Of a stretch of 64,000 nucleotides of DNA, positions 1 to 64,000 are shown one piece after another. The notes under the pieces are model-generated. The model was not told the origin of the DNA. It saw only the letters and a program-made list of their open reading frames with translations, and made no database searches. The translations under genes were made by a program, and so were the position numbers. Every line of letters begins with the position of its first letter. Position 1 is the stretch's first letter. The DNA lies in NCBI RefSeq assembly GCF_000025325.1, contig NC_013743.1:2790001-2854000 (forward strand). Reading direction: 5' to 3'. Origin of the DNA: Haloterrigena turkmenica DSM 5511 (GTDB lineage: Archaea > Halobacteriota > Halobacteria > Halobacteriales > Natrialbaceae).

Positions 1-125
1 TCGCCATCCAGACCGACCGCGGGCTCTTCGTCACGGTGAGCCTGGTGCTCGCGATCATCGGCTTCATCGCGACGGTCGCCGCCGCCAAGTTCATCACCGA
101 CGGGGAGGTGATCGACGAACCGTGA
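1..125 (+). CDS. mrpF: Mrp-type Na+/H+ antiporter subunit F, C-terminal part
   Basis: Only the last 40 codons are in the window (frame starting at base 3), ending in TGA at 123-125. They encode a hydrophobic segment (SLVLAIIGFIATVAAAKF) and a short acidic tail, as at the end of MrpF/MnhF, a small membrane subunit of the multisubunit cation/proton antiporter that expels Na+ at the cytoplasmic membrane. The identification rests mainly on the next gene, an MrpG homologue whose GTG start overlaps this stop by four bases (GTGA). F followed by G is the usual operon order. Confidence 0.75.
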   Translation, partial: AIQTDRGLFVTVSLVLAIIGFIATVAAAKFITDGEVIDEP

Positions 126-487
126 TCCGAACCGGACTAGTGATCGCGCTGATCGTCGTCGGCGTCTTCTTCCTGACCGTCGGCACCATCGGCATGCTCC
201 GCCTGCCGAACGTCTACAACCGAATGCACGCGACGAGCAAGCCCACGACGCTGGGGACGGCGGCGATCTTCCTCGCCGGCTTCGTCCACTTCGGCCCCGG
301 ACACGAGGGACTGACCGCCCTCATCGGGATCGTCTTCCTCTTCCTGACGGTCCCGACCGGCGCCCACATGATCGCCCGCGCCGCCGAGCAGATCGGCATC
401 CCCTTCGAGGGCAGTGTCACCTGGCCCGATCCCGGCGCTGTCGACCGATCCGATCGATCCCAGCGCACTGAGGAAGTCGACGATTAA
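122..487 (+). CDS. mrpG: Mrp-type Na+/H+ antiporter subunit G
   Basis: A 121-residue membrane protein of the MrpG/MnhG/PhaG family, a small subunit needed for assembly of the Mrp antiporter. Three hydrophobic segments are visible at about residues 4-26, 38-58 and 64-88. The family signature around GMLRLPNVYNRMHATSKPTT follows the first segment. The GTG start overlaps the stop of mrpF, so translation is probably coupled. It seems to be the last gene of its operon, since the next gene lies 230 bp on and runs the other way. Length is normal for the family. The last 25 residues are charged and lie outside the conserved core. Confidence 0.9.
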   Translation: MIRTGLVIALIVVGVFFLTVGTIGMLRLPNVYNRMHATSKPTTLGTAAIFLAGFVHFGPGHEGLTALIGIVFLFLTVPTGAHMIARAAEQIGIPFEGSVTWPDPGAVDRSDRSQRTEEVDD

Positions 488-720
488 CAGTCGTTTATCA
501 CACGGTTTTGTATCCGGAACTCGGTGTGAGAACGAACCGTCCGATCCGATAACCACGGATACGTATTGTCCGCCAACGAATCTGCTAGCTTCGATAGCTG
601 ATCTTCGCGGCGTACTGAATACAGGGCGCGTTTCGGTCACGACACTCGCCCTGGGACGCTGACGAAGACACATCGTGCCCTAATGATGATATCGTCGCCA
701 CTGCACCGAGTAGCCGTTGA

Positions 721-1386
721 TCAATCTGGCTTTTCACTGTCATCCATCAGGGAAGAAATGATGAGTCGTTTGGTCCCACGCCGAAGGAGACCACTGGCTG
801 CAGGTTGAGAGATATCCAGATTAGCGGCGACTTCGCTGAGAGTTGCGTTCCGTGGGTCTTCGAAATACCCTATCTCGAGTGCGACGAGGAGTGCCTCTCG
901 TTGGCTATCGGTCAATCCTGCGTCCGTATTCCCTAAACTAGCGTATTCGTTCACGCGCAGTAAATCGATATCAATGTCGTTCTGTTCTGCATAGTCCCAT
1001 AGAGGGGCCAGATTCGTCCGGTCGGGCATCCATACTGTTAGAATCCAACCGTTTCTGTCGTTCTTCATATCGAGTATGATACCATTCGCGGTCGAAATAA
1101 TTGGTGAGATGATCTTCGCTTCGTCTGTATACTCGAAACTATAGATCGCCTTCTCGTCTCTGGTTTCAATAACTCGTTCAAACTCGCCAATGGTGTGATC
1201 GTTCCGCAATCCGTCTTCGAACTGGCGGAAATCAGATGACTGTATGCGATAGAAGAATTTCCCCGATGTAGGGTCAGTTCCTGCCTCTAACACCGACTCG
1301 ACTTTCGAACTCTGGTCGTGAGTGACTGTCTTTGTGAGCACTATGTCAGGGTGCTCGACTCGGACGACTGCTTTGATATCGGTCAC
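721..1386 (-). CDS. Bacterio-opsin-activator-type HTH regulator
   Basis: A 221-residue protein with the two-part layout of haloarchaeal Bat-like regulators. An N-terminal alpha/beta sensor-like region (about 1-150) contains the family phrase YTDEAKIISP. The HTH_10 DNA-binding domain (about 157-208) runs from LTDSQREALLVALEIGYFEDPR through LSEVAANLDISQPAASGLLRRG. It probably binds promoters, but no target can be read from the sequence. It stands alone on this strand, with an AT-rich promoter-like stretch (ATATATT, about 1409-1418) upstream. Base composition is clearly less GC-rich than in genes further right, and codon choice is looser, consistent with an accessory or transferred segment. Confidence 0.85.
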   Translation of the reverse strand: MTDIKAVVRVEHPDIVLTKTVTHDQSSKVESVLEAGTDPTSGKFFYRIQSSDFRQFEDGLRNDHTIGEFERVIETRDEKAIYSFEYTDEAKIISPIISTANGIILDMKNDRNGWILTVWMPDRTNLAPLWDYAEQNDIDIDLLRVNEYASLGNTDAGLTDSQREALLVALEIGYFEDPRNATLSEVAANLDISQPAASGLLRRGTKRLIISSLMDDSEKPD

Positions 1387-1568
1387 TGTTCTACAGGGTA
1401 GGTATCTGTAATATATGAATATGTATATCTGGTGAAGCCCTTAGCAACTATCAGAACCGGTTTGCTGCATACAGAGGATATAAAAAGCATTGGCGGTGCG
1501 TTCCGAATCGGAGTCAGCGAAACGCTATAGACAGAGTCTGCGTTCAGCAGTCGGGCGCTGTTCTATGG

Positions 1569-1788
1569 GTCAGTGAAACGGAGGCTGCTGGGGGACGAGA
1601 TAAGAGAGCGGTCCGGCGGAGTTGGTGGTACACTACTCGGAACGAGGATGACCGCGCATCGAAAATCTCTCGTGGAGTTCTCTGGGCGATAATCATCCTT
1701 TTTGCTTGCCCTCGTCGTCCTCACTGCATCCATCGAACGACCCGCGAAAGCGGTCGGGGATGCGTGGAATCTCCTAGACCCGATATAA
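1569..1788 (+). pseudogene. Possible remnant of a small membrane-protein gene
   Basis: Two reading frames join into one protein-like sequence if one base is dropped near 1707. The first frame gives a polar stretch, then NEDDRASKISRGVLWAIII and LFA. The second gives LVVLTASIERPAKAVGD, then AWNLLDPI and a TAA stop at 1786-1788. The result would be one transmembrane helix with a short cytoplasmic tail. No start codon is visible in the first frame. A TATA-like motif (ATATAAAAAG, about 1478-1487) lies upstream. I do not recognise the family. A decayed gene is the simplest reading, but chance is not excluded. The rest of 1387-1990 shows no gene. Confidence 0.25.
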
Positions 1789-1990
1789 ATGGATTATTCG
1801 ATTAAGAGAGAGACCAATGCGGGAACGGTCGGTATGCAGTATGTATGGCACAGAGATATCATGCCGATGACCGAGGCAGCGACACTGAACCGAAATTCCA
1901 CCTCCTCGCCGGGGTCACCCCACCGTTCGATACCAGTCGCTTCGAGCGTCTCTGGGCGTCGCTATTCAACCATTACGTTGAATCACGATA

Positions 1991-2416
1991 ATGAGTTTCC
2001 CTGAGATAGATTCGGCTCTGTTCTTTGGTTCGATTACAATGGTAGCTTGGGGAATTTGGGTAGTCTTGGGCAACGCTGCGTCGGAGTCTATTGACCCGAG
2101 GACGGCCGCTGCAATCACCTATCTTGTTGCGGGACCTCTTGCACTCGGATACATCCTCGTTTCAGACGCATCGCTTGCCATTACTGCGAGAGGAGGACTG
2201 CTCGCTGGCACGGCCGGATTGTTCACCGGAATAGGCCTGATTTCGATGTACATCGGTCTTTCCGGAGGGTCAACAACCGTCATCTCTACTCTCGGTGCGA
2301 TGTACTTCGTCGTCGCGGCTCTCATCGGTATGGTCATCCTCGGAGACGAAGTTACGATAACGAGATTTGCTGGGATAGCGTTCGCAGTTGTTGGGATCAT
2401 CTTGGTTACCCGATAG
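1991..2416 (+). CDS. Small EamA-domain (DMT) transporter
   Basis: A 141-residue integral membrane protein with one EamA domain and five predicted helices (about 7-28, 38-57, 66-88, 93-113, 118-139). It has half the length of ordinary ten-helix DMT permeases and matches the single-domain family (COG2510-like) thought to act as dimers. The C-terminal part (LGAMYFVVAALIGMVILGDE followed by a last helix ending VGIILVTR) is typical. Substrate unknown. The ATG lies 12 bases after GTTGAATCA with no clear Shine-Dalgarno, consistent with a short leader. It is isolated from other genes in a relatively AT-rich neighbourhood. Confidence 0.8.
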   Translation: MSFPEIDSALFFGSITMVAWGIWVVLGNAASESIDPRTAAAITYLVAGPLALGYILVSDASLAITARGGLLAGTAGLFTGIGLISMYIGLSGGSTTVISTLGAMYFVVAALIGMVILGDEVTITRFAGIAFAVVGIILVTR

Positions 2417-2715
2417 AGTAGCCTACGCGATTATTGGGCATGGGATACTACTCTCGAAAAAAGCGAGTCAAGGCGCGTCTTCCACTCGGAAATAAACGAA
2501 TAGCCCCAAACGTCGTTCTTAGTAGGTATTAGAGGAAGCAGAATCCGTCTCGTTGCTAGATCATCTGTCTCTACCAGTCCGCGTTGTCTCCGCCAGCACT
2601 CGTCGCCGTGCTGGATTTCGCTCTGTCTTCAGCACGCCGTTCTCGATAGAGATTGGATAGGTTCCAACCCGCAGCGTTCCATCGTTTGCCTGTACCGAAC
2701 GGTAACTGTGTATGC
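2417..2715. other. Gene-free stretch
   Basis: About 300 bases between the EamA gene and the end of the HalOD1 gene. The only visible structure is a short inverted repeat (CAGCAC/GTGCTG, around 2596-2616). Open frames here are short and show no haloarchaeal codon bias. Confidence 0.4.
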
Positions 2716-2934
2716 TTATTGATCGATAGTGATCGTCCCGTTCTCGATCGCGATGCTGTATCCCGCGTATTCGAATCGGATCTCACTCGAATCGGCGAGT
2801 CGATCGAGCGCCTCGGGATCGATGCTGTCGTAGAGCGGTGGCAAGTCCAGAGGGTCGGTCCCTTCCATCTCGGACACTCTCGTCACAATCTCGGTAACGA
2901 ATTGAGTTTGCGAACGCTGGATGAGATTCCCCAT
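2716..2934 (-). CDS. HalOD1 output-domain protein
   Basis: A 72-residue protein made up almost entirely of a HalOD1 domain (halobacterial output domain 1). The pattern is clear: VTRVSEMEGTDPLDLPPLYD, then SIDPEALDRL, then IRFEYAGYSIAIENGTITI. HalOD1 proteins are small and haloarchaea-specific, found alone or fused to signalling domains. Their biochemical role is not established. A TATA box lies about 25 bases before the ATG, so the mRNA is probably leaderless. Confidence 0.85.
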   Translation of the reverse strand: MGNLIQRSQTQFVTEIVTRVSEMEGTDPLDLPPLYDSIDPEALDRLADSSEIRFEYAGYSIAIENGTITIDQ

Positions 2935-2955
2935 AGCGGTTCTTTCGACGCTCCT

Positions 2956-2964
2956 GTTTATAAG
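2956..2964 (-). promoter_or_regulatory. TATA box of the HalOD1 gene
   Basis: Reading on the minus strand, GCTTATAAAC is centred about 26 bases before the ATG at 2934. That is the usual archaeal TATA position for a leaderless transcript. Confidence 0.55.
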
Positions 2965-3102
2965 CGCTTCGCGAATGAAAGTAGACGATGATCGAAGATG
3001 CGGGTTTGTGATCGTTTACGATCCTTCCATTCAAATCCATGAAGAATTTAAAGTAATTATCTTGCAGGAGAAGTGGTGCCGCTATCCACCGTTCGGGCCG
3101 CG

Positions 3103-3594
3103 TCAGCGCTCGTACTCGAGGTCGCGCTCGCCGTCCGTTCCTCGCTCGCGATCGTGGTCTCGGATCCACTCGTCGGCGTCCTCGAGCGTCTCCGTCTCGA
3201 GCAATCGCTCGAGTTTGCGCTCGAACTGGTCGTCGGTCAACTCGCCCGCGGCGTAGCGATCGCGGAGCGTCTCGAGGGCGTCGCGGTGATCCGCCGGCGC
3301 GTCCGTTCGATCGCCGTCGGAATCGGACTCGACGTCCGCGCTCGAGTCGGTCGTCCAGTCGTCTAGCCACTCCTTCCGGTCGGCCTCGTCGCCGAACACG
3401 AGGGCGACCAGCGGGACGACGACGATGTAGCCGACCAACAGGGCGGCGAGCCACCAGCCCTGTCCCGTGAACATTGCGCCGAGCCACAGGCCGGTCACGA
3501 GCATCGACGCGATTCCGGTCGCGTTCTCGCGGAGGCGAGTTCCCGGATCGTCTTCGGTCCGCCGCCCTCGAGCGTTCCCCTCGCTCCCGTTCAT
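3103..3594 (-). CDS. SHOCT-domain membrane protein
   Basis: A 163-residue protein with two hydrophobic segments (about 28-46 and 50-68), an Asp/Ser-rich linker, and a C-terminal SHOCT motif (about 108-135: LETLRDRYAAGELTDDQFER, then KLERLLE). SHOCT is a short C-terminal helical motif that often accompanies membrane or oligomerising proteins; its role here is unknown. The ATG at 3594 gives an N-terminus of charged residues before the first membrane segment, as usual in haloarchaeal relatives. It sits alone, facing away from the hairpin array that starts about 190 bp upstream. Confidence 0.8.
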   Translation of the reverse strand: MNGSEGNARGRRTEDDPGTRLRENATGIASMLVTGLWLGAMFTGQGWWLAALLVGYIVVVPLVALVFGDEADRKEWLDDWTTDSSADVESDSDGDRTDAPADHRDALETLRDRYAAGELTDDQFERKLERLLETETLEDADEWIRDHDRERGTDGERDLEYER

Positions 3595-3785
3595 ACGTCT
3601 CTATTCGACCGGCACCGGAAATACGTTAACGGTCCGAGATATCGTCGAACGGACCAGCGAGACGCACAGCCGCGATCTATCGCGCTCGTACCGAGCATTC
3701 GGCGTGCGGTGGCGCGCGCCGACGACGCGTCCGAGCACCGCGAGGACGCGACGGAAAACCCGCGTGAGGTCTTCGCGAGTAGTGC

Positions 3786-4052
3786 GACCTTCGGTCCCGC
3801 ATACCATGCGACCGGTGCTTCGCACCGTGAGCAGATCGCATGGGCGAACGGCTTGGAAGACGCGAAGCGTCTTCCAGTGGATGATCGAACAACCGAAGGA
3901 AGTGAGCGTTAGCGCGGAACCAGAGGTTCCGCGAACCATGCAAACGGGCAGAGCGCGGCGCAACGCGCCGCGATTGTCGGGACGGCAGAGCCGTCCCGCA
4001 GCGCCCGTGAGCAGAAATCGGCTGGGGAGGGTGTGGCAATCACCGTTGCCAC
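3786..4052. repeat. Array of short perfect hairpins with three-base loops
   Basis: A run of perfect inverted repeats in a gene-free stretch (3595-4156). Arms and loops: 3786-3796 (4 bp, TTC), 3813-3827 (6 bp, TTC), 3854-3876 (10 bp, GAA), 3913-3933 (9 bp, AGA), 3954-3972 (8 bp, AAC), 3978-3998 (9 bp, AGA), 4033-4052 (7 bp, six-base loop). Arm sequences differ from one another, so these are not copies of one repeat; what is kept is the form. No convincing protein is encoded on either strand. Function unknown: structured RNA, cruciform-forming DNA or a decayed element. Confidence 0.7.
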
Positions 4053-4156
4053 GGTAGCAGGACGTCTGTTTTCGGCCGTGTTCTCTCTTTAGCCGCTGTG
4101 CAATCGAAACGACGCTGTCGCTATCGACCGTCGGAGACAGCGGAGAAGTGCGCGTG

Positions 4157-6364
4157 TTACGCGAGCGTCTCGCCGAGCGCCTCGAGTGCGGCCTCGCGAA
4201 CGGCGTCGCGTTCGCCGGGCAGGAACTCCACGTGGCCGTCCTGCCCGCCGACGACGCTGATGCCCCCGTTGGGCACCGCGTCGTCGATCGCCTCACCGAG
4301 CTCGCGGACGTTCAGCGACTCGGTCGCGCGGACGTGCAGTTCGTCGTCGCCGACGCCGAGGGTCACGAACGGGCCCTCGTCGCGCTGTCGACGGTGGAGC
4401 GCGTCGAGCAGCAGCTTCGTCGTCGGGAAGTTGTACCGGTGGGTGAACGCGTCGGTGTCGAGCACGGCGACGGTGACGCCGTCGACCCGCTCGGTCTCTA
4501 AGTTCTCCCGGGCCGTCTCGAGTTCGGTGTCGAGTTTCGCCCGGAACTGCTCGGAGACGTGGGCGGCCAGATCGCCGTTTCGACCCGTCTCCTCGTCGCC
4601 GAACAGCAGGTCGATGACGAGTTCGCGCTTGTCCTTGTACGACTGGTAGAAGGCCTCGAGGGCGACGGCTTCCCGCCGGTCCGAGACCGCGGTCTCGTCG
4701 TAGCCGGCCTCGGTCGCGAGATCGACGTACGCCTCGGGGGTGTCCTCCCAGTAGCTGACCGCGGGGAGGTGGACGAGGTCGTCGCGGACGTCGCTGTTGA
4801 TGTGGGCGGCGACGTTCGCGGCGAGCGCCGTCGACGTGACGTCCGAGACGTCGGCGCCGGACAGCGACGGTGCGACGGCGACCGAGACGGCGTCGGCGAT
4901 CTCCTCGTCGGCGCGGCTATCGTCGATGACGACCGTCTCGGCGTCGTACAGCGAGAGCAGGTCGTAGCCGTCGATCGACTCCTCGGTGGAGCCGGCGTCG
5001 GCGACGACGACCAGCGGCAGTTGCTCGCCGTGGCGGTCGCGGGCTTCGAGCATCGAGGTGACGTCGCTGGTAGCGGCGTCCATGTCGTAGACGCGGCCGT
5101 CGAGCGGGCGTCGCTCGAAGTAGTGGTACTCCGCGTCCTCGCGGGTGTGTTTCTCGCGGATCAGCGGGAGGACGGCCCGCTCGATGGCGGCGCCGGCGAC
5201 GTAGCCGTCGGCGGTCGCGCCGTGGCGGACGACGATCGGTCGGGCCTCGACGACGGCGCGGCGGATCGCGGTCGCGGCGTCGGAGAGTCCGTCCTCGACG
5301 GCGGCGACGGCGTCGTGGTCGGCCAGCAGGTCGATCTCGGCCGGTCGGGCCTCGCGTTCGATCGATTCCTCGAGACGGTCGCGGACGGTCTCGCGGTCCT
5401 CGCCCTCGAGGATCTCGAGGGTCTCCGTCTCGATCTGGAGGTCGCCGTGGTGGCGTTCGACCTCGCCCTCGAGGCGAACGACGTCGTCGACGTCGACGTC
5501 GGGGTAGGCGCGGACGCCGGCCTCCTCGAAGGCGGCACACTCGACGGTGGCCGTCTCGTCGCGGAGTTCGAAGACGGTCGGGCCGCTGGTCTGGCGGACG
5601 CCGGTGATCTCGCCCTCGAGGCGAACGACGCTGCCGACCTGGTTCTCGATGGCCTCGATCGTCGTGCGCTTGAGCGCCGGTTCGGCCTCGGGTTCGGCGT
5701 CGGCCGCGTCGTCGGTGGCCGCCGTCGAGCCGGTCGCGGCCGTCTCGGTTGCGACGCCGCCGCTACCAGCGGCGACGGTTTCGCTCGCGTTCGGCGCGCC
5801 GGTCTCGTCGGACGGCCCCGTATCGTCGGCGGCCGCCTGCAGGTCGCCGGCAGCGGGATCCTCGTCGGCGCTCGCTTCCGATTCGGTATCGGTCGCGGTC
5901 TCGGCTCCCGCGTCGGTGTCGGAATCGGATCCGGAACTGGAACCGGAATCGGCGGCCGACTCGGCTTCGGCGTCGTCCTCGAGATCCTCGGGACGAACCT
6001 CGTCGTCGCCCGTGTCGATCAGGTGGCCGCGGAACTCGCGTTCGCGCTGGCGGATCGACCAGCCGAGGTCGACGTTGCCGTTGTCTCGAACGTCGAGAAC
6101 CTGGACGAAGACCTCGTCGCCGGACTCCCAGTCGAGGCTCTCCAGTCGTCGGTCGAGTTCGCTCCTGTGCAACAGACCGGTTACGTGGTCTCCGATGTCG
6201 ACGAAGACACCGAAGTCGGCGTAGCCGTCGACGACGCCCCGGTAGTACCGACCGGGGGTGAGCTCCGAGGCGGACGTGCCACGAAATTCGAAGACCGCGT
6301 CCTCCTCGTGACTCTCGCAGATTTCGCCGTCGACAGTTGTGCCACAGATGATACAGTTACCCAT
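4157..6364 (-). CDS. RecJ-like DHH-family protein with zinc ribbon, S1 and OB domains
   Basis: A 735-residue protein. Domains in order: zinc ribbon (3-20, CIICGTTVDGEICESH), S1 RNA-binding domain (about 33-110), Asp/Glu/Ala/Thr-rich linker (about 120-225), OB-fold nucleic-acid-binding domain (about 232-320), DHH domain (about 340-560) and a DHHA1-like C-terminus with GGQDGHVEF. RecJ/Cdc45-type DHH proteins act in replication or repair as exonucleases or inactive scaffolds. Motif II is recognisable (VVVADAG), but the DHH triad at motif III reads DDS (VVIDDSRAD), and the first motif is ATADG without the leading Asp. Nuclease activity is therefore doubtful. It is monocistronic, with its start just after the end of the convergently oriented thiolase operon. 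Confidence 0.8.
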   Translation of the reverse strand: MGNCIICGTTVDGEICESHEEDAVFEFRGTSASELTPGRYYRGVVDGYADFGVFVDIGDHVTGLLHRSELDRRLESLDWESGDEVFVQVLDVRDNGNVDLGWSIRQREREFRGHLIDTGDDEVRPEDLEDDAEAESAADSGSSSGSDSDTDAGAETATDTESEASADEDPAAGDLQAAADDTGPSDETGAPNASETVAAGSGGVATETAATGSTAATDDAADAEPEAEPALKRTTIEAIENQVGSVVRLEGEITGVRQTSGPTVFELRDETATVECAAFEEAGVRAYPDVDVDDVVRLEGEVERHHGDLQIETETLEILEGEDRETVRDRLEESIEREARPAEIDLLADHDAVAAVEDGLSDAATAIRRAVVEARPIVVRHGATADGYVAGAAIERAVLPLIREKHTREDAEYHYFERRPLDGRVYDMDAATSDVTSMLEARDRHGEQLPLVVVADAGSTEESIDGYDLLSLYDAETVVIDDSRADEEIADAVSVAVAPSLSGADVSDVTSTALAANVAAHINSDVRDDLVHLPAVSYWEDTPEAYVDLATEAGYDETAVSDRREAVALEAFYQSYKDKRELVIDLLFGDEETGRNGDLAAHVSEQFRAKLDTELETARENLETERVDGVTVAVLDTDAFTHRYNFPTTKLLLDALHRRQRDEGPFVTLGVGDDELHVRATESLNVRELGEAIDDAVPNGGISVVGGQDGHVEFLPGERDAVREAALEALGETLA

Positions 6365-6432
6365 CTATTCGAACCAAGCGGTTTCGTCCTAAAACGGTTG
6401 TCGAAATGCGGCCGCGAGAAACGCCCCGCCGC

Positions 6433-7620
6433 TCACGGCGCGGACAGAATCGTCGCGATCGCGCAATTACCGAACCCACCGACGTTACAGGCCATTCCGA
6501 CGTCGGCGTCGACCTGCCGATCGCCGGCCCGTCCGATCAGCTGGTCGTAGAGCTCGACGAGTTGTGCGACTCCCGACGCGGCGATCGGGTGTCCCTTGGA
6601 TTTCAACCCGCCGGACGTGTTGACCGGCAGTTCGCCGCCGCGCTCGGTCGCGTTCCGCTCGACCAGCCGCCAGGACTCCCCGCGATCGGCGACGCCCAGT
6701 CCCTCGAGCTGGAGGAGCTCGAGGATCGTGAACATATCGTGGACCTCGAGGGCGTCGATGTCGTCAGGGGTCCGACCGGCGCGGTCGTAGACCCGTCGGC
6801 CGGCGTCGACGACCGCGCTCATGGCGGTCAGGTCGTCTCGCTCGTGGACGACGTGCGTTCCCGTCGCGCCGGCGATCCCATCGACGTGGACGTGTTCGCC
6901 GCCGTCGAGCGCGCTCTCGGCGACGAGTAACAGCGCCGCTGACCCGTCCGAAATCGGACAGAAATCGTACAGTCGGAGCGGATCGGCGACCACGGGCGAG
7001 TCGAGTACCGTCTCCACGTCGATCTCACGTCGGAAGTGGGCCTTCGGGTTGGCGACGCCGTGCGCGTGGTTCTTGACCGCGACCTTCGCCAGCGCCGTCC
7101 GGGGCGCGTCGTATCGCTCGAGATACCGGCGCGCGGTCAACCCCGCGAACGAGGGGATCGTGATCCCGTGTCTGTATTCCGCGGGGTGGGTGATCCCGGA
7201 GACGATGTCGGTCGCCGTCGCCGTCGAGAGATGGGTCATCCGCTCGCCGCCGACCGCGAGCGCTACCTCGCAGGTCCCCGACGCGATCGCCTTCCACGCC
7301 TCGTAGACGGCCGCCGCGCCCGAGGACGACGTCTGCTCGATCGCCACGGCGTGGGCCGGCCGAATTCCGAGCTCACCCGCGAGCGCGGCCGCCAGTCCGC
7401 TCTGTCCCTCGTACGCGCCGCCCGAGCGGGCGACGAAGAGGTGATCGACCTCGTCCGTCCCGATAGGCGCGTCCGCCAGACAGTCCGTGCCGGCCTCGGC
7501 CAGCAGCTCGAGCAGCGACGCCTCGCGCGGGCCGAACGGCGTCATCGCGGCGCCCGCGATGGCGACGTTCCGTCCGGGAGCGCCGGCCGGTGTGGCGGAC
7601 GCCGAATCGATTCGAGTCAC
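6433..7620 (-). CDS. Thiolase-family protein with Ser at the nucleophile position
   Basis: A 395-residue thiolase-fold protein of the SCP2/archaeal acetyl-CoA acetyltransferase type. The C-terminal motifs are well kept: SGGLKSKGHPIAASG and ACNVGGFG. At the N-terminal active site, where relatives have E-x2-C-x-SG, this protein reads EQTSSSGAAAV, so the acyl-accepting Cys is replaced by Ser (codons ACG TCG TCC TCG GGC, near 7340). It may be a non-condensing paralogue or use another mechanism. The GTG start overlaps the stop of the preceding MDR oxidoreductase by four bases (GTGA), so the two are co-expressed, possibly in acyl-CoA metabolism. Substrate unknown. Confidence 0.85.
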   Translation of the reverse strand: MTRIDSASATPAGAPGRNVAIAGAAMTPFGPREASLLELLAEAGTDCLADAPIGTDEVDHLFVARSGGAYEGQSGLAAALAGELGIRPAHAVAIEQTSSSGAAAVYEAWKAIASGTCEVALAVGGERMTHLSTATATDIVSGITHPAEYRHGITIPSFAGLTARRYLERYDAPRTALAKVAVKNHAHGVANPKAHFRREIDVETVLDSPVVADPLRLYDFCPISDGSAALLLVAESALDGGEHVHVDGIAGATGTHVVHERDDLTAMSAVVDAGRRVYDRAGRTPDDIDALEVHDMFTILELLQLEGLGVADRGESWRLVERNATERGGELPVNTSGGLKSKGHPIAASGVAQLVELYDQLIGRAGDRQVDADVGMACNVGGFGNCAIATILSAP

Positions 7621-8594
7621 GGTAGCAGGAGCACTTTCCCGCGGCTCCGGCGGTTCCGAACGTATCTGTGTGCCTCGTCCGCCTCCTCAAGGGGGAAGGT
7701 TCGGTCGACGACGACCTCGACGTCCCCCGACGACAGCAGCGAGTCAAGCGGCTCGAGGGCCGCGTACACTCGCTCGGGCCGGTTTTCGGCGGCCTCTCCC
7801 AGGTGATAGCCGATCACACTGTGATTGCCGAAGAGGAGTTCCGGGGTCGACACCGTCGGTACCTCGCCGCTGGCCAGTCCGTACGCGACGATCCGGCCGC
7901 CGGGCGCGAGCGCCTCCATGCTCCGGTCGAACGCGTCGCCCCCGACCCCGTCGAGTACCAGATCGACCCCTTCGCCACGTTCCTCGATCGCTGCGGGGAC
8001 CGCGTCGTAGGCGATCGCGTGATCGGCGCCGAGATCGGCCGCGAACTCGCGTTTCGCCACCGTGCTCGCGGTCGCGAACACCTCGGCGCCGGCCGCCGCG
8101 GCGAGTTGGACGGCGGCCGATCCGACGCCGCCGGCGCCCGCGTGGACGAGCACCCGCTCCGGCCCGACGTCGGAGCCGGGGGTCTCGAGGCCGCCCCACT
8201 CGAAGAGCGCGTTGTGGGCCGTCACCCACTGGATTGGGACGGCGGTGGCCTCTCGCAGCGAGAGCCCGTCGGAAACGGGAAACGCCCTGTCGGCCGCGAC
8301 GACGACCGACTCGGCGTAGCCGCCTCGCGGGACGTAAGCCGCGACCGCGTCACCCGGTTCGAAGTCGGTTCGGTCGCCCGCCTCGGCGATCCGGCCGGCG
8401 ACCTCGATGCCGGGCACGTACGGCGGCGTCGGCCCGTCGGGATAGGTGCCCCGTCGTTTCGCGAGATCGGCGAAGTTGATCCCGGCGGCCGCGACGTCGA
8501 TTCGGACTGCCGTCGCATCCGGCGTCGGCTCCGAGACGTCGGCGGGTTCTAACACCGCCGGCTCTCCGTACGCCGGAACGCGAATAGCTCGCAT
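7617..8594 (-). CDS. Quinone-oxidoreductase-like MDR protein
   Basis: A 325-residue zinc-independent medium-chain dehydrogenase/reductase. The N-terminal catalytic domain (MRAIRVPAYGEPAVLEPADV, AAAGINFADLAKRRGTYP) and the NADPH-binding Rossmann motif (VHAGAGGVGSAAVQLAAAAG, about 140-160) are those of NADPH:quinone reductases. It lacks the zinc-ligand pattern of alcohol dehydrogenases. It probably reduces quinones or enoyl/enal substrates with NADPH. It is the first gene of a two-gene operon with the thiolase, joined by a GTGA overlap, which suggests linked steps on the same acyl or carbonyl compound; this is an inference. Length is normal for the family. Confidence 0.85.
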   Translation of the reverse strand: MRAIRVPAYGEPAVLEPADVSEPTPDATAVRIDVAAAGINFADLAKRRGTYPDGPTPPYVPGIEVAGRIAEAGDRTDFEPGDAVAAYVPRGGYAESVVVAADRAFPVSDGLSLREATAVPIQWVTAHNALFEWGGLETPGSDVGPERVLVHAGAGGVGSAAVQLAAAAGAEVFATASTVAKREFAADLGADHAIAYDAVPAAIEERGEGVDLVLDGVGGDAFDRSMEALAPGGRIVAYGLASGEVPTVSTPELLFGNHSVIGYHLGEAAENRPERVYAALEPLDSLLSSGDVEVVVDRTFPLEEADEAHRYVRNRRSRGKVLLLP

Positions 8595-8682
8595 GTCCTT
8601 GGCGTGTTACGAGTGGAAGTATAAACGTCCCTATACCGGGAGCCGATCAGAAGGAGTCGTTGCCGGCGATTCGCCGATCGCG

Positions 8683-8946
8683 TTACTCGAAGACCGGCGA
8701 GTCCTCCTCGAGCGTTTCGATGTCGTCGGCGAGCTTCCGGACGTCCTCCGGAAACAGCGAGACCTGGACCTCGCTGCCGTCGTCGTCCTCGAAGACGAGT
8801 TTGACGCGCTTGTCGCCGAATTCGCGGGCCTCGGCGGACTCGACGTCGAACATTTTGACCGTCGCCGACTTGTTCGCCGGGCCGACGTTCTTGATCGATC
8901 CGTCGTTCAGCTCTACCATGAAGTCCTCGAGCGTCAGTGAGAGCAT
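8683..8946 (-). CDS. Conserved small haloarchaeal protein
   Basis: An 87-residue acidic protein. The open frame extends further upstream, but coding character begins at the ATG at 8946 ([20 protein letters not shown]), since the upstream part is Arg/Pro-rich and lies in the intergenic gap. It has alternating beta-strand-like segments ([37 protein letters not shown]) and a helical C-terminus ([17 protein letters not shown]). I recognise no characterised family. It is divergent from the MBL hydrolase gene. Confidence 0.7.
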
Positions 8947-9070
8947 ACGCGCCGTACGGGCCCCGGCTAAAAAACCGCACGGCATTGGCGGACGACCGGG
9001 CCGTCGCGGCGTCTCGTGCGAGTGGCTCGGTGCGTCGATTAGCGGTCCGAAACCAACCGGCTCGACCACC

Positions 9071-9078
9071 TTTAAGTT
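9071..9078 (+). promoter_or_regulatory. TATA box of the MBL hydrolase gene
   Basis: TTTAAGTT preceded by ACCACC, a plausible BRE, with its centre about 30 bases before the ATG at 9105. The spacing fits a leaderless transcript. Confidence 0.6.
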
Positions 9079-9104
9079 GCATTCGACCCAATCGGTCGCA
9101 CGCA

Positions 9105-9827
9105 ATGCAAGTCACCTGGCACGGCCACTCGACGTGGCACGTCACCGTAGGGGAGACGGAGCTGCTGATCGATCCGTTCTTCGACAATCCGAAGACGGAC
9201 CTCGAGCCGGCGGACGTCGACGAGCCCGATTACGTGTTGCTGACGCACGGCCACGCCGACCACATCGCCCACGCCGGCGAGTTCTCCGAGGCGACGCTGG
9301 TCGCGACGCCGGAGCTCGTTTCCTACTGCGAGGACGAGTTCGGCTTCGAGGACGCCGTCGGCGGGATGGGGATGAACTTAGGCGGCACCGTCGAGTGCGG
9401 CGACGCGTACGTCAGTATGGTCCGTGCCGACCACACCAACGGGATCATGACTGAAAACGACAAGAGCGGCGGCATGCCCGCCGGCTTCGTCGTCTCAGAC
9501 ACGAAGCCGACACAGGTCTCGGACGAGGAGTCGACGACGTTCTATCACGCCGGCGACACCTCGCTGATGACCGAGATGCGCGAGGTCATCGGCCCGTATC
9601 TCGAGCCCGACGCTGCCGCGGTCCCGATGGGCGATCACTTCACGATGGGGCCCCAGCAGGCCGCTATCGCCGTCGACTGGCTCGACGTCGACGTCGCCTT
9701 CCCCCAACACTACGACACCTTCCCGCCGATCGAGCAGGACCCCGAGGAGTTCGGAAGCGAGGTCGCAGGCACCGGCAGTGACGCCGAGGTCGTCGCCCTC
9801 GAGGGCGACGAGTCCTACGAACTGTGA
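9105..9827 (+). CDS. UPF0173-type metallo-beta-lactamase-fold hydrolase
   Basis: A 240-residue MBL-fold hydrolase. The N-terminus [13 protein letters not shown] and the metal-binding motif HGHADHIAH (about 46-54) are those of the UPF0173/UlaG-like family. Further ligands fit DHTNG, the Asp in YHAGDTSL, and the C-terminal [10 protein letters not shown] dinuclear metal hydrolase, substrate unknown. The ATG at 9105 is chosen because a TATA box lies about 30 bases upstream and family proteins start at this point; the longer open frame upstream is not coding. It is a single gene, convergent with the DUF457 protein. Confidence 0.88.
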
Positions 9828-9913
9828 GTTGAGCAGACGCGTCGACCGACGACGGACCGCCGATCACCGGCGGATCGGCTTTTCTTCTAGATACTGAGCG
9901 GTACCGCGAGACC

Positions 9914-10510
9914 TCAGTCGTTACCCCGCGAGCGATATCGGGTATCGCTCTCGGTGCGGTCACCGATCCGGTAGCGCGTCTCGAGCGGATAGCGTTCGCG
10001 CCGGGCCAACACCAGATGGAGGCCGACAGCGACGGCGAGCAGTCCGAAGTTCCAGACCGGCGAGGCGTAGTAGATGACGTCGACGATTACCGGTTCGGAG
10101 TAGACCGGCCAGAACGGCGAGAGCGGCGCCGCGATATCGGGAGCGGAGAGGACGTCCGCGAACAGGTGGCTGACGCCGCCGGTGATCAATCCCCCCGTCG
10201 CGAAGACGAACACCGTTCCGGCCGCGATTCGGGTGCTCCGAATTCGGCGATAGTCGTTGAACCAGTCGGTGAGGTACCGGGCGGCGACCGCCCCGACGAG
10301 AATGCTCGTCACTACGACGAACACCAGGGTGTGCGTCACGCCGTGGTGGGTGATCGGGAGGAACTGCTGTAGAACGAGGTCGGTGTCCGGGAGCATCGCC
10401 GTCACCAGGGTAAACGCCGTGAACGCGAGCGCACCTCGCCGTCCCCAGACCAGCCACGCCGGTGCGGCGAACAGCAGCGCCATGCCGAGGTGACCGGTGA
10501 CGTCAACCAT
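9914..10510 (-). CDS. DUF457 (YdjM-like) membrane metal-dependent hydrolase
   Basis: A 198-residue integral membrane protein. Conserved polar residues of the DUF457/YdjM family are present: an N-terminal GHLGMALLFA, then LPDTDL and THHGVTHTLVF, and later GGVSHLFADVLS. These His/Asp residues in membrane-adjacent loops are thought to bind metal. At least five hydrophobic segments are visible. The ATG at 10510 (MVDVTGHLGM) is preferred over the longer frame, whose N-terminal 49 residues are Arg/Gly-rich and unlike the family. Physiological substrate unknown. Confidence 0.82.
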   Translation of the reverse strand: MVDVTGHLGMALLFAAPAWLVWGRRGALAFTAFTLVTAMLPDTDLVLQQFLPITHHGVTHTLVFVVVTSILVGAVAARYLTDWFNDYRRIRSTRIAAGTVFVFATGGLITGGVSHLFADVLSAPDIAAPLSPFWPVYSEPVIVDVIYYASPVWNFGLLAVAVGLHLVLARRERYPLETRYRIGDRTESDTRYRSRGND

Positions 10511-10909
10511 CGGTCTTCGAGGGAACGGAACCGTCGAGTGACTCGAGAAAACGGTACGACCGCCGTCCCGATTTCCGGCACCGGCGACGAACTCGCGGCC
10601 GCACCGAGGGACGGGACCCCTTTCGTTCGCTGCCCGCGTCGGAGCGCCGTCGCCCACCGCCCCGTAACGGCGAGCCGACGTCGAATCCGCTCGCCGATCG
10701 CCTATCGGAACTGGCCATCATTCGTCCGTGAACGTTTCACGTCGGCTGATAAATCGAATTACGCTGCAAACGCAGGTCGCCGACGACGTGGTCGGCTTAC
10801 CGCTGTCCGATCGGCGAACCGCGCCCGGAAGGCGGTTCGCGCTCGCTGGCTCGCATCGGCAGTACACCACCAAACGTTTACAGCGCCGCCCGTGGACGAC
10901 TCGAGTGCT
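10511..10909. other. Divergent intergenic region
   Basis: A 400-base gap between the DUF457 gene and the OsmC gene. CGTTTACAG (10874-10882) is about 30 bases before the OsmC ATG and is its likely TATA element. GATAAATCG (about 10747-10755) is the only other AT-rich spot. No further gene is seen. Confidence 0.5.
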
Positions 10910-11305
10910 ATGGCGAAGCAGGTCACCACCGTCTCCGAGGAGGGTTACAGCGCGACGAACGAGATCCGCGAGTTCGAGACGACGATCGACGCCAACGGCG
11001 AGGACGCGCCGGACACGCTCGAGGCGCTGCTGGCCGCGTACGGCTCCTGTTACGTCCCGGCGCTGCGCGTCGGCGGGCAACAGCGCGACGCGGGCGACCT
11101 CGGGACGATCGAGATCGACATCACAGGCGAACTGAACGACGACGACAAACTCGAGTCCGTCCAGTTCGACGTCCGCGTCGAGGCCGACGTCGACGAGGAC
11201 ACCGGCGAGGAGGTCATCGAGCGCGCCTTCGAGCTCTGTAAGGTCCACGACGCGCTGAAGGACAGCCTCCACGCGGAGACGAGTTTCGAGGGGAACGCGG
11301 TCTAA
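10910..11305 (+). CDS. OsmC-family peroxide reductase-like protein
   Basis: A 131-residue OsmC/Ohr-superfamily protein. The two redox cysteines are in place: YGSCYVPALRVG (about residue 47) and ELCKVHDAL (about residue 109). OsmC proteins reduce organic hydroperoxides using a reactive Cys pair, although some archaeal members have other thiol roles. The ATG at 10910 is chosen because it begins the recognisable domain and has a TATA-like CGTTTACAG about 30 bases upstream. It is acidic, as expected for a haloarchaeal cytoplasmic protein, and appears to be a single gene. Confidence 0.87.
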   Translation: MAKQVTTVSEEGYSATNEIREFETTIDANGEDAPDTLEALLAAYGSCYVPALRVGGQQRDAGDLGTIEIDITGELNDDDKLESVQFDVRVEADVDEDTGEEVIERAFELCKVHDALKDSLHAETSFEGNAV

Positions 11306-11526
11306 CGCGGTTCTCGACGGGCGGTCCGCGCGCGATTCGCGTCGAATATACGACCGTCACGGTCGCGGTTGCGCGGGTGATTCGTTCGCCCGCTCGAACG
11401 GTCACCCCCGAATCGATCGAGGGAGGTCCGAGTATCACATTTTCTACAGCACATGTTTCTGAAGCGGATAGTAGTGGCAACTGAACGATCCGAACCACCA
11501 TACGCCGCGGCGTCATCGAATCGGGT

Positions 11527-12651
11527 ATGCGACGCCACCGCGGTCTCGTGGTCGTATCAGTCGCTGGACTGCTCGTTCTGTCGGGATGTCTCGGCGGGTT
11601 CGTTCCGAGCGACGGTTCCGAGGGCGCCAGCGACGACAGCGACGACGCCGCTGGCGACCTCGAGATCCACCACATCGACGTGGGACAGGGCGATTCGACG
11701 CTGCTGGTCACGCCTGACGGCGAGACGGTGTTAATCGATACGGGGATCTGGCAGGCCGACGGGCAGGGCGTCATCGACTACCTCGAGGGCGAGGGCATCG
11801 AGCGAATCGACCACCTCGTCACGACCCACGGCCACGCCGACCACATCGGCGGTCACGCGGCCGTCATCGAACACTTCGAGGAGCGAGGCGAGGGCGTCGG
11901 CGCGGTCTACGACCCCGGCGTCGCGTCTACCAGCGCCACCTACGACAACTACCTCGACGCGATCGAGGAGCACGAGGTCAGGCTCCTCAAGGTCGCCGCG
12001 GGCGATCACTTGCCCCTCGAGGACGAGTCGGTCGACGCGACCGTACTGAATCCGCCCGGCGACGACGACGGAGGCAGTATCGACGCCTACAGCACCGTTC
12101 TCAGCGTCGAGTACGGGGAGTTCTCGTATCTGACGACGGGCGACATCGAGGACGGAGCCGAGCGGCGACTCGTCGACGAGCGCGGCGACGCCCTCGCGGC
12201 CGACGCCTATCAGGCCGGTCACCACGGTTCTTCGACCTCGTCGACGGCGCCGTTCCTCGACGCCGTTGACCCCGAAATCGCGGTGATCTCGAGCGCGCTC
12301 GACTCCCAGTACGGCCACCCCCACGACGAGGTGCTCGAGGCCTTCGCCGATCGCGGCGTCGAGACCTACTGGACCGGCGTTCACGGTGACATCGTCCTCG
12401 AGACCGACGGCGAGGAGGTCGCGGTGACGCCCGAGACCGAGGGCCCGACCGATCCGGCGGCGCTGCTCGAGCGAAAGGAGCAGGCCCAGTCGGAATCGGA
12501 ATCGCTGTCGGCCCCGTCACCCGAACAGTCGCCGTCGCTCGAACAGTCATCGCCGCCCGAACAGCCGTCGTCGGTCCAGTCCCCGGCGTCGCTCGAGCGG
12601 GCGCCCGCACCGGTAGTTGATAGTGCCGCGCCGCGTCTCTCGGCACGATGA
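11527..12651 (+). CDS. ComEC/Rec2-like MBL-fold lipoprotein
   Basis: A 374-residue secreted hydrolase. An N-terminal lipoprotein signal with LSGC (about 19-22) suggests lipid anchoring outside the cell. The MBL domain resembles the soluble C-terminal domain of Com[46 protein letters not shown]. The last 70 residues form a Ser/Pro/Glu/Gln-rich tail. Such proteins may cleave DNA or nucleotides, which would suit nutrient use or DNA processing at the surface; this is family-level inference. Its stop overlaps the start of the DUF3006 gene (ATGA), a common pairing for this family. Confidence 0.86.
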   Translation: MRRHRGLVVVSVAGLLVLSGCLGGFVPSDGSEGASDDSDDAAGDLEIHHIDVGQGDSTLLVTPDGETVLIDTGIWQADGQGVIDYLEGEGIERIDHLVTTHGHADHIGGHAAVIEHFEERGEGVGAVYDPGVASTSATYDNYLDAIEEHEVRLLKVAAGDHLPLEDESVDATVLNPPGDDDGGSIDAYSTVLSVEYGEFSYLTTGDIEDGAERRLVDERGDALAADAYQAGHHGSSTSSTAPFLDAVDPEIAVISSALDSQYGHPHDEVLEAFADRGVETYWTGVHGDIVLETDGEEVAVTPETEGPTDPAALLERKEQAQSESESLSAPSPEQSPSLEQSSPPEQPSSVQSPASLERAPAPVVDSAAPRLSAR

Positions 12652-12971
12652 CCGAGCACTACACCGCGGTCCTCGACCGCATCGTCGACGGCGAGACGGC
12701 CGTGCTCCTACTCGAGGACGACGGGACGGTGGTCGACGAGCGCGTCCTCGACGTCGAGCGACTGCCCGAGGACGGCCGACACGAGGGCGCCCTCTTCGAC
12801 GTCGAACTCGCGGACGACAGTCTAGAGGCGGACAACGACCTCGAGACGGGCGACGGTCTCGAGGACGACGACTTCACGTCGGTGGACTATCGCCCGTCGC
12901 TCGAGCGGGATCGACGGGAGGAGGCCCAGGATCGGTTCGATCGCCTCTCCGAGCGGCTCTCCGACGAGTAG
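12648..12971 (+). CDS. DUF3006 protein
   Basis: A 107-residue protein. The first 45 residues are the DUF3006 pattern (YTAVLDRIVDGETAVLLLED, then the VVDERVLDVERLPE stretch), a small beta-barrel-like domain found next to ComEC-like MBL hydrolases in bacteria and haloarchaea. The C-terminal half is strongly acidic and ends in a charged helix. It starts inside the stop of the upstream hydrolase (ATGA), so translation is coupled. A helper or regulatory role for the hydrolase is inferred from this association only. Confidence 0.85.
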   Translation: MTEHYTAVLDRIVDGETAVLLLEDDGTVVDERVLDVERLPEDGRHEGALFDVELADDSLEADNDLETGDGLEDDDFTSVDYRPSLERDRREEAQDRFDRLSERLSDE

Positions 12972-13027
12972 GCGAACGCACGGCTCACGGGGAATCGAGG
13001 TGGAGAGGTGGAACGAAGGCAGGTGAC

Positions 13028-13043
13028 GGGGGTGAAAACCCCC
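13028..13043. other. GAAA-tetraloop hairpin after the MBL/DUF3006 operon
   Basis: GGGGGT, GAAA, ACCCCC: a perfect six-bp stem closed by a GNRA tetraloop on the plus strand, 57 bases after the DUF3006 stop. There is no T-run, so it is not a typical archaeal terminator. It could be an mRNA 3' end structure. The rest of 12972-13315 shows no gene. Confidence 0.4.
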
Positions 13044-13315
13044 ATGGTGGTTCGGGATGTGTGGGATGACACAGCAGCGGAGTGCCTTCGATCGGGAGAG
13101 ACGGATGCCGCTGCAGTCGCATCTTCATCATGTTTGTAGATAGCAGTGGTGCCAAAATACGTTGGGACCGAACGGTCCGAACGAGACGAACGTGGTCCGC
13201 GACGCCGAGTGCGTCGGCAGTCGTCGCGCCGGCCATCGTCCGACGCGGGTCGCGAGCCGGCTGGTTCCGTTCGCCGATGGTCAGGTTCAAGACGCTCCTC
13301 GGAGCAGACGCAGCC

Positions 13316-13816
13316 ATGCTACGATCGTTCGACGGAACGGAGCCGCAGGTCGCCGACTCGGCGTACGTCGACGAGGCCGCGGTCGTCATCGGCGACGTCG
13401 TCGTCGAGGCGGAGGCGAGCGTCTGGCCGAACACGACGCTGCGGGGCGACCACGGCCGGATCGTCGTCGGCGAGGGGGCCAACGTTCAGGACAACGCCGT
13501 GCTCCACGAGGACGCCGCACTCGAGCCCCACTCGACGGTCGGTCACAGCGCGATCGTCCACGACGCGACCGTCGGGGAGCGCGCGCTGGTCGGGATGAAC
13601 GCGACCGTCCTCGACGGCGCTCACGTCGGCGCGGGCGCCGTCGTCGCGGCCGGCAGCGTGGTCACCGAGGGAACCGAGGTGCCGCCGCAGACGCTCGTCG
13701 CCGGCGCGCCCGCCGAGCCGAAAACCGAGATCGACGATCCCCACCTCGAGGCGACGGCCGACCGGTACGTCGAACTCTCGCGGAAATACGCCGAGACGTC
13801 CGAGCGACTCGACTGA
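13316..13816 (+). CDS. Gamma-class carbonic anhydrase-family protein
   Basis: A 166-residue left-handed beta-helix protein of hexapeptide repeats (VVIGDVVVEAEASVWPNTTL onward). The three zinc-ligand histidines of gamma carbonic anhydrases are present in order: VLHED, TVGHSA and IVHDA. It probably acts as a trimer hydrating CO2 to bicarbonate, although many YrdA-like members have weak or unknown activity. The ATG at 13316 matches the family start (MLRSFDGTEPQVADSAYVDE); the longer upstream frame is not coding. Single gene. Confidence 0.87.
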   Translation: MLRSFDGTEPQVADSAYVDEAAVVIGDVVVEAEASVWPNTTLRGDHGRIVVGEGANVQDNAVLHEDAALEPHSTVGHSAIVHDATVGERALVGMNATVLDGAHVGAGAVVAAGSVVTEGTEVPPQTLVAGAPAEPKTEIDDPHLEATADRYVELSRKYAETSERLD

Positions 13817-13854
13817 GCGGGTCGGACTCGAGGACCGTTCGTCCCGAGAGTCGG

Positions 13855-14028
13855 CTACGAGCCGGTTTTGTTCCACCGGTACTGCTCCTCGACGAGCGTT
13901 CCCACACCGCAGATGACCACGAAGGTGTTCTTCGTCGTTCGGCCGCCGATGGCGATCCAGAGCACTCCGCCGACGAGAATCGCGATCCCGACTGCCAACT
14001 TGAGACGATGGGCTGTGAGCTGATCCAT
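13855..14028 (-). CDS. Small two-helix membrane protein
   Basis: A 57-residue protein starting at the ATG at 14028 (MDQLTAHRLKLAVGIAILVG). Two hydrophobic stretches (about 9-29 and 35-47) are joined by GGRTTKN. I recognise no characterised family. It is convergent with the carbonic anhydrase-like gene. The longer open frame upstream is Arg-rich and not likely to be translated. Confidence 0.55.
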   Translation of the reverse strand: MDQLTAHRLKLAVGIAILVGGVLWIAIGGRTTKNTFVVICGVGTLVEEQYRWNKTGS

Positions 14029-14224
14029 TCCGCGTACTCCTCGCCTGACGTGGCCGCTCTCACGGCATAGTTCTATCCACCCGTCCGGCTGCTCCGGACC
14101 GGACGCTCGCCGCGAGCGAGAACACGGGCGACGCAGTCGACGAACGGTGGTATCCGAGTCTCTCGGCGACTCGAGCGCGAACCCGATGAAAACGCTGATA
14201 CAGCCGCCGTCCCAAGCGATAGCC

Positions 14225-14695
14225 ATGAGCGACTCACCGTGGACGGACCGGATCGTCGGCGCCCGAATGACCGTCGATCAGGAGTTCTCCTCGCGGATCG
14301 CCGACTCGCGGTTTTCCAACCAGCAGTGGAGCCTGATCATGACCGCGACGGAGTTCGAGATCGAAGACGCCGACGATCCCGACCGCGCGCGGCTCGTCGC
14401 CGACATCGAGCAGGTCGAGGGAATCATCCCCGAACTCGAGAACGTCCCCAGCGGCGGCATGGGCGCGATGGGTGGCCCGGGTGCGGGCGGGGGCAACCGG
14501 AACAGTTCGTCGGGCGGCGTCTTCGACTCGATTATGGGTGCCCTCGGGCTGGGCGGCGACGGCGGCGACGATCACGCCGAAAAGCTCCGCGCGGCCGAGC
14601 AGCTCACGCAGGAGTACGCCGAGGAACTTCAGTCCCACCTCGAGTCGAACGGACGCTGGCAGTCGGTTCGGAAGGCCGCGGCCGCGGACGACTAG
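14225..14695 (+). CDS. DUF5799 family protein
   Basis: A 156-residue acidic haloarchaeal protein. The N-terminal region (WTDRIVGARMTVDQEFSSRI, then FSNQQWSLIMTATEFEI) and the central IPELENVPSGGMGAMGGPG segment with a Gly/Ser-rich loop match DUF5799, a family of unknown function restricted to Halobacteria. The C-terminus is helical (AEKLRAAEQLTQEYAEELQS). The ATG at 14225 begins the conserved part. Confidence 0.8.
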   Translation: MSDSPWTDRIVGARMTVDQEFSSRIADSRFSNQQWSLIMTATEFEIEDADDPDRARLVADIEQVEGIIPELENVPSGGMGAMGGPGAGGGNRNSSSGGVFDSIMGALGLGGDGGDDHAEKLRAAEQLTQEYAEELQSHLESNGRWQSVRKAAAADD

Positions 14696-14743
14696 TGCTG
14701 CCAGCGGGCTAGTCGGGACCGATCGAACGAGACCGCGGACCGC

Positions 14744-14887
14744 TCAGTCGCCGGCGTGAAAGAGCGTGTACTCGCTGGTCTCGTAGATGTTGATCAGTTC
14801 GTTGACGAGTTCGTCGTAGGACTCGTCGTCGACGCGAAGCGCCTCCAGCCGTTCGATCGTCTCCTCCTCGAGTTCCACGGATGGCAT
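14744..14887 (-). CDS. Small conserved protein, ribbon-helix-helix-like
   Basis: A 47-residue protein, MPSVELEEETIERLEALRVD followed by DESYDELVNELINIYETSEY. An N-terminal beta-strand with an ETIERL helix and a following DESYDELVNEL helix is the pattern of small ribbon-helix-helix antitoxin-like proteins. No toxin gene is adjacent. The ATG at 14887 is chosen because the pattern starts there; the 33 extra residues upstream do not fit it. Confidence 0.6.
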   Translation of the reverse strand: MPSVELEEETIERLEALRVDDESYDELVNELINIYETSEYTLFHAGD

Positions 14888-15015
14888 ATACGACGCTTCG
14901 ACGGCGATCAGCAAAAACGCCATGGGGTGGGTGGCGGTCGGATCGCAGCGCGAGACCGCGTCCCGCTCCGATGCAAGCCACAGCACCTTTAGGGACAGTT
15001 CACTACGGTAGGGGT

Positions 15016-15306
15016 ATGACCGAGGAAGTCGACACGACGACCTTCGAGATCAGCGCCGACGACGGTACCACCGACGAAGTCACGGTCCCCACCGGACTCC
15101 TCGACCTCGTCGCGGAAGGCGACCAGACCGACGCCGAGACGGTCGGCGACGTCACCCTGCTGTCCTTCGCCAGCCGCGCCCACCACATCGTCCACCACGG
15201 ACAGGACGCCGACGCGGAACTCGAGGCCCAGGAAGCCCGCATCATGGACCTGTTCGAGGAACGCTTCGGCGTGACCTACGGCGAAGCGACCGGCCACCAG
15301 CACTAA
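15016..15306 (+). CDS. Conserved haloarchaeal protein of unknown function
   Basis: A 96-residue acidic protein starting at the ATG at 15016 (MTEEVDTTTFEISADDGTTD). It has a beta-rich N-terminus, a central VTLLSFASRAHHIVHHGQDA with three histidines, and a helical ARIMDLFEERFGVTYGEA segment. The His cluster could bind metal, but no known motif is matched. It is convergent with the large surface-protein gene; between them GACTCGA and TCGAGTC form an inverted repeat around a short T-run (about 15344-15376) that may serve as terminator. Confidence 0.65.
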   Translation: MTEEVDTTTFEISADDGTTDEVTVPTGLLDLVAEGDQTDAETVGDVTLLSFASRAHHIVHHGQDADAELEAQEARIMDLFEERFGVTYGEATGHQH

Positions 15307-15424
15307 CCGCGACCGCACTCGAGTCCGTTCGGACCGATCCGATCGACTCGAGAAGATTTTTCGAGCGCGTCGAGTCCGGACCGTCGGTAGCGAGTCGGTC
15401 GCGCACCGCCCGGTCTCGAGTCCG

Positions 15425-18400
15425 TCACTCGGCGGCGACGTCAGAACCGTTCGTTGCTGGACCCGTCTCCGTTCCGGCGGGTCCCTCCGGTTCACCGGGC
15501 GACTCGGGCGCTGGCGGCTCCGTCGGCTCGGGCGGCCCCTCATCGGTCGGTTCCGTTTCAGTCGGCCCCGTTTCGCTCGGTTCTTCCTCGGCCGGCTGCG
15601 TCGCCGCGATGGTCACCGACGCCTGCTCGTCGTCGGTCGCGACCGTGTGCGTCGAGTCGGTCTCCGGCAGCGTCAACGAGAACGACAGGGTCGTCGCGCC
15701 GCCGGCCTCGAGCGCGACGCTCTCCTCTGCGACGGTCTGGCCGTCGACGGCGTAGCTCACCGTCTGGGTGCCCTCGGCATCGCCGACGTTTTCGATCGTC
15801 GCGTCGACCGTCACCGACGACCCCGGCTCGCCGGACGCCGGTGCCTCGAGGTCGGCGACGGCGAACTCGGCCTCGCCGGGCTCCTCGATCGTTACGGTCG
15901 TCTCGGCGGTCGCGTTGTCAGTCGAGACCGTGACCGGGTACTCGCCGGGCTCGAGGTCGGCCGTGTCGGCGGTCAACGTGACCGATTCGGACGCACCGGG
16001 CTCGAGCGAGACCGGTGTCTCGTTGACGACCGAGCCGTCGATCGCCAGCTGAACGTCCTGCGTGCCGTTCTCCCCGCCGGTGTTCTCGATCGCGGCGTCG
16101 ACCTCGAGAGGATCACCCGCTTCGACCGAGTCGTTCGCCTCCGTGATCGAGACGTTGAACGCGGCAGGTTCGGTCGGCTCGCCCGAGTCGATCTCGCCGG
16201 CCGGCAGCGTTTCGGCGGTCAGCGGCTCCTCGTAGCCGTAGTTGCTCATGTCGACCTCCCAGACGAGTCGTTCGCTGTCGTTTTCGGGGGTCCAGTCGAC
16301 GGTGAACGAGTCGTTGCCGGGCTCGAGTTCCGACGGCGGCTCGTCGGCGGCCGTCCCCTCGACGAACTCGCTACCGACCGGCAGCGATTCGTTGTTTGGG
16401 TTCTCGTACTCGAAGGTGACCGCGATGCCGTCCTCGGTCGGCGCCGTCTCCGCGACGGAGATATTCGGCTGTTCGGGTCGGATCTCCTCGATACACTCGC
16501 TGGCGTCGGGGTTCGGGTAGTCGATCGAACCCGGCGTCGCGTCGGGCGACGCGAAGCCGGTGATCACGGCACCCGTATCGCCCTCGGGGATCATGACGGT
16601 CGCGCCGTCGGCCGTCTCGGCGATGGTGAAGTCGTCACCGGTCTCGTAGGTGAGCGTCCCCTCGAACGGCGCCGGGACGTCCTCGCCGACAGTGACAGCG
16701 TACTCGCCCATCGAGTTGCCGAAGCCGCCGCTCTCGTAGAACGCGGTCCCGACGATGATCGTGTCGCCCGCTTCGAAGGAGCCAGTCACCTCGGCCCGCG
16801 AACAACTGAGGAACGTCGCGTTGAACGTTGCCGGATCGCCGTCGACCGTGTACTCGACGGACTCGTTCGCCAGTGCCGTGCCGTTCTCGTCGGTGACGGC
16901 GACCTCGAGTGTCGCGTTCTCGGAGAGTGGCGGCTCGAGATCGAGCGACTCGAACTCGGCGGTCTCGTTGGCCTCGAAGAGATCGCTCTCCCCGCGTTGC
17001 GTGCCGTTCTCGTCGGTCGCGGTGAGTCGGTAGTCAACGGTCGCGTTCGCCTCGTCGACGACGAGCGTCTCGCCGTCGCCCGTCTGGTCCGACACGTTGA
17101 GCGTGGCCGCCGATTCGTTCGGCTCAGCCGGTTCGTCCGGAGCGTCGTCGACCGTGTACTCGACGGATTCGTTCACCAGCGCCGTGCCGTTCTCGTCGGT
17201 GACGGCGACGTCGACCGTCGCGTTCTCGGAGAGCGGCGAATCGAACTCGAGTTCGAGGTCCGTCACCGTCCCGTTGGCCTCGAATGACTGGCTCTCGGCC
17301 GTGGTTCCGTTAGCCGACGCCGTCACCGCGTAGTCGACGGTCGCGCTCGCTTCGTCGACGGTCAGGTTCTCGCCGTCGCCGGTCTGATCGCTCACTGAGA
17401 GCGTCGCGTTCGGCTCGGCCGGTTCCTGTGGTTCCTGGGGCTCCTGCGGTTCGTCGCCGACCGAGACGAACGCCGTATCGAGCACCGGCACGCCGGCGTC
17501 GGTGACGTACGGGACGTCCTCCGCCCCGTCGGTGTCGCCGTACTCGAACGTTCCGTCGTCGTTCGTATCGTGGTGGACCACCGCGGTGAGGGGCTGGTCC
17601 TCCTCGATCGGCTCCTCGAGGTCGATCTCGACGCCGGAGTGGCTCCCGGCTTCGAGGGCGCTCGACGTCCCGAGCACGGCGCCCGGATCGGCGACGGCGT
17701 CGGCCGCGTAGATCGCGACGAAGCCGCCCTCCGAGAGGTTGACCTCGTCGACGCTGACCGTCTCGCCGTCACTTTCCCGGTCGGCGAACGTAATCGACGC
17801 CGTTCCCTCGAGTTCGTCGATCTCGTCGGCGCGATCCTCGGCCGCGTCCTCGACGTACTGCCTGATTTCGGTGATATCGTCGATCTCCTGTTGGACCGCG
17901 TACGCGGTGGCGTTGGACGCGGTTTCCTGGGTCAGGACCTGCAGTTGCGTGACGCTGATCCGCTGATACTGGACGACGCGGGCCGTCTCCTGCGTGGCGC
18001 TGCTGGCGGCGACCTGGATCTGTTCGACGGTCGCCTCTTGAGACTGACTCAGCGCGCCGCTGGCACCGCCGGACGCCAGCCGCTGGACTTGGGTACTATC
18101 GATGACCTGCTGCTGGAGCACAGATCCCTCGCCGGCGCCGAACGCGGCGGCCTGAATCTGGTCGACGTCGACGATCTGGTACTGGACCGCCGACTCGATC
18201 GCTCCCTGAGACGCACCGACCGCGGCGTATTGGATCTGGGTGATCGAGATCTCCTGGTGCTGGACCAGCACGCCGCCCGCGGCCCCATCGGCCGCCGCCT
18301 GGATCTGCTCGATTGTGGCCGACTGGCTCTGATAGATCGCTCCCTTAGCCGCGCCGAAGGATGCCTCCTGAATCTGGCTGATCGAGATCCGCTGGACCTG

Positions 18401-19549
18401 TTCGACGCTGACGGTCTGGAGCTGCGTCAGCGAGCCCCGACTGGCTCCGCGGGCCGCGGCCTGGGTCTGCTCGACGGTGACTTCCTGTCGCTGGACAAGC
18501 GCTCCTTTCGCGGCGCCCGTAGCGGCCTTCTGTACCTGCTTGATGTCCACGCGTTGGCGCTGTTCGACGTCGATCTCCTGGCTCTGTTCGCCCTCGAGGG
18601 CTACTGGGACGCTTCCCTCGAGTGCGCCCGCGGACGCGCCGGCCGCCGCGTGCTGGACGTGCTCGAGCGTGATCCGCTGGCGCTGTTCGACGGTGATCTT
18701 CTGGTACTGCTCGAGGACGCCGTAGGCCGCCCCCTGCGCGGCCTCCTGGGTCTTCGGGTGGTCCTGAACGTCGCTATCGCCCGCTTCCCGGCACGCCCCC
18801 GCTGCGGCCCCGCGCGTGGCGACCTGGATCTGTTCGACGTCGGCGTGCTGTTTCTGTGCGAGGGCGCCGTGGGTCGCCCCCCAGGTCGCGCTCTGCATCT
18901 GGCTCGCTGCGACCGTCTGAGACTGGGCGAGCGCGCCGTCGGTCGCGCCGCCGACCGCGGACTGGATCTGTTCGATCTCGGCGTCCTGAGACTGGATCAG
19001 CGAGCCGTGGACCGCGCCGGCCGTCGCCGCCTGAATCTGTTCGGCGTCGGCCGCCTGGTGCTGGGCCGCCGACTGACTGGCGGCCTCGACGGCCGCCGCG
19101 CGCTGTTCCTGGGTCACCTCGACGCCCTGCTGCTGGGCCAGTTCGATCCCCTCGTCGACGCCGGCCTCGACGGCGTCCGTCTGTTCCTGTGCGAGCGAGG
19201 CGGTCGCGTCCGCGTCGGCCTTCGCTTCTGCGTCGGTCGCGGCCGATTCGGCCGCGGAGTCGAACGACACTAACTCGCCGTCTCCGGCCGACTGGCTCGC
19301 ACGCACAGGTTCTCGGTCCGCCGCATCAGCCGCGATGGAGTCCGCACTCCCACTGCCATCGTCTTGGCTGGCGGCCACACTGTCCGTAGCGGCGATATCG
19401 GTCGTTTCGCCGACTCCCTCGCCGGGATCGCTCTCGCCGCCCTCGAACGGGACGATACCGCCGCTGAGCAGCGGAAGTGCCACTACGCTCGTGACCATCA
19501 ACGCGGCGACGGCGAGCACCGCTACGGCCGCGCCCCGAGACCGATTCAT
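15425..19549 (-). CDS. Giant secreted protein with Gln-rich 23-residue repeats, DUF7282 and CARDB domains
   Basis: A 1374-residue extracellular protein. Residues 1-30 form a signal peptide (AVAVLAVAALMVTSVVALPL). Residues 31-150 are acidic and Ala/Asp-rich. About 151-545 consist of a helical repeat of 23 residues (consensus AAxGAxxGALxQxQxxxVEQIQ) with occasional eight-residue half-units (RISISQIQ). About 581-705 resemble DUF7282. About 715-890 hold two near-identical tandem domains (SVSDQTGDGENLTVDEAS), followed by a domain with SCSRAEVTG and two CARDB-like domains (about 1110-1300). The end is Pro/Glu-rich with no PGF-CTERM anchor or final membrane helix, so it may be released or held non-covalently. 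Function unknown; adhesion or cell-envelope structure is plausible. Confidence 0.8.
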   Translation of the reverse strand: MNRSRGAAVAVLAVAALMVTSVVALPLLSGGIVPFEGGESDPGEGVGETTDIAATDSVAASQDDGSGSADSIAADAADREPVRASQSAGDGELVSFDSAAESAATDAEAKADADATASLAQEQTDAVEAGVDEGIELAQQQGVEVTQEQRAAAVEAASQSAAQHQAADAEQIQAATAGAVHGSLIQSQDAEIEQIQSAVGGATDGALAQSQTVAASQMQSATWGATHGALAQKQHADVEQIQVATRGAAAGACREAGDSDVQDHPKTQEAAQGAAYGVLEQYQKITVEQRQRITLEHVQHAAAGASAGALEGSVPVALEGEQSQEIDVEQRQRVDIKQVQKAATGAAKGALVQRQEVTVEQTQAAARGASRGSLTQLQTVSVEQVQRISISQIQEASFGAAKGAIYQSQSATIEQIQAAADGAAGGVLVQHQEISITQIQYAAVGASQGAIESAVQYQIVDVDQIQAAAFGAGEGSVLQQQVIDSTQVQRLASGGASGALSQSQEATVEQIQVAASSATQETARVVQYQRISVTQLQVLTQETASNATAYAVQQEIDDITEIRQYVEDAAEDRADEIDELEGTASITFADRESDGETVSVDEVNLSEGGFVAIYAADAVADPGAVLGTSSALEAGSHSGVEIDLEEPIEEDQPLTAVVHHDTNDDGTFEYGDTDGAEDVPYVTDAGVPVLDTAFVSVGDEPQEPQEPQEPAEPNATLSVSDQTGDGENLTVDEASATVDYAVTASANGTTAESQSFEANGTVTDLELEFDSPLSENATVDVAVTDENGTALVNESVEYTVDDAPDEPAEPNESAATLNVSDQTGDGETLVVDEANATVDYRLTATDENGTQRGESDLFEANETAEFESLDLEPPLSENATLEVAVTDENGTALANESVEYTVDGDPATFNATFLSCSRAEVTGSFEAGDTIIVGTAFYESGGFGNSMGEYAVTVGEDVPAPFEGTLTYETGDDFTIAETADGATVMIPEGDTGAVITGFASPDATPGSIDYPNPDASECIEEIRPEQPNISVAETAPTEDGIAVTFEYENPNNESLPVGSEFVEGTAADEPPSELEPGNDSFTVDWTPENDSERLVWEVDMSNYGYEEPLTAETLPAGEIDSGEPTEPAAFNVSITEANDSVEAGDPLEVDAAIENTGGENGTQDVQLAIDGSVVNETPVSLEPGASESVTLTADTADLEPGEYPVTVSTDNATAETTVTIEEPGEAEFAVADLEAPASGEPGSSVTVDATIENVGDAEGTQTVSYAVDGQTVAEESVALEAGGATTLSFSLTLPETDSTHTVATDDEQASVTIAATQPAEEEPSETGPTETEPTDEGPPEPTEPPAPESPGEPEGPAGTETGPATNGSDVAAE
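17915..19099 (-). repeat. Coding tandem repeats, 69-bp period
   Basis: This is the DNA behind residues 151-545 of the giant secreted protein. Units repeat every 69 bp at the protein level (23 residues). Nucleotide identity between units is modest, so it is an old, diverged array. Each unit has a GxxxG pair (GAAKGAL) and a Q-rich VEQIQ segment. Copy number is roughly fourteen, with some units lengthened by eight residues. Confidence 0.7.
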
Positions 19550-20056
19550 GGCTCGACGCCCCTGCCGGCTCGATCGCTCGATCGGTTCGCTTGCTCCCCA
19601 CGGTTAGAGCGGCGATCGCGGCTCCAACGGCCTCTGAGACCGTCGCGTTCCCACCGTCCGCGAGTCGGCCGCTGGCTACGTCTCGGTTCCCGATCGCTCC
19701 TCGGTCCGAACCGGCTACGTACGGATGACATCAGCTTTCTATCACGGGAGCGAAAGAGCGCATAAGGCCAGCGGGTCGTTTCGGTTAGTAATCGGATACA
19801 ATTCCCCATTACTCCACTCGAGCGCGGCGTCTCCCGACGGAGCGGCGCTCTCGAGGGAGCGGTGATTTCGGACGCGTTCGGGCCTCGATCGGGTCGGATT
19901 CTCCGCGAACTGTCCGTTTCCAGAGGGGAAGCGGGCTGTTTCGATCCCTCCCGACGGGTCGGGATCCGTCCCGTCGTGCGGAGATGACAGACTTTTGTCT
20001 CTCCTCGCCCTTCGGAAACCGAAGTGTTGAACTCGGTTTACGAGAGTCGGTGTGGT
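19550..20056. other. Divergent intergenic region before bioY
   Basis: A 507-base gap with no convincing gene. It must hold the promoters of the giant secreted protein and of bioYMN. A small perfect hairpin, CTTCGG-AAA-CCGAAG at 20010-20024, lies 33 bases before the bioY ATG, and GTTTACGA (20036-20043) is the nearest AT-rich element. I see no match to a known biotin-repressor site. Confidence 0.4.
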
Positions 20057-20644
20057 ATGGCAACGAACCGAGAGTCGGTCGACCTCGTCGATGGGGACGT
20101 CGTCCGCCAGTTCGCTCGCGCGGCGGTGCTGGCGGCGCTGGTGGGGGCGTCGATATTCGTGACGATTCCGTATCCGTTCTCGCCGGCGCCGATCACGCTG
20201 CAGGTGCTGTTCGTCTTTCTCGCCGGCCTCGTCCTGGGGCCGGTCTGGGGGGCGATCTCGATGCTGCTCTATCTGACCGCCGGTGCAGCCGGCCTCCCGG
20301 TCTTCTCGGGGATGGAGGCCGGATTCGGCCCCCTCGTCGGAAACACCGCGGGCTACCTCTGGTCGTACCCGCTCGCGGCGGCGCTGATCGGCGCCATCGT
20401 CCACCGGGGCACCGACCTCCGAAATCCCGCCGACGTCCCCCTGCCGATCGTCGTCGTCGCGCTCGTCGCCGCGACGATCCTCATCTACGCCATGGGGACG
20501 GCGTACGCGGCCTGGCTTCAGGCCCTCGAGCCCTGGGAGGCGATCGCCGGCTACGCGCTCCCGTTCGTTCCCGCCGAGCTGGTCAAGATGGTCGCTGCGA
20601 TCGCGATCGTCGAGAGCGGGCGACTCGAGCCGGTCGGATCGTGA
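20057..20644 (+). CDS. bioY: Biotin transporter substrate-binding subunit BioY
   Basis: A 195-residue membrane protein with six hydrophobic segments. The signatures FVTIPYPFSPAPITLQVL, AGLVLGPVWGAISMLLYLTA and AGLPVFSGMEAGFGPLVGNT with GYLW are typical of BioY, the biotin-binding S component of an ECF transporter. The ATG at 20057 is the one that gives the family's N-terminal length. It is followed at 40 bp by bioM and then bioN, which together form the complete uptake system. Confidence 0.92.
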   Translation: MATNRESVDLVDGDVVRQFARAAVLAALVGASIFVTIPYPFSPAPITLQVLFVFLAGLVLGPVWGAISMLLYLTAGAAGLPVFSGMEAGFGPLVGNTAGYLWSYPLAAALIGAIVHRGTDLRNPADVPLPIVVVALVAATILIYAMGTAYAAWLQALEPWEAIAGYALPFVPAELVKMVAAIAIVESGRLEPVGS

Positions 20645-20684
20645 TCGCTCGAGTGACGCCGCTGACCCCGTCAGCGAGGACGCG

Positions 20685-21389
20685 ATGATCGAGTTTCGCT
20701 CCGTTACCTACGCTTTCGACGACGTGCCCGTCCTCGAGGACGTCTCGCTGACCATCGGCGACGGCGAGTTCGTCGTCCTCGCGGGCGCCAACGGGAGCGG
20801 CAAGACGACCCTGCTGCGCCACTGCAACGGACTGGTGACGCCCGATTCGGGAACAGTGCTGGTCGACGGGACTCCCGTCACCGAGGACCTCGTCGCCGCC
20901 CGCTCGAGCGTCGGCATGGTCTTCCAGCACCCGCGCGACCAGTTCGTCGCCGCGACGGTCGGCGCCGACGTCGCCTTCGGCCCGGAGAACCTCGGCCTCG
21001 AGCGCGCCGAGATCGACCGCCGGGTGGCCGACGCCCTCGAAGCCGTCAACATGGCCGGTCGCGAGGACGAGCGGATCGACCACCTCTCGGGCGGCGAGCA
21101 GTCCCGCGTGGCCATCGCCGGCGCGCTCGCGATGGCGCCCACTCACCTCGTCCTCGACGAACCGTTCACCGGGCTCGACGATCCGGCCCGTCGATCCGTC
21201 CTCTCGCGACTCGAGGCGCTCTCGGAGGACGGAACCGGAATCCTGCTCGCGACCCACGACCTCCGAGACGTGCTCGACCTGGCTGACCGCGTCGTCGCCA
21301 TGCGGGACGGCGCGGTCGCCATCGATGACTCGCCCGACCGCGCGCTCGAGGCGCTGTCGGATTTCGAGGTTCGAGTGCCAGAGCGCTGA
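20685..21389 (+). CDS. bioM: Biotin ECF transporter ATPase BioM
   Basis: A 234-residue ABC ATPase. Walker A (GANGSGKTTLL, about 36-46), Q-loop (VFQHPRDQF), signature LSGGEQSRVAIAGAL, Walker B (HLVLDEPFTGLD) and the switch His (ATHDLRD) are all intact. The Q-loop form FQHPRDQF is typical of ECF A-components. It powers biotin uptake with BioY and BioN, its direct neighbours. Length is normal. Confidence 0.92.
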   Translation: MIEFRSVTYAFDDVPVLEDVSLTIGDGEFVVLAGANGSGKTTLLRHCNGLVTPDSGTVLVDGTPVTEDLVAARSSVGMVFQHPRDQFVAATVGADVAFGPENLGLERAEIDRRVADALEAVNMAGREDERIDHLSGGEQSRVAIAGALAMAPTHLVLDEPFTGLDDPARRSVLSRLEALSEDGTGILLATHDLRDVLDLADRVVAMRDGAVAIDDSPDRALEALSDFEVRVPER

Positions 21390-21439
21390 CCGCACGCGGC
21401 GCGACGATCACTGCCGCCGCCAGACCACCGATCCCGACG

Positions 21440-22144
21440 ATGCTCACCTACGACCCCGACGACACGCTCGCCCACCGGCTCGACCCCCGCTCGAAGTTGG
21501 CCGTCCAGCTCGGGTTCGCCGCGACCGCACTGGCCCACACGAGCCCGCGGGCGCTGGTCGCGCTCACCGCCGTCGCCGGCGTACTCTTGGTCGCCGCTCG
21601 CGTTCCGCTCCTCGAGACGCTGTACGCCTATCGCTTCGCCCTGCTCTTCCTCTCGCTCGCACCGGTACTCGCGGCGCTCACGTTCGGTTCGCCCTGGCTC
21701 GACCTCGCGGACGGCCTCACCTCCGCGCGGGCGAGCTACCGCGTCCTGCTCGTCTTACTCGTCAGCGCGGCGTACGTCCGGTCGACCCCGGTCCGGGACT
21801 CTCGAGCCGCGATCCAGCGAACGATTCCCGGAAGGCCCGGCCAACTCCTCGGAATCGGCGTCGCGCTCGTCTTCCGGTTTCTGCCGGTCCTGCAGGCCGA
21901 TCTACGGACGATCAGCGACGCGATGGCGGCGCGGCTGGGCGACCAGCGCGGCGCTGTCGACCGCGCGAGTACGCTGGGGCTGTTAGGCCTCTCGCGGGCG
22001 TTCGACCGAGCCGATCGACTCGCGCTCGCAATGCAGGCGCGGTGTTTCGCCTGGAATCCCACCCTGCCGGCGCTGTCGCTCTCGCGGCTCGACTATCCCG
22101 CTCTCGTCGTCGCCGCCGTGCTCGCGCTCTCGGCGGCGCTGTGA
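21440..22144 (+). CDS. bioN: Biotin ECF transporter transmembrane subunit BioN (EcfT)
   Basis: A 234-residue EcfT-family protein. LAHRLDPRSKLAVQLGFAAT is the usual N-terminal motif, followed by membrane segments and the coupling-helix signatures (MAARLGDQRGA, and AMQARCF in place of the usual AMxxRG). It links the ATPase BioM to the S component BioY. The gap to bioM is 50 bp, so the three genes form one operon. Confidence 0.9.
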   Translation: MLTYDPDDTLAHRLDPRSKLAVQLGFAATALAHTSPRALVALTAVAGVLLVAARVPLLETLYAYRFALLFLSLAPVLAALTFGSPWLDLADGLTSARASYRVLLVLLVSAAYVRSTPVRDSRAAIQRTIPGRPGQLLGIGVALVFRFLPVLQADLRTISDAMAARLGDQRGAVDRASTLGLLGLSRAFDRADRLALAMQARCFAWNPTLPALSLSRLDYPALVVAAVLALSAAL

Positions 22145-22340
22145 AGAAGTCGGGGCCGAGCCGATCGGACCCGTCTCGGTGCTCGAGCGCGGAACCGTCC
22201 TCACACCCCCGCGACGAGTCCGTTGCTGGCTATCCGAACGGGAGCCGTGCGACGCGATTGCGCGTTAGGCTGACGGTGCGTGTGCATCTCCCGTGCAGTC
22301 CGGCCGGTCCTTCATTACGCCCGGCGTCGGAATTCGGCGC

Positions 22341-23807
22341 ATGGAGGAGTACGATTTCCTGGTTATCGGGTCGGGATCGGGACTGGACGTCGCGAACGCG
22401 GCCGCACGGCGCGGTCAGTCGGTCGCCGTCGTCGAGAAGGGACGGCTCGGCGGAACCTGTCTGAACCGCGGCTGTATCCCCTCGAAGCAGCTGTTGTACC
22501 GCGCTGAGGTCCTCGAGACGATCGAGCGCGCCGAGGAGTTCGGGATCGAGGCGACGGTCGATGGCGTCGCCTTCGCCGATATCGTCCGCGAGGTCAACGA
22601 GGACGTGGGGGAGAGTTCCGAATCGATCCGTCGCGGGCTCGAGTCCTCGTCGCAGCACGATCTCTACCCGACGGAGGGGAAGTTCGTCGACGAGCGAACG
22701 GTCGAACTCTCCGGCGGGGATCACGACGGGAAGCGCTTGACCGCCGAAACGGTTCTCGTCGCGGCCGGCACCCGTCCCGGCGTCCCGCAGGTCGACGGCA
22801 TCGAGGACGTCGACTACCTGACGAGCCGGGAAGCGCTGCGACTCGAGGAGCGTCCGGACCACCTCGTCGTGATCGGCGGCGGCTACATCGCGGCCGAACT
22901 GGGCCAGTTCTTCGGGACGTTCGGCAGCGACGTCACGGTGCTCGGCAGGCGGCCGCACCTGTTGCCCGACGCCGACGAGGAAGTGGCCGCCGAATTCACC
23001 GACCGATTCGCCGACCGGTTCGACGTGTATACGGGGTACGAGGCGACCGCGGTCTCGGGATCGGACGGCGAGGTGACCGTCGAGGCGCGACCGTATCGGG
23101 AGCCCGACGAGGACGCGGCGACGGCGATGGGTGAAGCCGAAACCGAGGACGGGGCGGAGCCCGTCACGGTCACCGGCGACGAACTGCTCGTCGCGGCCGG
23201 CCGCGTGCCGAATACAGACACGCTGAACGTCGACGCGGCGGGAATCGAGACCGACGACGTGGGGTTCGTCGAGACCGACGAGTACCTGCAGACGACCGCC
23301 GACGGCGTCTGGGCGCTCGGTGACATCGTCGGCGAGTACCTCCTGAAACACAACGCGAACCACGAGGCGAAGGCCGTCGTTCGGAACCTCTTCGGCGACG
23401 ACCTCGAGCCGGTCGACTACTCGGCGATGCCCTTCGCCGTCTTCTCCTCGCCCGAGGTCGCCGGCGTCGGCGCCACGGAGGGCGAACTGCAGGCGGCGGG
23501 TCGCGACTACGCCAAACGAACGTACCGGTACGAGGACACTGCCCGCGGCTCGGCGATGAAAGCCGAGGGGATGGTCAAGCCGCTCATCTCACTCGAGGGC
23601 GAGATTCTGGGCTGTCACATCGTCGGTCCGGACGCGTCAAACCTGATCGAGGAGGTCGTCGTCGCGATGACGGCTGGCTCTGGAACGGTCCAGGATATCC
23701 GAGAATCAGTTCACATCCATCCCGCGCTCTCGGAGGTCGTCCAGCGGGCGTTCTCGGGACAGTTCACCCGCGGGGGCCACGATCACGAGCACGGACACGA
23801 CCACTAG
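22341..23807 (+). CDS. Dihydrolipoyl-dehydrogenase-like flavoprotein with His-rich tail
   Basis: A 488-residue class I pyridine nucleotide-disulfide oxidoreductase. FAD-binding VIGSGSGLDVANAAARRG, redox pair GGTCLNRGCIPSK (about 41-53), NAD-binding VIGGGYIAAELGQFF, central WALGDIVGEYLLKH, and the C-terminal HIHPALSEV that supplies the catalytic His are all present. It oxidises a dithiol, probably dihydrolipoamide or a similar small thiol, with NAD(P)+. No 2-oxoacid dehydrogenase E1/E2 genes are nearby, so the partner is unknown. The last residues, GGHDHEHGHDH, form a His/Asp tail that could bind metal; a mercuric-reductase-like role is less likely because no extra Cys motif is seen. Confidence 0.85.
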   Translation: MEEYDFLVIGSGSGLDVANAAARRGQSVAVVEKGRLGGTCLNRGCIPSKQLLYRAEVLETIERAEEFGIEATVDGVAFADIVREVNEDVGESSESIRRGLESSSQHDLYPTEGKFVDERTVELSGGDHDGKRLTAETVLVAAGTRPGVPQVDGIEDVDYLTSREALRLEERPDHLVVIGGGYIAAELGQFFGTFGSDVTVLGRRPHLLPDADEEVAAEFTDRFADRFDVYTGYEATAVSGSDGEVTVEARPYREPDEDAATAMGEAETEDGAEPVTVTGDELLVAAGRVPNTDTLNVDAAGIETDDVGFVETDEYLQTTADGVWALGDIVGEYLLKHNANHEAKAVVRNLFGDDLEPVDYSAMPFAVFSSPEVAGVGATEGELQAAGRDYAKRTYRYEDTARGSAMKAEGMVKPLISLEGEILGCHIVGPDASNLIEEVVVAMTAGSGTVQDIRESVHIHPALSEVVQRAFSGQFTRGGHDHEHGHDH

Positions 23808-23905
23808 CATCGCGGTTCGCCACTGTCGGCCGCGGTCGCGGTGTTGCATCGCACGCACACGGTCGCCGGGCCGTCTTATCCGTCAGTCGCGTGGATCCAC
23901 GTGCA

Positions 23906-24262
23906 ATGGTAAACGCAGCCATCGTTATTCTCGCGGGCACCGAATCGCACTCCGACACCGGACGACTGGTCAACGGCCTCGAGGCGGCGAAGGAGTTCGA
24001 CGACAACGAGGAGGACGAACTCGAACTCATCTTCGACGGAGCCGGCACGCAGTGGGTCGAAGAACTCGAGGACGAGGACCACGACTACCACGACCTCTAT
24101 CAGTCCGTCCGGGACGAAGCGGCCGTCTGTGACTACTGCGCCGGCGCGTTCGATGCCGACGACGCAGTCGAGGACGCGGGCCTCGTCCGCATCGACGAGA
24201 ACGACGGCCATCCCAGCGTGCGGTCGCTCGTCGACGACGACTACGAGATCATCACGTACTGA
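23906..24262 (+). CDS. DsrE-family protein
   Basis: A 118-residue acidic protein with the DsrE/DsrF-like fold: N-terminal NAAIVILAGTESHSDTGRL, then FDGAGTQWVEEL and a central CDYCAGAFDADD. DsrE-like proteins handle sulfur or act as small redox carriers. The C-x2-C pair here (CDYC) supports a thiol role. The ATG at 23906 begins the domain. It follows the disulfide oxidoreductase by 98 bp in the same direction; a functional link through thiol chemistry is possible but not shown. Confidence 0.78.
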   Translation: MVNAAIVILAGTESHSDTGRLVNGLEAAKEFDDNEEDELELIFDGAGTQWVEELEDEDHDYHDLYQSVRDEAAVCDYCAGAFDADDAVEDAGLVRIDENDGHPSVRSLVDDDYEIITY

Positions 24263-24552
24263 CGCCGCCATCGAGGCGTTCTTTTCGGGCGTACTTCGGC
24301 CGAGCGCGACGGGTGCGTATCGACGTTCGTTCGACGCGCTCGTCACCGTTCGTCCCGTTCCGAACCGTCTCCCGGAACGTCGGTCCCGTCGACGTTCGAA
24401 CCGATAAGATCGGATTAGTCGTCCTAATCGCGATTTAGGTCGCCCGCTCGCGAGAAACTCCGTCTAAAGCCTTACGGGAGTGAGCGCTTGCCGTGCCACA
24501 ACGATTCGTCTCATTCTTTGCTCCGACCTCCACGGAACACACGTGGTAACAG

Positions 24553-25989
24553 ATGTCAAACAAAAACGATTCGAACGACGGCGTGGCGCGGCGATCGGTG
24601 CTCGCGGCCGGTGGCGCAACGACGCTCGGGGTGCTCGTGGGCGGTGTCGGAGCAGCGAACGGATCGGCGGTCACCCGGCAGGACGAGGGGGGCGAAACCG
24701 CCGACTCGAGCCGCGACGTCACGGTGAGACAGGAGCCGGGAAACGCCTTCTACTGGGTGCTTCCCGGTGAGCGACAGCTGAGTCCGCAGGTGTTCGGAAC
24801 GCCGGACGATCCGCGGCGGGGGAGCGATCTGCTCGAGTCGCGCATCGAACAGGCCAAGGGATTCCCCGAGCCGCTGGACGAGGCGATTCCGCAATTGCTC
24901 GAGGATCTACCGCCGCTAGTCGCGGCACCGGAGGACGCCCGCGAGCCGATCGAAGACGATGAGTCGGGCGGAATCGCTCGGGAACGATTCACCGAACCGA
25001 CGCTGTACAGCGACGAGGCCGAGGTGACCAGCGGCTCGTTCGAGGTCACCTACGGGGATCGACAGCCGTACGACCTCCCGGGTGAGCCGGGCGATACGAC
25101 CGACGCGGTCGACATCGACGCGCAGTTCACCGATCCGGCGGGCAACGAGTACGAAATCGACCACGACCACGTCGTGCAACCGCCGATTCCGGGCTACGAA
25201 ACGGGTGGCGGCGTGTTGTCGGGCAGCTGGCTGCACGGGATCACGGGGACCGGTTCGCCGCTGTTCCCTCGAGTGTACACCTACGGCGCGTCGTGGGGCG
25301 TCGGGGACGTTCGAATCAACGGCGAGGTGGCCACCGAGGACGGATTCCGCGTCATCCACTTCATGACGACCCAGACGGTACGCGACGAGCGCTATCGGAT
25401 GGCCGTAGACGAGGAGATGCCGCTCGCGCCCGACGGCACAATCGCGGGACAGGTCCACCACACCCACGGCGTCGTCCTGCCGATCAGGCCGACTCCGGAG
25501 GGGCCCGTCTACGATCCGGTGCCGACCGCGATGGAACTGCCGAACGGCGAGACCCAGCCGTTCATCCACGCGATGTGGGAACAGGACGAGATCGTCGAGG
25601 GGCCGTTCGACGACTGGGAGTTCCCCGGACAGGCCGATGGGGAGGCGTCGGACGCCGAGGAGTCGGCCGGTGGAGACGCTGACTTCCAGTTGGTCGGCGA
25701 GGCGTCGGCCTGGCAGGGCGCGGCGCCCGAGGCCATCGCGGGCGCGGAGAACCCGACGCTGCAACTCGAGGCGGGCACCGAATACACGCTCGTCTGGGAG
25801 AACGGCGACGGCCTCCAGCACAACTTCGCGATCGTGGACGCGAACGGCGAGGACCTTCTCGCGTCCGAACTCGTCGGCGATCAGGGGGCGACGCAGACGG
25901 TCACGTTCACCGCTAGCAAGGAGATGAGCGAGTACTACTGTCAGGTCCACCCCCAGAGCATGCGGGGCGGAATCGAGATCGGCGGCTGA
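24553..25989 (+). CDS. Secreted blue-copper (halocyanin-like) protein with a large N-terminal domain
   Basis: A 478-residue exported protein. A Tat-type signal (VARRSVLAAGGATTLGVLVG, about 11-30) opens it. Residues about 50-370 form a domain I do not recognise, with many His residues (DHDHVVQP, GQVHHTHGVVLP, PFIHAMW). The last 110 residues are a plastocyanin/halocyanin domain with the type I copper ligands in order: His in QHNFAI, then Cys in YYCQVHP, His two residues later, and Met in SMRGG. It probably carries electrons at the cell surface, and the N-terminal domain may bind a second metal. The gene is single and convergent with the GH15 gene. Confidence 0.82.
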   Translation: MSNKNDSNDGVARRSVLAAGGATTLGVLVGGVGAANGSAVTRQDEGGETADSSRDVTVRQEPGNAFYWVLPGERQLSPQVFGTPDDPRRGSDLLESRIEQAKGFPEPLDEAIPQLLEDLPPLVAAPEDAREPIEDDESGGIARERFTEPTLYSDEAEVTSGSFEVTYGDRQPYDLPGEPGDTTDAVDIDAQFTDPAGNEYEIDHDHVVQPPIPGYETGGGVLSGSWLHGITGTGSPLFPRVYTYGASWGVGDVRINGEVATEDGFRVIHFMTTQTVRDERYRMAVDEEMPLAPDGTIAGQVHHTHGVVLPIRPTPEGPVYDPVPTAMELPNGETQPFIHAMWEQDEIVEGPFDDWEFPGQADGEASDAEESAGGDADFQLVGEASAWQGAAPEAIAGAENPTLQLEAGTEYTLVWENGDGLQHNFAIVDANGEDLLASELVGDQGATQTVTFTASKEMSEYYCQVHPQSMRGGIEIGG

Positions 25990-26013
25990 CGTAGTAGCCG
26001 CTGAAAGTCAATG

Positions 26014-26049
26014 CACACCTGATCGCAGAACGGCACTGCGATCAGTGTG
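26014..26049. terminator. Hairpin between convergent genes
   Basis: CTGATCGCAG (26019-26028), a seven-base loop, and CTGCGATCAG (26036-26045) form a perfect ten-bp stem. Beyond a one-base bulge it extends by CACA/TGTG. It sits between the stops of the blue-copper and GH15 genes and could end transcription from either side. Confidence 0.5.
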
Positions 26050-26058
26050 TGATTCGTT

Positions 26059-27936
26059 TCAGTATCTCCTATCGGAACTCTCGCTTGGGAGCCCGACCGG
26101 CTCGCCGAGTCGAATCCCCATCGGCGCCGGGCCGGGCGCCTCGTGGCCCCGCAGATAGCCGAGATAGAGGGCGCTGTTGACGATTCCGATGTGGCTGAAC
26201 GCCTGCGGGAAGTTCCCGAGATGGGCGCCGCTCTCGGGATCGATCTCTTCCGCGATCAGTCCGAGCGGGTTCAGGTACTCGAGCAGCGTCTCGAACCGGG
26301 ATTGGGCCTCCGCGACGCGCCCGGAGAGCGCGAGCGCGTCGACGAACCAGCACGAGCAGAGGACGAACGCGCCCTCCTCGCCCGGGAGGCCGTCGTCGCC
26401 GTCGTACCGCTGGACGAACACCCCGTCCTCGACTAACGTCTCCTCGATCGCGTCGATCGTTTCTCGAATGCGGTCATCGCCGAAGGGCAGGAAGCCGACG
26501 ATCGGGAGCAGGAGTCCGGTCGCGTCGAGCGCGTTCGACCCGTAGGACTGGACGAACGCGCCGACGTCCTCGTCGTACCCGTTCTCGAGGACGTCAGCCC
26601 TGATCCGCTCGCAGGTCTCCCGCCACTCCCCGACCGGAGCGTCGTAGCCACCGTCGGTCGCGAGCGCGATCCCGCGATCGAGAGCGACCCAGCACATGAC
26701 CTTCGAGTAGACGAAGTGTTCGTCCCCGCCGCGAACCTCCCAGATGCCCGCGTCCGGTTCGTCCCAGATCTCGCGGACGTAGTCGACGATATCGCGGATT
26801 CGGTCCCACTCGTCGGGGTCCAGTTCGCGACCGTGCCGGTGCATCTCGTCGACGGCGAGCAGGAGTTCGCCGTAGGTGTCGTGCTGACGCTGGTCGGCGG
26901 CCTCGTTGCCGATCCGGACCGGGCTGGACCCGCGATACCCCTCGAAGTGCTCGAGTTCTCGCTCCTCGAGGTCCGACTCGCCGTGGAGGCCGTACAGCGG
27001 CTGGATCGCCGCCGGGTCGTCGGCCTGACAGAGGTCCATGAACCACTCGAAGTAAGCGGTCGCCTCGTCGGCGGTCCCGAGGTTCATCAGCGCCTGAACG
27101 GTGAATCCGGCGTCGCGGAGCCAGTTGAACCGGTAGTCCCAGTTCCGAACGCCGCCGATGTCCTCGGGTAAGGAGGTGGTCGGCGCGGCCGCGATCGCCC
27201 CGGACTCGGCGTGGGTGAGGAGTTTCAAGACGAGTTCGGAGCGGACGACCCGATCGTGCCACGCCCCCTCGAACACGCAGTCGCCGTCGGCACCACAGTC
27301 GTGTGCCCAATCGGACCAGTACTCGAGGCTCTCCTCGAGCGCGGCTTCGGGATCCGTATTCGCGTCCTCTGCGCCCGTACACCGGAGTAGAAACCACTCC
27401 TCGTCGCCGGTCTCGAGCGAGAGCTCACCGGTTACTCGATCGTCCTCGATCTCGAGGTCGATCGGACTCTCGAGCAGCGTCCGCTCGTCTCGTCCCTCAG
27501 CGAGCGCTCCTCGCTGTTCTGATTCCACCGTCGTCTCCGCGCGGGCGTAATCGAACCGCGGTTCGAGATCGACCGCGAGGTCGACGCGTCCCTCGTCGCA
27601 GGCGAGTTTGCGGTAGAGCACCTTCTTCGGATGGTCGGTGCGCCCGGCCGGCGGCAGGAAATCCGTCACCGTCGCCGTGCCGCCGTCGGTTCGGAACGAC
27701 GTCTCGAGGACGTTCGTGTCGTCGACGTACCGCCGGTCGGTCTCGAACGAGTCGGTCGGGGCGATCCGGAACCGCCCGCCCCGCTCGGCGTCGAGGACGG
27801 CGGCGAAAATGCTCGGCGACTCGAGGTGGGGAAACGGGAACCAGTCGACCGAGCCGTCCGGGGCGACGAGCGCACAGGTCTCGAGGTTCCCGACGACGCC
27901 GTAGGCCTCGATCGGCGGGTAGTCGTCATCGCGCAT
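26059..27936 (-). CDS. Glycoside hydrolase family 15 protein (glucoamylase/trehalase type)
   Basis: A 625-residue GH15 enzyme. The N-terminal beta-sandwich begins at MRDDDYPPIEAYGVVGN with GSVDWFPFPHLESPSIFAAV, followed by the (alpha/alpha)6 catalytic barrel with IGGVRNWDYRFNWLRDAGFT (about 275-294). The catalytic Glu residues are expected in the regions around YRGSSPVRIGNEA and EEIDPESGAHLGNFPQAFSH. GH15 enzymes release glucose from alpha-glucans or cleave trehalose. No signal peptide is seen, so it probably acts on intracellular polymer or trehalose. The ATG at 27936 fits the family; the frame extends 199 codons upstream, but that part overlaps the divergent regulator gene. Confidence 0.88.
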   Translation of the reverse strand: MRDDDYPPIEAYGVVGNLETCALVAPDGSVDWFPFPHLESPSIFAAVLDAERGGRFRIAPTDSFETDRRYVDDTNVLETSFRTDGGTATVTDFLPPAGRTDHPKKVLYRKLACDEGRVDLAVDLEPRFDYARAETTVESEQRGALAEGRDERTLLESPIDLEIEDDRVTGELSLETGDEEWFLLRCTGAEDANTDPEAALEESLEYWSDWAHDCGADGDCVFEGAWHDRVVRSELVLKLLTHAESGAIAAAPTTSLPEDIGGVRNWDYRFNWLRDAGFTVQALMNLGTADEATAYFEWFMDLCQADDPAAIQPLYGLHGESDLEERELEHFEGYRGSSPVRIGNEAADQRQHDTYGELLLAVDEMHRHGRELDPDEWDRIRDIVDYVREIWDEPDAGIWEVRGGDEHFVYSKVMCWVALDRGIALATDGGYDAPVGEWRETCERIRADVLENGYDEDVGAFVQSYGSNALDATGLLLPIVGFLPFGDDRIRETIDAIEETLVEDGVFVQRYDGDDGLPGEEGAFVLCSCWFVDALALSGRVAEAQSRFETLLEYLNPLGLIAEEIDPESGAHLGNFPQAFSHIGIVNSALYLGYLRGHEAPGPAPMGIRLGEPVGLPSESSDRRY

Positions 27937-28167
27937 TGGAATCACCGTCGCGGGGAAACGACCCAAACGCGGTGCGATCGAACGACGAACATGGGCGAAC
28001 GGGGAATCGTTCGCGGGCCGCGGAGAAAAAGTCGATCCCGGCAGCGACGGGGGCCTCTCGATCGGCGCCTTCCAGCCAGCCTCGATCGAATCGATCGCGT
28101 CAACGAGCGGCGGACGGGCGTTGCAGCGGCTGAAAGCCTTTACTGCGGGGACGACGTACCGACCCCG

Positions 28168-28707
28168 ATGGCATCCTCCGACGTGGAACTCGCGGTGTAC
28201 CGCTGCGAGTCGTGCGGCGACTACCAGCTGGGAACCGCAGCGATGACGTGCTGTGGCGACGCGATGACGGAAGTCGACGACGGCGCCGTTCCGATCGACG
28301 CCCCCGACGAAGCGGAGCTCATGCGAACCGTCTTCGACATTTCCGAGACCGAACTCGAGGTCTGTCGCTGTCTGATGGCCGAACCCGAGATCACGGTCAA
28401 CGAACTCGCGGAGATGGTCGAGCGCGATCGGAGCGTCGTCACCAGACACCTCAGTCATCTGGTCGGCCTCGGAATCGTCGAAAAGCGCTCGCGCGTCCTC
28501 TCCGACGGTGGACGCGTCAACGTCTACTCGCATCGGTCGGTGGACGCGGTCCGCCGCCAGTTCAAGCTCGGGCTCTACGTCTGGATGCTCGAGGCCGTCG
28601 AGGTGATCGACGATCTCAGCGAGGAGAAGATCTCGCTGCTGGTCGAGGACGAGACCGCCCGGACCGACCCCAGCCAGGTGATCGTCGACCGAGACGGGTC
28701 GTCCTGA
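28168..28707 (+). CDS. Zinc-ribbon winged-helix regulator
   Basis: A 179-residue protein. The N-terminus has a rubredoxin-like zinc ribbon (YRCESCGDY and TCCGDAMTEV, about 11-36). Residues about 55-125 form a winged HTH of the TrmB/ArsR kind (FDISETELEVCRCLMAEPEI, VNELAEMVERDRSVVTRHLS, HLVGLGIVEK). The C-terminus is helical. It may respond to metal or redox state, and may regulate the divergent GH15 gene; both are inferences. CCTTTACTG (28137-28145), about 27 bases before the ATG at 28168, is a good TATA candidate and supports this start. Confidence 0.82.
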   Translation: MASSDVELAVYRCESCGDYQLGTAAMTCCGDAMTEVDDGAVPIDAPDEAELMRTVFDISETELEVCRCLMAEPEITVNELAEMVERDRSVVTRHLSHLVGLGIVEKRSRVLSDGGRVNVYSHRSVDAVRRQFKLGLYVWMLEAVEVIDDLSEEKISLLVEDETARTDPSQVIVDRDGSS

Positions 28708-28743
28708 CGTGACTCGAGGTCGGCGCCGACTCGAGATTCGACG

Positions 28744-30219
28744 CTACTCCCGCAGGTCGCCGCCGAGTACCTTCGCGGCGACGAGCACCGGGTCCCACGT
28801 AGTGTTGAACGGCGGCGCGTACGCCAGATCGTAGTTCTCGAGTTCGGAGACGGTGGTTCCCTCCGTGAGGGCGGCGACGATCGCGTGACTGCGGTGGACC
28901 GCCCCCTCGCCGTACTCGCTGACCAGACTCGCGCCGAGGACCCGGCCGGAGTCGCGGTCGGCGGTCAGCGTGATCGTCACCTCGCCGCCCTCGGGGTAGT
29001 AGCCCGCGCGGGATTTCGCCGTGATCGTCTCGCTGACCGGCTCGAAGCCGGCCGCGCGGGCCTCGTCGTGGTCGAGGATGCCGGTCCGCGCCGCCTCGAC
29101 GTCGAAGACCTTGACGGCCGCCGTGCCGGCGACGCCGCCGCCCTCCACCGGCGTCCCGGTGACGGTCTGTCCGACCGCGCGGCCGTGTCGGTTGGCGGTC
29201 AGCGCCAGCGGGACGTGGGTCGGTTCGCCCGTCACGACGTGGGTCGCCTCCGCGCAGTCGCCGGCGGCGTAGACGTCGGGCCGGTTCGTCTCGCGGTAGG
29301 CGTCGGTCGCGATCGCGCCCGTCGGCCCCAGTTCGATCCCCGCGTCCTCGGCGAGGCCCGTCCGCGGTCGCACGCCGGTCCCGAGCAGGACCATCTCGAC
29401 CGGAACCCGATCGTCCGCGGTGACGACCGCCTCGACTTCGGCGGCGTCATCGGACTGTGTCCGATCGCTCGAGGCGCCGTCGGACGCCTCGCTGGCCTCG
29501 CTGCCGGCGAGTTCCAGGACCTCGCTTCCGAGAGAGAGCGCGACGTCCCGCTCCCGGAGGTGATCGGCCACCGCCTCGCTGGTCGCCTCGCTGAATCCCG
29601 TCAGAACGCGGTCGCTGCGCTGGAACAGGTGCACCTCGAACCCGTTCGCGGCCAGCGCCTCCGCCATCTCGAGGCCGATGTACCCCCCGCCGACGACGCC
29701 GACCGGACCCGAACAGTCCTCGAGATACCGGCAGGCCGGCCCGCGGTCGGCCTGCTGGAACGACTCGCCGTCCCGCGCTCGAGCCACGTACTCGCGGAGT
29801 TCCTTTCCGTCGCTCATCGAGCCGAGCGTGTAGACGCCCTCGAGTTCGGTGCCGTCGATCGGCGGCGCGACGGCCTCGGCGCCCGTCGCGAGCAGCAGGT
29901 GGTCGTACGGCTGGACGACCTCACCGCCGTCGCCTTCGGCAGTGACCGTCCGTGCGTCGGGATCGATCTCGACAACCTCGTGGCCCGTCCGCAGGTCGAT
30001 ATCACGCTCCTCGCGGAACTCCTCGGGCGTCACCGAGACCAGCGACTCGAGCGACTGAATCTCGCCTTTGACGTAGTAGGGCAGGCCGCAGGCGCCGTAG
30101 GAGACCCACTCGCCTTTCTCGAAGACGACGATCTCGAGGTCCGGGTCCTCGCGTCTGGCCTTGCTCGCCGCGGCCATGCCGGCGGCGTCGCCGCCGACGA
30201 TGACGAAGGTGTCCGTCAT
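28744..30219 (-). CDS. CoA-disulfide reductase / NADH oxidase-like flavoprotein
   Basis: A 491-residue FAD-dependent pyridine nucleotide-disulfide oxidoreductase. FAD-binding VIVGGDAAGMAAASKARRED, the single active Cys in SYGACGLPYYVKGE (about residue 43), the NAD(P)-binding VVGGGYIGLEMAEALAANG and DVYAAGDCAEATHVVTGE mark it as the CoA-disulfide reductase / NADH oxidase group. It may keep CoA reduced or remove oxygen. A Ser/Asp-rich insert (about 248-268) is unusual but typical of halophile padding. The ATG at 30219 (MTDTFVIVGG) is preferred over one eight codons upstream because it places the FAD motif as in relatives. Confidence 0.85.
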   Translation of the reverse strand: MTDTFVIVGGDAAGMAAASKARREDPDLEIVVFEKGEWVSYGACGLPYYVKGEIQSLESLVSVTPEEFREERDIDLRTGHEVVEIDPDARTVTAEGDGGEVVQPYDHLLLATGAEAVAPPIDGTELEGVYTLGSMSDGKELREYVARARDGESFQQADRGPACRYLEDCSGPVGVVGGGYIGLEMAEALAANGFEVHLFQRSDRVLTGFSEATSEAVADHLRERDVALSLGSEVLELAGSEASEASDGASSDRTQSDDAAEVEAVVTADDRVPVEMVLLGTGVRPRTGLAEDAGIELGPTGAIATDAYRETNRPDVYAAGDCAEATHVVTGEPTHVPLALTANRHGRAVGQTVTGTPVEGGGVAGTAAVKVFDVEAARTGILDHDEARAAGFEPVSETITAKSRAGYYPEGGEVTITLTADRDSGRVLGASLVSEYGEGAVHRSHAIVAALTEGTTVSELENYDLAYAPPFNTTWDPVLVAAKVLGGDLRE

Positions 30220-30433
30220 GGATTGGTAGTCGATCGCCCGCATTGTAATCCCTGAGGTGTCGGCGGATTCCGTTCCGCTCCCCGAGGCGATCCGCGTGAG
30301 GATCGGTCCGACTCCGGATAGCGCACTTCGGCGGTGGATTTCGGACGCCCCGTCCCGCCGCCGTCCCGCGATTGTGCAGTCATCGTGCACACGCGCTCAA
30401 ACGCTTTGAGAGCGGCCGCACTACCATCGACCG

Positions 30434-30654
30434 CACCGGGTAGCTCCGGTGTGCGACCGTTACGGTCGCGGGGGGTGACGACGCGGGTCGCCGTTGCGCT
30501 TCGACGACCCGCGGTAGCGTCCCGCGGTTATTGAGGCACGGGCCGCGGGACCGCCTTCCGGTCACCGCGAGGTCGCGGTCGTCGACCGGAAGGCGACCCA
30601 CCAGCTTCGCGATTCGAAAACGACCGCGATCGGGCGCCGCGACGAGCGTCGCGG
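30434..30654. repeat. Consecutive inverted repeats filling a 220-bp gap
   Basis: Six adjoining perfect inverted repeats: 30434-30451 (6-bp arms), 30453-30469 (7 bp, loop TTA), 30482-30513 (9 bp), 30519-30551 (9 bp), 30552-30595 (12-bp arms enclosing a nested 7-bp hairpin at 30564-30579) and 30637-30654 (8 bp, two-base loop). They follow with almost no unpaired spacing. No protein is supported. The stretch lies between the co-directional flavoprotein and phaB genes. A structured RNA or cruciform DNA element is possible. Confidence 0.65.
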
Positions 30655-30698
30655 TCACTCGGATGTCCACTCCCAGTCCTACTTCGAATGCAGCGGGT

Positions 30699-31499
30699 TC
30701 AGAGATCGATACCGCCGTTGACGTCGATCACTTCGCCGGTGACGTACCCCGACTGCTCGCTCGCGAGATAGCGGACGAGCCCGGCGATCTCCTCGACGGT
30801 CGCGAACCGCTCGAGCGGGATGTCCTCGCGTAGGTCGTCCCGAACGGTCTCGGGAATGGACTCGATCATCTCCGTCCGCGTGAACCCCGGGGCGATGCAG
30901 TTGGCCGTCGTCCCCGTTCCGGCCAACTCGAGCGCGAGCGATCTGGTAAAACCGAAGAGGCCGCTCTTGGCCGCAGCGTAGTTGGCCTGACCGACGTTCC
31001 CCTGCTTGCCGATCACGCTCGAGACGCTGATGATCCGGCCGTTCGGGGCGGAGGCGAGGTCGTCGTAGAACGCCTTCGTGCAGTTAAATGCGCCGTTGAG
31101 CGAGACGTCGACGACGCGGTGCCAGTCCTCGGCGGTCATGTTCGCGAACGTGCGGTCGGCCGTGATTCCCGCGTTGTTGACGAGGACGTCGATCGGGCCG
31201 AACGCGTCGGCGACCGACTCGCGCATCGCGTCGACCGCGTCGCGGTCGGTGACGTCGGCCCGTACCGGATGGGCCGTCCCGTCGGTGTCGGCCTCGGTGA
31301 TCGCGTCGGCGACCGCGTGGGCGTCGGCCTCAGAGGATCGGTAGTTGACGATCACGGTCGCGCCGTACCGACCGAGCTCTCGAGCGATGCCGCGTCCGAT
31401 CCCGCGCGAGCCGCCGGTCACCAGACACGTTCGCCCCGCGAGCGGCTGGCGGGCCGGGCGTTCGAGTTCGGCCGAGCGGTCGATCGTCTCCGCGCTCAT
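30699..31499 (-). CDS. phaB: Acetoacetyl-CoA / 3-oxoacyl reductase (PhaB/FabG-like SDR)
   Basis: A 266-residue short-chain dehydrogenase. The cofactor motif TGGSRGIGRGIARELG, the NNAG motif (VLVNNAGITADRTF), the catalytic Ser in ISVSSVIGKQGNVGQ and YxxxK (ANYAAAKSG) are all intact. The phrase ADRTFANMTAEDWHRVVDVS is typical of PhaB-type reductases that make 3-hydroxybutyryl-CoA for polyhydroxyalkanoate. Haloarchaea use FabG homologues in that pathway. No PHA synthase gene is in the window, so a general 3-oxoacyl reductase role remains possible. Its GTG/ATG start region overlaps the end of the next gene by four bases. Confidence 0.82.
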   Translation of the reverse strand: MSAETIDRSAELERPARQPLAGRTCLVTGGSRGIGRGIARELGRYGATVIVNYRSSEADAHAVADAITEADTDGTAHPVRADVTDRDAVDAMRESVADAFGPIDVLVNNAGITADRTFANMTAEDWHRVVDVSLNGAFNCTKAFYDDLASAPNGRIISVSSVIGKQGNVGQANYAAAKSGLFGFTRSLALELAGTGTTANCIAPGFTRTEMIESIPETVRDDLREDIPLERFATVEEIAGLVRYLASEQSGYVTGEVIDVNGGIDL

Positions 31500-32125
31500 C
31501 GACGCCCCTCCAGCGGCGTCGCTCCTTCCGGCTGGCGCGTCTCCGGACGAGCGCTCTCCTCGGCCGCTTCGACGATGGAGAGCAGATCGTTGACGGTGTA
31601 CGTCCGCGATCGCTCCGACGACGGTCGTTCCGTATACGGGACGACGCCCCGAAGCGACGCCGCGTCCGCGTCGACGGCGTCCGCGGTCGCCGCATCCGCT
31701 TCGACCTCGGAAATCGCCAGCGCGACGACCGGAACCCGAACTCGCTCGCGCGGCTCGTCGAGGCCGGCGTCGAGCGGCGACGGCGGAACCGCCTGTCGAC
31801 GGAACGCCGGCTCGAGCGAGTGGCCGTTCCGGGCGGCCCAGCGTTCGAATTCGGCGACGAGTTCGTCGCGGCTCGATCCGTTTTCACCGGTCGATCCGGC
31901 GGCCGAGCGGTACTCGGGCGGCCAGTGAGTCACCCGGTGGTCGTCGATCACGTCGTGTTCGTCGAGCTCTCGGAATCGCTCGATGACGTCGTCGATGGTC
32001 GCAGTGATAGCCGGCGGAACGGTCGCCCGGACGTAACAGTCGACCCGGAGACTCGCATCCGGATCGGTATCGACGATCGGCGCGAACGGGGACGCAGACT
32101 GGGACTCGAACTCACCGGCAGGCAT
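31496..32125 (-). CDS. Haloarchaeal HTH-associated protein of unknown function
   Basis: A 209-residue acidic protein. About 27-75 read SLRVDCYVRATVPPAITATI, then DDVIERFRELDEHDVIDDHR and VTHWPPEYR; later come FERWAARNGHSLEPAFRRQ and a C-terminal YTVNDLLSIVEAAEE. This layout recurs in a haloarchaeal family often annotated as HTH-domain proteins, with no known target. The ATG lies inside the end of the small HTH gene upstream (14-base overlap), and its stop overlaps phaB, so the three genes are one operon. A regulatory role over phaB is inferred. Confidence 0.65.
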   Translation of the reverse strand: MPAGEFESQSASPFAPIVDTDPDASLRVDCYVRATVPPAITATIDDVIERFRELDEHDVIDDHRVTHWPPEYRSAAGSTGENGSSRDELVAEFERWAARNGHSLEPAFRRQAVPPSPLDAGLDEPRERVRVPVVALAISEVEADAATADAVDADAASLRGVVPYTERPSSERSRTYTVNDLLSIVEAAEESARPETRQPEGATPLEGRR

Positions 32126-32330
32126 AGCCGACCTCCGTGGATCGAACGCGACCGTCTGCGGCGAGCGATCGTAGAATCGGTAGGAGCGTAAGTTTCGATA
32201 ATCCGAGTAGTTCCTGGAGTTCGGACACCGTCGCCTCTTCGAGTACCAGCAGGGACAGATAGACGAGTTTGGTCTGTGGCGCGTCGAGTTCGTTCGGCAC
32301 TGTCGGCTGGTGTTCGCTCGTGGACATCAT
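32112..32330 (-). CDS. Small winged-helix DNA-binding protein
   Basis: A 72-residue protein with a MarR/TrmB-like helix-turn-helix: APQTKLVYLSLLVLEEATVS, then ELQELLGLSKLTLLPILRSL and AADGRVRSTEVGY as the wing. It begins with two Met codons (32330 and 32327); either may be used. A TATA box about 30 bases upstream suggests a leaderless mRNA. It is the first gene of an operon with the 209-residue protein and phaB and is probably their regulator. Confidence 0.75.
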   Translation of the reverse strand: MMSTSEHQPTVPNELDAPQTKLVYLSLLVLEEATVSELQELLGLSKLTLLPILRSLAADGRVRSTEVGYACR

Positions 32331-32354
32331 CCATAGACGACCGCAACGAATCGA

Positions 32355-32362
32355 TACTTAAA
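32355..32362 (-). promoter_or_regulatory. TATA box of the HTH-orf-phaB operon
   Basis: On the minus strand, CACCTTTAAGTA: TTTAAG at 32362-32357 is centred about 30 bases before the ATG, with a BRE-like CACC in front. Confidence 0.6.
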
Positions 32363-32566
32363 GGTGTTTGAGAGGTGTTTTCATACACCACAGACCGTCC
32401 GCAGTCGGCGATATTCCTAGCGATTATTCGTTGGTAATTGGGTACCTCTCGAGAGTGACATGATTTCGCTCGTCTAGCTCCCTTTACCAAAGTGCTGACT
32501 AATCGGTAGCAACCATCTCTGACGAGCACCGAGAGACGGACGGTGGAATTAGTTCGGCGCCTCGCA

Positions 32567-32588
32567 GTCGAGAGCGATCGCTCTCGAC
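32567..32588. repeat. Perfect 22-bp palindrome
   Basis: GTCGAGAGCGA followed at once by its reverse complement, with no spacer. It lies in the gene-poor stretch 32363-32775, far from any start codon. Such uninterrupted palindromes can be binding sites for dimeric proteins, or cruciform or recombination sites. No partner is visible. Confidence 0.6.
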
Positions 32589-32775
32589 GGAGGGATCGCG
32601 CTGTGGATCGGCCAGAAGTGGATGATGTCCACGAGTGACCGCTGAGGGCGGCCATCGTGCCAAGCGAACCCGGACCGACGATCCGGATCGCCTGTGATCC
32701 CGTCTAGGTTCCAGACACACAAGATTGTACTTCCAAACAGGTTTGGTGTTTAGTGTTCGGCGGTGCACGAATGTG

Positions 32776-33216
32776 CTATGCGTACTCGAACCGCACCGCG
32801 TTGCGATTTCGACGTCGAGTGCCGTCGAATACCCGCTTACTCCGTAGGAAATCGAACCTTCGTTCCGCCACGTTCCAGACGCGAATCGACCCGCTTCGGG
32901 AGCGGGCTGGAAGCGCTTTCGGAGCGCAGACCGAATCCGCACTCGTCGCAGTCGATATACGTGTTCGTACGACCGTAGCTCGGTCGTCCGTCGCCGGCCC
33001 GGTCCGACCCGCTTCGCGAGTATTCTTCTCGAAAACTCGAACAGTACTGTCACTTTCGACAGTGATCATCCCCTTACTCATCCCGCGGATAGCTGCGTCG
33101 AGGGTGTCCGACTCGAGAGTCCGATACCGCGGCGGAAGCTCCAACTGATCGATGGCCGTGACCAGCGCCATTTCCTGTACGATGGTCTGGATACTCGATT
33201 GCTGGCTACGTTCCAT
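32776..33216 (-). CDS. HalOD1-like protein with a doubtful C-terminal extension
   Basis: The open frame gives 146 residues. The first 65 resemble a HalOD1 domain (IQTIVQEMALVTAIDQLELP, PRYRTLESDTLDAAIRG, ITVESDSTVRVFEKN). The rest is Arg/Ser-rich, has no haloarchaeal codon bias and runs through a cluster of small hairpins (32890-32987), so it looks like read-through after loss of a stop. The ATG at 33216 lies 14 bases after the nikR stop, so it is probably co-transcribed with nikR. A TTG at 33231 is an alternative start. It may be a decaying gene. Confidence 0.45.
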   Translation of the reverse strand: MERSQQSSIQTIVQEMALVTAIDQLELPPRYRTLESDTLDAAIRGMSKGMITVESDSTVRVFEKNTREAGRTGPATDDRATVVRTRISTATSADSVCAPKALPARSRSGSIRVWNVAERRFDFLRSKRVFDGTRRRNRNAVRFEYA

Positions 33217-33231
33217 TCCGCCACTACCCAA

Positions 33232-33630
33232 CTACAGGTCCCTTCGAGACCGAAGCAACAGGACCTTCACCTGCCCCACGGCGTCGAAATCGCGGAGTCG
33301 ATACACGAGTTTGCGAACGCGGGCCGCCTCGCCGCGACAGAAAATCGTTTCCAGACACCAATCGCCTTCGTGCGTGTGACTCGTCGTCGTAATCACGTCC
33401 TGAAAGTCGTGTTGTACGTCGTGGAGTTCGCGGATCACGTCCTCGTGCTGGTAATCGAACGCAAGCGCAGTCGTCACGTCACCCGAGACCGTCTCGAGTT
33501 CGGTGTGGGACTCGATATACTCCTGCATCGCTTCCCGGACTGCTCGCGAGCGAGAGTCGAACCCCTCAGTCTGCCACGTCCGGTCGAACTCGGCGAGTAA
33601 CTCATCCGGAATATTGAAACTGGTACGCAT
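33232..33630 (-). CDS. nikR: Nickel-responsive regulator NikR
   Basis: A 132-residue ribbon-helix-helix regulator. The DNA-binding N-terminus is MRTSFNIPDELLAEFDRTWQ with DSRSRAVREAMQEYI. The C-terminal ACT-like domain keeps the nickel-site pattern: His in VQHDFQD, then SHTHEGDWC, giving His, His-x-His and Cys. With nickel bound it would repress uptake genes. It is divergent from the NicO-type transporter gene with a 123-bp gap, its likely target. I could not find a clear NikR operator repeat in that gap. Confidence 0.88.
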   Translation of the reverse strand: MRTSFNIPDELLAEFDRTWQTEGFDSRSRAVREAMQEYIESHTELETVSGDVTTALAFDYQHEDVIRELHDVQHDFQDVITTTSHTHEGDWCLETIFCRGEAARVRKLVYRLRDFDAVGQVKVLLLRSRRDL

Positions 33631-33753
33631 CTGTCTACACCGGACCTAGCGGGGTGAACGAATGGGCGCTGTGGTTTTCGAGCTGACGGGTATTACGATC
33701 CCCTCCAATCGGTGCTAACAGGGTTTTTGTGCCGTCTCTCCCGAGAATCCCGT

Positions 33754-34512
33754 ATGGATATCGGTCTCGTTGCAGGTGTCGTTACGATCGGGTTTATCCA
33801 CGGCGTGCTCCCGGATCACGGGTGGCCGATTGCTGCGACCTACGGGTTGAGTCGCTCACGGACGTGGCTCTACGGGACGATAGCGGGCCTCGTCCTCGGG
33901 GTCGGACATCTGATTAGTAGCGTCGTACTGGTACTGGCGTACTTTTGGTTCAGTCGCTTCGCTGCCTTCGCCGAAGGCCCGTGGATGAGATATATCGCGG
34001 GTATCATCCTCGTTTTACTGGGAATTCACGAATATCGGAACGGCGGACACGGGTCGGGACACGATCACGACGACTCCCACCACGACCACGCCCATTCGCA
34101 CACTCACGAACACGAGCATTCACACGAACACAGTCATTCGGGAGCCCCGTCCCAGCGCGGGATCCTGACTCGAATTCGGGAGCGACTGTTCAGCGGCGGC
34201 CATCGCCATTTGAGTGACGAAGACGCTGAACGAGGCTTGATGGCCCTCGGGACGACCGCCCTCCTTCTCGGATTCGCCCACGAAGAGCCGATTCAAATTC
34301 TGGCAGTCTGTACGGGGACGGCCTACTGCCTGGAACTGATGCTGATTTACTCGCTGGTCGTTATTGTTGCGATCCTCGTTCCGACGCTCCTCTTGATCGC
34401 GGGCTATGAACGCCATCGCGAAACGGTCGACCGATACACGCCGTACCTGCCGTTGCTGACAGCGACGGTGCTGGTGAGCATGGGACTGGCGTTCATCATT
34501 GGGGTCCTCTGA
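33754..34512 (+). CDS. NicO-type nickel/cobalt transporter
   Basis: A 252-residue membrane protein of the NicO/RcnA/UreH-like group. The transport motif HGVLPDH (HX4DH, about 15-21) lies in the first helix, and GFAHEEP near residue 185 is the second conserved motif. Between helices 3 and 4 is a His/Asp/Glu-rich loop of about 40 residues (HDHDDSHHDHAHSHTHEHEH), typical of metal-binding loops. It moves Ni2+ or Co2+; uptake is likely given the divergent nikR, but RcnA-like efflux is not excluded. The ATG at 33754 starts the first helix. Confidence 0.86.
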   Translation: MDIGLVAGVVTIGFIHGVLPDHGWPIAATYGLSRSRTWLYGTIAGLVLGVGHLISSVVLVLAYFWFSRFAAFAEGPWMRYIAGIILVLLGIHEYRNGGHGSGHDHDDSHHDHAHSHTHEHEHSHEHSHSGAPSQRGILTRIRERLFSGGHRHLSDEDAERGLMALGTTALLLGFAHEEPIQILAVCTGTAYCLELMLIYSLVVIVAILVPTLLLIAGYERHRETVDRYTPYLPLLTATVLVSMGLAFIIGVL

Positions 34513-34855
34513 ACTCCCGTTCCTGACCACCGTACTCTCCGGCGTCAGTCCGTGTTCGTTCGTCGCGATACTCGCTGAACGTATTCTCAAAATCGCAGCA
34601 TGCGGGACGTACCGCGCACTCGAGGGGAGCAACTGGCAGCGCCGAGACGTTCGCCGACGAGGGTTCGACTGTGGTGGATATCGGAATCCGAACTGAACCG
34701 AAGGAAGATGCCAGTGGAGAAGACGTGCATCGCTCCGCACGTGACGCTCGTTGCAGAAGACAAGCCCGTAGAGGGGATTGTGAACCACTGGGAGAGGAAG
34801 CTCTCCCTGATTCAAATCCCTCGACGGCGGTTGCTGCTCACGTGTTGTTCGCAGC
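34513..34855. other. Gene-free stretch beside tRNA-Thr with a tRNA-like fragment
   Basis: About 340 bases with no convincing gene. Two structures stand out: a seven-bp hairpin GGGAGAG/CTCTCCC with loop GAAG (about 34790-34807), and TTCAAATCCCTC at 34811-34822, identical to the T-loop and 3' T-stem of the neighbouring tRNA-Thr but on the opposite strand. The following bases (GACGGCGG) resemble the tRNA end CACCGGC. This may be a decayed copy of the tRNA 3' end left by an integration event. Confidence 0.4.
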
Positions 34856-34859
34856 AAAA
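34856..34859 (-). terminator. T-run after tRNA-Thr
   Basis: On the minus strand the tRNA's last base (T) is followed directly by TTTT and then GCTGC, which pairs with GCAGC further on. A T-run is the usual archaeal terminator. Confidence 0.5.
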
Positions 34860-34933
34860 AGCCGGTGGAGGGATTTGAACCCTCGACCTAATCCTTACGA
34901 AGGATTCGCTCTGCCAGTCTGAGCTACACCGGC
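34860..34933 (-). tRNA. tRNA-Thr (CGU anticodon)
   Basis: A 74-base cloverleaf on the minus strand: acceptor GCCGGTG/CACCGGC, D-arm with GCTC/GAGC, anticodon stem AATCC/GGATT around loop TTCGTAA (anticodon CGT), T-arm GAGGG/CCCTC around TTCAAAT, and discriminator T. There is no intron and CCA is not encoded. It reads ACG threonine codons. Confidence 0.95.
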
Positions 34934-35027
34934 ACACCTTCGGAGTGCGCGTTTATTCGTAGGGCCGATACCAGCCATAAGGGTTGCGAATCGATCTTCT
35001 CGTGGGACTGACTCCCGTACCTTCGAG

Positions 35028-36008
35028 TCAACGCTCGAGTCGGACGTCCAGGCAGACGTTCAGTTCGTGGGGCGCGTAGGAGCGAACGACCCGTTCCGTC
35101 TCCACCGAAACGTCGTACGTCGGTTCGGCGGCTTCGCGGATCGCCCGCTCGCCGGGGCCGAACGGGTCGTCCTCGTGCTGGATGTCGTAGTAGTGGAGCA
35201 CGCAGTCGTCGCCCGCGACGGTGACGGCCGCCTCGAGGAACTCGTCGGCGCTGTGGGGGAGGTTCATCACGATGCGGTCGGCCCAGCCCTCGTACCCGGG
35301 CGCGACCTCGCGAACGTCGTCGCAGGTCGCCGTCACCCTGTCTTCGACGCCGTTGCGGCGCGCGTTCTCCCGCAGGTAGTCGATCGCTTCTGGATTGACG
35401 TCGACGCCGACGCACTCGGCGCCGCGTTTCGCGAACGGGATCACGAACGGGCCGACGCCGGCGAACATGTCGAAGACGTGCTCATCCGCGGTGACTTGCT
35501 CGACGACTCGATTGCGCTCGGTCGCGAGTCGCGGCGAGAAGTACACCTCGGCGAGATCCAGCAAGAATTCGCAGCCGTACTCGCGGTGGACGACCTCCGT
35601 GTCCGCGCCCGCGAGCACCTCCCAGTCGCGGACCCGAGTTTCCCCTTTGACCTTCGAAGCCTTGTTGAGGACCGTCTCGAGGGGCAGATCCGACGCGACG
35701 ATCGCGTCGGCGATTTCGCGGGCGCGCTCGTCGTCGTCCTCGTCGAGCAGCGCCGCGCGGCCCAGTCGCTCGTAGGACGGCTCGAAGCCGAGCAGGTCCG
35801 CGGGCGTCGTCTGTGTCTCGCGCTCCTCGAGCGGCCGAGAGACGACGTCGAACGCTGCGGGGACCGCGTCGGGGTCAGTGACCGGGATGTAGAGGCTGCC
35901 GTCGTCGACGGTCAGTTCGTACTCGTCGTCGATCAGGTCCGCGTCCGCGAGTCGCTGACGCGTGGCTTCCCCCTCCTCGCGCGGCGCGCGGACGCACGGC
36001 ACTTCCAT
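35028..36008 (-). CDS. trm5: tRNA (guanine37-N1)-methyltransferase Trm5
   Basis: A 326-residue class I SAM methyltransferase. The N-terminal D1/D2 region (VPCVRAPREEGEATRQRLAD, then ETVLNKASKVKGETRVRDWE) and the Rossmann domain with FDMFAGVGPFVIPFAKRGAE, VGVDVNPEAIDYLRENARRN and the catalytic NLPHSADEFL are those of Trm5. It methylates G37 next to the anticodon, guarding against frameshifts, and in archaea also starts wyosine synthesis. The ATG at 36008 begins the family's N-terminus. Single gene downstream of nothing on its strand; it is divergent from the Rieske protein. Confidence 0.9.
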   Translation of the reverse strand: MEVPCVRAPREEGEATRQRLADADLIDDEYELTVDDGSLYIPVTDPDAVPAAFDVVSRPLEERETQTTPADLLGFEPSYERLGRAALLDEDDDERAREIADAIVASDLPLETVLNKASKVKGETRVRDWEVLAGADTEVVHREYGCEFLLDLAEVYFSPRLATERNRVVEQVTADEHVFDMFAGVGPFVIPFAKRGAECVGVDVNPEAIDYLRENARRNGVEDRVTATCDDVREVAPGYEGWADRIVMNLPHSADEFLEAAVTVAGDDCVLHYYDIQHEDDPFGPGERAIREAAEPTYDVSVETERVVRSYAPHELNVCLDVRLER

Positions 36009-36139
36009 ACTCGGACGAAGCCGACGAGTCGCCGTAACGCTGGCGTTTCGCCGCGCCACCGAACGCCGTCGACCGAACCGTGACTCGAGCAGCGAACGCC
36101 GGAGTGAAGGTTTTCAGCCCGCCGACGGTAGGGGTCCGT

Positions 36140-36604
36140 ATGCACGAACTGACGACCGTGGAGACGGTCCACGACGAGGGGTCGTGGCTGTTCACGGTGC
36201 GGGACCAGTACGGCGAACGGGACGAAGTCATCCTCGTTCCCTGTGAAGACGGTGTCGAGCACGGCTCGACGAGCGGTCAGGCGACACTCGACGACAGTGT
36301 CGAGGCGTGGATCAACCGCTGTACGCACGAAGCCCAGCGCTTCGATACGGGCCGGGGCGTCCCGATGCGCGAGGGTCAGATCATCTGTCCGAAACACGGC
36401 TCGATGTTCGATTCCTGTTCGGGCTACTGCGACAACGGCGAGGCCGTCGACACGACGCTCCCGTCGGTCGACATCTCGGTGCGAAACGACGGCAGGATCG
36501 TACTCACCGACGACGAGTTCACGTTCGTCGGCGAGGGCGGGATCGACGACAACGAGGGCGACGGCGACGACGATCCCACCTCGACGTCCCACATCGGCTT
36601 TTGA
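36140..36604 (+). CDS. Rieske [2Fe-2S] protein
   Basis: A 154-residue cytoplasmic Rieske protein. The cluster-binding boxes are intact: NRCTHEAQRFDTG (C-x-H) and IICPKHGSMFD (C-x2-H). No signal peptide or membrane anchor is visible, so it is a ferredoxin-like component rather than a bc1-type subunit. An acidic tail (DDNEGDGDDDPTSTS) follows the domain. The ATG at 36140 begins the conserved part. Redox partner unknown. Confidence 0.88.
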   Translation: MHELTTVETVHDEGSWLFTVRDQYGERDEVILVPCEDGVEHGSTSGQATLDDSVEAWINRCTHEAQRFDTGRGVPMREGQIICPKHGSMFDSCSGYCDNGEAVDTTLPSVDISVRNDGRIVLTDDEFTFVGEGGIDDNEGDGDDDPTSTSHIGF

Positions 36605-36693
36605 AGCCCAGTCAGTAGGAGCGATCCGCCCGCTGCGTGGCAGGCGCAACCCGCCGTATTTTCTCCGTCGCGAGCGTCGTCCAGCCCGATACC

Positions 36694-36897
36694 ATGTCGT
36701 CGACAACAGGCGATCGATCGGGACTGATGAAGAAGGTCGGCGTCGTGACAACCCTGATAGACGCGGTACGGGAGTTCTCGAAGGGCCACCGCGGAAGCGG
36801 CCTGGTGCTCCTCGTCGCGGCCGCGCTCTCCTCGCGGATCCCCGGCATCGGAACGGCCGCGTCGCTGCTCCTGCGGGCGTACCGACGGCTCCGCTGA
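36694..36897 (+). CDS. Small membrane-associated protein
   Basis: A 67-residue protein starting at the ATG at 36694. It has a central hydrophobic segment (SGLVLLVAAALSSRIPGIGT, then AASLLLRAYRRLR) and a charged N-terminus. I recognise no family. The same frame opens 19 codons earlier, but the later ATG is more likely given the composition. Confidence 0.5.
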   Translation: MSSTTGDRSGLMKKVGVVTTLIDAVREFSKGHRGSGLVLLVAAALSSRIPGIGTAASLLLRAYRRLR

Positions 36898-36963
36898 GAG
36901 GGCGTCGCGATCGGTGACCGCCGTCTCGAAAGCGTATTCCGAGCGCTGGCACTACGAGCGCTC

Positions 36964-37752
36964 ATGCTCACCTTCATCGGCCTCGGACTCTACGACGAGC
37001 AGTCGATCACCGTCGAGGGCCGGGACGCCCTCCGGAACGCCGACCGCGCCTACGCCGAGTTCTACACCAGCAAGCTACTCGGCGCGACCGCCGCGGACCT
37101 CGAGTCCGCCCACGACGTCGACATCGAGGTCCGCGACCGCGCGGGCGTCGAACAGCGCCCCGACGACATCCTCGAGGCCGCAACGAGCGAGGACGTGGTC
37201 TTCCTGACCGCGGGCGACACGATGATCTCGACGACCCACGTCGACCTCCGCCTGCGGGCCCGCGACCGCGGGATCGAGACGCGGGTGATCCACGGCGTCA
37301 CGGCCCAGACGGCGGCCAGTTCCCTGACCGGGCTTCAGAACTACCGCTTCGGGAAGGCGACCACGCTCCCGTTCCCCTACGCCCACGGCGCCGACGGCCT
37401 GCCGGCGAGCGTGACGGACACGATCGACGCGAACCGCGAGGACGGCCTCCACACGGTCGTCTACCTCGACATCAAAGTCGATCACGAACTCACCGACGAG
37501 GACGAGTACATGACCGCCGACGTCGGCGCCGAGTTACTCGCCGAGGAGTATCCGGACCTCGTCGGCGTCGTCGTCGCCCGCGCGGGCAGCCCCGACCCGC
37601 TCGTCGCGGCCGGAACGATGTCGGAACTCGCCGAGCGAGAGTTCGGCGACCCGCTGCACCTGCTCGTTGTTCCCGGCGAGTGTCATCCGCTCGAGGCCGA
37701 CGCGCTGGTCGAACTCGCCGGCGCGGATCGGGACGCACTCGAGACGAACTGA
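36964..37752 (+). CDS. dphB: Diphthine synthase DphB
   Basis: A 262-residue SAM-dependent methyltransferase of the tetrapyrrole-methylase fold. MLTFIGLGLYDEQSITVEGR is the family N-terminus; SAM-binding segments include VVFLTAGDTMISTTHVDLR, IHGVTAQTAASSLTGLQNYR and VVVARAGSPDPLVAAGTM. DphB methylates the modified His of elongation factor aEF2 on the way to diphthamide. Length and motifs are normal. Single gene. Confidence 0.92.
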   Translation: MLTFIGLGLYDEQSITVEGRDALRNADRAYAEFYTSKLLGATAADLESAHDVDIEVRDRAGVEQRPDDILEAATSEDVVFLTAGDTMISTTHVDLRLRARDRGIETRVIHGVTAQTAASSLTGLQNYRFGKATTLPFPYAHGADGLPASVTDTIDANREDGLHTVVYLDIKVDHELTDEDEYMTADVGAELLAEEYPDLVGVVVARAGSPDPLVAAGTMSELAEREFGDPLHLLVVPGECHPLEADALVELAGADRDALETN

Positions 37753-37873
37753 CTCGAGACGCACGTCGGTCCGTCTCGGGCACACCGGCGCGAGGCGCGA
37801 TCGGGCCTGTCTGCCGACGGCTCGAGCGCGTCGAACGCGTGACTATTTAGGGCCCCGGTTGCTGTCCTGATCC

Positions 37874-38704
37874 ATGAGCGGTCGGGAGCGCACGGACGAA
37901 TCGGCCGGGGACGAGGCGATCGGCACCGCGCCCGACGGAGCGAACGAACTCGACGCGGAGACGGTCGCCGTCGCCCGCGAGGAACTCCAGCGAACGTTCG
38001 ACTATCAGGTCGAGCGCCTCCAGGAGATCGACGCCAAGGCCATCGAGATCCTGAAGGCGAACCTCCTGCTGATCGGACTGGTCGTCACCGGCGGCTCGAT
38101 CGTCTTCCAGACCGATATCCACATTATGGCCTTCGCGAACCTCTTTACGATCGCGGGCGGGATTCTCCTGCTGGTCTCGACGGGTCTCGCCGGAGTGACC
38201 TACACCGCGTCGAACCTCCGGGGCGGCATCGACGCCGACGCCGTCGAGGTCGCGCTCGCGTCGGCTCGAGTCGACTCCGAGACGCGAGCCGGGACGGCGC
38301 AGTTCGAGGAGCGCCTGCTGCGCAGCTACGGCCGCTGGATCGAGTACAACGCGCGGGTGACGGCCGTCAACGACATGTTCGCGACGATCACCGTCCTCAT
38401 GGTGATTGCCTCGCTCGTCTACGTCACCGCCGGGATCGCGGTCGGCGCCGCCGGCATCTCGATGGCCGTTTCCGTGCTCTCGTTTCTCGTCCTCTCGGCC
38501 GTGCTGGCGTGGCTCGGTGCCTTCGCCTACTACATGGACCACCTCGGCGTGAGTGAGGAGTCCTGGGAGGGGACGTTCGACGGCGTCCGCCTCTCGAAGG
38601 GCGTCACCCGGAAACGAGGCCTCTCGACGCTCCGAACGATGCGCAGCGAACGCGACGAGGCGGAAGCGGACGAAGCGGAAGCAGAGACGAAAACGAACGC
38701 CTAG
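37874..38704 (+). CDS. Four-helix membrane protein with a DxKAxxxLxxN motif
   Basis: A 276-residue protein. A charged N-terminus leads to FDYQVERLQEIDAKAIEILK and then helix 1 (ANLLLIGLVVTGGSIVF). Helices 2 to 4 lie at about 90-112, 175-196 and 199-222. The tail is charged and ends in a Glu/Ala/Lys-rich stretch. The motif YQxxRLxxIDxKAxxILxxN before the first helix recalls membrane effectors of the SLATT/DUF5706 (Pycsar) type, but no nucleotide cyclase is adjacent and I am not certain of homology. TATTTAGGG, about 30 bases before the ATG, suggests its own promoter. Confidence 0.6.
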   Translation: MSGRERTDESAGDEAIGTAPDGANELDAETVAVAREELQRTFDYQVERLQEIDAKAIEILKANLLLIGLVVTGGSIVFQTDIHIMAFANLFTIAGGILLLVSTGLAGVTYTASNLRGGIDADAVEVALASARVDSETRAGTAQFEERLLRSYGRWIEYNARVTAVNDMFATITVLMVIASLVYVTAGIAVGAAGISMAVSVLSFLVLSAVLAWLGAFAYYMDHLGVSEESWEGTFDGVRLSKGVTRKRGLSTLRTMRSERDEAEADEAEAETKTNA

Positions 38705-38729
38705 ACGAAACCGCTCGACCGCACCACTG

Positions 38730-39815
38730 TTAGCCGTCCAGCACGCCCTCGAGTTCGTCGCGGAAGTCTCCGGGCACCTCGACGTGGGGCGCGTGCCCGG
38801 TGTTCCCGAAGACGACCTCCTCGAACTCGCCGCCCGCGTTGGCGTAGTCCTCGAGGACGGCGCGGGTCTGGTCGACCATCGGCTGGGGCGGGAAGACGTC
38901 CTCGCCGGGCCAGTCGGGGACCTGCCCCATCCGGCCGAGCGTGCCCACGTCGAAGACGGACTCGTTGGAGACGATCTGGTCCGAGTCGCCGCGGATCCAC
39001 AGGACGGGCGGCTTCTCGTCGGGATCGACGTCGACGATCTCCTCGAGCGAGCAATACTTCGGTGAGATGGCGTTGTTCACGCCGTTCTCGCCGGGCGCGA
39101 CGCCGGGCCAATTTTCGCTCTCGACCGCGTCGCCGGGGTAGTTCTCGTCGCCGGTCGCGGTATCGAGCATCCCCGTCAGGTACGACCCCTCGCGCTCCTC
39201 GTCGAACACGTAGCTCGGATCGACGTAGAACGTCCGCAGGACCTTCCGGGGCGAGGATTGGCCCTCCTCGCCGCGGTCTCGTTCCGCGAGCCCCGCGACG
39301 AACTCCTCGTTGCCCAACCCGCCGCCGGAGCCGGCGTAGTCGTCGAAACACGGCGTTCCCTCCTCGTCTTTCGTCCCGCCGAACCCGTACGGCGAGAGCG
39401 GGTTGATCAGAACGAGGTTCGCGACCGCTTCGGGATTGTCGATCGTATACCGCATCGCGACGCCGCCGCCGTTCGACCAGCCGACCAGCGTCACGGGCTC
39501 CTCGAGGTCGAGTTCGGCAAACAGCGCGCGGAGGTCCGCCTCGAAGTCTCGGAGGCCGTTGGTCGCATCGATTGGCTTCGTCTCGGAGTCGCCGTACCCC
39601 CGCAGATCGGGCGCGATCGCGCGATACCCGGCTGGGAGGTCCGTCATGACGTCCTCGAAGAAGCGCGACGAGGAGACGTTTCCGTGAATGAAAACGACGG
39701 TGCCCTCGGTCTTATCGGCCCCGTTCGGGGTGCCCGACTCGAGGTAGTGGGTCTCGAGGCGGTCGGTGTCGACGGTACGCGAGTCGATGCCGGCGAGGGT
39801 GTCGTCTCGAGGCAT
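38730..39815 (-). CDS. Alpha/beta hydrolase
   Basis: A 361-residue alpha/beta-fold hydrolase. The oxyanion motif VVFIHGNVSSSRFF, nucleophile elbow LVGWSNGGGVAM (Ser, about residue 113), acidic residue in WIRGDSDQIVS and catalytic His in FGNTGHAPHVE complete the triad. An insert (about 150-240) would form the lid. It probably acts on an ester, epoxide or haloalkane; the substrate is unknown. The ATG at 39815 is preferred to one five codons upstream. It follows the PTS operon on the same strand after about 100 bp, where other haloarchaea have an aldolase gene. Confidence 0.85.
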   Translation of the reverse strand: MPRDDTLAGIDSRTVDTDRLETHYLESGTPNGADKTEGTVVFIHGNVSSSRFFEDVMTDLPAGYRAIAPDLRGYGDSETKPIDATNGLRDFEADLRALFAELDLEEPVTLVGWSNGGGVAMRYTIDNPEAVANLVLINPLSPYGFGGTKDEEGTPCFDDYAGSGGGLGNEEFVAGLAERDRGEEGQSSPRKVLRTFYVDPSYVFDEEREGSYLTGMLDTATGDENYPGDAVESENWPGVAPGENGVNNAISPKYCSLEEIVDVDPDEKPPVLWIRGDSDQIVSNESVFDVGTLGRMGQVPDWPGEDVFPPQPMVDQTRAVLEDYANAGGEFEEVVFGNTGHAPHVEVPGDFRDELEGVLDG

Positions 39816-39917
39816 GGCGGGGGCTATCACGTCATGTGTGATAGCTGTCGGTGTTGCAAACCCCGTTACAGCGGCGACCGTCGAGAGAACGGGCTGCGCC
39901 GATCGCGGTCGAATCGG

Positions 39918-40370
39918 TCAGGAGAGGAGGCGCTTGAGTCTGGCGAACAGTCCCTTCGAGGGGTCGCCGCCGCGGCGCGGCGCGCCCGAATCGGCCGCTT
40001 CGGCGTCGGAGGCGCTCGCGTCAGCCGCCCCCTCAGACTGCGCCGAGTCGGCGGTCGACGTCTCGCCATCGGCCGCCGCGATCGCTCGCTCGAGGAGGTC
40101 CTCGACGTCGTTAACGGCGTCTTTCACCGGCGCCGTGACGACCGGTTTCCCTTCGAAGCGATCCTGATTCACTGACGTGTCCGCGGCGATGATCACCGCG
40201 TCCGCCTCGGCGATCGCGTCGCTCGAGAGTTCGTTCTCCTGGCCCATGGCGCCCTGGACCTCGACGTCGATCTCGTGGCCACGATCGGTCGCGGTCTGCT
40301 CTAGGTTTTCGGCCGCCATCTGGCTGTGTGCGATACCCGTCGGACAGGACGTTACTGCGACGAATTTCAT
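39918..40370 (-). CDS. ptfB: PTS fructose-specific enzyme IIB
   Basis: A 150-residue EIIB of the fructose family. The phosphorylated Cys is in MKFVAVTSCPTGIAHSQMAA, and the following AENLEQTATDRGHEIDVEVQ is typical. Residues about 105-135 are an Ala/Ser/Asp-rich linker, and a basic end (LFARLKRLLS) follows. EIIB passes phosphate from EIIA to fructose during import. Its ATG overlaps the stop of ptsI (ATGA), so it is the last gene of the PTS operon. Confidence 0.92.
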   Translation of the reverse strand: MKFVAVTSCPTGIAHSQMAAENLEQTATDRGHEIDVEVQGAMGQENELSSDAIAEADAVIIAADTSVNQDRFEGKPVVTAPVKDAVNDVEDLLERAIAAADGETSTADSAQSEGAADASASDAEAADSGAPRRGGDPSKGLFARLKRLLS

Positions 40371-42088
40371 TGGTCTGTGGTGGTGTTGACGTGCTCGTAC
40401 ACGGTCGTTCTGGTAGCCGCATCGGTCGCTCGGTTCGCGAGCGCTTCGGCCGCGTCGGTCTCGATGTTGGCGATCGCGGCCTTCACCTCGGGGATCGTGA
40501 CGGCGCTCATGCTGAGTTCGTCGAGCCCGAGCCCGACGAGCAGCGGCGCCAGGTCGGGGTCGCCGGCCATCTCGCCGCACATCCCGACCCAGGCGTCGCC
40601 GGCGTCGGCGGCCGCGACGGTGCGCTCGATCGCGCGGAGGACGGCCGGCTCGCAGGGATCTCGGAGGTCGGCGACACGCTCGTTCTCCCGGGCGGCGGCC
40701 ATCACGTACTGCGTGAGGTCGTTCGTGCCGATACTGAGGAAGTCGACGCGTTCGGCCAACTCGTCGGCGATGAAGGCGGCGCTGGGCGTCTCGATCATCG
40801 CACCCAGCTCCGGCCGCTCGTGCTCGATCCCCTCGGACTCGAGGTCGGCCGCGACGTCCGCGACGGTCTCGAGGGCCGCCTCGAGCTCCGGCACGGTCGC
40901 CACCATCGGGAACATCACCGAGAGCGTCCCCGATTCGGCGGCGGCCGCTCGCAACAGCGCCCGGAGCTGGGTCTCGAAGAGGTCAGCGTCGGGACCGAGC
41001 GAGCGCCGGATCCCCCGCTGGCCGAGGAAGGGGTTGTCCGCGTCGGGCGTCTCGAGGTAGGGAATCGGCTTGTCGCCGCCGACGTCCAGCGTCCGCACGA
41101 CGACCCGCCCCTCGGGAAACGCCGCGAGCGCCTCGCGGTAGACCTCGAACTGCTCGTCCTCGTCGGGCGGCGCCTCGCGGTCGAGAAAGAGGAACTCGGT
41201 CCGGAAGAGCCCGATCCCGTCCGCGCCCTGCGCGACGGCGCCCTCGAGTTCCGCGAGAGTACCGACGTTGGCCGCGACCTCGACGGCGCGCCCGTCGGCC
41301 GTCTCGACCGGGTCCTCGCGAATCTCGACGTCGCGGCCGCCGGCCGCGCGCTCGCGCTGGTCGGGCGTCGGGTTGGCGATCACCGTGCCCTCCTCGCCGT
41401 CGATCAGTACGTCCGCGCCGTCGTCGATCGACTCAAGGCCGTCGCCGACGCCGACGACGGCGGGGATCCCCAGCGAGCGGGCGAAGATCGCGGCGTGGGA
41501 GGTCCGACCGCCCTCGATCGTCGCGAAGCCGGCGACGCGCTCGGGGTCGAGCTGTGCGGTGTCGCTCGGCGTCAAGCGCTCGGCCAGCAGGATCGAGCCG
41601 TCCGATAGCGAGGCGAGGTCGACGCGATCCGCGTCGGTGAGCAGTCGCAGCAGTCGGTCCCGCACGTCCCGGAGGTCGTCGGCGCGCTCGGCCATCCGGC
41701 CGTCCATCCCCTCGAACTGCGCGATGGGGTCCTCGAAGGCTGCGTCGACCGCATGCTCGGCGGGCAGGCCGTCGTCGACGGCCGCCTCGACGCCGTCGAT
41801 GATCTGCGGATCGTCGACGAACTGCTTGTGAGCGTCGAACACCGCCGCCTCGTCCTCGCCGACGCGCTCGGCGGTTCGTTCGCGCTCGCGCTCGAGTTCC
41901 GCTCGGGCGCGGTCGCGGGCGTCCTCGAACCGCTCGCGTTCGGCGTCCGGATCGACCGTTTCGGCCGCCGGCGGCTCGCCAAGCTCGAGCTCGGCGTTCG
42001 GATCGTACCAGACGGCGGTTCCGACGCCGGACAGCGGCGTGACGCCGGTTCCCTCGTGCGCTCGCGGTGCGGACTCGTTGGCGGCCAT
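40367..42088 (-). CDS. ptsI: PTS enzyme I (phosphoenolpyruvate-protein phosphotransferase)
   Basis: A 573-residue enzyme I. It takes phosphate from PEP and passes it to HPr. The active His is in IEGGRTSHAAIFARSLGIPA (about residue 200). The C-terminal PEP-binding barrel has GIGLFRTEFLFLDR, RTLDVGGDKPIPYL, GQRGIRRSL and MFPMVATVPELEAAL, and the Cys motif VGMCGEMAGDP. The gene follows ptsH after four bases and its stop overlaps the ptfB start. Confidence 0.95.
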   Translation of the reverse strand: MAANESAPRAHEGTGVTPLSGVGTAVWYDPNAELELGEPPAAETVDPDAERERFEDARDRARAELERERERTAERVGEDEAAVFDAHKQFVDDPQIIDGVEAAVDDGLPAEHAVDAAFEDPIAQFEGMDGRMAERADDLRDVRDRLLRLLTDADRVDLASLSDGSILLAERLTPSDTAQLDPERVAGFATIEGGRTSHAAIFARSLGIPAVVGVGDGLESIDDGADVLIDGEEGTVIANPTPDQRERAAGGRDVEIREDPVETADGRAVEVAANVGTLAELEGAVAQGADGIGLFRTEFLFLDREAPPDEDEQFEVYREALAAFPEGRVVVRTLDVGGDKPIPYLETPDADNPFLGQRGIRRSLGPDADLFETQLRALLRAAAAESGTLSVMFPMVATVPELEAALETVADVAADLESEGIEHERPELGAMIETPSAAFIADELAERVDFLSIGTNDLTQYVMAAARENERVADLRDPCEPAVLRAIERTVAAADAGDAWVGMCGEMAGDPDLAPLLVGLGLDELSMSAVTIPEVKAAIANIETDAAEALANRATDAATRTTVYEHVNTTTDQ

Positions 42089-42092
42089 CGGT

Positions 42093-42386
42093 TCAGGTCC
42101 CCGAACTCGATTCGGCCGCGGACTCGGTCTCGGGCGTCGCGAGCAGTTCCTCGAGGTCGTCGAGGGCCGCCTCGGCGTCGTCGCCCTCCGCGATCAGCCG
42201 AACGTCCTCGCCGCTGGCGACGCCGAGGCTGGTCACGGCCAGCATGCTCGCCGCGTCGACCGGATCGTCCCCGTCGGCCGGGGCGACCCGCACGTCGGCG
42301 TCGAACTCAGTTGCGGTCTCGACGAACTTCGCGGCCGGCCGCGCGTGGAGCCCGTCCTCGGGGACCACGGTGACGGTGCGCTCCAT
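42093..42386 (-). CDS. ptsH: PTS phosphocarrier HPr
   Basis: A 97-residue HPr. The phosphorylated His is in EDGLHARPAAKFVETA (about residue 14), and the regulatory-site region AASMLAVTSLGVASGEDVRL is recognisable. The tail is extended by about ten Ser/Glu residues. The ATG shares one base with the stop of ptfA (TGATG), so translation is coupled. An upstream GTG at 42389 is a less likely start. Confidence 0.93.
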   Translation of the reverse strand: MERTVTVVPEDGLHARPAAKFVETATEFDADVRVAPADGDDPVDAASMLAVTSLGVASGEDVRLIAEGDDAEAALDDLEELLATPETESAAESSSGT

Positions 42387-42856
42387 CACGCGACCGCCTC
42401 CGTGATCGTCTCCTCGATCGCCGCCTTCGAGTCGGCCTCGTGGAGGCGCTCGCGGACGTCGTCGTGCATCAGAGCCCGCGAGAGCGAGCTCAGGAGTTCG
42501 AGGTGCTCCTCGCCGCCCTCGGCTGGGACCAGCAGTAGGAACAGCAGCGTCGCCGGCTGGTCGTCCATCGCGTCGAAGTCGATGCCGGCCGAGGAGCGGG
42601 CGAAGACGATGGTCGGCTCGGCGACCGCGTCGGTCTTCGCGTGCGGGATGCCGATTCCCATGCCGACGCCGGTCGTCGTCTCCTCCTCGCGGGCGAGCAG
42701 CGCCTCGAGGGCCGCCTCGCGGTCGGTGACGCGGCCGGCGTCGACCGCGCGGTCGAGCAGGAACTCGATCGCGGCCGCCTTCTCTGCGGGCGGTTCCTCG
42801 AGCGTGATCAGTTCGGGGGTCAGTACGGCGTCGATTTCGGGTTCGGACACAGTCAT
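42386..42856 (-). CDS. ptfA: PTS fructose-specific enzyme IIA
   Basis: A 156-residue EIIA of the mannitol/fructose (type 2) fold. The phosphorylated His is in GVGMGIGIPHAKTDAVAEPT (about residue 72), and LLFLLLVPAEGGEEHLELLS follows. It takes phosphate from HPr and passes it to EIIB. The ATG at 42856 starts the domain. It is 44 bp downstream of ptfC and joined to ptsH by TGATG. Confidence 0.93.
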   Translation of the reverse strand: MTVSEPEIDAVLTPELITLEEPPAEKAAAIEFLLDRAVDAGRVTDREAALEALLAREEETTTGVGMGIGIPHAKTDAVAEPTIVFARSSAGIDFDAMDDQPATLLFLLLVPAEGGEEHLELLSSLSRALMHDDVRERLHEADSKAAIEETITEAVA

Positions 42857-42900
42857 CGTATGATCGCTATGGTGTTGAACGGTGGGGTCGCGTCGGATAG

Positions 42901-44079
42901 TCAGTCGTTCGTCTGTCCTGCGTTCGTCTGGCTCGCGTCGGTCGCGGACTTCGCGGGTTCGGCGCCGGCGACGCGCTCGTGGTAGTCGGGCTTGATCAGC
43001 GTGGCGACCGTCGCCGTGACGATCGTGCCGAGCGCGATGCAGGCGAGGAACAGCAGCGCGCTGCTCGAGAGGAACACGACGAAGATGCCGCCGTGGGGCG
43101 CCGGCATCGTCACGCCGAGCCAGAGGGCGGCCGCGCCGGCCGTCGCGCTGCCGAGGACCGCCGACGGAATCACCCGGAGCGGGTCGGCGGCGGCGTAGGG
43201 TATCGCCCCCTCTGTGATAAAGGCGAGGCCGAGCGGGACGGCCGCCTTCGCGTTCTCGTACATCTCCGCGGCGTACTTCTGGGGCGCGATGAAGTTCGAG
43301 AGCGCGAGGCCAAGCGGCGGGACCATCCCGCCGATCATCACGGCGGCCATCGGCGCGAAGATCTGGTCCGCGACGAGGACGGTCCCGAACACGTACGCGA
43401 CCTTGTTGATCGGACCGCCCATGTCGACCGCCATCATCCCGCCGAGGATCGCCCCGAGCAGGAGCGCGTTCGACCCTTGCATGCCCTCGAGCGCGGACGT
43501 CAGCGCATCGTCGACGATGGCGATGGGAACCCCGAGACCGAGGATGACGACCGGGGCGAGCAGCAGCGTCGTGAAGACGGGGATGACGAGGATCGGCATC
43601 ATCTGCGAGACGACCGACGGCACCGACCAGCCCTTCATCCAGCGGGCGACGTAGCCCGCGAGCAGGCCGGCGACGATCGCCCCGAGGAAGCCGGCGACGG
43701 CCCCGTCGGCCTCGAAGCCGATGACCAGCCCGGCTGCCTCGATGACCGCCTCCTGCTGGATCACCCACGAGAGGATGAATCCGGGCGCGAGTCCGGGCTT
43801 GTCCGCGACCGCGTACGCGATATACCCTCCCAGAACGGGGATCATGATCGTCAGCCCGAGGTCGCCGATCTGGGCCAGGTACCACGCGAGCGAGCCCGTC
43901 TCCTCGAACACCGTCTCGGTACTACCGGCCGTTCCCGGTAATTCCGCGACCATGAACGCGAGCGCGAGGAAGATCCCGCCGATCGTCACGAACGGGATCA
44001 TGAATGACACGCCCGTCATCAGATCTTCCTTGACCGAGAGGAGGTGGGCTCGGAGTCGTGATTCTACATCGTTTTCCAT
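42901..44079 (-). CDS. ptfC: PTS fructose-specific enzyme IIC permease
   Basis: A 392-residue membrane permease with eight to ten helices. SFMIPFVTIGGIFLALAFMV, PVLGGYIAYAVADKPGLAPG, GGMMAVDMGGPINKVAYVFG and FITEGAIPYAAADPLRVIPS are hallmarks of the fructose EIIC family. It moves fructose and releases fructose-1-phosphate with EIIB. The ATG at 44079 (MENDVESRLRAHL) is preferred over one twelve codons upstream, which reaches towards the promoter repeat. The 111-bp gap to pfkB holds a strong inverted repeat. Confidence 0.93.
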   Translation of the reverse strand: MENDVESRLRAHLLSVKEDLMTGVSFMIPFVTIGGIFLALAFMVAELPGTAGSTETVFEETGSLAWYLAQIGDLGLTIMIPVLGGYIAYAVADKPGLAPGFILSWVIQQEAVIEAAGLVIGFEADGAVAGFLGAIVAGLLAGYVARWMKGWSVPSVVSQMMPILVIPVFTTLLLAPVVILGLGVPIAIVDDALTSALEGMQGSNALLLGAILGGMMAVDMGGPINKVAYVFGTVLVADQIFAPMAAVMIGGMVPPLGLALSNFIAPQKYAAEMYENAKAAVPLGLAFITEGAIPYAAADPLRVIPSAVLGSATAGAAALWLGVTMPAPHGGIFVVFLSSSALLFLACIALGTIVTATVATLIKPDYHERVAGAEPAKSATDASQTNAGQTND

Positions 44080-44121
44080 GCTATCTCTGCCGCAGTCCTT
44101 CGACAGCGGCTGCAAAAGTGG

Positions 44122-44159
44122 TTTCGAATATGTTTGTTTTAGATTGGATATATTCGAAA
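44122..44159. promoter_or_regulatory. Inverted repeat in front of ptfC
   Basis: TTTCGAATAT (44122-44131) and ATATTCGAAA (44150-44159) are perfect ten-bp arms with an 18-base AT-rich spacer, in the pfkB-ptfC gap. The left arm ends 43 bases before the ptfC ATG. An operator and internal promoter for the PTS genes is the natural reading; GlpR or another sugar regulator could bind it. Confidence 0.6.
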
Positions 44160-44190
44160 TATAGTTGCGATCGGATATTCGGGGTCGCGG

Positions 44191-45099
44191 TCAGTACGCG
44201 GAGACGCTGATCGACTCGCGCTCGTCGCGCAGTCCCGTCAACGACGGCGCTCGCGTCCCCGACACCGCGACCACCCGGGAGGCGACGGCGACGCCCGATC
44301 TGAGCGCGACCGCGTCCGATTCCTGGCGGGCCCGAGCGGCGAGCACGCCCGACAGGAGGGCGTCGCCCGCTCCGACGGTGTCGACCACGTCGACGTCCGC
44401 CGCCGGCGCGTGTAGCGTCCGGTCGGGCGTCGCCATGATCGCGCCGTCGGCGCCCAGCGACGCGACGACGCGCTCGAACCCGGCGGCCTGTAGCTCCTCG
44501 GCGGCCGCGATCGCCGACTGCACGTCGTCTACTCGCCGCCCCGTCGCCGCCGCGAGTTCCTCGTGATTGGGCTTACAGAGCGCGTACTCGGCCTCGAGGT
44601 CGGCGAGGGTCGCTCCACCGACGTCGACGACCGTCTCCCAGGGGCCGGCCGCGGCCACGCGGTCGATCGTCTCGGGACCGGTCCCCGGCGGCAGGCTCCC
44701 GGCGATCACGACCGTCTCGGGATCGTGTCCCTGGAGCGTGTCGACGATCTCCTCGATCGCAGACGGGGCGACCTGCGGTCCGTTCTGGTTGACCTTGTAC
44801 TCGCCGTCGGGACCGAGGAGCGTGGTGTTGAGTCGCGTCTCGCCGTCGATTTCGACGAAGTCGGCGTCGATCGACGTCGCGGAGAGTCGCTCGAGGAGCG
44901 AGCGACCGAGAAAGCCGCCGGCGACGCCGGTCGCGACGGTCTCGACGCCGAGTTCGGCCAGGTACTTCGAGACGTTGATCCCCTTGCCGCCCGCGTCGTA
45001 GCGGTGCTCGTCGGAGCGGGCGACGGCTCCGTCGGTCAGCGGTTCGGAGAGCTCGACCGTGTAGTCGACCGCCGGGTTGAGCGTCACGCTAGCGATCAT
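44191..45099 (-). CDS. pfkB: 1-phosphofructokinase
   Basis: A 302-residue PfkB-family kinase. MIASVTLNPAVDYTVEL, YDAGGKGINVSKYLAELGVE and the C-terminal DTVGAGDALLSGVLA (catalytic Asp and anion hole) are intact, as are KPNHEEL and VVIAGSLPPG. It turns fructose-1-phosphate from the PTS into fructose-1,6-bisphosphate. It overlaps the glpR end by 11 bases, so both share a promoter. Confidence 0.94.
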   Translation of the reverse strand: MIASVTLNPAVDYTVELSEPLTDGAVARSDEHRYDAGGKGINVSKYLAELGVETVATGVAGGFLGRSLLERLSATSIDADFVEIDGETRLNTTLLGPDGEYKVNQNGPQVAPSAIEEIVDTLQGHDPETVVIAGSLPPGTGPETIDRVAAAGPWETVVDVGGATLADLEAEYALCKPNHEELAAATGRRVDDVQSAIAAAEELQAAGFERVVASLGADGAIMATPDRTLHAPAADVDVVDTVGAGDALLSGVLAARARQESDAVALRSGVAVASRVVAVSGTRAPSLTGLRDERESISVSAY

Positions 45100-45862
45100 C
45101 CGGCACCTCCACGCCGACGGTCACGTCGGCCGCGGCGCAGGCCTCCGCGACCTCGCCGGTCGGTTCCGCGTCGGTCACCAGCACGTCCACGTCGGACAGC
45201 GACGCGAACTCGACGAAACTCCGCTCGCCGAATTTGGTCTCGTCGGTGACGAGGACGACCCGCTCGGCGCTCTCGACCATCAGCTCCTTGATCCGCGCTT
45301 CGTCCTCGTTCGGCGTCGTCAGGCTCCCGTCGCCGGCGATGCCGTTCGTCCCCAGAAAGAGCAGGTCGAAGTTCGTCCGATCCATGAACGCCTCCGCGCT
45401 CGGACCGACGAGCGCCCGCGTCCGGTGGCGGAGCGTCCCTCCGGTGAGCTTGACGTCGTCGGCGTTCTTCCCGAGTTCGAGCGCCAGCAGCGGCGAGTTC
45501 GTCACCGGGATGAACGTCGTGTCGGTCGGTGCCCGCTTTGCGACCTGCATCGTCGTCGTCCCCGAGTCGAAGAAAGCGACCTGCCCGTCGTGGATCTCCG
45601 TCGCGGCGCGCTCGCCGATCGCGGCCTTCGCCTCGAGGTTCTGGACCTCCTTCTGGACGTACGTCTGCTCGCGTCCGACGGCCGTCACCGGGACGGCGCC
45701 GCCGTGGGAGCGCTCGACGAGGCGCTCCTCCTCGAGGTCGTCCAGATCTCGCCGGATCGTCGCCTTCGAGACGTCGAGTTCGGCGGACAGCTCCTCGACG
45801 GAGCAGCCGTCCCGCTCCGACACGAGTTCGACGATCGTCCGTTTGCGCTGTTCGGGTAACAT
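45089..45862 (-). CDS. glpR: DeoR-type sugar regulator GlpR
   Basis: A 257-residue DeoR/GlpR regulator. The N-terminal HTH is MLPEQRKRTIVELVSERDGC with VEELSAELDVSKATIRRDLD; the C-terminal sugar-phosphate-binding domain has VAFFDSGTTTMQVAK, KLTGGTLRHRTRALVGPSAE and VVLVTDETKFGERSF. In Haloferax volcanii GlpR represses fructose and glucose kinase genes; the same role is inferred here. It is first in the operon and overlaps pfkB. Confidence 0.93.
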   Translation of the reverse strand: MLPEQRKRTIVELVSERDGCSVEELSAELDVSKATIRRDLDDLEEERLVERSHGGAVPVTAVGREQTYVQKEVQNLEAKAAIGERAATEIHDGQVAFFDSGTTTMQVAKRAPTDTTFIPVTNSPLLALELGKNADDVKLTGGTLRHRTRALVGPSAEAFMDRTNFDLLFLGTNGIAGDGSLTTPNEDEARIKELMVESAERVVLVTDETKFGERSFVEFASLSDVDVLVTDAEPTGEVAEACAAADVTVGVEVPDDR

Positions 45863-45898
45863 GTGCCTGGGTGGTCTTCGAATCTCTCTGCGGTCTGC

Positions 45899-45930
45899 AC
45901 GGTTTTATTTGTTTATGCTGCAATAACCGT
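45899..45930. promoter_or_regulatory. Putative glpR promoter with inverted repeat
   Basis: ACGGTT (45899-45904) and AACCGT (45925-45930) flank 20 AT-rich bases that contain TTTATTTGTTTATG, a TATA-like core, 37-68 bases before the glpR ATG. The layout suits autoregulation by a DeoR-type repressor. Confidence 0.4.
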
Positions 45931-46146
45931 TTGTTTCTGGGCAGATAGAATCGTTTTAACTCGGAGATAGAAATTCGGATCGTCTCCGGCCTCGGAACGC
46001 GATCGATAGCTCGAGCTAGCGGCCGAAACGTCCCGAACTGACGCCAATTTAGAACGACTAATTCGGTTTCGAGTAAGAATATTCCACGCTCTGATCGAAT
46101 GTGATCGATCTGCCGGTCAGGGCGATCGGATCCGTCCGCGTCGGCG

Positions 46147-47127
46147 CTACAGTCGCTCGATGATCGCTTCGGTCACGTCTTCGGTCGAGGCGTCGCCGCC
46201 CAGATCCGGCGTGCGCGGTCCGTTCTCGAGGGTGTCCTCGACAGCCGCGTGGACGGCCTCGCTCTCCTCGTCGTAACCGAGGTACTCGAGGAGCATGGCG
46301 GCGGAGATGATCGTCGCGGCCGGGTTCGCGACGCCCTCGCCGGCGATGTCTGGTGCGGTACCGTGAACGGGTTCGAACAGGCCGCGCTCGGGGCCGACGT
46401 TGGCCGAGGGCAGGAGACCGAGCCCGCCGACCAGTCCCGCGGCGAGGTCCGAGAGCACGTCGCCCGCGAGGTTCGGGCAGACGACGACGTCGAACTGCTC
46501 GGGGTCGAGACAGACCCGCGTCGCGAAGGCGTCCATCAGCACCTCGTCGGTCTCGACGCCGTTCTCGTCGGCGACGGATTTGATGGTGTCGCGGAAGAGG
46601 CCGTCCGTCTCGCGCATGACGTTTGCCTTGTGGGCGATCGTGAAGCCGTCGTGCTCGTCGCCCGAGACGTAGTCGCAGGCGAACTCGGCCAGTCGCTCCG
46701 AGGCCGATTCGGTGACGACGCGGGTCAGCGTCGAGACGTCCTGGGTCAGTCGGTCCTCGATTCCCGAGTAGACGCCCTCCGTGTTCTCGCGGAGGAAGAC
46801 TAGGTCCGTCTCGGGCCGGACGGCGTCGATTCCGGGGTAGGATTTCGCGGGTCGAATGTTGACGAAGGAGTCGACGGCGGTCCGGAGCGGAAGGATGACG
46901 TCGGCCGCGGTCTCGCCGGCCGCGCCGAACAGCGTCGCGTCGGCCGACGCCGCCAGGTCGTAGGTCTCCTGGGGCAGCGCCTCGCCCGTCTCCTCCTTTA
47001 CGGCATCGCCCGCGTCCGCTTCGACGAACTCGAAGTCGATCTCGAGGGACTCGAGCACGTCGACCGCGGCGGGGGTGACTTCCTGTCCGATTCCGTCGCC
47101 CGGGATGACGGCGATCTCGTGAGTCAT
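46147..47127 (-). CDS. leuB: 3-isopropylmalate dehydrogenase
   Basis: A 326-residue isocitrate/isopropylmalate dehydrogenase-family enzyme. [36 protein letters not shown], the Arg/Tyr/Lys region with [20 protein letters not shown] and the metal-binding Asp region [20 protein letters not shown] are typical of LeuB. It oxidises and decarboxylates 3-isopropylmalate in leucine synthesis. The ATG at 47127 is chosen over a GTG two codons upstream. It is downstream of leuCD and an exporter gene in the same direction. Confidence 0.9.
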
Positions 47128-47202
47128 ACTCACCCCTCTTTGCGGCGGCGAAAAGAGGGTATCGATACGGGCATCGCGTCGGCGATCGGTGACCGCCTCG
47201 AA

Positions 47203-48117
47203 TCACGGACTGCCGACGCCCGTCGAGACCCCCACCGCGTCGGCGATGGTTCGACGCTTGAGCAGGGCGAAGCCGACCGCGACGAGCGCGAAGCCGGCGA
47301 TCGTCAGCGCGCCGATCGATTCGCCGAGCAGGACGACGCCCGCGACGGTCGCGACGATCGGAACCAGGTAGCCGATCAGCGCCGCCTCGAACGCGCCGTG
47401 TTCCTCGAGGATCGTGAAGTAAATCATGAAGGCGACGGCGGTCGCGAAGACCCCGAGATAGAGCAGGGCGGTCAGCGAGACGGGACCGATCGCGGCGGCG
47501 CCGGGTCCCTCGCCCCGGCCGAGGCTGACGGCGTGGAGGACGAGGCCGCCGACGAGCATCGACCAGCCAACCAGCGGTAGCTGCTCAAGGGTCGGGCCGG
47601 CCCGCTGGATCAGGACGCCGCCGAGCGCGACGCTGCAGACCTGCCCGACGATGAGCAGTCGCGCGCCGGTGTCGCCCGCCAGCAGGTTCCCCGGATCGGG
47701 TTGGACGACCAGACCGACGCCGAAGAAGCCGATCGCGGCGCCGACGGCCCCGAGCCCCGAGAGCCGCTCGCCCAGCAGCGGGATCGCCCACAGCGCGGTC
47801 AGGATCGGCACCAGCCCCTGCAGAATCGCGGCGACGCCGCTGGGGACCGTCTGCTGGCCGAGGAAGAGCAGGCCGTTCCCGGCGATGAGGAAGACGCCGC
47901 CGCCCGCGACCGCCGCGAGGTCGTTTCGGGCGGTCGGCCGCCACTTCTCGACGCGGACGGCGGCCGCCGTCAGCAACAGGACGGCGGCGATATCGTATCG
48001 GGCGGCGGCGAAGAGCAACGGCGGGAGCGACTCGAGGCCGACCGAAATCGCCGGAAAGGAAAACCCCCACAGCACGGCCAGGGACAGAAACATCGCGATG
48101 TCGCGGTTCCGAGACAT
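47203..48117 (-). CDS. EamA/DMT-family exporter
   Basis: A 304-residue ten-helix DMT permease with two EamA repeats (MFLSLAVLWGFSFPAISVGL in the first; GPVSLTALLYLGVFATAVAF and EHGAFEAALIGYLVPIVATV in the second). DMT proteins commonly export amino acids or metabolites. It lies between leuD (203-bp gap) and leuB (75-bp gap), all in one direction, so export of a branched-chain amino acid or intermediate is a reasonable guess and no more than that. Confidence 0.87.
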   Translation of the reverse strand: MSRNRDIAMFLSLAVLWGFSFPAISVGLESLPPLLFAAARYDIAAVLLLTAAAVRVEKWRPTARNDLAAVAGGGVFLIAGNGLLFLGQQTVPSGVAAILQGLVPILTALWAIPLLGERLSGLGAVGAAIGFFGVGLVVQPDPGNLLAGDTGARLLIVGQVCSVALGGVLIQRAGPTLEQLPLVGWSMLVGGLVLHAVSLGRGEGPGAAAIGPVSLTALLYLGVFATAVAFMIYFTILEEHGAFEAALIGYLVPIVATVAGVVLLGESIGALTIAGFALVAVGFALLKRRTIADAVGVSTGVGSP

Positions 48118-48319
48118 ACCTGACGTTGCGGACTGGCGCCGAAAGCGGTAGCGATGCCGGCACGGGGCTGCCGCTTCCGGTGTGATAGCGAATCGCTCGG
48201 GACAGGTGGCGAACCGCTCGAGCGAAGGCGAACGCACGGACGTGCGAACGGGAGATCGCGATGTCTCTAGCTACGGTTTCAGTGAACGGAAAACGGCGAA
48301 CGAGAGTGGCTCGAGCGAG

Positions 48320-48955
48320 TTACTCGGCTTCGGGAATCGCCGCGTCGTCGACGTAGGGAAGCCCCTCGGCCTTCTTCCGCACTTCGCCGGCGTTGGACTT
48401 CATCAGCGCCGTCGTGTCCCAGACGCCCTCGACGAGCGCCTTGCGCTGGGCGTCGTCGACGGTGACGTCGATCGTGGTGTCGCCGTAAGTGACTTCCTCC
48501 GCTTCGACGTCGATGTCGATCTCACCATCGGGGTTCTCGTCGACCCAGTCCTGGAGGTCCTGGATCGTCTCGCTGTCGGCCGTGACGGTCGGGATCCCGA
48601 GGGCCAGACAGTTGCCCGCGAAAATCTCGGCGAAGCTCTCGCCGATGATCGCGTCGATTCCCCAGCGCATCAGCGCCTGAGGCGCGTGCTCGCGCGAGGA
48701 GCCACAGCCGAAGTTGCTGTTGACGACCATCACCGAGGAGTCCTGGAATCGGTCCTCGTTCATCGGGTGGTCCTTGGGGTTGTCGTCGTCGTCGAACCGG
48801 ACGTCGAAGAACGCGAACTCGCCCAGTCCGTCGAAGGTGACGACCTTCATGAACCGCGCCGGGATGATCTGGTCGGTGTCGATGTCGTTGCCCCGAATCG
48901 GGACGCCCGAGCCGGAGACGTGGGTGACCTCGGGAATCTCGACTTCGTCACTCAT
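48320..48955 (-). CDS. leuD: 3-isopropylmalate dehydratase small subunit
   Basis: A 211-residue LeuD/aconitase swivel-domain protein. [38 protein letters not shown] and the active-site Ser in [10 protein letters not shown] are intact. With LeuC it isomerises 2- to 3-isopropylmalate. It overlaps the leuC stop (ATGA). Length is normal. Confidence 0.93.
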
Positions 48956-50373
48956 ACCGAGGTCACCTCCTTCAGTTCGCGCACGTCAGAGACTTCCCCG
49001 GTGATCGCCGCCGCGGCGACCATCTGCGGGTTCATCAGGACGGTCCGACCGTCTTTCGAGCCCTGTCGGCCGACGAAGTTCCGGTTCGAGGACGAGGCGC
49101 TGGCTTCGTCACCCTCGAGTTGGTCTTCGTTCATGCCGAGACACATTGAACAGCCGGCGTTTCGCCACTCGAAGCCGGCCTCCTCGAAGATGTCTTTGAG
49201 CCCTTCCTCCGCAGCGGCTTCCTGGACGCGCTGGCTGCCGGGGACGACCAGTGCGCGGACGTCATCGTCGACCTGCCGTCCCTCGACGATCTCGGCGGCA
49301 CGTCGCAGGTCGGGCAGGCGCGCGTTCGTACAGGAACCCAGGAAGGCGACGTCGATGTCGTAGCCCTCCATCGTGTCGCCGGGTTCGACGCGCATGTGTT
49401 CCTGGGCGCGTCGGGCCGTATCCTGTTTGTCTTCGGGCAGGTCCTCGGGGGCCGGAATCGGCTCGGTGACGCCGACGCCCTGGCCGGGCGTGGTCCCCCA
49501 GGTGACGACCGGCTCGAGTTCGTTCGCGTCGATGTGGACGACATCGTCGTACTCGGCGTCCTCGTCGGAGCGAATGGACTCCCAGTACGGTTTGAGTTCC
49601 TCGAACTTCTCCGGGTTCTCCTGGAAGTAGTCCGTCTCCTCAAGCCACTCGTAGGTGGTCTCGTCGGGGTTGACGTAGCCCGCGCGGGCGCCGCCCTCGA
49701 TGGACATGTTACAGATCGACATGCGACCTTCCATGCCCAGCGATTCGATGGCTTCGCCGGCGTACTCGTAGACGTAGCCGACGCCGCCCTCGGTTCCCAG
49801 ACGACGGATGATCTCGAGGATGATGTCCTTGGCCTCGACGCCCTCGCCGAGTTCGCCGTCGACCTGGATCTTGCGGACCTTCTGTTTCTCCATCGCGACG
49901 GTGCCCGTCGCGAGCACGTCCCGGATCTGGCTGGTGCCGATCCCGAACGCGAGCGCGCCGAAGGCGCCGTGGGTGGAGGTGTGAGAGTCGCCGCAGACGA
50001 TCGTCTTACCGGGCTGGGTCAGTCCCTGCTCCGGTCCGATGACGTGGACGATCCCCTGATCGCCCGTCGTCGGGTCCGAAAAGTCGATGCCCGCCTCGCG
50101 GACGTTCTCCTCGAGTTCGGCCATCATCTCCTCGGCCGCGTCCTCCTCGTAGGGCCGGGACTGATCGGCCGTCGGGACGATGTGGTCGACCGTCGCGTGG
50201 GTCAGCTTCGGATAGGCGACCTCGAGGTCGCGCTCGCGGAGCATCCCGAACGCCTGCGGACTCGTCACCTCGTGGATGAGGTGGAGTCCGACGAACAGCT
50301 GATCCTGTCCCGTCGGCAGCGTGGTGACTTTGTGTCGATCCCAGACCTTGTCGTACAGTGTGCCCTCGCTCAT
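48952..50373 (-). CDS. leuC: 3-isopropylmalate dehydratase large subunit
   Basis: A 473-residue aconitase-family protein. [56 protein letters not shown] and the cluster cysteines in [13 protein letters not shown] ligate the [4Fe-4S] cluster with the Cys of SCTN. It pairs with LeuD in leucine synthesis. Its start overlaps the stop of the small upstream ORF (ATGA) and its stop overlaps leuD. Confidence 0.94.
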
Positions 50374-50636
50374 TCCTCGTCCTCTACTGGGTGTTTGCGT
50401 CCGCGCTCGAAGACGCGGTTCGCGTCCTCGGCGTCCTGTGGCGGCGTGTGATCCACATCTGCCATCGTGTCGGTCGGTTCGTCGTCTGTGCGTTCGGTGG
50501 ACTCCGTCGCGTCTCGGCCACCGTCAGTGGCGACCGTCGGACCGCGACTGAACAGCCGCCCAACCGTCTCCCCGGTGTAAGGGTTCGCGTGGCTGACGTC
50601 GGCCATCGTGTCTGTCGTCGATTCGTTATTGCTCAT
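50370..50636 (-). CDS. Small disordered protein between ilvC and leuC
   Basis: An 88-residue, strongly polar protein. It contains an internal duplication: [20 protein letters not shown] with LFSRG, then [20 protein letters not shown] with VFERG. Thr, Asp and Glu dominate, so it is probably disordered. Small ORFs at this place are known between ilvC and leuC in haloarchaea, without a function. It starts 13 bases after the ilvC stop and overlaps leuC (ATGA), so it is translated as part of the operon. Confidence 0.75.
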
Positions 50637-50649
50637 TGGTTGTTATCGA

Positions 50650-51708
50650 TCAGTCGTCCGCCTGCACCTGGACGGACTCGTCTTCGTCTTCCGCTTGCTC
50701 TTCCTCCTCGGCCCAGGCGAACAGGTCGCGCAGTCGACCGCCGACCTCCTCGATGTCGTGTTCCTGCTCGGCCTGTCGAAGCTGGCTGTAGCTGGGTCGG
50801 CCGGCCTGGTTCTCGACGATCCACTCACGCGTGAACTCGCCGTTCTGGACCTCCTCGAGGACCTCTTCCATGTTCTCACGAACCGACTCGTCGACGATCC
50901 GGTCGCCGCGGGTGAGCCCGCCGTACTCGGCGGTGTCGGAGACGGAGTTCCACATCTCCATGTTCCCGCCTTCGTACATCAGGTCGACGATCAGTTTGAG
51001 CTCGTTGAGACACTCGAAGTAGGCGATCTCCGGCGAGTAGCCCGCGTCGACGAGCGTCTCGTAGCCGTGTTTGACCAGCGAGGTGACGCCGCCACAGAGG
51101 ACGGCCTGCTCGCCGAAGAGGTCCGATTCGACCTCCTCCTGGAACGTCGTCTCGATGACGCCGGCGCGAGTGCAGCCGATCCCCTTCGCGTAGGCGAGTG
51201 CGCGTTCCTCGGCATGGCCGGTAGTGTCCTGGTAGATCGCCAGCAGGCCGGGGGTCCCCTCGTCGTTCTCGTAGTTCCGGCGGACGAGGTGGCCCGGGCT
51301 CTTCGGCGCGACCATCGTCACGTCGACGCCCTCGGGGGGCTGGATCTGGTTGTAGTGGATGTTCAGTCCGTGGGCGAACTGCAGCGTGTCCCCCGCCTCG
51401 AGGTTGGGTTCGATGGCGTTCTCGTAGACGTCCGACTGGACGGTGTCGGGCACCAGCACGGAGACGTAGGAGGCCTGGGCGACGGCGTCGGCCGGCGTCG
51501 CGACCTCGAGACCGTCGGCTTCGGCGGCCGAGCGCGAGGACGACTCCTCGCGGAGGCCGACGACCACGTCCACGCCGCTTTCGTTCAGGTTCAGCGCGTG
51601 GGCGTGGCCCTGGCTCCCGTAGCCCAGCACGGCCACGGTCTCGTCGTCGAGCGTCGATACGTCTGCGTCGTCGTCGTAGTAGATGTCGGTGGTGAATTCG
51701 TCAGTCAT
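50650..51708 (-). CDS. ilvC: Ketol-acid reductoisomerase
   Basis: A 352-residue class I enzyme. The NADPH motif [32 protein letters not shown], the metal-binding [20 protein letters not shown] and the C-terminal [19 protein letters not shown] are intact. It makes the dihydroxy acids of valine and isoleucine synthesis. The C-terminus is extended by an acidic tail. The start overlaps the end of ilvN by eight bases. Confidence 0.95.
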
Positions 51709-52366
51709 CGTTTGCTGTCTGGTATGTTTCGTCGTGGTTCGCCTCGGTGGCGGTCGATTCAGTCGCGTTCACGGCTGCCGCGGTCTCCTCGGTGCCGCGA
51801 GCGAGCGCCGTCGTCCCGGTTCGGGAGATTTCCCGGATCCCGAACTGGCCGAACGTGTCGATCGCTGCCTCGATCTTCTGGCGCGCGCCCGTGATCTCGA
51901 AGGTCGCCGTCTCCGGACTCGAGTCGACGGTCGTCGCGTCGTACATGTCCGCGACGGCGCTGACCTGCGCGGGATCGTCGGCGTCGACCTTGATCAACGC
52001 CAGCTCCCGCTGCATCGCGTCGGGCTCGAGTTCGCGCACCGAGATCACCGGCACGAGCTTGCGCAGCTGTTTCTTGATCTGGTCGATGCCCGGATCGGGC
52101 TCCTCGACGACGACCGTGATCCGCGCGCGGTCCTCGTCTTTCGTCGGCCCGACGGTCAGGCTCTCGATGTTGAACTGGCGCCTCGAGAACAGTCCCGAGA
52201 CGTCCGAGAGCACGCCGGGCTCGTGGGCGACCAGCGCGGAGATCACGGTGCGCCGGGGCTCGTGGGTCGCTTCGACCTCGGGGTCGATGCGAATGCCCTG
52301 CTTGTTGCGTCGACCCGCGGGGGTCGGTCGGTCCTCCGGCGGTGGTCCCTCGAGTCCTCGTTTCAT
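51701..52366 (-). CDS. ilvN: Acetolactate synthase regulatory subunit
   Basis: A 221-residue ACT-domain protein. [20 protein letters not shown] and [20 protein letters not shown] open the ACT domain; the second domain follows with [19 protein letters not shown]. It mediates feedback control of acetolactate synthase by valine. A 40-residue basic N-terminal extension and an Ala/Thr/Glu-rich tail go beyond the bacterial form. The ATG overlaps the ilvB stop (ATGA). Confidence 0.93.
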
Positions 52367-54177
52367 AGTTGGTCCTCCGTCAGTGCGAACTGTCCGTTGT
52401 CGCCGCCGCTTGGCACCATCGGGAAGACGTTGGCCTCGGGATCGATGTGGACGTCGATCACCGAGGGGCCGTCGTAGGAAAGCGCCTCCTCGATGGTGTC
52501 GGCGACCTCGTCGTAGTCGTCGATGCGGAAGCCGGCCGCGCCGAAGGCCTCGGCGAGCTTGTCGAACTCGGGCATCCAGTGGTAGTCCGACGCGGAGTGG
52601 CGGCCCTCGAAGAAGGCGTCCTGCCACTGTCGGACCATCCCGATGTACTCGTTGTTGAGCACGGCGACCGTGATGTCCAGATTCTCGCGGACCGCGACCG
52701 AGAGACCCTGCAACGTCATCAGGAACGAGCCGTCGCCGTCGAAACAGACGACGTCCTGATCGTCGTCGGCCGCGATTCGGGCGCCGATCGCCGCCGGCAG
52801 CCCGTAGCCCATCGTCCCGAGCCCGTGACTCGAGACCCACGTGCGGGGTTCGGTGTACGTCCAGTACTGGCAGGCCCACATCTGGTGTTGGCCGACGCCG
52901 GTCGTCACGATGGTGTCGTCGTCGGTCGCCTCGTCTAAGGCTTCGACGACGAACTCCGGCTGGAGCGGCTCGTCCTCGGGCGCGTCGTAGGCCATCGAGT
53001 AGTCGGACTTCCACTGCTGGCACTGCGCGCGCCATTTCGTGGCCTCGGGCGACTCGTCGACCGCCTCGGCCAGCTGTTCGACGACGGTCGCGGCGTCGCC
53101 GATCAGCGGGTAGTCCGCGTGGATGTTCTTCGAGATCTCCGCGGGATCGATGTCGACGTGGATGAGCTCCGCATCGGGCGCGAAGGTCTCGATGCCGCCG
53201 GTCAGGCGGTCGTCGAACCGCGTTCCGATCCCGATCAGCGTGTCGCAGTGGGTGATCGCCATGTTGGCGTAGCCGGTGCCGTGCATCCCCGCCATCTCGA
53301 GGGAAAGCTCGTGATCCTCGGGGAAGGCACCGATGCCGGGCATCGTGGTGATGACCGGGATCTCGTGTTCGATGGCGAACTCGCGGCAGGCCTCGCTGGC
53401 CTCGCCCTTGATGACGCCGCCGCCCAGCAGCATGGCGGGCCTGTTCGAGTTCTCGATGCGCTCTGCCGCGGCCGCGACGATCTCCTCGTCGGCCCGCTCC
53501 TGGACCTCGTAGGTCTCGGGCACCGACGGCGCGTCGGGCTCGTGGTCGGTCTCGCCGTTCGTGATGTCCTTGGGGAGATCGACCAGCGTCGGGCCCGGTC
53601 GGCCCTCACCGGCGAGGGCGAACGCCTCGCTGACGTCGCTGCCGACGGTGTCCGAGTCGCTCGAGAAGGTGTTGTCCTTCGTGACCGGCGTCGTGACGCC
53701 CGTCGTGTCGGTCTCCTGGAAGGCGTCGTTGCCGACGAGCTCCGTCGGCACCTGGCCCGTCAGAGCCACCATCGGATCCGAGTCCATGTCGGCGTCGGCC
53801 AGCCCCGTGACGAGGTTGGTCGCGCCCGGTCCGGAGGTCGCCAGACAGATGCCCGGCTTCCCCGAGACGATGCCGTAGGCGTCGGCCGCGTGGGCCGCGC
53901 CCTGCTCGTGGGCCATCGTCACGTGGTAGATCTCCGAGTCGTAGAGGGCGTCGTAGACGGGCATGATCGCCCCGCCCTGCACGCCGAAGGCGTGCTCGAC
54001 GCCCGCGTTTTCTAGCGCGCGGACGACCGCTTCGGCACCGCTGGTGACGGGTGCCGGCGTCGTCTCCGACCCGGCGTCGGCCTCCTGAGCCGCGTCCGGG
54101 GCCGCGCTGTCGGTGATCTGGTCGTCGTCCTGTGCCTCCTCGTCTGCCTGTGTGACCTTTGCTGCGCGTTCGCTCAT
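52363..54177 (-). CDS. ilvB: Acetolactate synthase catalytic subunit
   Basis: A 604-residue thiamine-diphosphate enzyme. The catalytic Glu lies in MAHEQGAAHAADAYGIVSGK, and the ThDP motif is VCFDGDGSFLMTLQGLSV with LNNEYIGMVRQWQ. It condenses pyruvate (or with 2-oxobutyrate) at the start of branched-chain synthesis. About 45 acidic residues precede the catalytic domain. A strong Shine-Dalgarno, GGAGG, lies seven bases before the ATG at 54177. Confidence 0.94.
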   Translation of the reverse strand: MSERAAKVTQADEEAQDDDQITDSAAPDAAQEADAGSETTPAPVTSGAEAVVRALENAGVEHAFGVQGGAIMPVYDALYDSEIYHVTMAHEQGAAHAADAYGIVSGKPGICLATSGPGATNLVTGLADADMDSDPMVALTGQVPTELVGNDAFQETDTTGVTTPVTKDNTFSSDSDTVGSDVSEAFALAGEGRPGPTLVDLPKDITNGETDHEPDAPSVPETYEVQERADEEIVAAAAERIENSNRPAMLLGGGVIKGEASEACREFAIEHEIPVITTMPGIGAFPEDHELSLEMAGMHGTGYANMAITHCDTLIGIGTRFDDRLTGGIETFAPDAELIHVDIDPAEISKNIHADYPLIGDAATVVEQLAEAVDESPEATKWRAQCQQWKSDYSMAYDAPEDEPLQPEFVVEALDEATDDDTIVTTGVGQHQMWACQYWTYTEPRTWVSSHGLGTMGYGLPAAIGARIAADDDQDVVCFDGDGSFLMTLQGLSVAVRENLDITVAVLNNEYIGMVRQWQDAFFEGRHSASDYHWMPEFDKLAEAFGAAGFRIDDYDEVADTIEEALSYDGPSVIDVHIDPEANVFPMVPSGGDNGQFALTEDQL

Positions 54178-54236
54178 CGATTACCTCCCGCCGCGTGGCG
54201 GCTGTCGATCGCTGTGGATGTCGGGTATGCTGTCAT
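54174..54236 (-). CDS. Possible 20-codon leader ORF before ilvB
   Basis: An ATG at 54236 opens a 20-residue frame (MTAYPTSTAIDSRHAAGGNR) whose TGA overlaps the ilvB start (ATGA). It could couple translation into ilvB. It has no run of branched-chain codons, so classical attenuation is not supported. Further upstream, GGGGCG/CGCCCC (54307-54322) forms a short hairpin. The remainder of 54178-54524 shows no gene. Confidence 0.3.
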   Translation of the reverse strand: MTAYPTSTAIDSRHAAGGNR

Positions 54237-54524
54237 CTGCTGGATTTGCTGTCGCTGTGAGAACGGTGCGACGAATTCGGGTCCGAAGCTACGAGGTACT
54301 AGATACGGGGCGTAGGCGCCCCTACAATACGAATCGGAGCGAGCGCGCTGGTGTCGACCGGGCTGCGAGCCGACAGTGAAGCGCGGACCGTCATTATCGT
54401 TCTCGTAGGACCCTCGAGTGACATAACCCTTGCGAGTTTTCAAGCCGCTGCAAGTATTGCTGGTCGGTCCGCTCGAGCGCGACAGCAGGGGCTCGCGAAC
54501 GGTGGCAAACGGGGAGGACATCCC

Positions 54525-55761
54525 TTAGACGCGCACCTCCTCCTCCTCTTTGGACTGGCGTTCGATGCCAGCCTCTTCGGCGAAGCGCTCCAAGTCGTCG
54601 ACGGTGACCCGGCGCTTCTCGGCCCCGAAGTCCTTGACGCGGCGGGTGACCGCCCTGACCTGATCGTCGGTGGGCTCGAAGCCCAGTTCGGCCAGGCGCT
54701 CCCGTACCGAGTGGGTACCGGTGTGCTTGCCCAGGATCAGGCGGCGTTCGGCGCCGACCATCTCCGGGGTCATGACGCCGGGCTCGAAGGTGTCGGAGTT
54801 CTCGATGACGCCGGCGGCGTGGATGCCGCTCTCGTGGGAGAAGGCGTTGTCGCCGACGACGGGCTTGTTGCCCGGCGTCGCCATCCCGCTTTTCTCCTCG
54901 ACGACGTTCGAGAGCTCGGTGATGCGCGTCGTGTCGATCCCCGTGTCGGTCTGATACAGGGACTCGACGGCCATCACGAACTCCTCGTAGGCGGCGTTGC
55001 CCGCGCGCTCGCCGATGGAGTTGACCGAGACCTGCGCCTGATCGGCCCCCGCTTCGATGCCGGCCAGGGCGTTGGCGGTGGCCAGCCCGAAGTCGTCGTG
55101 GGTGTGGACGTCGATCCGCGCGTCCGTATGGGCACAGACCTTCTCGATCATGGCCCGAAACCGCGTCGGCGTGGCGACGCCACAGGTGTCCGGAATGTTA
55201 ATCCAGTCGACGCCGGCCTCGCTGACGGCCTCGATGATCTCGAGCAGGAACTGCTCGTCAGTTCGGGTCGCGTCCATCGGCGAGAACATGCAGGTGGTTC
55301 CCGTCTCAGTGACGCGTTCGACCGATTCGACTGCGCGTTCGACGACTTCGTCTCGCGTCGCGTGCATCGAGTCCTCGATCTGGACGTCGCTGGTGCTGAC
55401 GAACGTGTGCACCATTTCGACGCCGGAATCCAGTGCGGCCTCGATGTCCGCGTCGACGACGCGGGCTAACCCGCAGGTCGTCGTCGAGGTCGATGACGCG
55501 ATATCACGAACGGCCTCGAACTCCGCGTCCGAGTTGACGGGGAACCCGGCCTCGATGACGTGGGTACCCATCTCGTCCAGGATGGACGCGATCTGCCGTT
55601 TGTCGTCGTAGGAGAACGAAGTTCCGGGCGACTGTTCGCCGTCCCGGAGGGTCGTATCGAAGACACGTGCTGACTCTATTTCGTCAGTGGAATCTAACGT
55701 GCCCTGGAAGAACTCGACCCCCCTGACTGGTGTCAGAGGACGAATCGTCTTGTGAAGACAT
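54525..55761 (-). CDS. leuA: 2-isopropylmalate synthase, with an apparent +1 frameshift near the start
   Basis: The enzyme frame (54525 to about 55717) is complete from VEFFQGTLDSTDEIESARVF onward: RVFDTTLRDGEQSPGTSFSY, DVHTHDDFGLATANALAGIE and FSHESGIHAAGVI are typical of the synthase that joins acetyl-CoA and 2-oxoisovalerate. But no usable start lies in that frame after the TATA box. The promoter-matched ATG at 55761 is in another frame (MSSQDDSSSDTSQG) and stops after 25 codons. Removing one G from the six-G run at 55718-55723 joins the two frames into a normal N-terminus (SQGVEFFQG). This may be a sequencing error, a true frameshift or a slippage switch. Confidence 0.85.
55718..55723 (-). 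other. Six-G run at the leuA frame break
   Basis: Six C on the plus strand (G on the coding strand) inside codons 13-15 of the promoter-matched frame. Five would keep leuA in frame; six shift it to a TGA ten codons later. Confidence 0.7.
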
Positions 55762-55786
55762 TGTATCTGAATCCGACGGGCGACGA

Positions 55787-55797
55787 GGTATATAAAG
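55787..55797 (-). promoter_or_regulatory. TATA box of leuA
   Basis: On the minus strand, CTTTATATACC, centred about 31 bases before the ATG at 55761. A start site about 26 bases on would give a nearly leaderless mRNA beginning a few bases before that ATG. Confidence 0.7.
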
Positions 55798-55887
55798 CTA
55801 CCGCTGTCCTGAGTCTCGGGTGGGAAGTGGTCACAACCCACGATCTCCGATGAAGGTCGAAAATCGCAAGACACCAACGGCCTTTCC

Positions 55888-55907
55888 TGTCCTATTATGT
55901 CCTATTA
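55888..55907. repeat. Tandem ten-bp repeat upstream of leuA
   Basis: TGTCCTATTA occurs twice without a gap, about 90 bases upstream of the leuA TATA box. The period of one helical turn would put two proteins on the same DNA face. The remaining bases to 56235 show no gene; CTATATACC near 56088-56096 is TATA-like. Confidence 0.45.
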
Positions 55908-56235
55908 TCATACTTCGAACGAGAGCGAACGAGACCGCGATCGACTCGAGTCGACCCTGATTGCGAGCCGTCGACATCCGAGAATCGCTGGCGCGCGCTC
56001 ATCGGTTGACAGTCGGGTAGAAGTTCTCCTCCTGACCCGAATCGAAACGAACATTTCGATTATATCGGTCCATTAGCGCCCATTCGTCTATATACCTCCC
56101 AAATACTCGCCTCCGCGCTGCGTCTGCGGGCGAATGACGTGCGCCGTTGGGATCGACGAACGGTCGGGGTCCATAAACGCGTCATGCAGGCGCGCGTACC
56201 AGGTCTTTACCGCTCGCTGTGGTAGGTCGGCCGGC

Positions 56236-56691
56236 ATGACGACCGACGAGATTACGGACCTCCTGACGGAGGCCTACACCGACGAACTCGAGACCGTGAT
56301 GAACTACCTCTCGAACGCGATCGTCCTCGATGGCATCCACGCCGAGGAGGTCAAGGCGAGCTTAGAGGAGGACATCCAGGAGGAGCTCGACCACGCGCAG
56401 ATACTCGGCGAGCGCCTGAAGCAACTCGACGAGTCGCCGCCGGGCTCCGAGCAGTTCCAGGCCAAGCAACACAGCCTCCAGCCTCCCGAGGACACCACCG
56501 ACGTCCAGTCGGTCATCGAGGGCGTCCTCGAGGCCGAGAACGATGCGATCGAGACCTACCGATCACTGATCGAGGCCGCCGAAGACGCGAACGACCCCGT
56601 CACGGAGGACGTGGCGGTGACGATCCTCACCGATGAGGAGGCCCACCGGACCGAGTTCCGCGGGTTCCAGAAGGAGTTCCCGATGGACTGA
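56236..56691 (+). CDS. Ferritin-like diiron protein
   Basis: A 151-residue four-helix protein. The diiron ligands fit DELETVMNYLSNAIVLDG, IQEELDHAQILGERLKQLDE, VLEAENDAIETYRSLIEAAE and LTDEEAHRTEFRGF, an E...ExxH...E...ExxH pattern. It resembles bacterioferritin/rubrerythrin-type proteins and probably handles iron or peroxide. The ATG at 56236 fits a TATA-like TCTTTAC 27 bases upstream; an earlier ATG at 56134 would add a 34-residue N-terminus unlike the family. Confidence 0.82.
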   Translation: MTTDEITDLLTEAYTDELETVMNYLSNAIVLDGIHAEEVKASLEEDIQEELDHAQILGERLKQLDESPPGSEQFQAKQHSLQPPEDTTDVQSVIEGVLEAENDAIETYRSLIEAAEDANDPVTEDVAVTILTDEEAHRTEFRGFQKEFPMD

Positions 56692-56772
56692 GCCGTCCGA
56701 CTCGATAGCTGCCGCGAACAGTCGAAGACCGCGAGCGACCAAAGGGAGTGAGCGGGCCGAGGAACCCTCGAA

Positions 56773-56871
56773 GCCGCGCCTTGGCGCGGCTGAGGGGGTG
56801 ACGCTGTGCTTTTGATCAACCTTTTGCCGAGTGCGGTCGCGAAGCGACCGCACGCAGCGTAAAAGGTTGAT
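56773..56871. repeat. Hairpin and nested inverted repeat
   Basis: AGCCGCGCC-TT-GGCGCGGCT (56773-56792) is a nine-bp hairpin. Then ATCAACCTTTT (about 56815-56825) pairs with AAAAGGTTGAT (56861-56871) around an inner ten-bp hairpin, GTGCGGTCGC-GAA-GCGACCGCAC (56831-56853). The GAA loop recalls the array at 3786-4052. Confidence 0.6.
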
Positions 56872-56909
56872 GGCGAACGTTTTTCTCGTCCCGGTTCGAC
56901 GCACCCCCT

Positions 56910-57200
56910 ATGAGCGATTTCGACCTCGACCTCCGAACCGTCGAGGAACACATCGATGAGGAACTCGAGATCGATGGCAGTATCGTCCTCGGCGTCCTCG
57001 ACGGGGAGACGCCCGCCGAGGAGTGGCTCGAGGCGATCTCGAAGGGGAACGTGCTCGTCCTCAACGTCGAGGGCGACGTCAACGAACTGGCCGCCGGTTT
57101 CGCTCGCGACATCAGGGAGTCGGGTGGGAACCTCGTTCACTTCCGCGGATTCTTGCTGGTGACGCCGCCAGGCGTCGACGTGAACACGGATCGACTGTAG
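56910..57200 (+). CDS. DUF5779 family protein
   Basis: A 96-residue haloarchaeal protein: FDLDLRTVEEHIDEELEIDG, then SIVLGVLDGETPAEEWLEAI and GNVLVLNVEGDVNELAAGFA. This is DUF5779, whose members have no known function. The sequence alternates strands and helices like a small alpha/beta domain. Single gene. Confidence 0.82.
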   Translation: MSDFDLDLRTVEEHIDEELEIDGSIVLGVLDGETPAEEWLEAISKGNVLVLNVEGDVNELAAGFARDIRESGGNLVHFRGFLLVTPPGVDVNTDRL

Positions 57201-57243
57201 TTTCGCGGTCGAGAAAAAGCGAGGGTCTCGCGGGTCGACGCCG

Positions 57244-57741
57244 TCAGTTCGACGCTTCGAGTTCGCCGTAGTCGAACTGCTCGCCCATCTCCGAGAGCGT
57301 CTCGAGTTCGTCCTGCTCCTCGCGGAGGGTTTCCTCGAGCATGTCGGCGACGTCGTCCATCCCGAGCTGGTCGGCCATCGGGATGAGGTTGCCGTAGGTG
57401 GCAATCTCGTAGTGTTCGGACTTCTGGCCGGCGGCGATATTGTACCGATCGATGGCCTGCTCGCTCGGATCCTGATCCATGAACTCCTCGTGAGCCTGGA
57501 TCATCCCCTCGACGACGGGGTCTTCCGCCGCTTCGGCGTCGGCGTCGAGCTGTTCGAACACCTGCTCGATACGGTCGACGTGCGTCTTCGTTTCTTCGCG
57601 GTGCTCGGCGAACCCGCTTTTGAGTTCCTCGTTCGAGGAGGTCTGCTCGAGTTCGTCGAGGGCGTCGACGAGTTGCTGTTCGGTGTAATACGCGTGCTTG
57701 AGGCCGGATACGAAGAGGTCTTCGGTTGTGTCGATGCTCAT
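57244..57741 (-). CDS. YciE/DUF892-type ferritin-like protein
   Basis: A 165-residue DUF892 protein. DLFVSGLKHAYYTEQQLVDA is the family N-terminus, followed by helices with FAEHREETKTHVDRIEQVFE, IAAGQKSEHYEIATYGNLIP and LEETLREEQDELETLSEM. These supply the Glu/His ligands of a diiron site. Such proteins are stress-induced and may store iron or remove peroxide. It is convergent with DUF5779. Confidence 0.87.
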   Translation of the reverse strand: MSIDTTEDLFVSGLKHAYYTEQQLVDALDELEQTSSNEELKSGFAEHREETKTHVDRIEQVFEQLDADAEAAEDPVVEGMIQAHEEFMDQDPSEQAIDRYNIAAGQKSEHYEIATYGNLIPMADQLGMDDVADMLEETLREEQDELETLSEMGEQFDYGELEASN

Positions 57742-57943
57742 GGGCGATCCGTTTGTTGGGACAGCGCTAGGTTCGATAAACAGCGGGCTTGCAGTCTGCA
57801 GGAGCGTTCGGCTGGCGGCAAACGGCTCTCAGGGCATGCTCATCACAGGAGGTTTCCGGTCGTCGGAGACGGGTTCGAACGATTCGACGCCGGTTTGGTA
57901 CATGGCAGCGAGTGAAAGAGTCTCTGCGGTGCTTTCCTCCCAA

Positions 57944-57950
57944 TTTATAA
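57944..57950 (+). promoter_or_regulatory. TATA box of the histidine kinase gene
   Basis: TTTATAA centred about 28 bases before the ATG at 57975, preceded by TCCCAA. This fits a leaderless mRNA. Confidence 0.65.
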
Positions 57951-57974
57951 CTGAGACAGGTAGCAAACAATCGT

Positions 57975-59582
57975 ATGGACTGGCGTTTTCCGAGATGGCT
58001 CGGAACCGCGATTGTTGTGGCGATTTTCGTCTTCTCGCTGGTCGTCTCTGTGTACCATGTGTGGGTTCACGAATCGCGGTTGGTGTTGGCGTTACTTGGA
58101 CAGTGGTCACTGGTCGTTCTCTCGGTTACGTTCGGCTGCATTGGATACTACGCGCTCACGAACGTTGACACACCGAACGGACCTGGAATCATCGGTCGCT
58201 ATACGGGTATCGGATACGTACTCGCAGGGCTGGCGTCCGGTGGATACGCGTCGCATCAGTATCTGGCACCGGAAGCGACGATCGATTTCGACGTGATCCT
58301 GTTTCAGGCGATCTTCGTGGCGCTCGTCGGGGGAACGGCTGGCATTCTCGTCGGCTTCGAGACCGCCCGCCGGAAACGATCTATCGCCGATCTCGAGGAG
58401 ACGACGAGCGAACTCGAGGCGATCGAGGACGAGATCCGAACCGAGAAGCAGCGGTTCGAATCGCTGTTCCAGAACGCGCCGTCCGCGGCCGCGGATATCC
58501 AGTACACGGACGGCGAGCCGACGATCGATCGCGCCAACACCGTCTTCGAGGAGCTCGTCGACCACACGAGCGCGGACGCCCAGGGAAAGAACCTGTTCGA
58601 GGTCGTTCCCCTCCAGGAGACAGAGACGGAAGCGGCGGTCGCGGCCCACGTCGCGGACAACGAGATCTACCGAGACGAGGTCACCGTTGACCGACCCGAC
58701 GGTCGCGGTCACTACAAGCTTCGCGTGATCCCCTACGAGGTCGGAAAGGAGGGCGAGCGGGCGTTCGCGCTCTACACCGACGTGACGGAGCTCAGACGGA
58801 CCCAACAGGAGCTGGCCGAGAGCGTTGACCAGCTCGAGGCCTCGAACGAGCGCTTAGAGCAGTTCGCCTACGCCGTCTCCCACGACCTGCAGGAACCCCT
58901 GCGGATGGTCTCGAGCTACCTCCAGTTACTCGAGGATCGTTACCGGGACGAGCTCGACGAGGATGCCGAGGAGTTCATCGACTACGCCGTCGACGGCGCC
59001 GAACGGATGCGCGCGATGATCGAGAACCTCCTCGAGTACTCCCGGGTCACCACCCGCGGCGAGCCCCTGGAACCGACGGACGCCGCAGCGGTCCTCGACA
59101 ACGTGCTCACCGACCTCGAACCGCGGATCGAGGAGACCGACGCGACGATCACCGTCGACGAACTCCCAACGGTTATCGCTGACGGCGACCAGCTCGCACA
59201 GGTGTTCCGCAACCTCCTCTCGAACGCGCTCAAATACAGTGGGGACGAGCCGCCGCGGGTGCACGTCGGCGTCGAACGGGACGGCGACGAGTGGCGGTTC
59301 GCGATCGCCGATCAGGGAATCGGGCTCGATCCCGAGCAGTCCGAGCAGATCTTCGACGTCTTCGAAACCGCGCACACGTCCGAGGAGGGATCGGACTCGG
59401 GCATCGGACTGGCGCTGTGCCAGCGAATCATCGAGCGCCACGGCGGGAAGATCTGGGTCGACTCCGAACCCGGCGAGGGCGCGACGTTCTACTTCACGCT
59501 GCCGCGCACCGAGGCTCAGGAGTCGGAACGGACCCGCCCGCCTCGAGCCGACAGCGAAGAGCCCAGCGACAGTCGAGCGTAG
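57975..59582 (+). CDS. Membrane histidine kinase with PAS domain
   Basis: A 535-residue sensor kinase. Four hydrophobic segments (about 9-30, 38-58, 74-90, 105-125) form the membrane part. A PAS domain follows (about 160-275, ending in ALYTDVTELRRTQQEL), then a coiled segment. The HisKA dimerisation domain has the phosphorylated His in FAYAVSHDLQEPLRMVSSYL, and the ATPase domain has N-box FRNLLSNALKYS, G1 IADQGIGLDP and G2 GSDSGIGLALCQRI. The stimulus and response regulator are unknown; no receiver gene is adjacent, as is usual in haloarchaea. Confidence 0.9.
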   Translation: MDWRFPRWLGTAIVVAIFVFSLVVSVYHVWVHESRLVLALLGQWSLVVLSVTFGCIGYYALTNVDTPNGPGIIGRYTGIGYVLAGLASGGYASHQYLAPEATIDFDVILFQAIFVALVGGTAGILVGFETARRKRSIADLEETTSELEAIEDEIRTEKQRFESLFQNAPSAAADIQYTDGEPTIDRANTVFEELVDHTSADAQGKNLFEVVPLQETETEAAVAAHVADNEIYRDEVTVDRPDGRGHYKLRVIPYEVGKEGERAFALYTDVTELRRTQQELAESVDQLEASNERLEQFAYAVSHDLQEPLRMVSSYLQLLEDRYRDELDEDAEEFIDYAVDGAERMRAMIENLLEYSRVTTRGEPLEPTDAAAVLDNVLTDLEPRIEETDATITVDELPTVIADGDQLAQVFRNLLSNALKYSGDEPPRVHVGVERDGDEWRFAIADQGIGLDPEQSEQIFDVFETAHTSEEGSDSGIGLALCQRIIERHGGKIWVDSEPGEGATFYFTLPRTEAQESERTRPPRADSEEPSDSRA

Positions 59583-59624
59583 CGCTCGTCGGCAGCCGAC
59601 TCTTCTCCGAGATACTCGCTCCCC

Positions 59625-60308
59625 CTACGTCGTGAACGTCAGGCAATGGCCGTCCGGATCGCGGACGACGACCTCCTCGTCGTCGACGCGGTCGACGCGC
59701 TGGACGCGGTCGCTGACCGCCTCGAGTTCCGCGGTCGGTTCGGTGCTCTCGAAGCCCAGATCGACGTGGACGCCGCCGCGAGCGTCAGCGATGCCGAGGT
59801 GGGGCTCCCAGAGTTCCAGGGCCATCGGGCCGTTCATCCGGATCCGCTTGCGTTCGTCCCCGCCGTCGACCGTCTCGAACCCCAGCGCAGCGTAGAACGA
59901 CTCCGCGCGCTCGAGATCCTCGACCTCGAGGACGACCTCGAAGATCCCGTCGATGCCGGGGCCCTCCACGCCCTGCTGGCCGAGTTCGACGCAGTTGCCG
60001 TCGGGGTCGTAGAGGTACAGCGACTTCGCGGGGCCGAATCGAGCCTCCTCGAGGTCGTACTCGGCGCTCAGGCGGTCCCACCAGTCGTCGTACTCGGCAT
60101 CGGGAATCGAGAACGCGTAGTGGGTGTGGAGCCCGCCTCGCGGGACGGCCTCGGGCCGGCGAATCACGAGGTCCGTCTCGCCGGCGGCGAAGACGAGTTC
60201 GGTCTCGCGCTCCGCGGTGCAGGCCAACTCCAGCGTCTCCTCGTAGAACGACCGCGCCGGCTCGAGATATTTGGCCTCGAGAGCGAGCCAGGACAACCCG
60301 GTGAGCAT
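59625..60308 (-). CDS. VOC-family (glyoxalase-like) protein
   Basis: A 227-residue protein with two VOC modules: one from LSWLALEAKYLEPARSFYEE with LYLYDPDGNCVELGQ, the other from FEVVLEVEDLERAESFYAAL with VVVRDPDGHCLTF. Metal ligands are expected at His/Glu positions such as GLHTHYAF, CVEL, and HVDLGF. The family contains dioxygenases, glyoxalases and resistance proteins; the substrate cannot be told. The ATG at 60308 begins the first module. Confidence 0.83.
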   Translation of the reverse strand: MLTGLSWLALEAKYLEPARSFYEETLELACTAERETELVFAAGETDLVIRRPEAVPRGGLHTHYAFSIPDAEYDDWWDRLSAEYDLEEARFGPAKSLYLYDPDGNCVELGQQGVEGPGIDGIFEVVLEVEDLERAESFYAALGFETVDGGDERKRIRMNGPMALELWEPHLGIADARGGVHVDLGFESTEPTAELEAVSDRVQRVDRVDDEEVVVRDPDGHCLTFTT

Positions 60309-60381
60309 GGTCGGACGTACGCGGGGCGGCGACATAGTGTCATCGCCTACGCTTTTACGCGCCGCCGCCGTAGTCGCAGGT

Positions 60382-61065
60382 ATGCCGTTTCGCGTCGACG
60401 AGCGTGCGACCGAGTTCCGAGAGATCGACCGCTTCGACGGCGGCGTCGGCTGGATCGCCCACCCCGACGAGGAGATGCAACGCGCGAGCCACGCCCTCGA
60501 GGTAGACGGCGACGTCTGGCTCATCGATCCCGTCGACACCGCGGGACTCGACGAACTGGTCGCCGAGTTCGGCGACGTACGGGGGGTCGTCGTCCTGCTC
60601 GATCGCCACACGCGAGACGCCGAAGCGATCGCCGACCGGCACAACGTGCCGGTCTATCTCCCCCAGATCTTCGAGGGCGTCACCGAGGACCTCGACGCCC
60701 CGGTCGCCCGCTTTTCGGACGAACTCTCCGACACCGGCCTCGAGGCCCACACGATCGTCGACAATCGCTTCTGGAAGGAGGTCGCCCTCTACGACCGCGA
60801 GGACGGAACGCTCGTCGTCCCCGAATCGGTCGGCACGGCCGCGTTCTTCCGGGCCGGAAGCGAACGCCTCGGCGTCCACCCGATGCGTCGACCCGTCCCG
60901 CCGCGCGAGGAACTGGGCGGCTTCTCGCCCGAGCGGATCCTCGTCGGGCACGGTCCGGGGATCACGACCGACGCGCCGGCGGCGCTCGCGGACGCCCTCG
61001 AGAACGCTCGCCGGCGCGCGCCGCAGGTATACGCTGGGATGGCGTGGCAGCTGCTGCCGATCTAG
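60382..61065 (+). CDS. Conserved haloarchaeal protein, MBL-fold-like without metal motif
   Basis: A 227-residue protein. The order of strands and motifs (GDVWLIDPVDTAGLDELVAE, VVVLLDRHTRDAEAIADRHN and ILVGHGPGITTDAPAALADA) resembles the metallo-beta-lactamase fold. The HxHxDH motif is reduced to DRHTRDAEAI, so a dinuclear metal site is doubtful. Function unknown. The ATG at 60382 begins the conserved part (MPFRVDERATEFREI). It is divergent from the VOC gene. Confidence 0.7.
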   Translation: MPFRVDERATEFREIDRFDGGVGWIAHPDEEMQRASHALEVDGDVWLIDPVDTAGLDELVAEFGDVRGVVVLLDRHTRDAEAIADRHNVPVYLPQIFEGVTEDLDAPVARFSDELSDTGLEAHTIVDNRFWKEVALYDREDGTLVVPESVGTAAFFRAGSERLGVHPMRRPVPPREELGGFSPERILVGHGPGITTDAPAALADALENARRRAPQVYAGMAWQLLPI

Positions 61066-61244
61066 CTACTACCGCCGCCGAAGACGGTACCGATACGATC
61101 GACGCGCTCGTGTCGCGTTCCAGCACCGTCGGATCGCCCGTACCCTGTTCGAGCGTCATCGTATCGCCCGTATCCTGTTCCGGCATCGGTTACAGCGATG
61201 ATCGTGGGGGTACAACTAACTACGATCGGTACTTACGGGGAATA

Positions 61245-61667
61245 GTGGTCTATATCACGCGGGCGCTCGTAGACGTCCTTCTCGATCTCGCCAGCGACGC
61301 CGATCCGGACCGCGTGACGACCGGCGTCTCGGTGATGCCCGCCGGCGAACTCGAGGGGACAACCGAGTTAGCGCCCGAGACACCGGTCTTTACGGATTTC
61401 TTCCTCCCGGACCCGGACAACGCCCTCAACGCCGTCTTCGGCGTCGATCTCACGACCCCGGCCCGCCAGACACAGGGGCAGTTCGTCTCGCACCCGCTCC
61501 GGGAACTCGAGGTGACCAAGCGAGACGACCTCGCGCAAGTGATCTTCGTCGCCGTTCCGCCGTGGGAACTCGACGAACAGTCGTTCGGTGCCTTCGACCG
61601 GCGCGGTCGACGGCAACCCCTCGAGGTCGTGGACGCGCGACCGCCGGACCAGTCGCTGACCGACTGA
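61245..61667 (+). CDS. Conserved haloarchaeal protein
   Basis: A 140-residue protein read from a GTG at 61245 (VVYITRALVDVLLDLASDAD). The core ELAPETPVFTDFFLPDPDNA, LNAVFGVDLTTPARQTQGQF and VSHPLRELEVTKRDDLAQVI recurs in other haloarchaea as far as I recall, with no function. The open frame runs far upstream, but the earlier part overlaps the preceding gene in another frame and is not coding. The start is uncertain. Confidence 0.65.
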   Translation: MVYITRALVDVLLDLASDADPDRVTTGVSVMPAGELEGTTELAPETPVFTDFFLPDPDNALNAVFGVDLTTPARQTQGQFVSHPLRELEVTKRDDLAQVIFVAVPPWELDEQSFGAFDRRGRRQPLEVVDARPPDQSLTD

Positions 61668-61720
61668 CTGCGGCGGCGGGAAGAAATATCGAATCCGAAC
61701 GCGCTGCGAGCGCGCGACCG

Positions 61721-61876
61721 CTACCAGAACGAGGCCGGAACCGGTTCCGGTCGCGGTGCGGCGCTCGTCGGCCCGTGTCCGTCACCGATTATTCGATCGA
61801 TGATGCTCCGACGCTCCGGCTTACGATCGTCGTCAGCGTCGTCCGACGGCGATGGGAAGTCCGGGACGTGTGGCAT
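61721..61876 (-). CDS. Small 51-residue protein
   Basis: A short frame on the minus strand: MPHVPDFPSPSDDADDDRKP, then ERRSIIDRIIGDGHGPTSAA and PRPEPVPASFW. Its Asp/Pro-rich composition and haloarchaeal codon use look translated, and no longer frame competes. No family recognised. Convergent with the preceding gene. Confidence 0.45.
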   Translation of the reverse strand: MPHVPDFPSPSDDADDDRKPERRSIIDRIIGDGHGPTSAAPRPEPVPASFW

Positions 61877-62061
61877 CTGTCTTCGACCTCCAGTGCGAAC
61901 TAGGGCCTCGAAACGGATAATAGCCGTGCCTGTGCTGACGAGGTAGCGGCGATCGTGCTGTCACGGCCCGTCTCGTACCGCTCGGTCTCGCAACGCTCCC
62001 GGGCGAGCATCGGCCCGACGACTCGAGCGCACTGACTCGAGACTCGAGAGCGACGACCGCG

Positions 62062-62271
62062 CTACTCGAGGTAGCCGAGCCCGCGAAGCTGTTCGGTGAT
62101 CTCCTCGAACTCGGCTTCGGTGAGTTCGCCCTCCTTCTGGTGCTGGATGACGATGCTCCGGAGCAGGAACCGAACGAGATCGCTCGTGCTCTGGAAGCTG
62201 GTGCCGTCGATCGTCTCCTCGACGCGGTCGGCCAGATCCTTCGGGATCGAGACCGTGGTGTATTCGGTCAT
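62062..62271 (-). CDS. Ribbon-helix-helix (CopG-type) protein
   Basis: A 69-residue protein. TEYTTVSIPKDLADRVEETI and DGTSFQSTSDLVRFLLRSIV make up the RHH fold, with the strand TTVSIP contacting DNA as a dimer. A short acidic helical tail (LTEAEFEEITEQLRGLGYLE) follows. It is probably a small regulator; no toxin is adjacent. The ATG at 62271 is the one that gives the RHH start; the upstream frame is antisense to other genes. Confidence 0.83.
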   Translation of the reverse strand: MTEYTTVSIPKDLADRVEETIDGTSFQSTSDLVRFLLRSIVIQHQKEGELTEAEFEEITEQLRGLGYLE

Positions 62272-62419
62272 ACAGGTGTCTTCATCGCCGGCGACAAATG
62301 CGTGTCGGGAGCGGACGTCCGTGTCGATCCAGCGGTGTCTCCTTCCCACGGATCGAGAGCGTGGCTTTCCCACGGCCGTCTTCGTAGCGGTTTTGCGGGC
62401 GGACGTGCTACGTGATCGT

Positions 62420-62749
62420 ATGGGAGTCCGGCCACCATCGAGCGGAGACGACGACGAACCCGAGAGCATCGAATTCGGTATCGCCGCCGTCGACGCCCGC
62501 CTAAAGGACGCGGAGCTATCGTTTCCGGCGACGAAAGACGACGTCGCGGCCGAACTCGGCCACGAACGCATTCCGTACAACGTCCACGGAAACGACGTCG
62601 CGCTGCGCGAGATGCTCGCGGAAGTCGACACCGAGGAGTTTCGCTCGCGCCAGGAACTGTTGAACGACCTGCACGGCCCGTTCGAGGAGTATCGACGGAA
62701 CAACTCGAACGGCGTCTTCCAGCAGGTCCGTTCGATGCTGCCCTTTTGA
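62420..62749 (+). CDS. DUF5789 family protein
   Basis: A 109-residue protein. SIEFGIAAVDARLKDAELSF, PATKDDVAAELGHERIPYNV and FRSRQELLNDLHGPFEEYRR match DUF5789, a haloarchaeal family of unknown role. The ATG at 62420 begins just before the conserved part. It is convergent with aglJ, whose stop is six bases beyond its own. Confidence 0.83.
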   Translation: MGVRPPSSGDDDEPESIEFGIAAVDARLKDAELSFPATKDDVAAELGHERIPYNVHGNDVALREMLAEVDTEEFRSRQELLNDLHGPFEEYRRNNSNGVFQQVRSMLPF

Positions 62750-62755
62750 AACGCG

Positions 62756-63715
62756 TTATCGTCCGTCGTCGTCTCGCTCGCGGCTCTTGCGAGTGATCTG
62801 CTCGAGACGGCGCCGCTGCTCGCGGTGCAAAGAGAGGAGCATATCCGAGAGGACGCCGAAGATGAGTAACTGGACGCCCAACAGAATCGCGGCCGCCGAG
62901 ACCAGCGCCATGATCTCGTGGCCGATCTGGTACTGGATCCACTCCCAGAGGACGTACGACGCGATCGCACCGCCAAAGAGGATCCCGCCGACGCCGAAAC
63001 TGCCGAAATAAAACAGCGGGTTGTTGGTCTTGGCCAGCGAGTACAGCGCGAGGATGATCGTGCCGCCGTCCCTGATCGGGTGGAGGTTCGTCTCCGACTC
63101 GTCGGGGCGGGCGCCGTAACTGATCGGCACGACGGTCGTGTCGATACCGTGCTTGACGCACTCGACGGCGAGCTCCGTCTCGAGAGTGAAGCCGTCCGAG
63201 TCGATCGAGAGCCGGTCGAACGAGTCGACGGTGAACGCTCGGTACCCCGAGAGGATGTCCTCGTAGTCGGCACCGTGAATGACGCTGAACGAGCGGTTGA
63301 TCATCCGGTTGCCGAAGCCGTTCAACGCCTTCATCGCGTCGTCGTCCATGTCCGCAAAGCGATTGCCGATCACGTGCTCGTACCCCCGCGAGAGGGGCTC
63401 GATCATGGCGTCGATATCGACGGGATCGTAGGTCCCGTCGCCGTCTAACATCACCACGTAGGGGACGTTGACGTACTCGACTGCCTCGCGGACGGCCTGG
63501 CCCTTCCCCTCGCCGGACTGGACGAAGACGTGGGCGCCGCGGTCGCGGGCGATCTCCCGGGTTCCGTCGTCGCTCCCGCCGTCGGCGACGAGCACGTTCG
63601 TGTAGCCCTGCTCGTGAAAGCCGTCGATGACGTCGCCGATCGTCGCCGCCTCGTCGAGGGTCGGAATGAGAACGCAAACGTCGTCGGGAGAGATCTCCCG
63701 CGTCTCGGCGCTCAT
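62756..63715 (-). CDS. aglJ: Dolichol-phosphate hexosyltransferase, AglJ-like
   Basis: A 319-residue family 2 glycosyltransferase. CVLIPTLDEAATIGDVIDGF, VLVADGGSDDGTREIARDRG, the metal-binding VVMLDGDGTYDPVDIDAMIE and SGYRAFTVDSFDRLSIDSDG are typical. Two hydrophobic segments (about 232-252 and 264-290) anchor it in the membrane. AglJ adds the first sugar to dolichol phosphate for N-glycosylation of the S-layer. The ATG at 63715 begins the enzyme. The neighbouring AglM-like C-terminus supports a glycosylation locus. Confidence 0.82.
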   Translation of the reverse strand: MSAETREISPDDVCVLIPTLDEAATIGDVIDGFHEQGYTNVLVADGGSDDGTREIARDRGAHVFVQSGEGKGQAVREAVEYVNVPYVVMLDGDGTYDPVDIDAMIEPLSRGYEHVIGNRFADMDDDAMKALNGFGNRMINRSFSVIHGADYEDILSGYRAFTVDSFDRLSIDSDGFTLETELAVECVKHGIDTTVVPISYGARPDESETNLHPIRDGGTIILALYSLAKTNNPLFYFGSFGVGGILFGGAIASYVLWEWIQYQIGHEIMALVSAAAILLGVQLLIFGVLSDMLLSLHREQRRRLEQITRKSRERDDDGR

Positions 63716-63908
63716 AGCGATGACCTCTCCATCGCCGCTCGAGAGCCTCGCGTCCGCGCGAACCGCGTCATTTCCCATCGACAATCATTCCCGTGCGCTG
63801 CCGCAAAAGGATACTGATTGCGTAATACGCGTGTTATAACGGCGCCCGCAGACGGCCCGTCGCGCGTCGCGGTTCGCCGGGCCGACTCGAGGGACACCGA
63901 CATCGGCG

Positions 63909-64000
63909 TTACCAGGTGAGCCCCTCGTAGACCTCGAGGGCGTCCCGGTCGACGTCGATCCGGCGGCCGTCGACCAGCACCCGGCGTTCCATCCCGTCGA
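63909..64000 (-). CDS. aglM: UDP-glucose dehydrogenase, C-terminal end
   Basis: Only about 30 codons are in the window, ending in VLVDGRRIDVDRDALEVYEG and LTW with TAA at 63911-63909. The DGRR segment and YEGLTW end recall the C-terminus of haloarchaeal UDP-glucose 6-dehydrogenase (AglM), which makes UDP-glucuronate for S-layer glycans. The fragment is short, so the call leans on the aglJ gene next to it. The gap to aglJ (63716-63908) holds GTTATAAC at 63833-63840, a TATA-like site for aglJ. Confidence 0.5.
   Translation of the reverse strand, partial: DGMERRVLVDGRRIDVDRDALEVYEGLTW

Follow-up and report, generated by a model that had tools for sequence, protein, structure and literature searches.

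A hairpin array of Haloterrigena turkmenica as the probable interior of a dispersed, folded intergenic element of Halobacteriales

In bacteria, modular intergenic elements such as BOX combine constant ends with internal modules that vary in number. The REP sequences of the GTAG and CGTC families are located at gene ends, occur as singletons and as HH or TT dimers (HT dimers being rare), and have alternative complementary stems and GT pairs, according to the accessible part of PMC3733652, where it is also discussed whether they serve as gyrase targets or, in RNA, act post-transcriptionally. In the haloarchaeon Haloquadratum, PATE elements are non-coding, lack terminal inverted repeats, possess a palindrome near one end and are heterogeneous among copies, and the SMR-A units (~110 bp, with inverted ends) are nested in the palindromes of another repeat (PMC3119063, accessible part). 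REPs of archaea have been surveyed (PMC12306157); in the available main text, no word starts with 'halo'. No published description of the element reported here was found in a literature search with subscription journals and supplements mostly outside its reach, nor in the accessible parts of PMC3119063, PMC10544981, PMC3733652, PMC12306157, PMC3404096, PMC3402447 and PMC2864571.

The locus lies in a 64,000-nt stretch of the H. turkmenica genome (the window), the coordinates of which are used below. All seven hairpins pointed out in a sequence-only reading of this DNA are present, at 3786–3796 (GACC-TTC-GGTC, 4-bp arms), 3813–3827 (CGGTGC-TTC, 6-bp arms), 3854–3876 (TGGAAGACGC-GAA, 10-bp arms), 3913–3933 (CGCGGAACC-AGA, 9-bp arms), 3954–3972 (CGCGGCGC-AAC, 8-bp arms), 3978–3998 (CGGGACGGC-AGA, 9-bp arms) and, on the + strand, 4033–4052 (GTGGCAA-TCACCG-TTGCCAC, 7-bp arms and a six-base loop); the last one is the terminal helix P3 described below, as judged from column conservation. 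The three-base loops, which had been called conserved, are constant in length but not in sequence. This 267-bp array is the densest stretch of the window for perfect triloop hairpins. Five such hairpins with perfect arms of at least 6 bp were observed, whereas 2000 shuffles that preserve dinucleotides gave 0.089 on average and never reached five; chance clustering in GC-rich DNA was thus ruled out. The 331-nt stretch of the array folds better than shuffled sequences on both strands (z of −5.3 and −5.0). There is indeed no gene in 3595–4156, as had been claimed; the left neighbour encodes a SHOCT domain protein (3103–3594, − strand), and the right neighbour, a gene for a protein with S1 and OB-fold domains (4157–6364, − strand), has its stop codon towards the array.

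Judged from comparison with other copies, the array is not free-standing and consists of cassettes within a larger conserved core. The whole element copy spans 3706–4061 on the + strand (~356 bp), from the 5′ end GCGGTGGCGCGCGC to the tail GGTAGCAGG; its ends were set by conservation across 78–89 copies, with the same site filled in four congeners, and its outer limits are approximate by some bases. The core is arranged in the order of motif M1 (GCGGTGGCGCGCGC), helix P1, motif M2 (CCGTGCGAGG), helix P2, motif M3, helix P3 and a tail around CGATAGCAG. In this copy, where all features are on the + strand, M1 occupies 3706–3719, and positions 3713–3718 form the 5′ strand of a further helix, P0, the 3′ strand of which is provided by M2 at 3760–3769 (CCGCGTGAGG here, usually CCGTGCGAGG). 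P1 (3723–3753) has arms at 3723–3732 and 3744–3753 and a tandem GA beside its loop. The cassettes between M2 and P2 (3770–3879) comprise the first three hairpins of the array, the second of which lies in an outer stem (3804–3811/3836–3843); these cassettes are missing from the orthologous site in the related genomes G001 and G003, and the same modules are seen elsewhere. P2 (3880–3907) reads GAT GA TC GA AC AA CC - GAA - GG AA GT GA GC, which is a G.A ladder with a GAA loop, and its outer partner ATC is found at 4017–4019. The cassettes between P2 and M3 (3909–4015) comprise the fourth to sixth hairpins, the last two within a CGGGC/GCCCG stem; they are variable or missing at orthologous sites and recur in other genera. 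The conserved motif M3 (AATCGGCTGGGGAGGGTGTGG) occupies 4016–4036. The sequence that follows P3 is CGATAGCAG or CGGTAGCAG in many copies, with no fixed GTAG.

A BLAST search of 3770–4080 against the H. turkmenica genome (G000) yielded at least 71 pieces in the form of modular fragments (40 of 92 candidate regions scored), and the same query had matches in 126 of 199 relatives. The 37 loci compared share constant ends and a variable interior. When the 3′ motif AATCGGYTGGGGAGGRYGTGG was searched with up to three mismatches, 89 copies were identified in G000, versus none for the reversed control pattern; the proposal that a genome-wide class of element might exist thus proved correct. All 89 copies reside on the main chromosome C1 (3.89 Mb), none being found on replicons C2–C7 (1.55 Mb), and M1 is present in 78 of them. 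The same search in five congeners detected 145, 51, 62, 76 and 96 copies. Among 243 genomes of the order Halobacteriales, several families other than that of H. turkmenica have tens of copies of the motif (e.g. 78 in G221, 57 in G229, 46 each in G127 and G291, 37 in G214 and 31 in G122), and others show counts equal or close to that of the control. Outside the order, one of 203 genomes contains one match, as does its control pattern. The arrangement M1-P1-M2-P2-M3 is also present, without P3, in another family of the order.

Covariation was analysed in 20 of 66 cassette-free cores, which share one P1 length (unequal lengths would require gaps). In these cores, the structure named above gives 94.3% standard pairs, and sliding the partners abolishes the signal; the covariation score was 0.527, compared with 0.228 in shuffles, none of 500 being as high. 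Unguided RNAalifold analysis of the same ungapped cores, which derive from several species, predicted P0, P1 and P2 with 28 pairs, 17 of which show two-sided changes. For P0, which pairs M1 with M2, the top three of 196 column pairs in Watson–Crick excess lie on one antidiagonal, and at one position G.U prevails over all other pairs (12 of 20 cores). P1, a hairpin averaging 9 bp, was analysed in simple form (25–62 nt; 61 of 78 copies in G000 and 128 of 163 overall). The hairpin is formed in 110 of the 128 simple copies from all species compared, with 100 distinct left arms (60 distinct of 61 in G000), a tandem GA beside the loop in 91 of the 110, and 20 G.T versus 4 A.C pairs. In P2 (111 of 115 copies used), GAT/ATC is followed by GA.GA alternating with two-base-pair steps up to a three-base loop, mostly GNA (57/111). 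GA/GA occurs at the successive steps in 104/111, 95/111 and 74/88 copies, and the intervening dinucleotides are reverse-complementary in 82/111, 80/111 and 58/88, whereas random re-pairing would give 53.5, 23.8 and 17.3, respectively; here, 36 G.T and 9 A.C pairs were counted. The idea that pairing itself is kept is therefore supported by covariation and by the complementary P1 and P2 arms across copies. The arm sequences that vary freely are those of P1 and P2; the hairpins of the array are recurring modules.

Because the G.A ladder steps and the excess of G.T over A.C exist on the + strand only, these patterns show the + strand to be the predicted folding strand and folding to be restricted to it. 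That a folded shape is kept while the letters differ between copies suggests that the shape itself does a job beside gene ends. On balance, we favour the interpretation that the hairpins make up the inside of a single copy of a dispersed, non-coding element of Halobacteriales that folds in a strand-specific manner and corresponds in type to REP/BIME. Neutral palindrome correction, in which template switching keeps arms complementary without functional selection, would account for arms that are often perfect and unrelated between copies. Such correction would, however, also erase the G.A steps (retained in 243 of 260 cases) and would not generate a one-strand excess of G.T over A.C (20:4 in P1 and 36:9 in P2); we regard it as very improbable.

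The interior of the element differs among species. At the site of the present copy, G001 and G003 have a bare core, G004 has two hairpins, G000 seven and G002 about eight, with the same ends, and no element was found at the orthologous site of G005 or in the other-genus orthologues scanned. Among the 77 parsed copies of G000, 35 lack a cassette, and the remainder have cassettes inserted into the loop of P1, behind M2 and/or around P2. These comparisons show that cassettes are gained, lost or swapped at orthologous sites while the ends stay. Copying does matter, contrary to the sequence-only reading, which held that it does not explain the hairpins, because each hairpin of the array recurs as a module at other loci and in other species. 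P1 also varies: in 44 comparisons of G000 with G001 or G004, its identity ranges from 0.47 to 0.98, some copies being nearly unchanged and some replaced yet paired, and the hairpin was kept in 7 of 8 comparisons with identities of 0.60 or less. Compensatory changes, which that reading had proposed to look for between strains, were found between these genomes in alignable P1 in that 18 two-sided changes keep the pair, but 7 break it (227 pairs are unchanged); one-sided changes produced 11 G.T, 5 A.C and 25 other mismatches. This imperfect pairing at orthologous sites (25 outright breaks, 5 A.C and 7 two-sided breaks) counts against the folded-element interpretation. At locus L170, three compensated pairs differ between G000 and G004.

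At L159, a tail-to-tail pair (G000:C1:2346000-2351200), the P1 helices of the two members are exchanged relative to G004 L225 and G001 L316. The exchange is reciprocal, with P2 and the tails unmoved, as if two inversions had occurred between inverted anchors. Identical or near-identical P1 blocks with unrelated flanks were also found, e.g. in G004 L233 and L238 (103 nt at 98%) and in G000 L153 and L173 (122 nt at 98%). As such blocks recur at unrelated loci and P1 is exchanged at L159, modules appear to be transferred from locus to locus, for which recombination or gene conversion would be the simplest route.

The anchors are better preserved than their surroundings. In orthologous copies, the identities of M1 and M3 are 0.89–0.92, compared with 0.61–0.66 for flanking 22-mers, the former being somewhat inflated by detection, which requires M1 and M3 within a few mismatches. 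These values were obtained from 69 of 109 orthologue rows (44 of the 69 with a simple P1 on both sides), leaving out 11 with no element by pattern, 11 from G002 or G003 and 18 with no readable core. These values and the likeness of M3 between families of the order point to purifying selection on the anchors; gene conversion between copies offers a partial alternative and, as it could contribute to the similarity of M1–M3, counts against the interpretation favoured above. Presence at orthologous sites (48 of 49 in G001 and 39 of 49 in G004) is biased upward, the loci having mostly been chosen as element-bearing. In stretches of G004 at 1–340, 520–560 and 600–620 kb (the last two picked near listed copies), both flanks were located for 16 G000 copies, of which 11 have a counterpart at the same position and 5 do not; 2 further sites are occupied in G004 only.

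These 5 empty and 2 private sites would be expected of a non-autonomous mobile element (PATE- or MITE-like), the folded + strand of which would serve a transposase or an RNA-based copying machine as substrate, with selection on structure for mobility only. The dispersed distribution, the patchy occurrence among related genomes (0–145 copies, a range that resembles a selfish element and counts against the interpretation favoured above), the unbiased orientation relative to genes (16 sense and 22 antisense) and the P3 palindrome near the terminus are also in line with this explanation, which we nevertheless consider rather unlikely. The 11 of 16 shared sites indicate slow turnover. No intact Y1 transposase was found in G000, only a broken remnant with a stop, and M3 is present in none of 13 TnpB loci; an IS605/PATE origin was rejected on these grounds. 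None of the 89 copies has a gene between the element ends, as an autonomous copy would. A virus or plasmid origin was also rejected, with no match in viral contigs or phages and one in a plasmid record. Terminal inverted repeats of the MITE type were not found among the copies, M1 and M3/tail not being inverted copies of each other. PATE elements insert at a target of 4–5 bases without duplicating it; here, the divergence of the intergenic flanks left no clean empty site from which a target duplication might have been read. The element resembles PATE in all the traits listed at the outset and is likewise too short to code, but its ends are not shared with the 13 TnpB loci, its loci are largely stable between species and its internal helices covary strongly. 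Because IS605-type ends were tested for and not found, it was not classed as PATE. The cassettes are reminiscent of SMR-A as small units nested in another repeat's palindromes, but are short hairpins without inverted ends (PMC3119063, accessible part).

Copies show a preference for gene ends. Of the 89 copies in G000, 84 are intergenic, with 38 in convergent, 38 in co-directional and 8 in divergent gaps; in a small control (12 stretches totalling 240 kb, home-made gene caller), convergent gaps made up 22% of the intergenic bases in gaps >100 bp. Copies <1 kb apart are arranged tail-to-tail in 51 of 53 cases in five Haloterrigena genomes: 14/14 in G000, 12/12 in G001 and, among the copies listed, 14/16 in G005 (100 listed), 6/6 in G003 (74) and 5/5 in G004 (50). 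In contrast, all four close pairs listed for G255 and G263 of another family (L331–L334) are head-to-head. Runs of the same orientation occur in G005 (runs test, P = 0.034), as would be expected if the folded strand were a signal tied to replication direction, i.e. to lagging-strand insertion or a polar chromosome signal. The test was not significant in G000 (P = 0.24), however, and the blocks are oppositely oriented in the two genomes despite colinear cdc6 genes. Replication polarity, of which there is a weak sign in G005 but none in G000 and which is not conserved, was thus rejected, and we give this explanation very little credence.

Tandem G.A pairs and GNRA-like loops are common in RNA; in single-stranded DNA, C(GNA)G loops and tandem G.A pairs of the YGAR type have exceptional stability. 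A structured RNA, either a 3′ UTR element or an sRNA folded after transcription, with read-through provided by the gene-end location, is possible but doubtful. The location after genes, the loops and tandem G.A pairs, the G.U-rich position of P0 and the excess of G.T over A.C throughout argue for it, and the G.U-rich P0 leans towards RNA rather than DNA. On the other hand, TATA-like words were found at −45 to −20 in 1 of 78 copies, with flat upstream A+T; the 16 sense and 22 antisense copies in co-directional gaps show no sense excess; and Rfam 15 gave only tRNA in the window, the best sub-threshold match of the element having an E value of 0.98, so that a known RNA family was rejected. Because of the lack of a promoter signal and of a sense-strand preference, action at the DNA level appears slightly preferable to action at the RNA level.

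Gene-end location, pair orientation, complementary stems and GT pairs fit REP/BIME, from which we infer a folded-strand element at gene ends. The + strand would act as a folded single strand, either as DNA extruded near gene ends, where the duplex is twisted by transcription, or as read-through RNA. A protein or topoisomerase may recognise the shape of the G.A ladder. P1 and the cassettes would be exchanged between copies by recombination or gene conversion, with M1, M2 and M3 serving as homology anchors. Like REP/BIME as described in the accessible part of PMC3733652, the elements are high-copy intergenic palindromes located after genes or between convergent genes, with singletons, same-type dimers, alternative complementary stems and GT pairs. 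Unlike the short single stem-loop (20–40 bp) of REP/BIME, the core has three to four helices (~150 nt) plus cassettes; it further differs in the G.A-ladder helix, the archaeal host and the absence of an intact Y1/RAYT gene in G000, and probably in having no fixed counterpart of the unpaired GTAG or CGTC tag at one foot of the REP stem. Since it has neither a single short stem nor an intact RAYT, the element was not classed as REP. Its sequence is unrelated to BOX-type elements, for which we know of no arm covariation of this degree. More tentatively, an order-wide class of archaeal folded single-strand signals could be envisaged, in which G.A-ladder hairpins of free sequence, selected for shape at each locus and present in 50–150 chromosomal copies, act as gene-end or chromosome-organising signals read by a protein, with cassettes swapped between copies. 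If the folded-element interpretation is true, archaea would gain a large intergenic element family comparable to REP/BIME, with strong evidence for selection on shape over sequence and, in each genome, dozens of natural replicates in which to look for its reader. The G.A-ladder helix and the exchange of cassettes at fixed loci are unusual and testable, and the element would account for the abundance of GC-rich hairpins in such haloarchaeal intergenic regions.

Several minor features were also observed. A possible pseudoknot would join GGGGA of M3 to the conserved TCCCC in the loop of P3 (4024–4045 in the window and in other copies too). At some loci (the orthologues of L186 and L156 in G001 and G004), the P2 ladder is replaced by an alternative P2 consisting of a direct repeat, GAGGACCGCA...GAGGACCGCA. 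Three other regions of the window had been likened to the array. Those at 30400–30660 and 32860–33010 are not members of the family and had no second copy within the ~0.6 Mb of genome compared, and the third (56773–56871) belongs, with its surroundings (56700–56890), to a different dispersed family. At 56719–56880, this second family has a CCGC...GCGG hairpin with a G.A ladder (GAGCGACC..GGGAGTGAGC), followed by a long AACCTTTT..AAAAGGTT hairpin, and related pieces were found at four other loci within the same ~0.6 Mb, namely L132 (1326–1645), L181 (4197–4238), L190 (10057–10179) and L192 (13713–13747).

Follow-up and report, generated by a model that had tools for sequence, protein, structure and literature searches.

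The gene examined here raises the question of what kind of structure is built by a long, glutamine-rich repeat array in a haloarchaeal protein of apparently secreted type, and whether this array belongs to any described repeat family. The gene lies in the window, i.e., the complete stretch of 64,000 nucleotides that was analysed, and occurs in a single full-length copy in the genome of Haloterrigena turkmenica DSM 5511. A plus-strand reading frame over 15425-19549 is ruled out by internal stops.

Architecture of the protein and of its repeat array

The protein starts with a hydrophobic N-terminus and an acidic linker, which are followed by the repeat array, a DUF7282 domain, a pair of twin domains, a CARDB domain and finally a Pro/Glu-rich tail. 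The features are as follows:

15425..19549, minus strand: whole gene, 1374 aa, ATG start
19460..19549, minus strand: hydrophobic stretch at the N-terminus covering residues 1-30, either a signal peptide or a membrane anchor that is not cleaved
19175..19444, minus strand: acidic linker, residues 36-125, 26% D+E, poorly conserved with high entropy
17900..19174, minus strand: array of about 15 repeat units over residues 126-550 with the consensus AARGAAKGALVQSQRVTVEQIQA, defined by autocorrelation and unit profile
18653..18676, minus strand: extra 8-residue module RITLEHVQ, residues 292-299, seen in the sequence and as a lag-8 peak
18530..18553, minus strand: extra 8-residue module RVDIKQVQ, residues 333-340, seen in the sequence, as a lag-8 peak and with the unit profile
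18368..18391, minus strand: extra 8-residue module RISISQIQ, residues 387-394, missing at this place in three of four aligned relatives
17465..17800, minus strand: DUF7282, residues 584-695, Pfam PF23951, E 1.6e-34, 118.9 bits compared with a cut-off of 27
17105..17416, minus strand: first of the twin domains, residues 712-815, sharing 67% identity with the second
16805..17098, minus strand: second twin domain, residues 818-915
15614..15859, minus strand: CARDB, residues 1231-1312, Pfam PF07705, E 2.5e-11

The preliminary description of this locus had named a DUF7282 domain, twin domains and CARDB downstream of the repeat, and all of them were recovered in that place. Hydropathy, averaged over 19 residues, reaches its maximum for the whole protein at residue 7 (2.61), whereas the top value within the last 100 residues is 0.91 and a C-terminal hydrophobic segment is absent there. 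A C-terminal anchor, taken as a hydrophobic segment plus a basic tail, is thus lacking from the 1374-aa protein, just as initially noted, and this combination is carried by three distant relatives (L086, L087 and L096). The export-type N-terminus and the surface-type domains agree with the original assignment to the secreted or surface proteins, and we infer that the protein is exported.

Within residues 111-575, autocorrelation was strongest at a lag of 23 (26.7% identity, compared with 16.9% for the 99.9th percentile of shuffle maxima), and secondary peaks appeared at lags of 72, 46, 54, 8 and 31. A unit profile yielded 236 bits for the real protein, and the highest score among 200 shuffled versions was about 4 bits; as the profile had been seeded with units of the same 1374-aa protein, autocorrelation provides the cleaner test for the repeat. 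About 12 full units were resolved by the profile, and degenerate ones bring the number to about 15, the first of which (AVEAGVDEGIELAQQQGVEVTQEQ, recognized by eye) begins at residue 126. In simplified form, the unit reads AAxGAxxGALxQxQxVxVEQIQx. Most units have 23 residues, and some have 25 or 26 with the extra residues between G8 and Q12. A regular repeat had been proposed before and is indeed present; the figures of about fourteen 23-residue units over approximately residues 151-545 need revision, given the larger extent, the degenerate copies and the variable unit length. The eight-residue half-units mentioned at the same time also exist and are copies of the xVxVxQxQ part alone. The array contains 17% Gln and no proline, its share of acidic residues is 11% compared with 24-26% in the flanking parts, and it harbors a single N-x-S/T sequon, while 27 of the 29 sequons are located beyond residue 550.

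Conservation, distribution and search for known families

In an alignment of orthologs, the array is the best-conserved region of the protein, with a mean entropy of about 0.6 bit compared with about 1.0 downstream and about 2 in the linker. Relative to H. salina, dN/dS is 0.16 for the array and 0.34 for the part after residue 700. The length of the array is nearly constant across genera, and the collinearity of best-matching units with those of H. turkmenica amounts to 0.92-1.00 in most of the family's genera tested, to 0.80-0.85 in the most distant of these, and to 0.52-0.80 in other families, a pattern which suggests an old array that has remained stable in its own family and has undergone rearrangement or renewed expansion in the others. 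At the level of DNA, little is left of the repeats (3.2 copies of 69 bases, 70% match), which together with the collinearity of units across genera leads us to reject a recent DNA expansion of the array.

Two AlphaFold2 models, one for residues 126-575 together with the H. salina ortholog and one for residues 388-545 together with rows from elsewhere in the two arrays, attained low confidence (pLDDT 37 and 33, respectively), and the fold therefore had to be derived indirectly. These low values, together with the biased composition, are what one would expect if the array were a disordered or neutrally drifting Gln/Ala-rich tract stemming from recent slippage. The near-constant length, the unit-by-unit collinearity across genera, the eroded DNA repeats, the lowest entropy in the protein and the low dN/dS all speak against such a tract, which we strongly disfavor and regard as hardly credible. 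Disorder throughout, named at the outset as an outcome that would contradict the preliminary description, is unlikely because no other part of the protein is as well conserved as the repeat. This conservation, the difference in dN/dS and the absence of proline indicate that the array is very probably folded.

Matches were found in 104 of the 125 genomes of the same family, covering 26 of its 29 genera and mostly consisting of one long match. In most genera examined, the flanks are conserved as well, with genes for a BioY-like protein, an ECF ATPase and CbiQ (bioY/ecfA/cbiQ) on one side and for DUF7545 and DUF5799 proteins on the other (names taken from Pfam, BioY-like assigned by eye). The gene is vertically inherited in its family. 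The same synteny is absent at one further locus of the family that encodes a long array (L082), at the paralogs and at all loci from other families. Beside the gene, we saw neither neighbors that would hint at a function or specific pathway nor any assembly machinery. In four further families of the order (f4, f5, f7 and f17), matches were sporadic and differed in unit number and C-terminal domains. Among 393 genomes sampled from the phylum, there were 20 matches, all of them inside the order. Confinement of the repeat to Halobacteriales is a provisional conclusion, since it rests on a sample of the phylum and on no sensitive profile survey of bacteria. Two relatives are plasmid-borne (in Halobaculum and Halomicrococcus), and scans of viral and phage sequences revealed none.

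Searches of the sequence libraries agreed with the earlier statement that no described system with this repeat is known to the observer. The best Pfam hit for the array had an E value of 0.36 (SNARE), NCBIfam gave none, and neither the whole protein nor the array profile matched the PDB up to an E value of 1. The leucine-rich repeat and glycine-zipper families in Pfam did not match either. A description of the repeat was not found in the literature, and the genome paper for Natrialba magadii likewise gave no hit for the terms used. As far as the searched libraries and papers go, the repeat family is thus undescribed, while its general kind, solenoid-like surface proteins, is known.

Anatomy of the unit and its possible fold

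The consensus AARGAAKGALVQSQRVTVEQIQA was drawn from 2325 units in 153 related open reading frames; some genes had been fetched twice, and identical units were counted once. Seven positions, A1, G4, G8, Q12, Q14, Q20 and Q22, are kept in 96-100% of the units (G4 and G8 in 99% each), and position 17 is T, S, N or D in 86%. Fixed and free positions alternate in a strand-like manner from 11 to 22 (p=0.002), the periodicity of positions 1-11 is helix-like (p about 0.01 at 90-95 degrees and 0.03 at 100), and the entropy of positions 18-31 has no significant helical period (p=0.19). These permutation p-values serve only as guides because positions are few, more than one segment was tested and the units share a common descent. 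Covariation, calculated as mutual information on canonical units, occurs at separations of 2 and 4 within positions 11-22, and in the AAxGAxxG stretch, which is conserved at 1, 4, 5 and 8, it links the pairs 3-7 and 2-6; direct coupling analysis was dominated by degenerate units that lose several Gln together. Between neighboring units, 19-19' and 15-15' covary. The spacing from G8 to Q12 varies between 2 and 10 residues and is non-canonical in 330 of 1432 cases, whereas the spacings from Q14 to Q20 (662 of 664) and from Q22 to the following A1 (1327 of 1344) are fixed. As the former is the only commonly variable spacing, each unit should contain one loop and form one coil.

Taken together, these properties are best accommodated by a beta/alpha (or beta) solenoid rod that would carry glycosylatable domains outside the cell, a tentative reading to which we assign a probability of about 0.45. 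The N-terminal array would fold into one stiff rod with one coil per 23-residue unit. The strand-like Q12xQ14xV16, perhaps extending to Q22, would run without a gap into the short helix-like A1AxGAxxG8, and the variable loop at positions 9-11 would lead to the next coil. Strand (11 residues) and helix (10 residues) would not match in length, so the strand would have to bend or end early. The invariant Gln and conserved Val may form the interior and lie stacked between successive coils, and Ala and Gly could permit tight packing on the helix-like side. The rod would display the DUF7282, twin and CARDB domains extracellularly, where they are probably N-glycosylated; adhesion or organization of the cell envelope appears the most likely role. 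For in-register contacts between neighboring coils, the covariation of 19-19' and 15-15' stands beside a pairing of charges that is no better than chance (odds 1.02 compared with an offset mean of 0.89, sd 0.18); the latter counts against a solenoid. Leucine-rich repeat proteins are beta/alpha solenoids with repeat lengths of 20-29 and a Leu/Asn core. The array shares with them the length range, the combination of a strand-like with a helix-like part and, as deduced here, one coil per unit, but its core would consist of Gln, Val, Ala and Gly. That it represents a new solenoid class, in which four near-invariant Gln hold each coil through amide ladders between coils and which serves as the rigid stalk of an envelope protein across most of the haloarchaeal family, is rather doubtful. 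If the solenoid reading is true, the array would be a repeat fold whose core is built, unusually, on Gln and which is stable in near-saturated salt, and the protein would be a stalk to be sought at the haloarchaeal cell surface.

The last part of the Gln-rich half could also be the start of a helix, and position 17 may either lie exposed on a strand or cap a helix. This ambiguity lends real weight to an all-helical arrangement, in which each unit would contribute one helix (from about position 18 to position 10 of the next unit) and a turn at 11-17, giving an Ala/Gly-packed alpha-solenoid or an antiparallel bundle. The residues at position 17, the hydrophobic positions 16 and 21 and the invariant Q20 resemble a helix cap, positions 1-9 are helix-like, and the AlphaFold2 model with a pLDDT of 37 put helices there in several units, a weak argument at such confidence. 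Opposed to this are the missing helical period over positions 18-31, the alternation over positions 11-22 and the architecture of a relative termed L085 (G195; repeat protein 7147-12567, plus strand). This protein contains five tandem 8-residue modules (NVTLRQSQ NVSVEQEQ TADAGQAQ NATVQQTQ NVTVEQIQ), several with N-x-S/T sequons and all without the Ala/Gly segment, and the VxVxQxQ part can therefore be repeated on its own. On balance, we consider the all-helical arrangement a serious but less probable alternative. It comes closest to the glycine zipper of the preliminary description, which holds up in part: the AAxGAxxG stretch has helix-like spacing compatible with GxxxG packing, with invariant glycines four apart and small residues around them, but this portion comprises only about ten residues per unit, the Gln-rich half alternates like a beta strand, and the site of variable length follows directly after G8.

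The solenoid reading also has to be weighed against an amyloid-like, self-assembling surface fiber, in which the Gln-rich segments would stack between molecules as in curli. Curlin repeats have a period of about 22-23 residues and conserved Gln positions. The array resembles them in both respects, and its Gln content, its alternating QxQxVxVxQxQ segments and its low charge relative to the rest of the protein would suit such a fiber. Unlike curli, it includes an Ala/Gly helix-like segment; moreover, the Pfam curlin family did not match the array even at an E value of 10, partner genes for export or nucleation, including those of curli, were not seen beside the gene, and large glycosylatable domains come after the array. 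We therefore judge such a fiber improbable.

Relatives with the same N-terminal array

In the relatives, the array keeps its N-terminal place while the C-terminal modules change: three or four DUF7282 copies, CARDB, a carboxypeptidase-regulatory-like domain, NosD/beta-helix regions and long acidic or Thr-rich tails were observed. The array is thus an N-terminal module joined to changing surface-type modules. An example is L087 (G217; 2839-8496, minus strand), a protein of 1886 aa in which the array is followed by copies of DUF7282 and a region of the NosD/right-handed beta-helix type, and which has a hydrophobic segment at its C-terminus. Three shorter paralogs (L090, 6098-7141; L091, 6562-8229; L095, 4845-7442) have, by eye, twin-arginine-type signals, unlike the protein in the window, and such signals would suggest folding before export. 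Secreted haloarchaeal DUF7282/CARDB proteins share the C-terminal modules; five more sites in this genome match DUF7282 or adjoining parts, and none matches the array. Most genomes of the family keep the gene, and the two database records for the plasmid-borne relatives read "hypothetical protein"; the unit profile is ready to become a family entry.

Two further observations were made in the H. turkmenica genome. What follows the twin domains (query residues 896-1026 and 1119-1223) recurs in other proteins without the repeat, namely at G000:C1:3264536-3265225 (L003, L008) and G000:C1:85859-86665 (L007). On the plus strand of the window, at 24553-25989, a 478-aa open reading frame without a Pfam match begins with a twin-arginine-type N-terminus (ARRSVLAAGGATTLGVLVGG).
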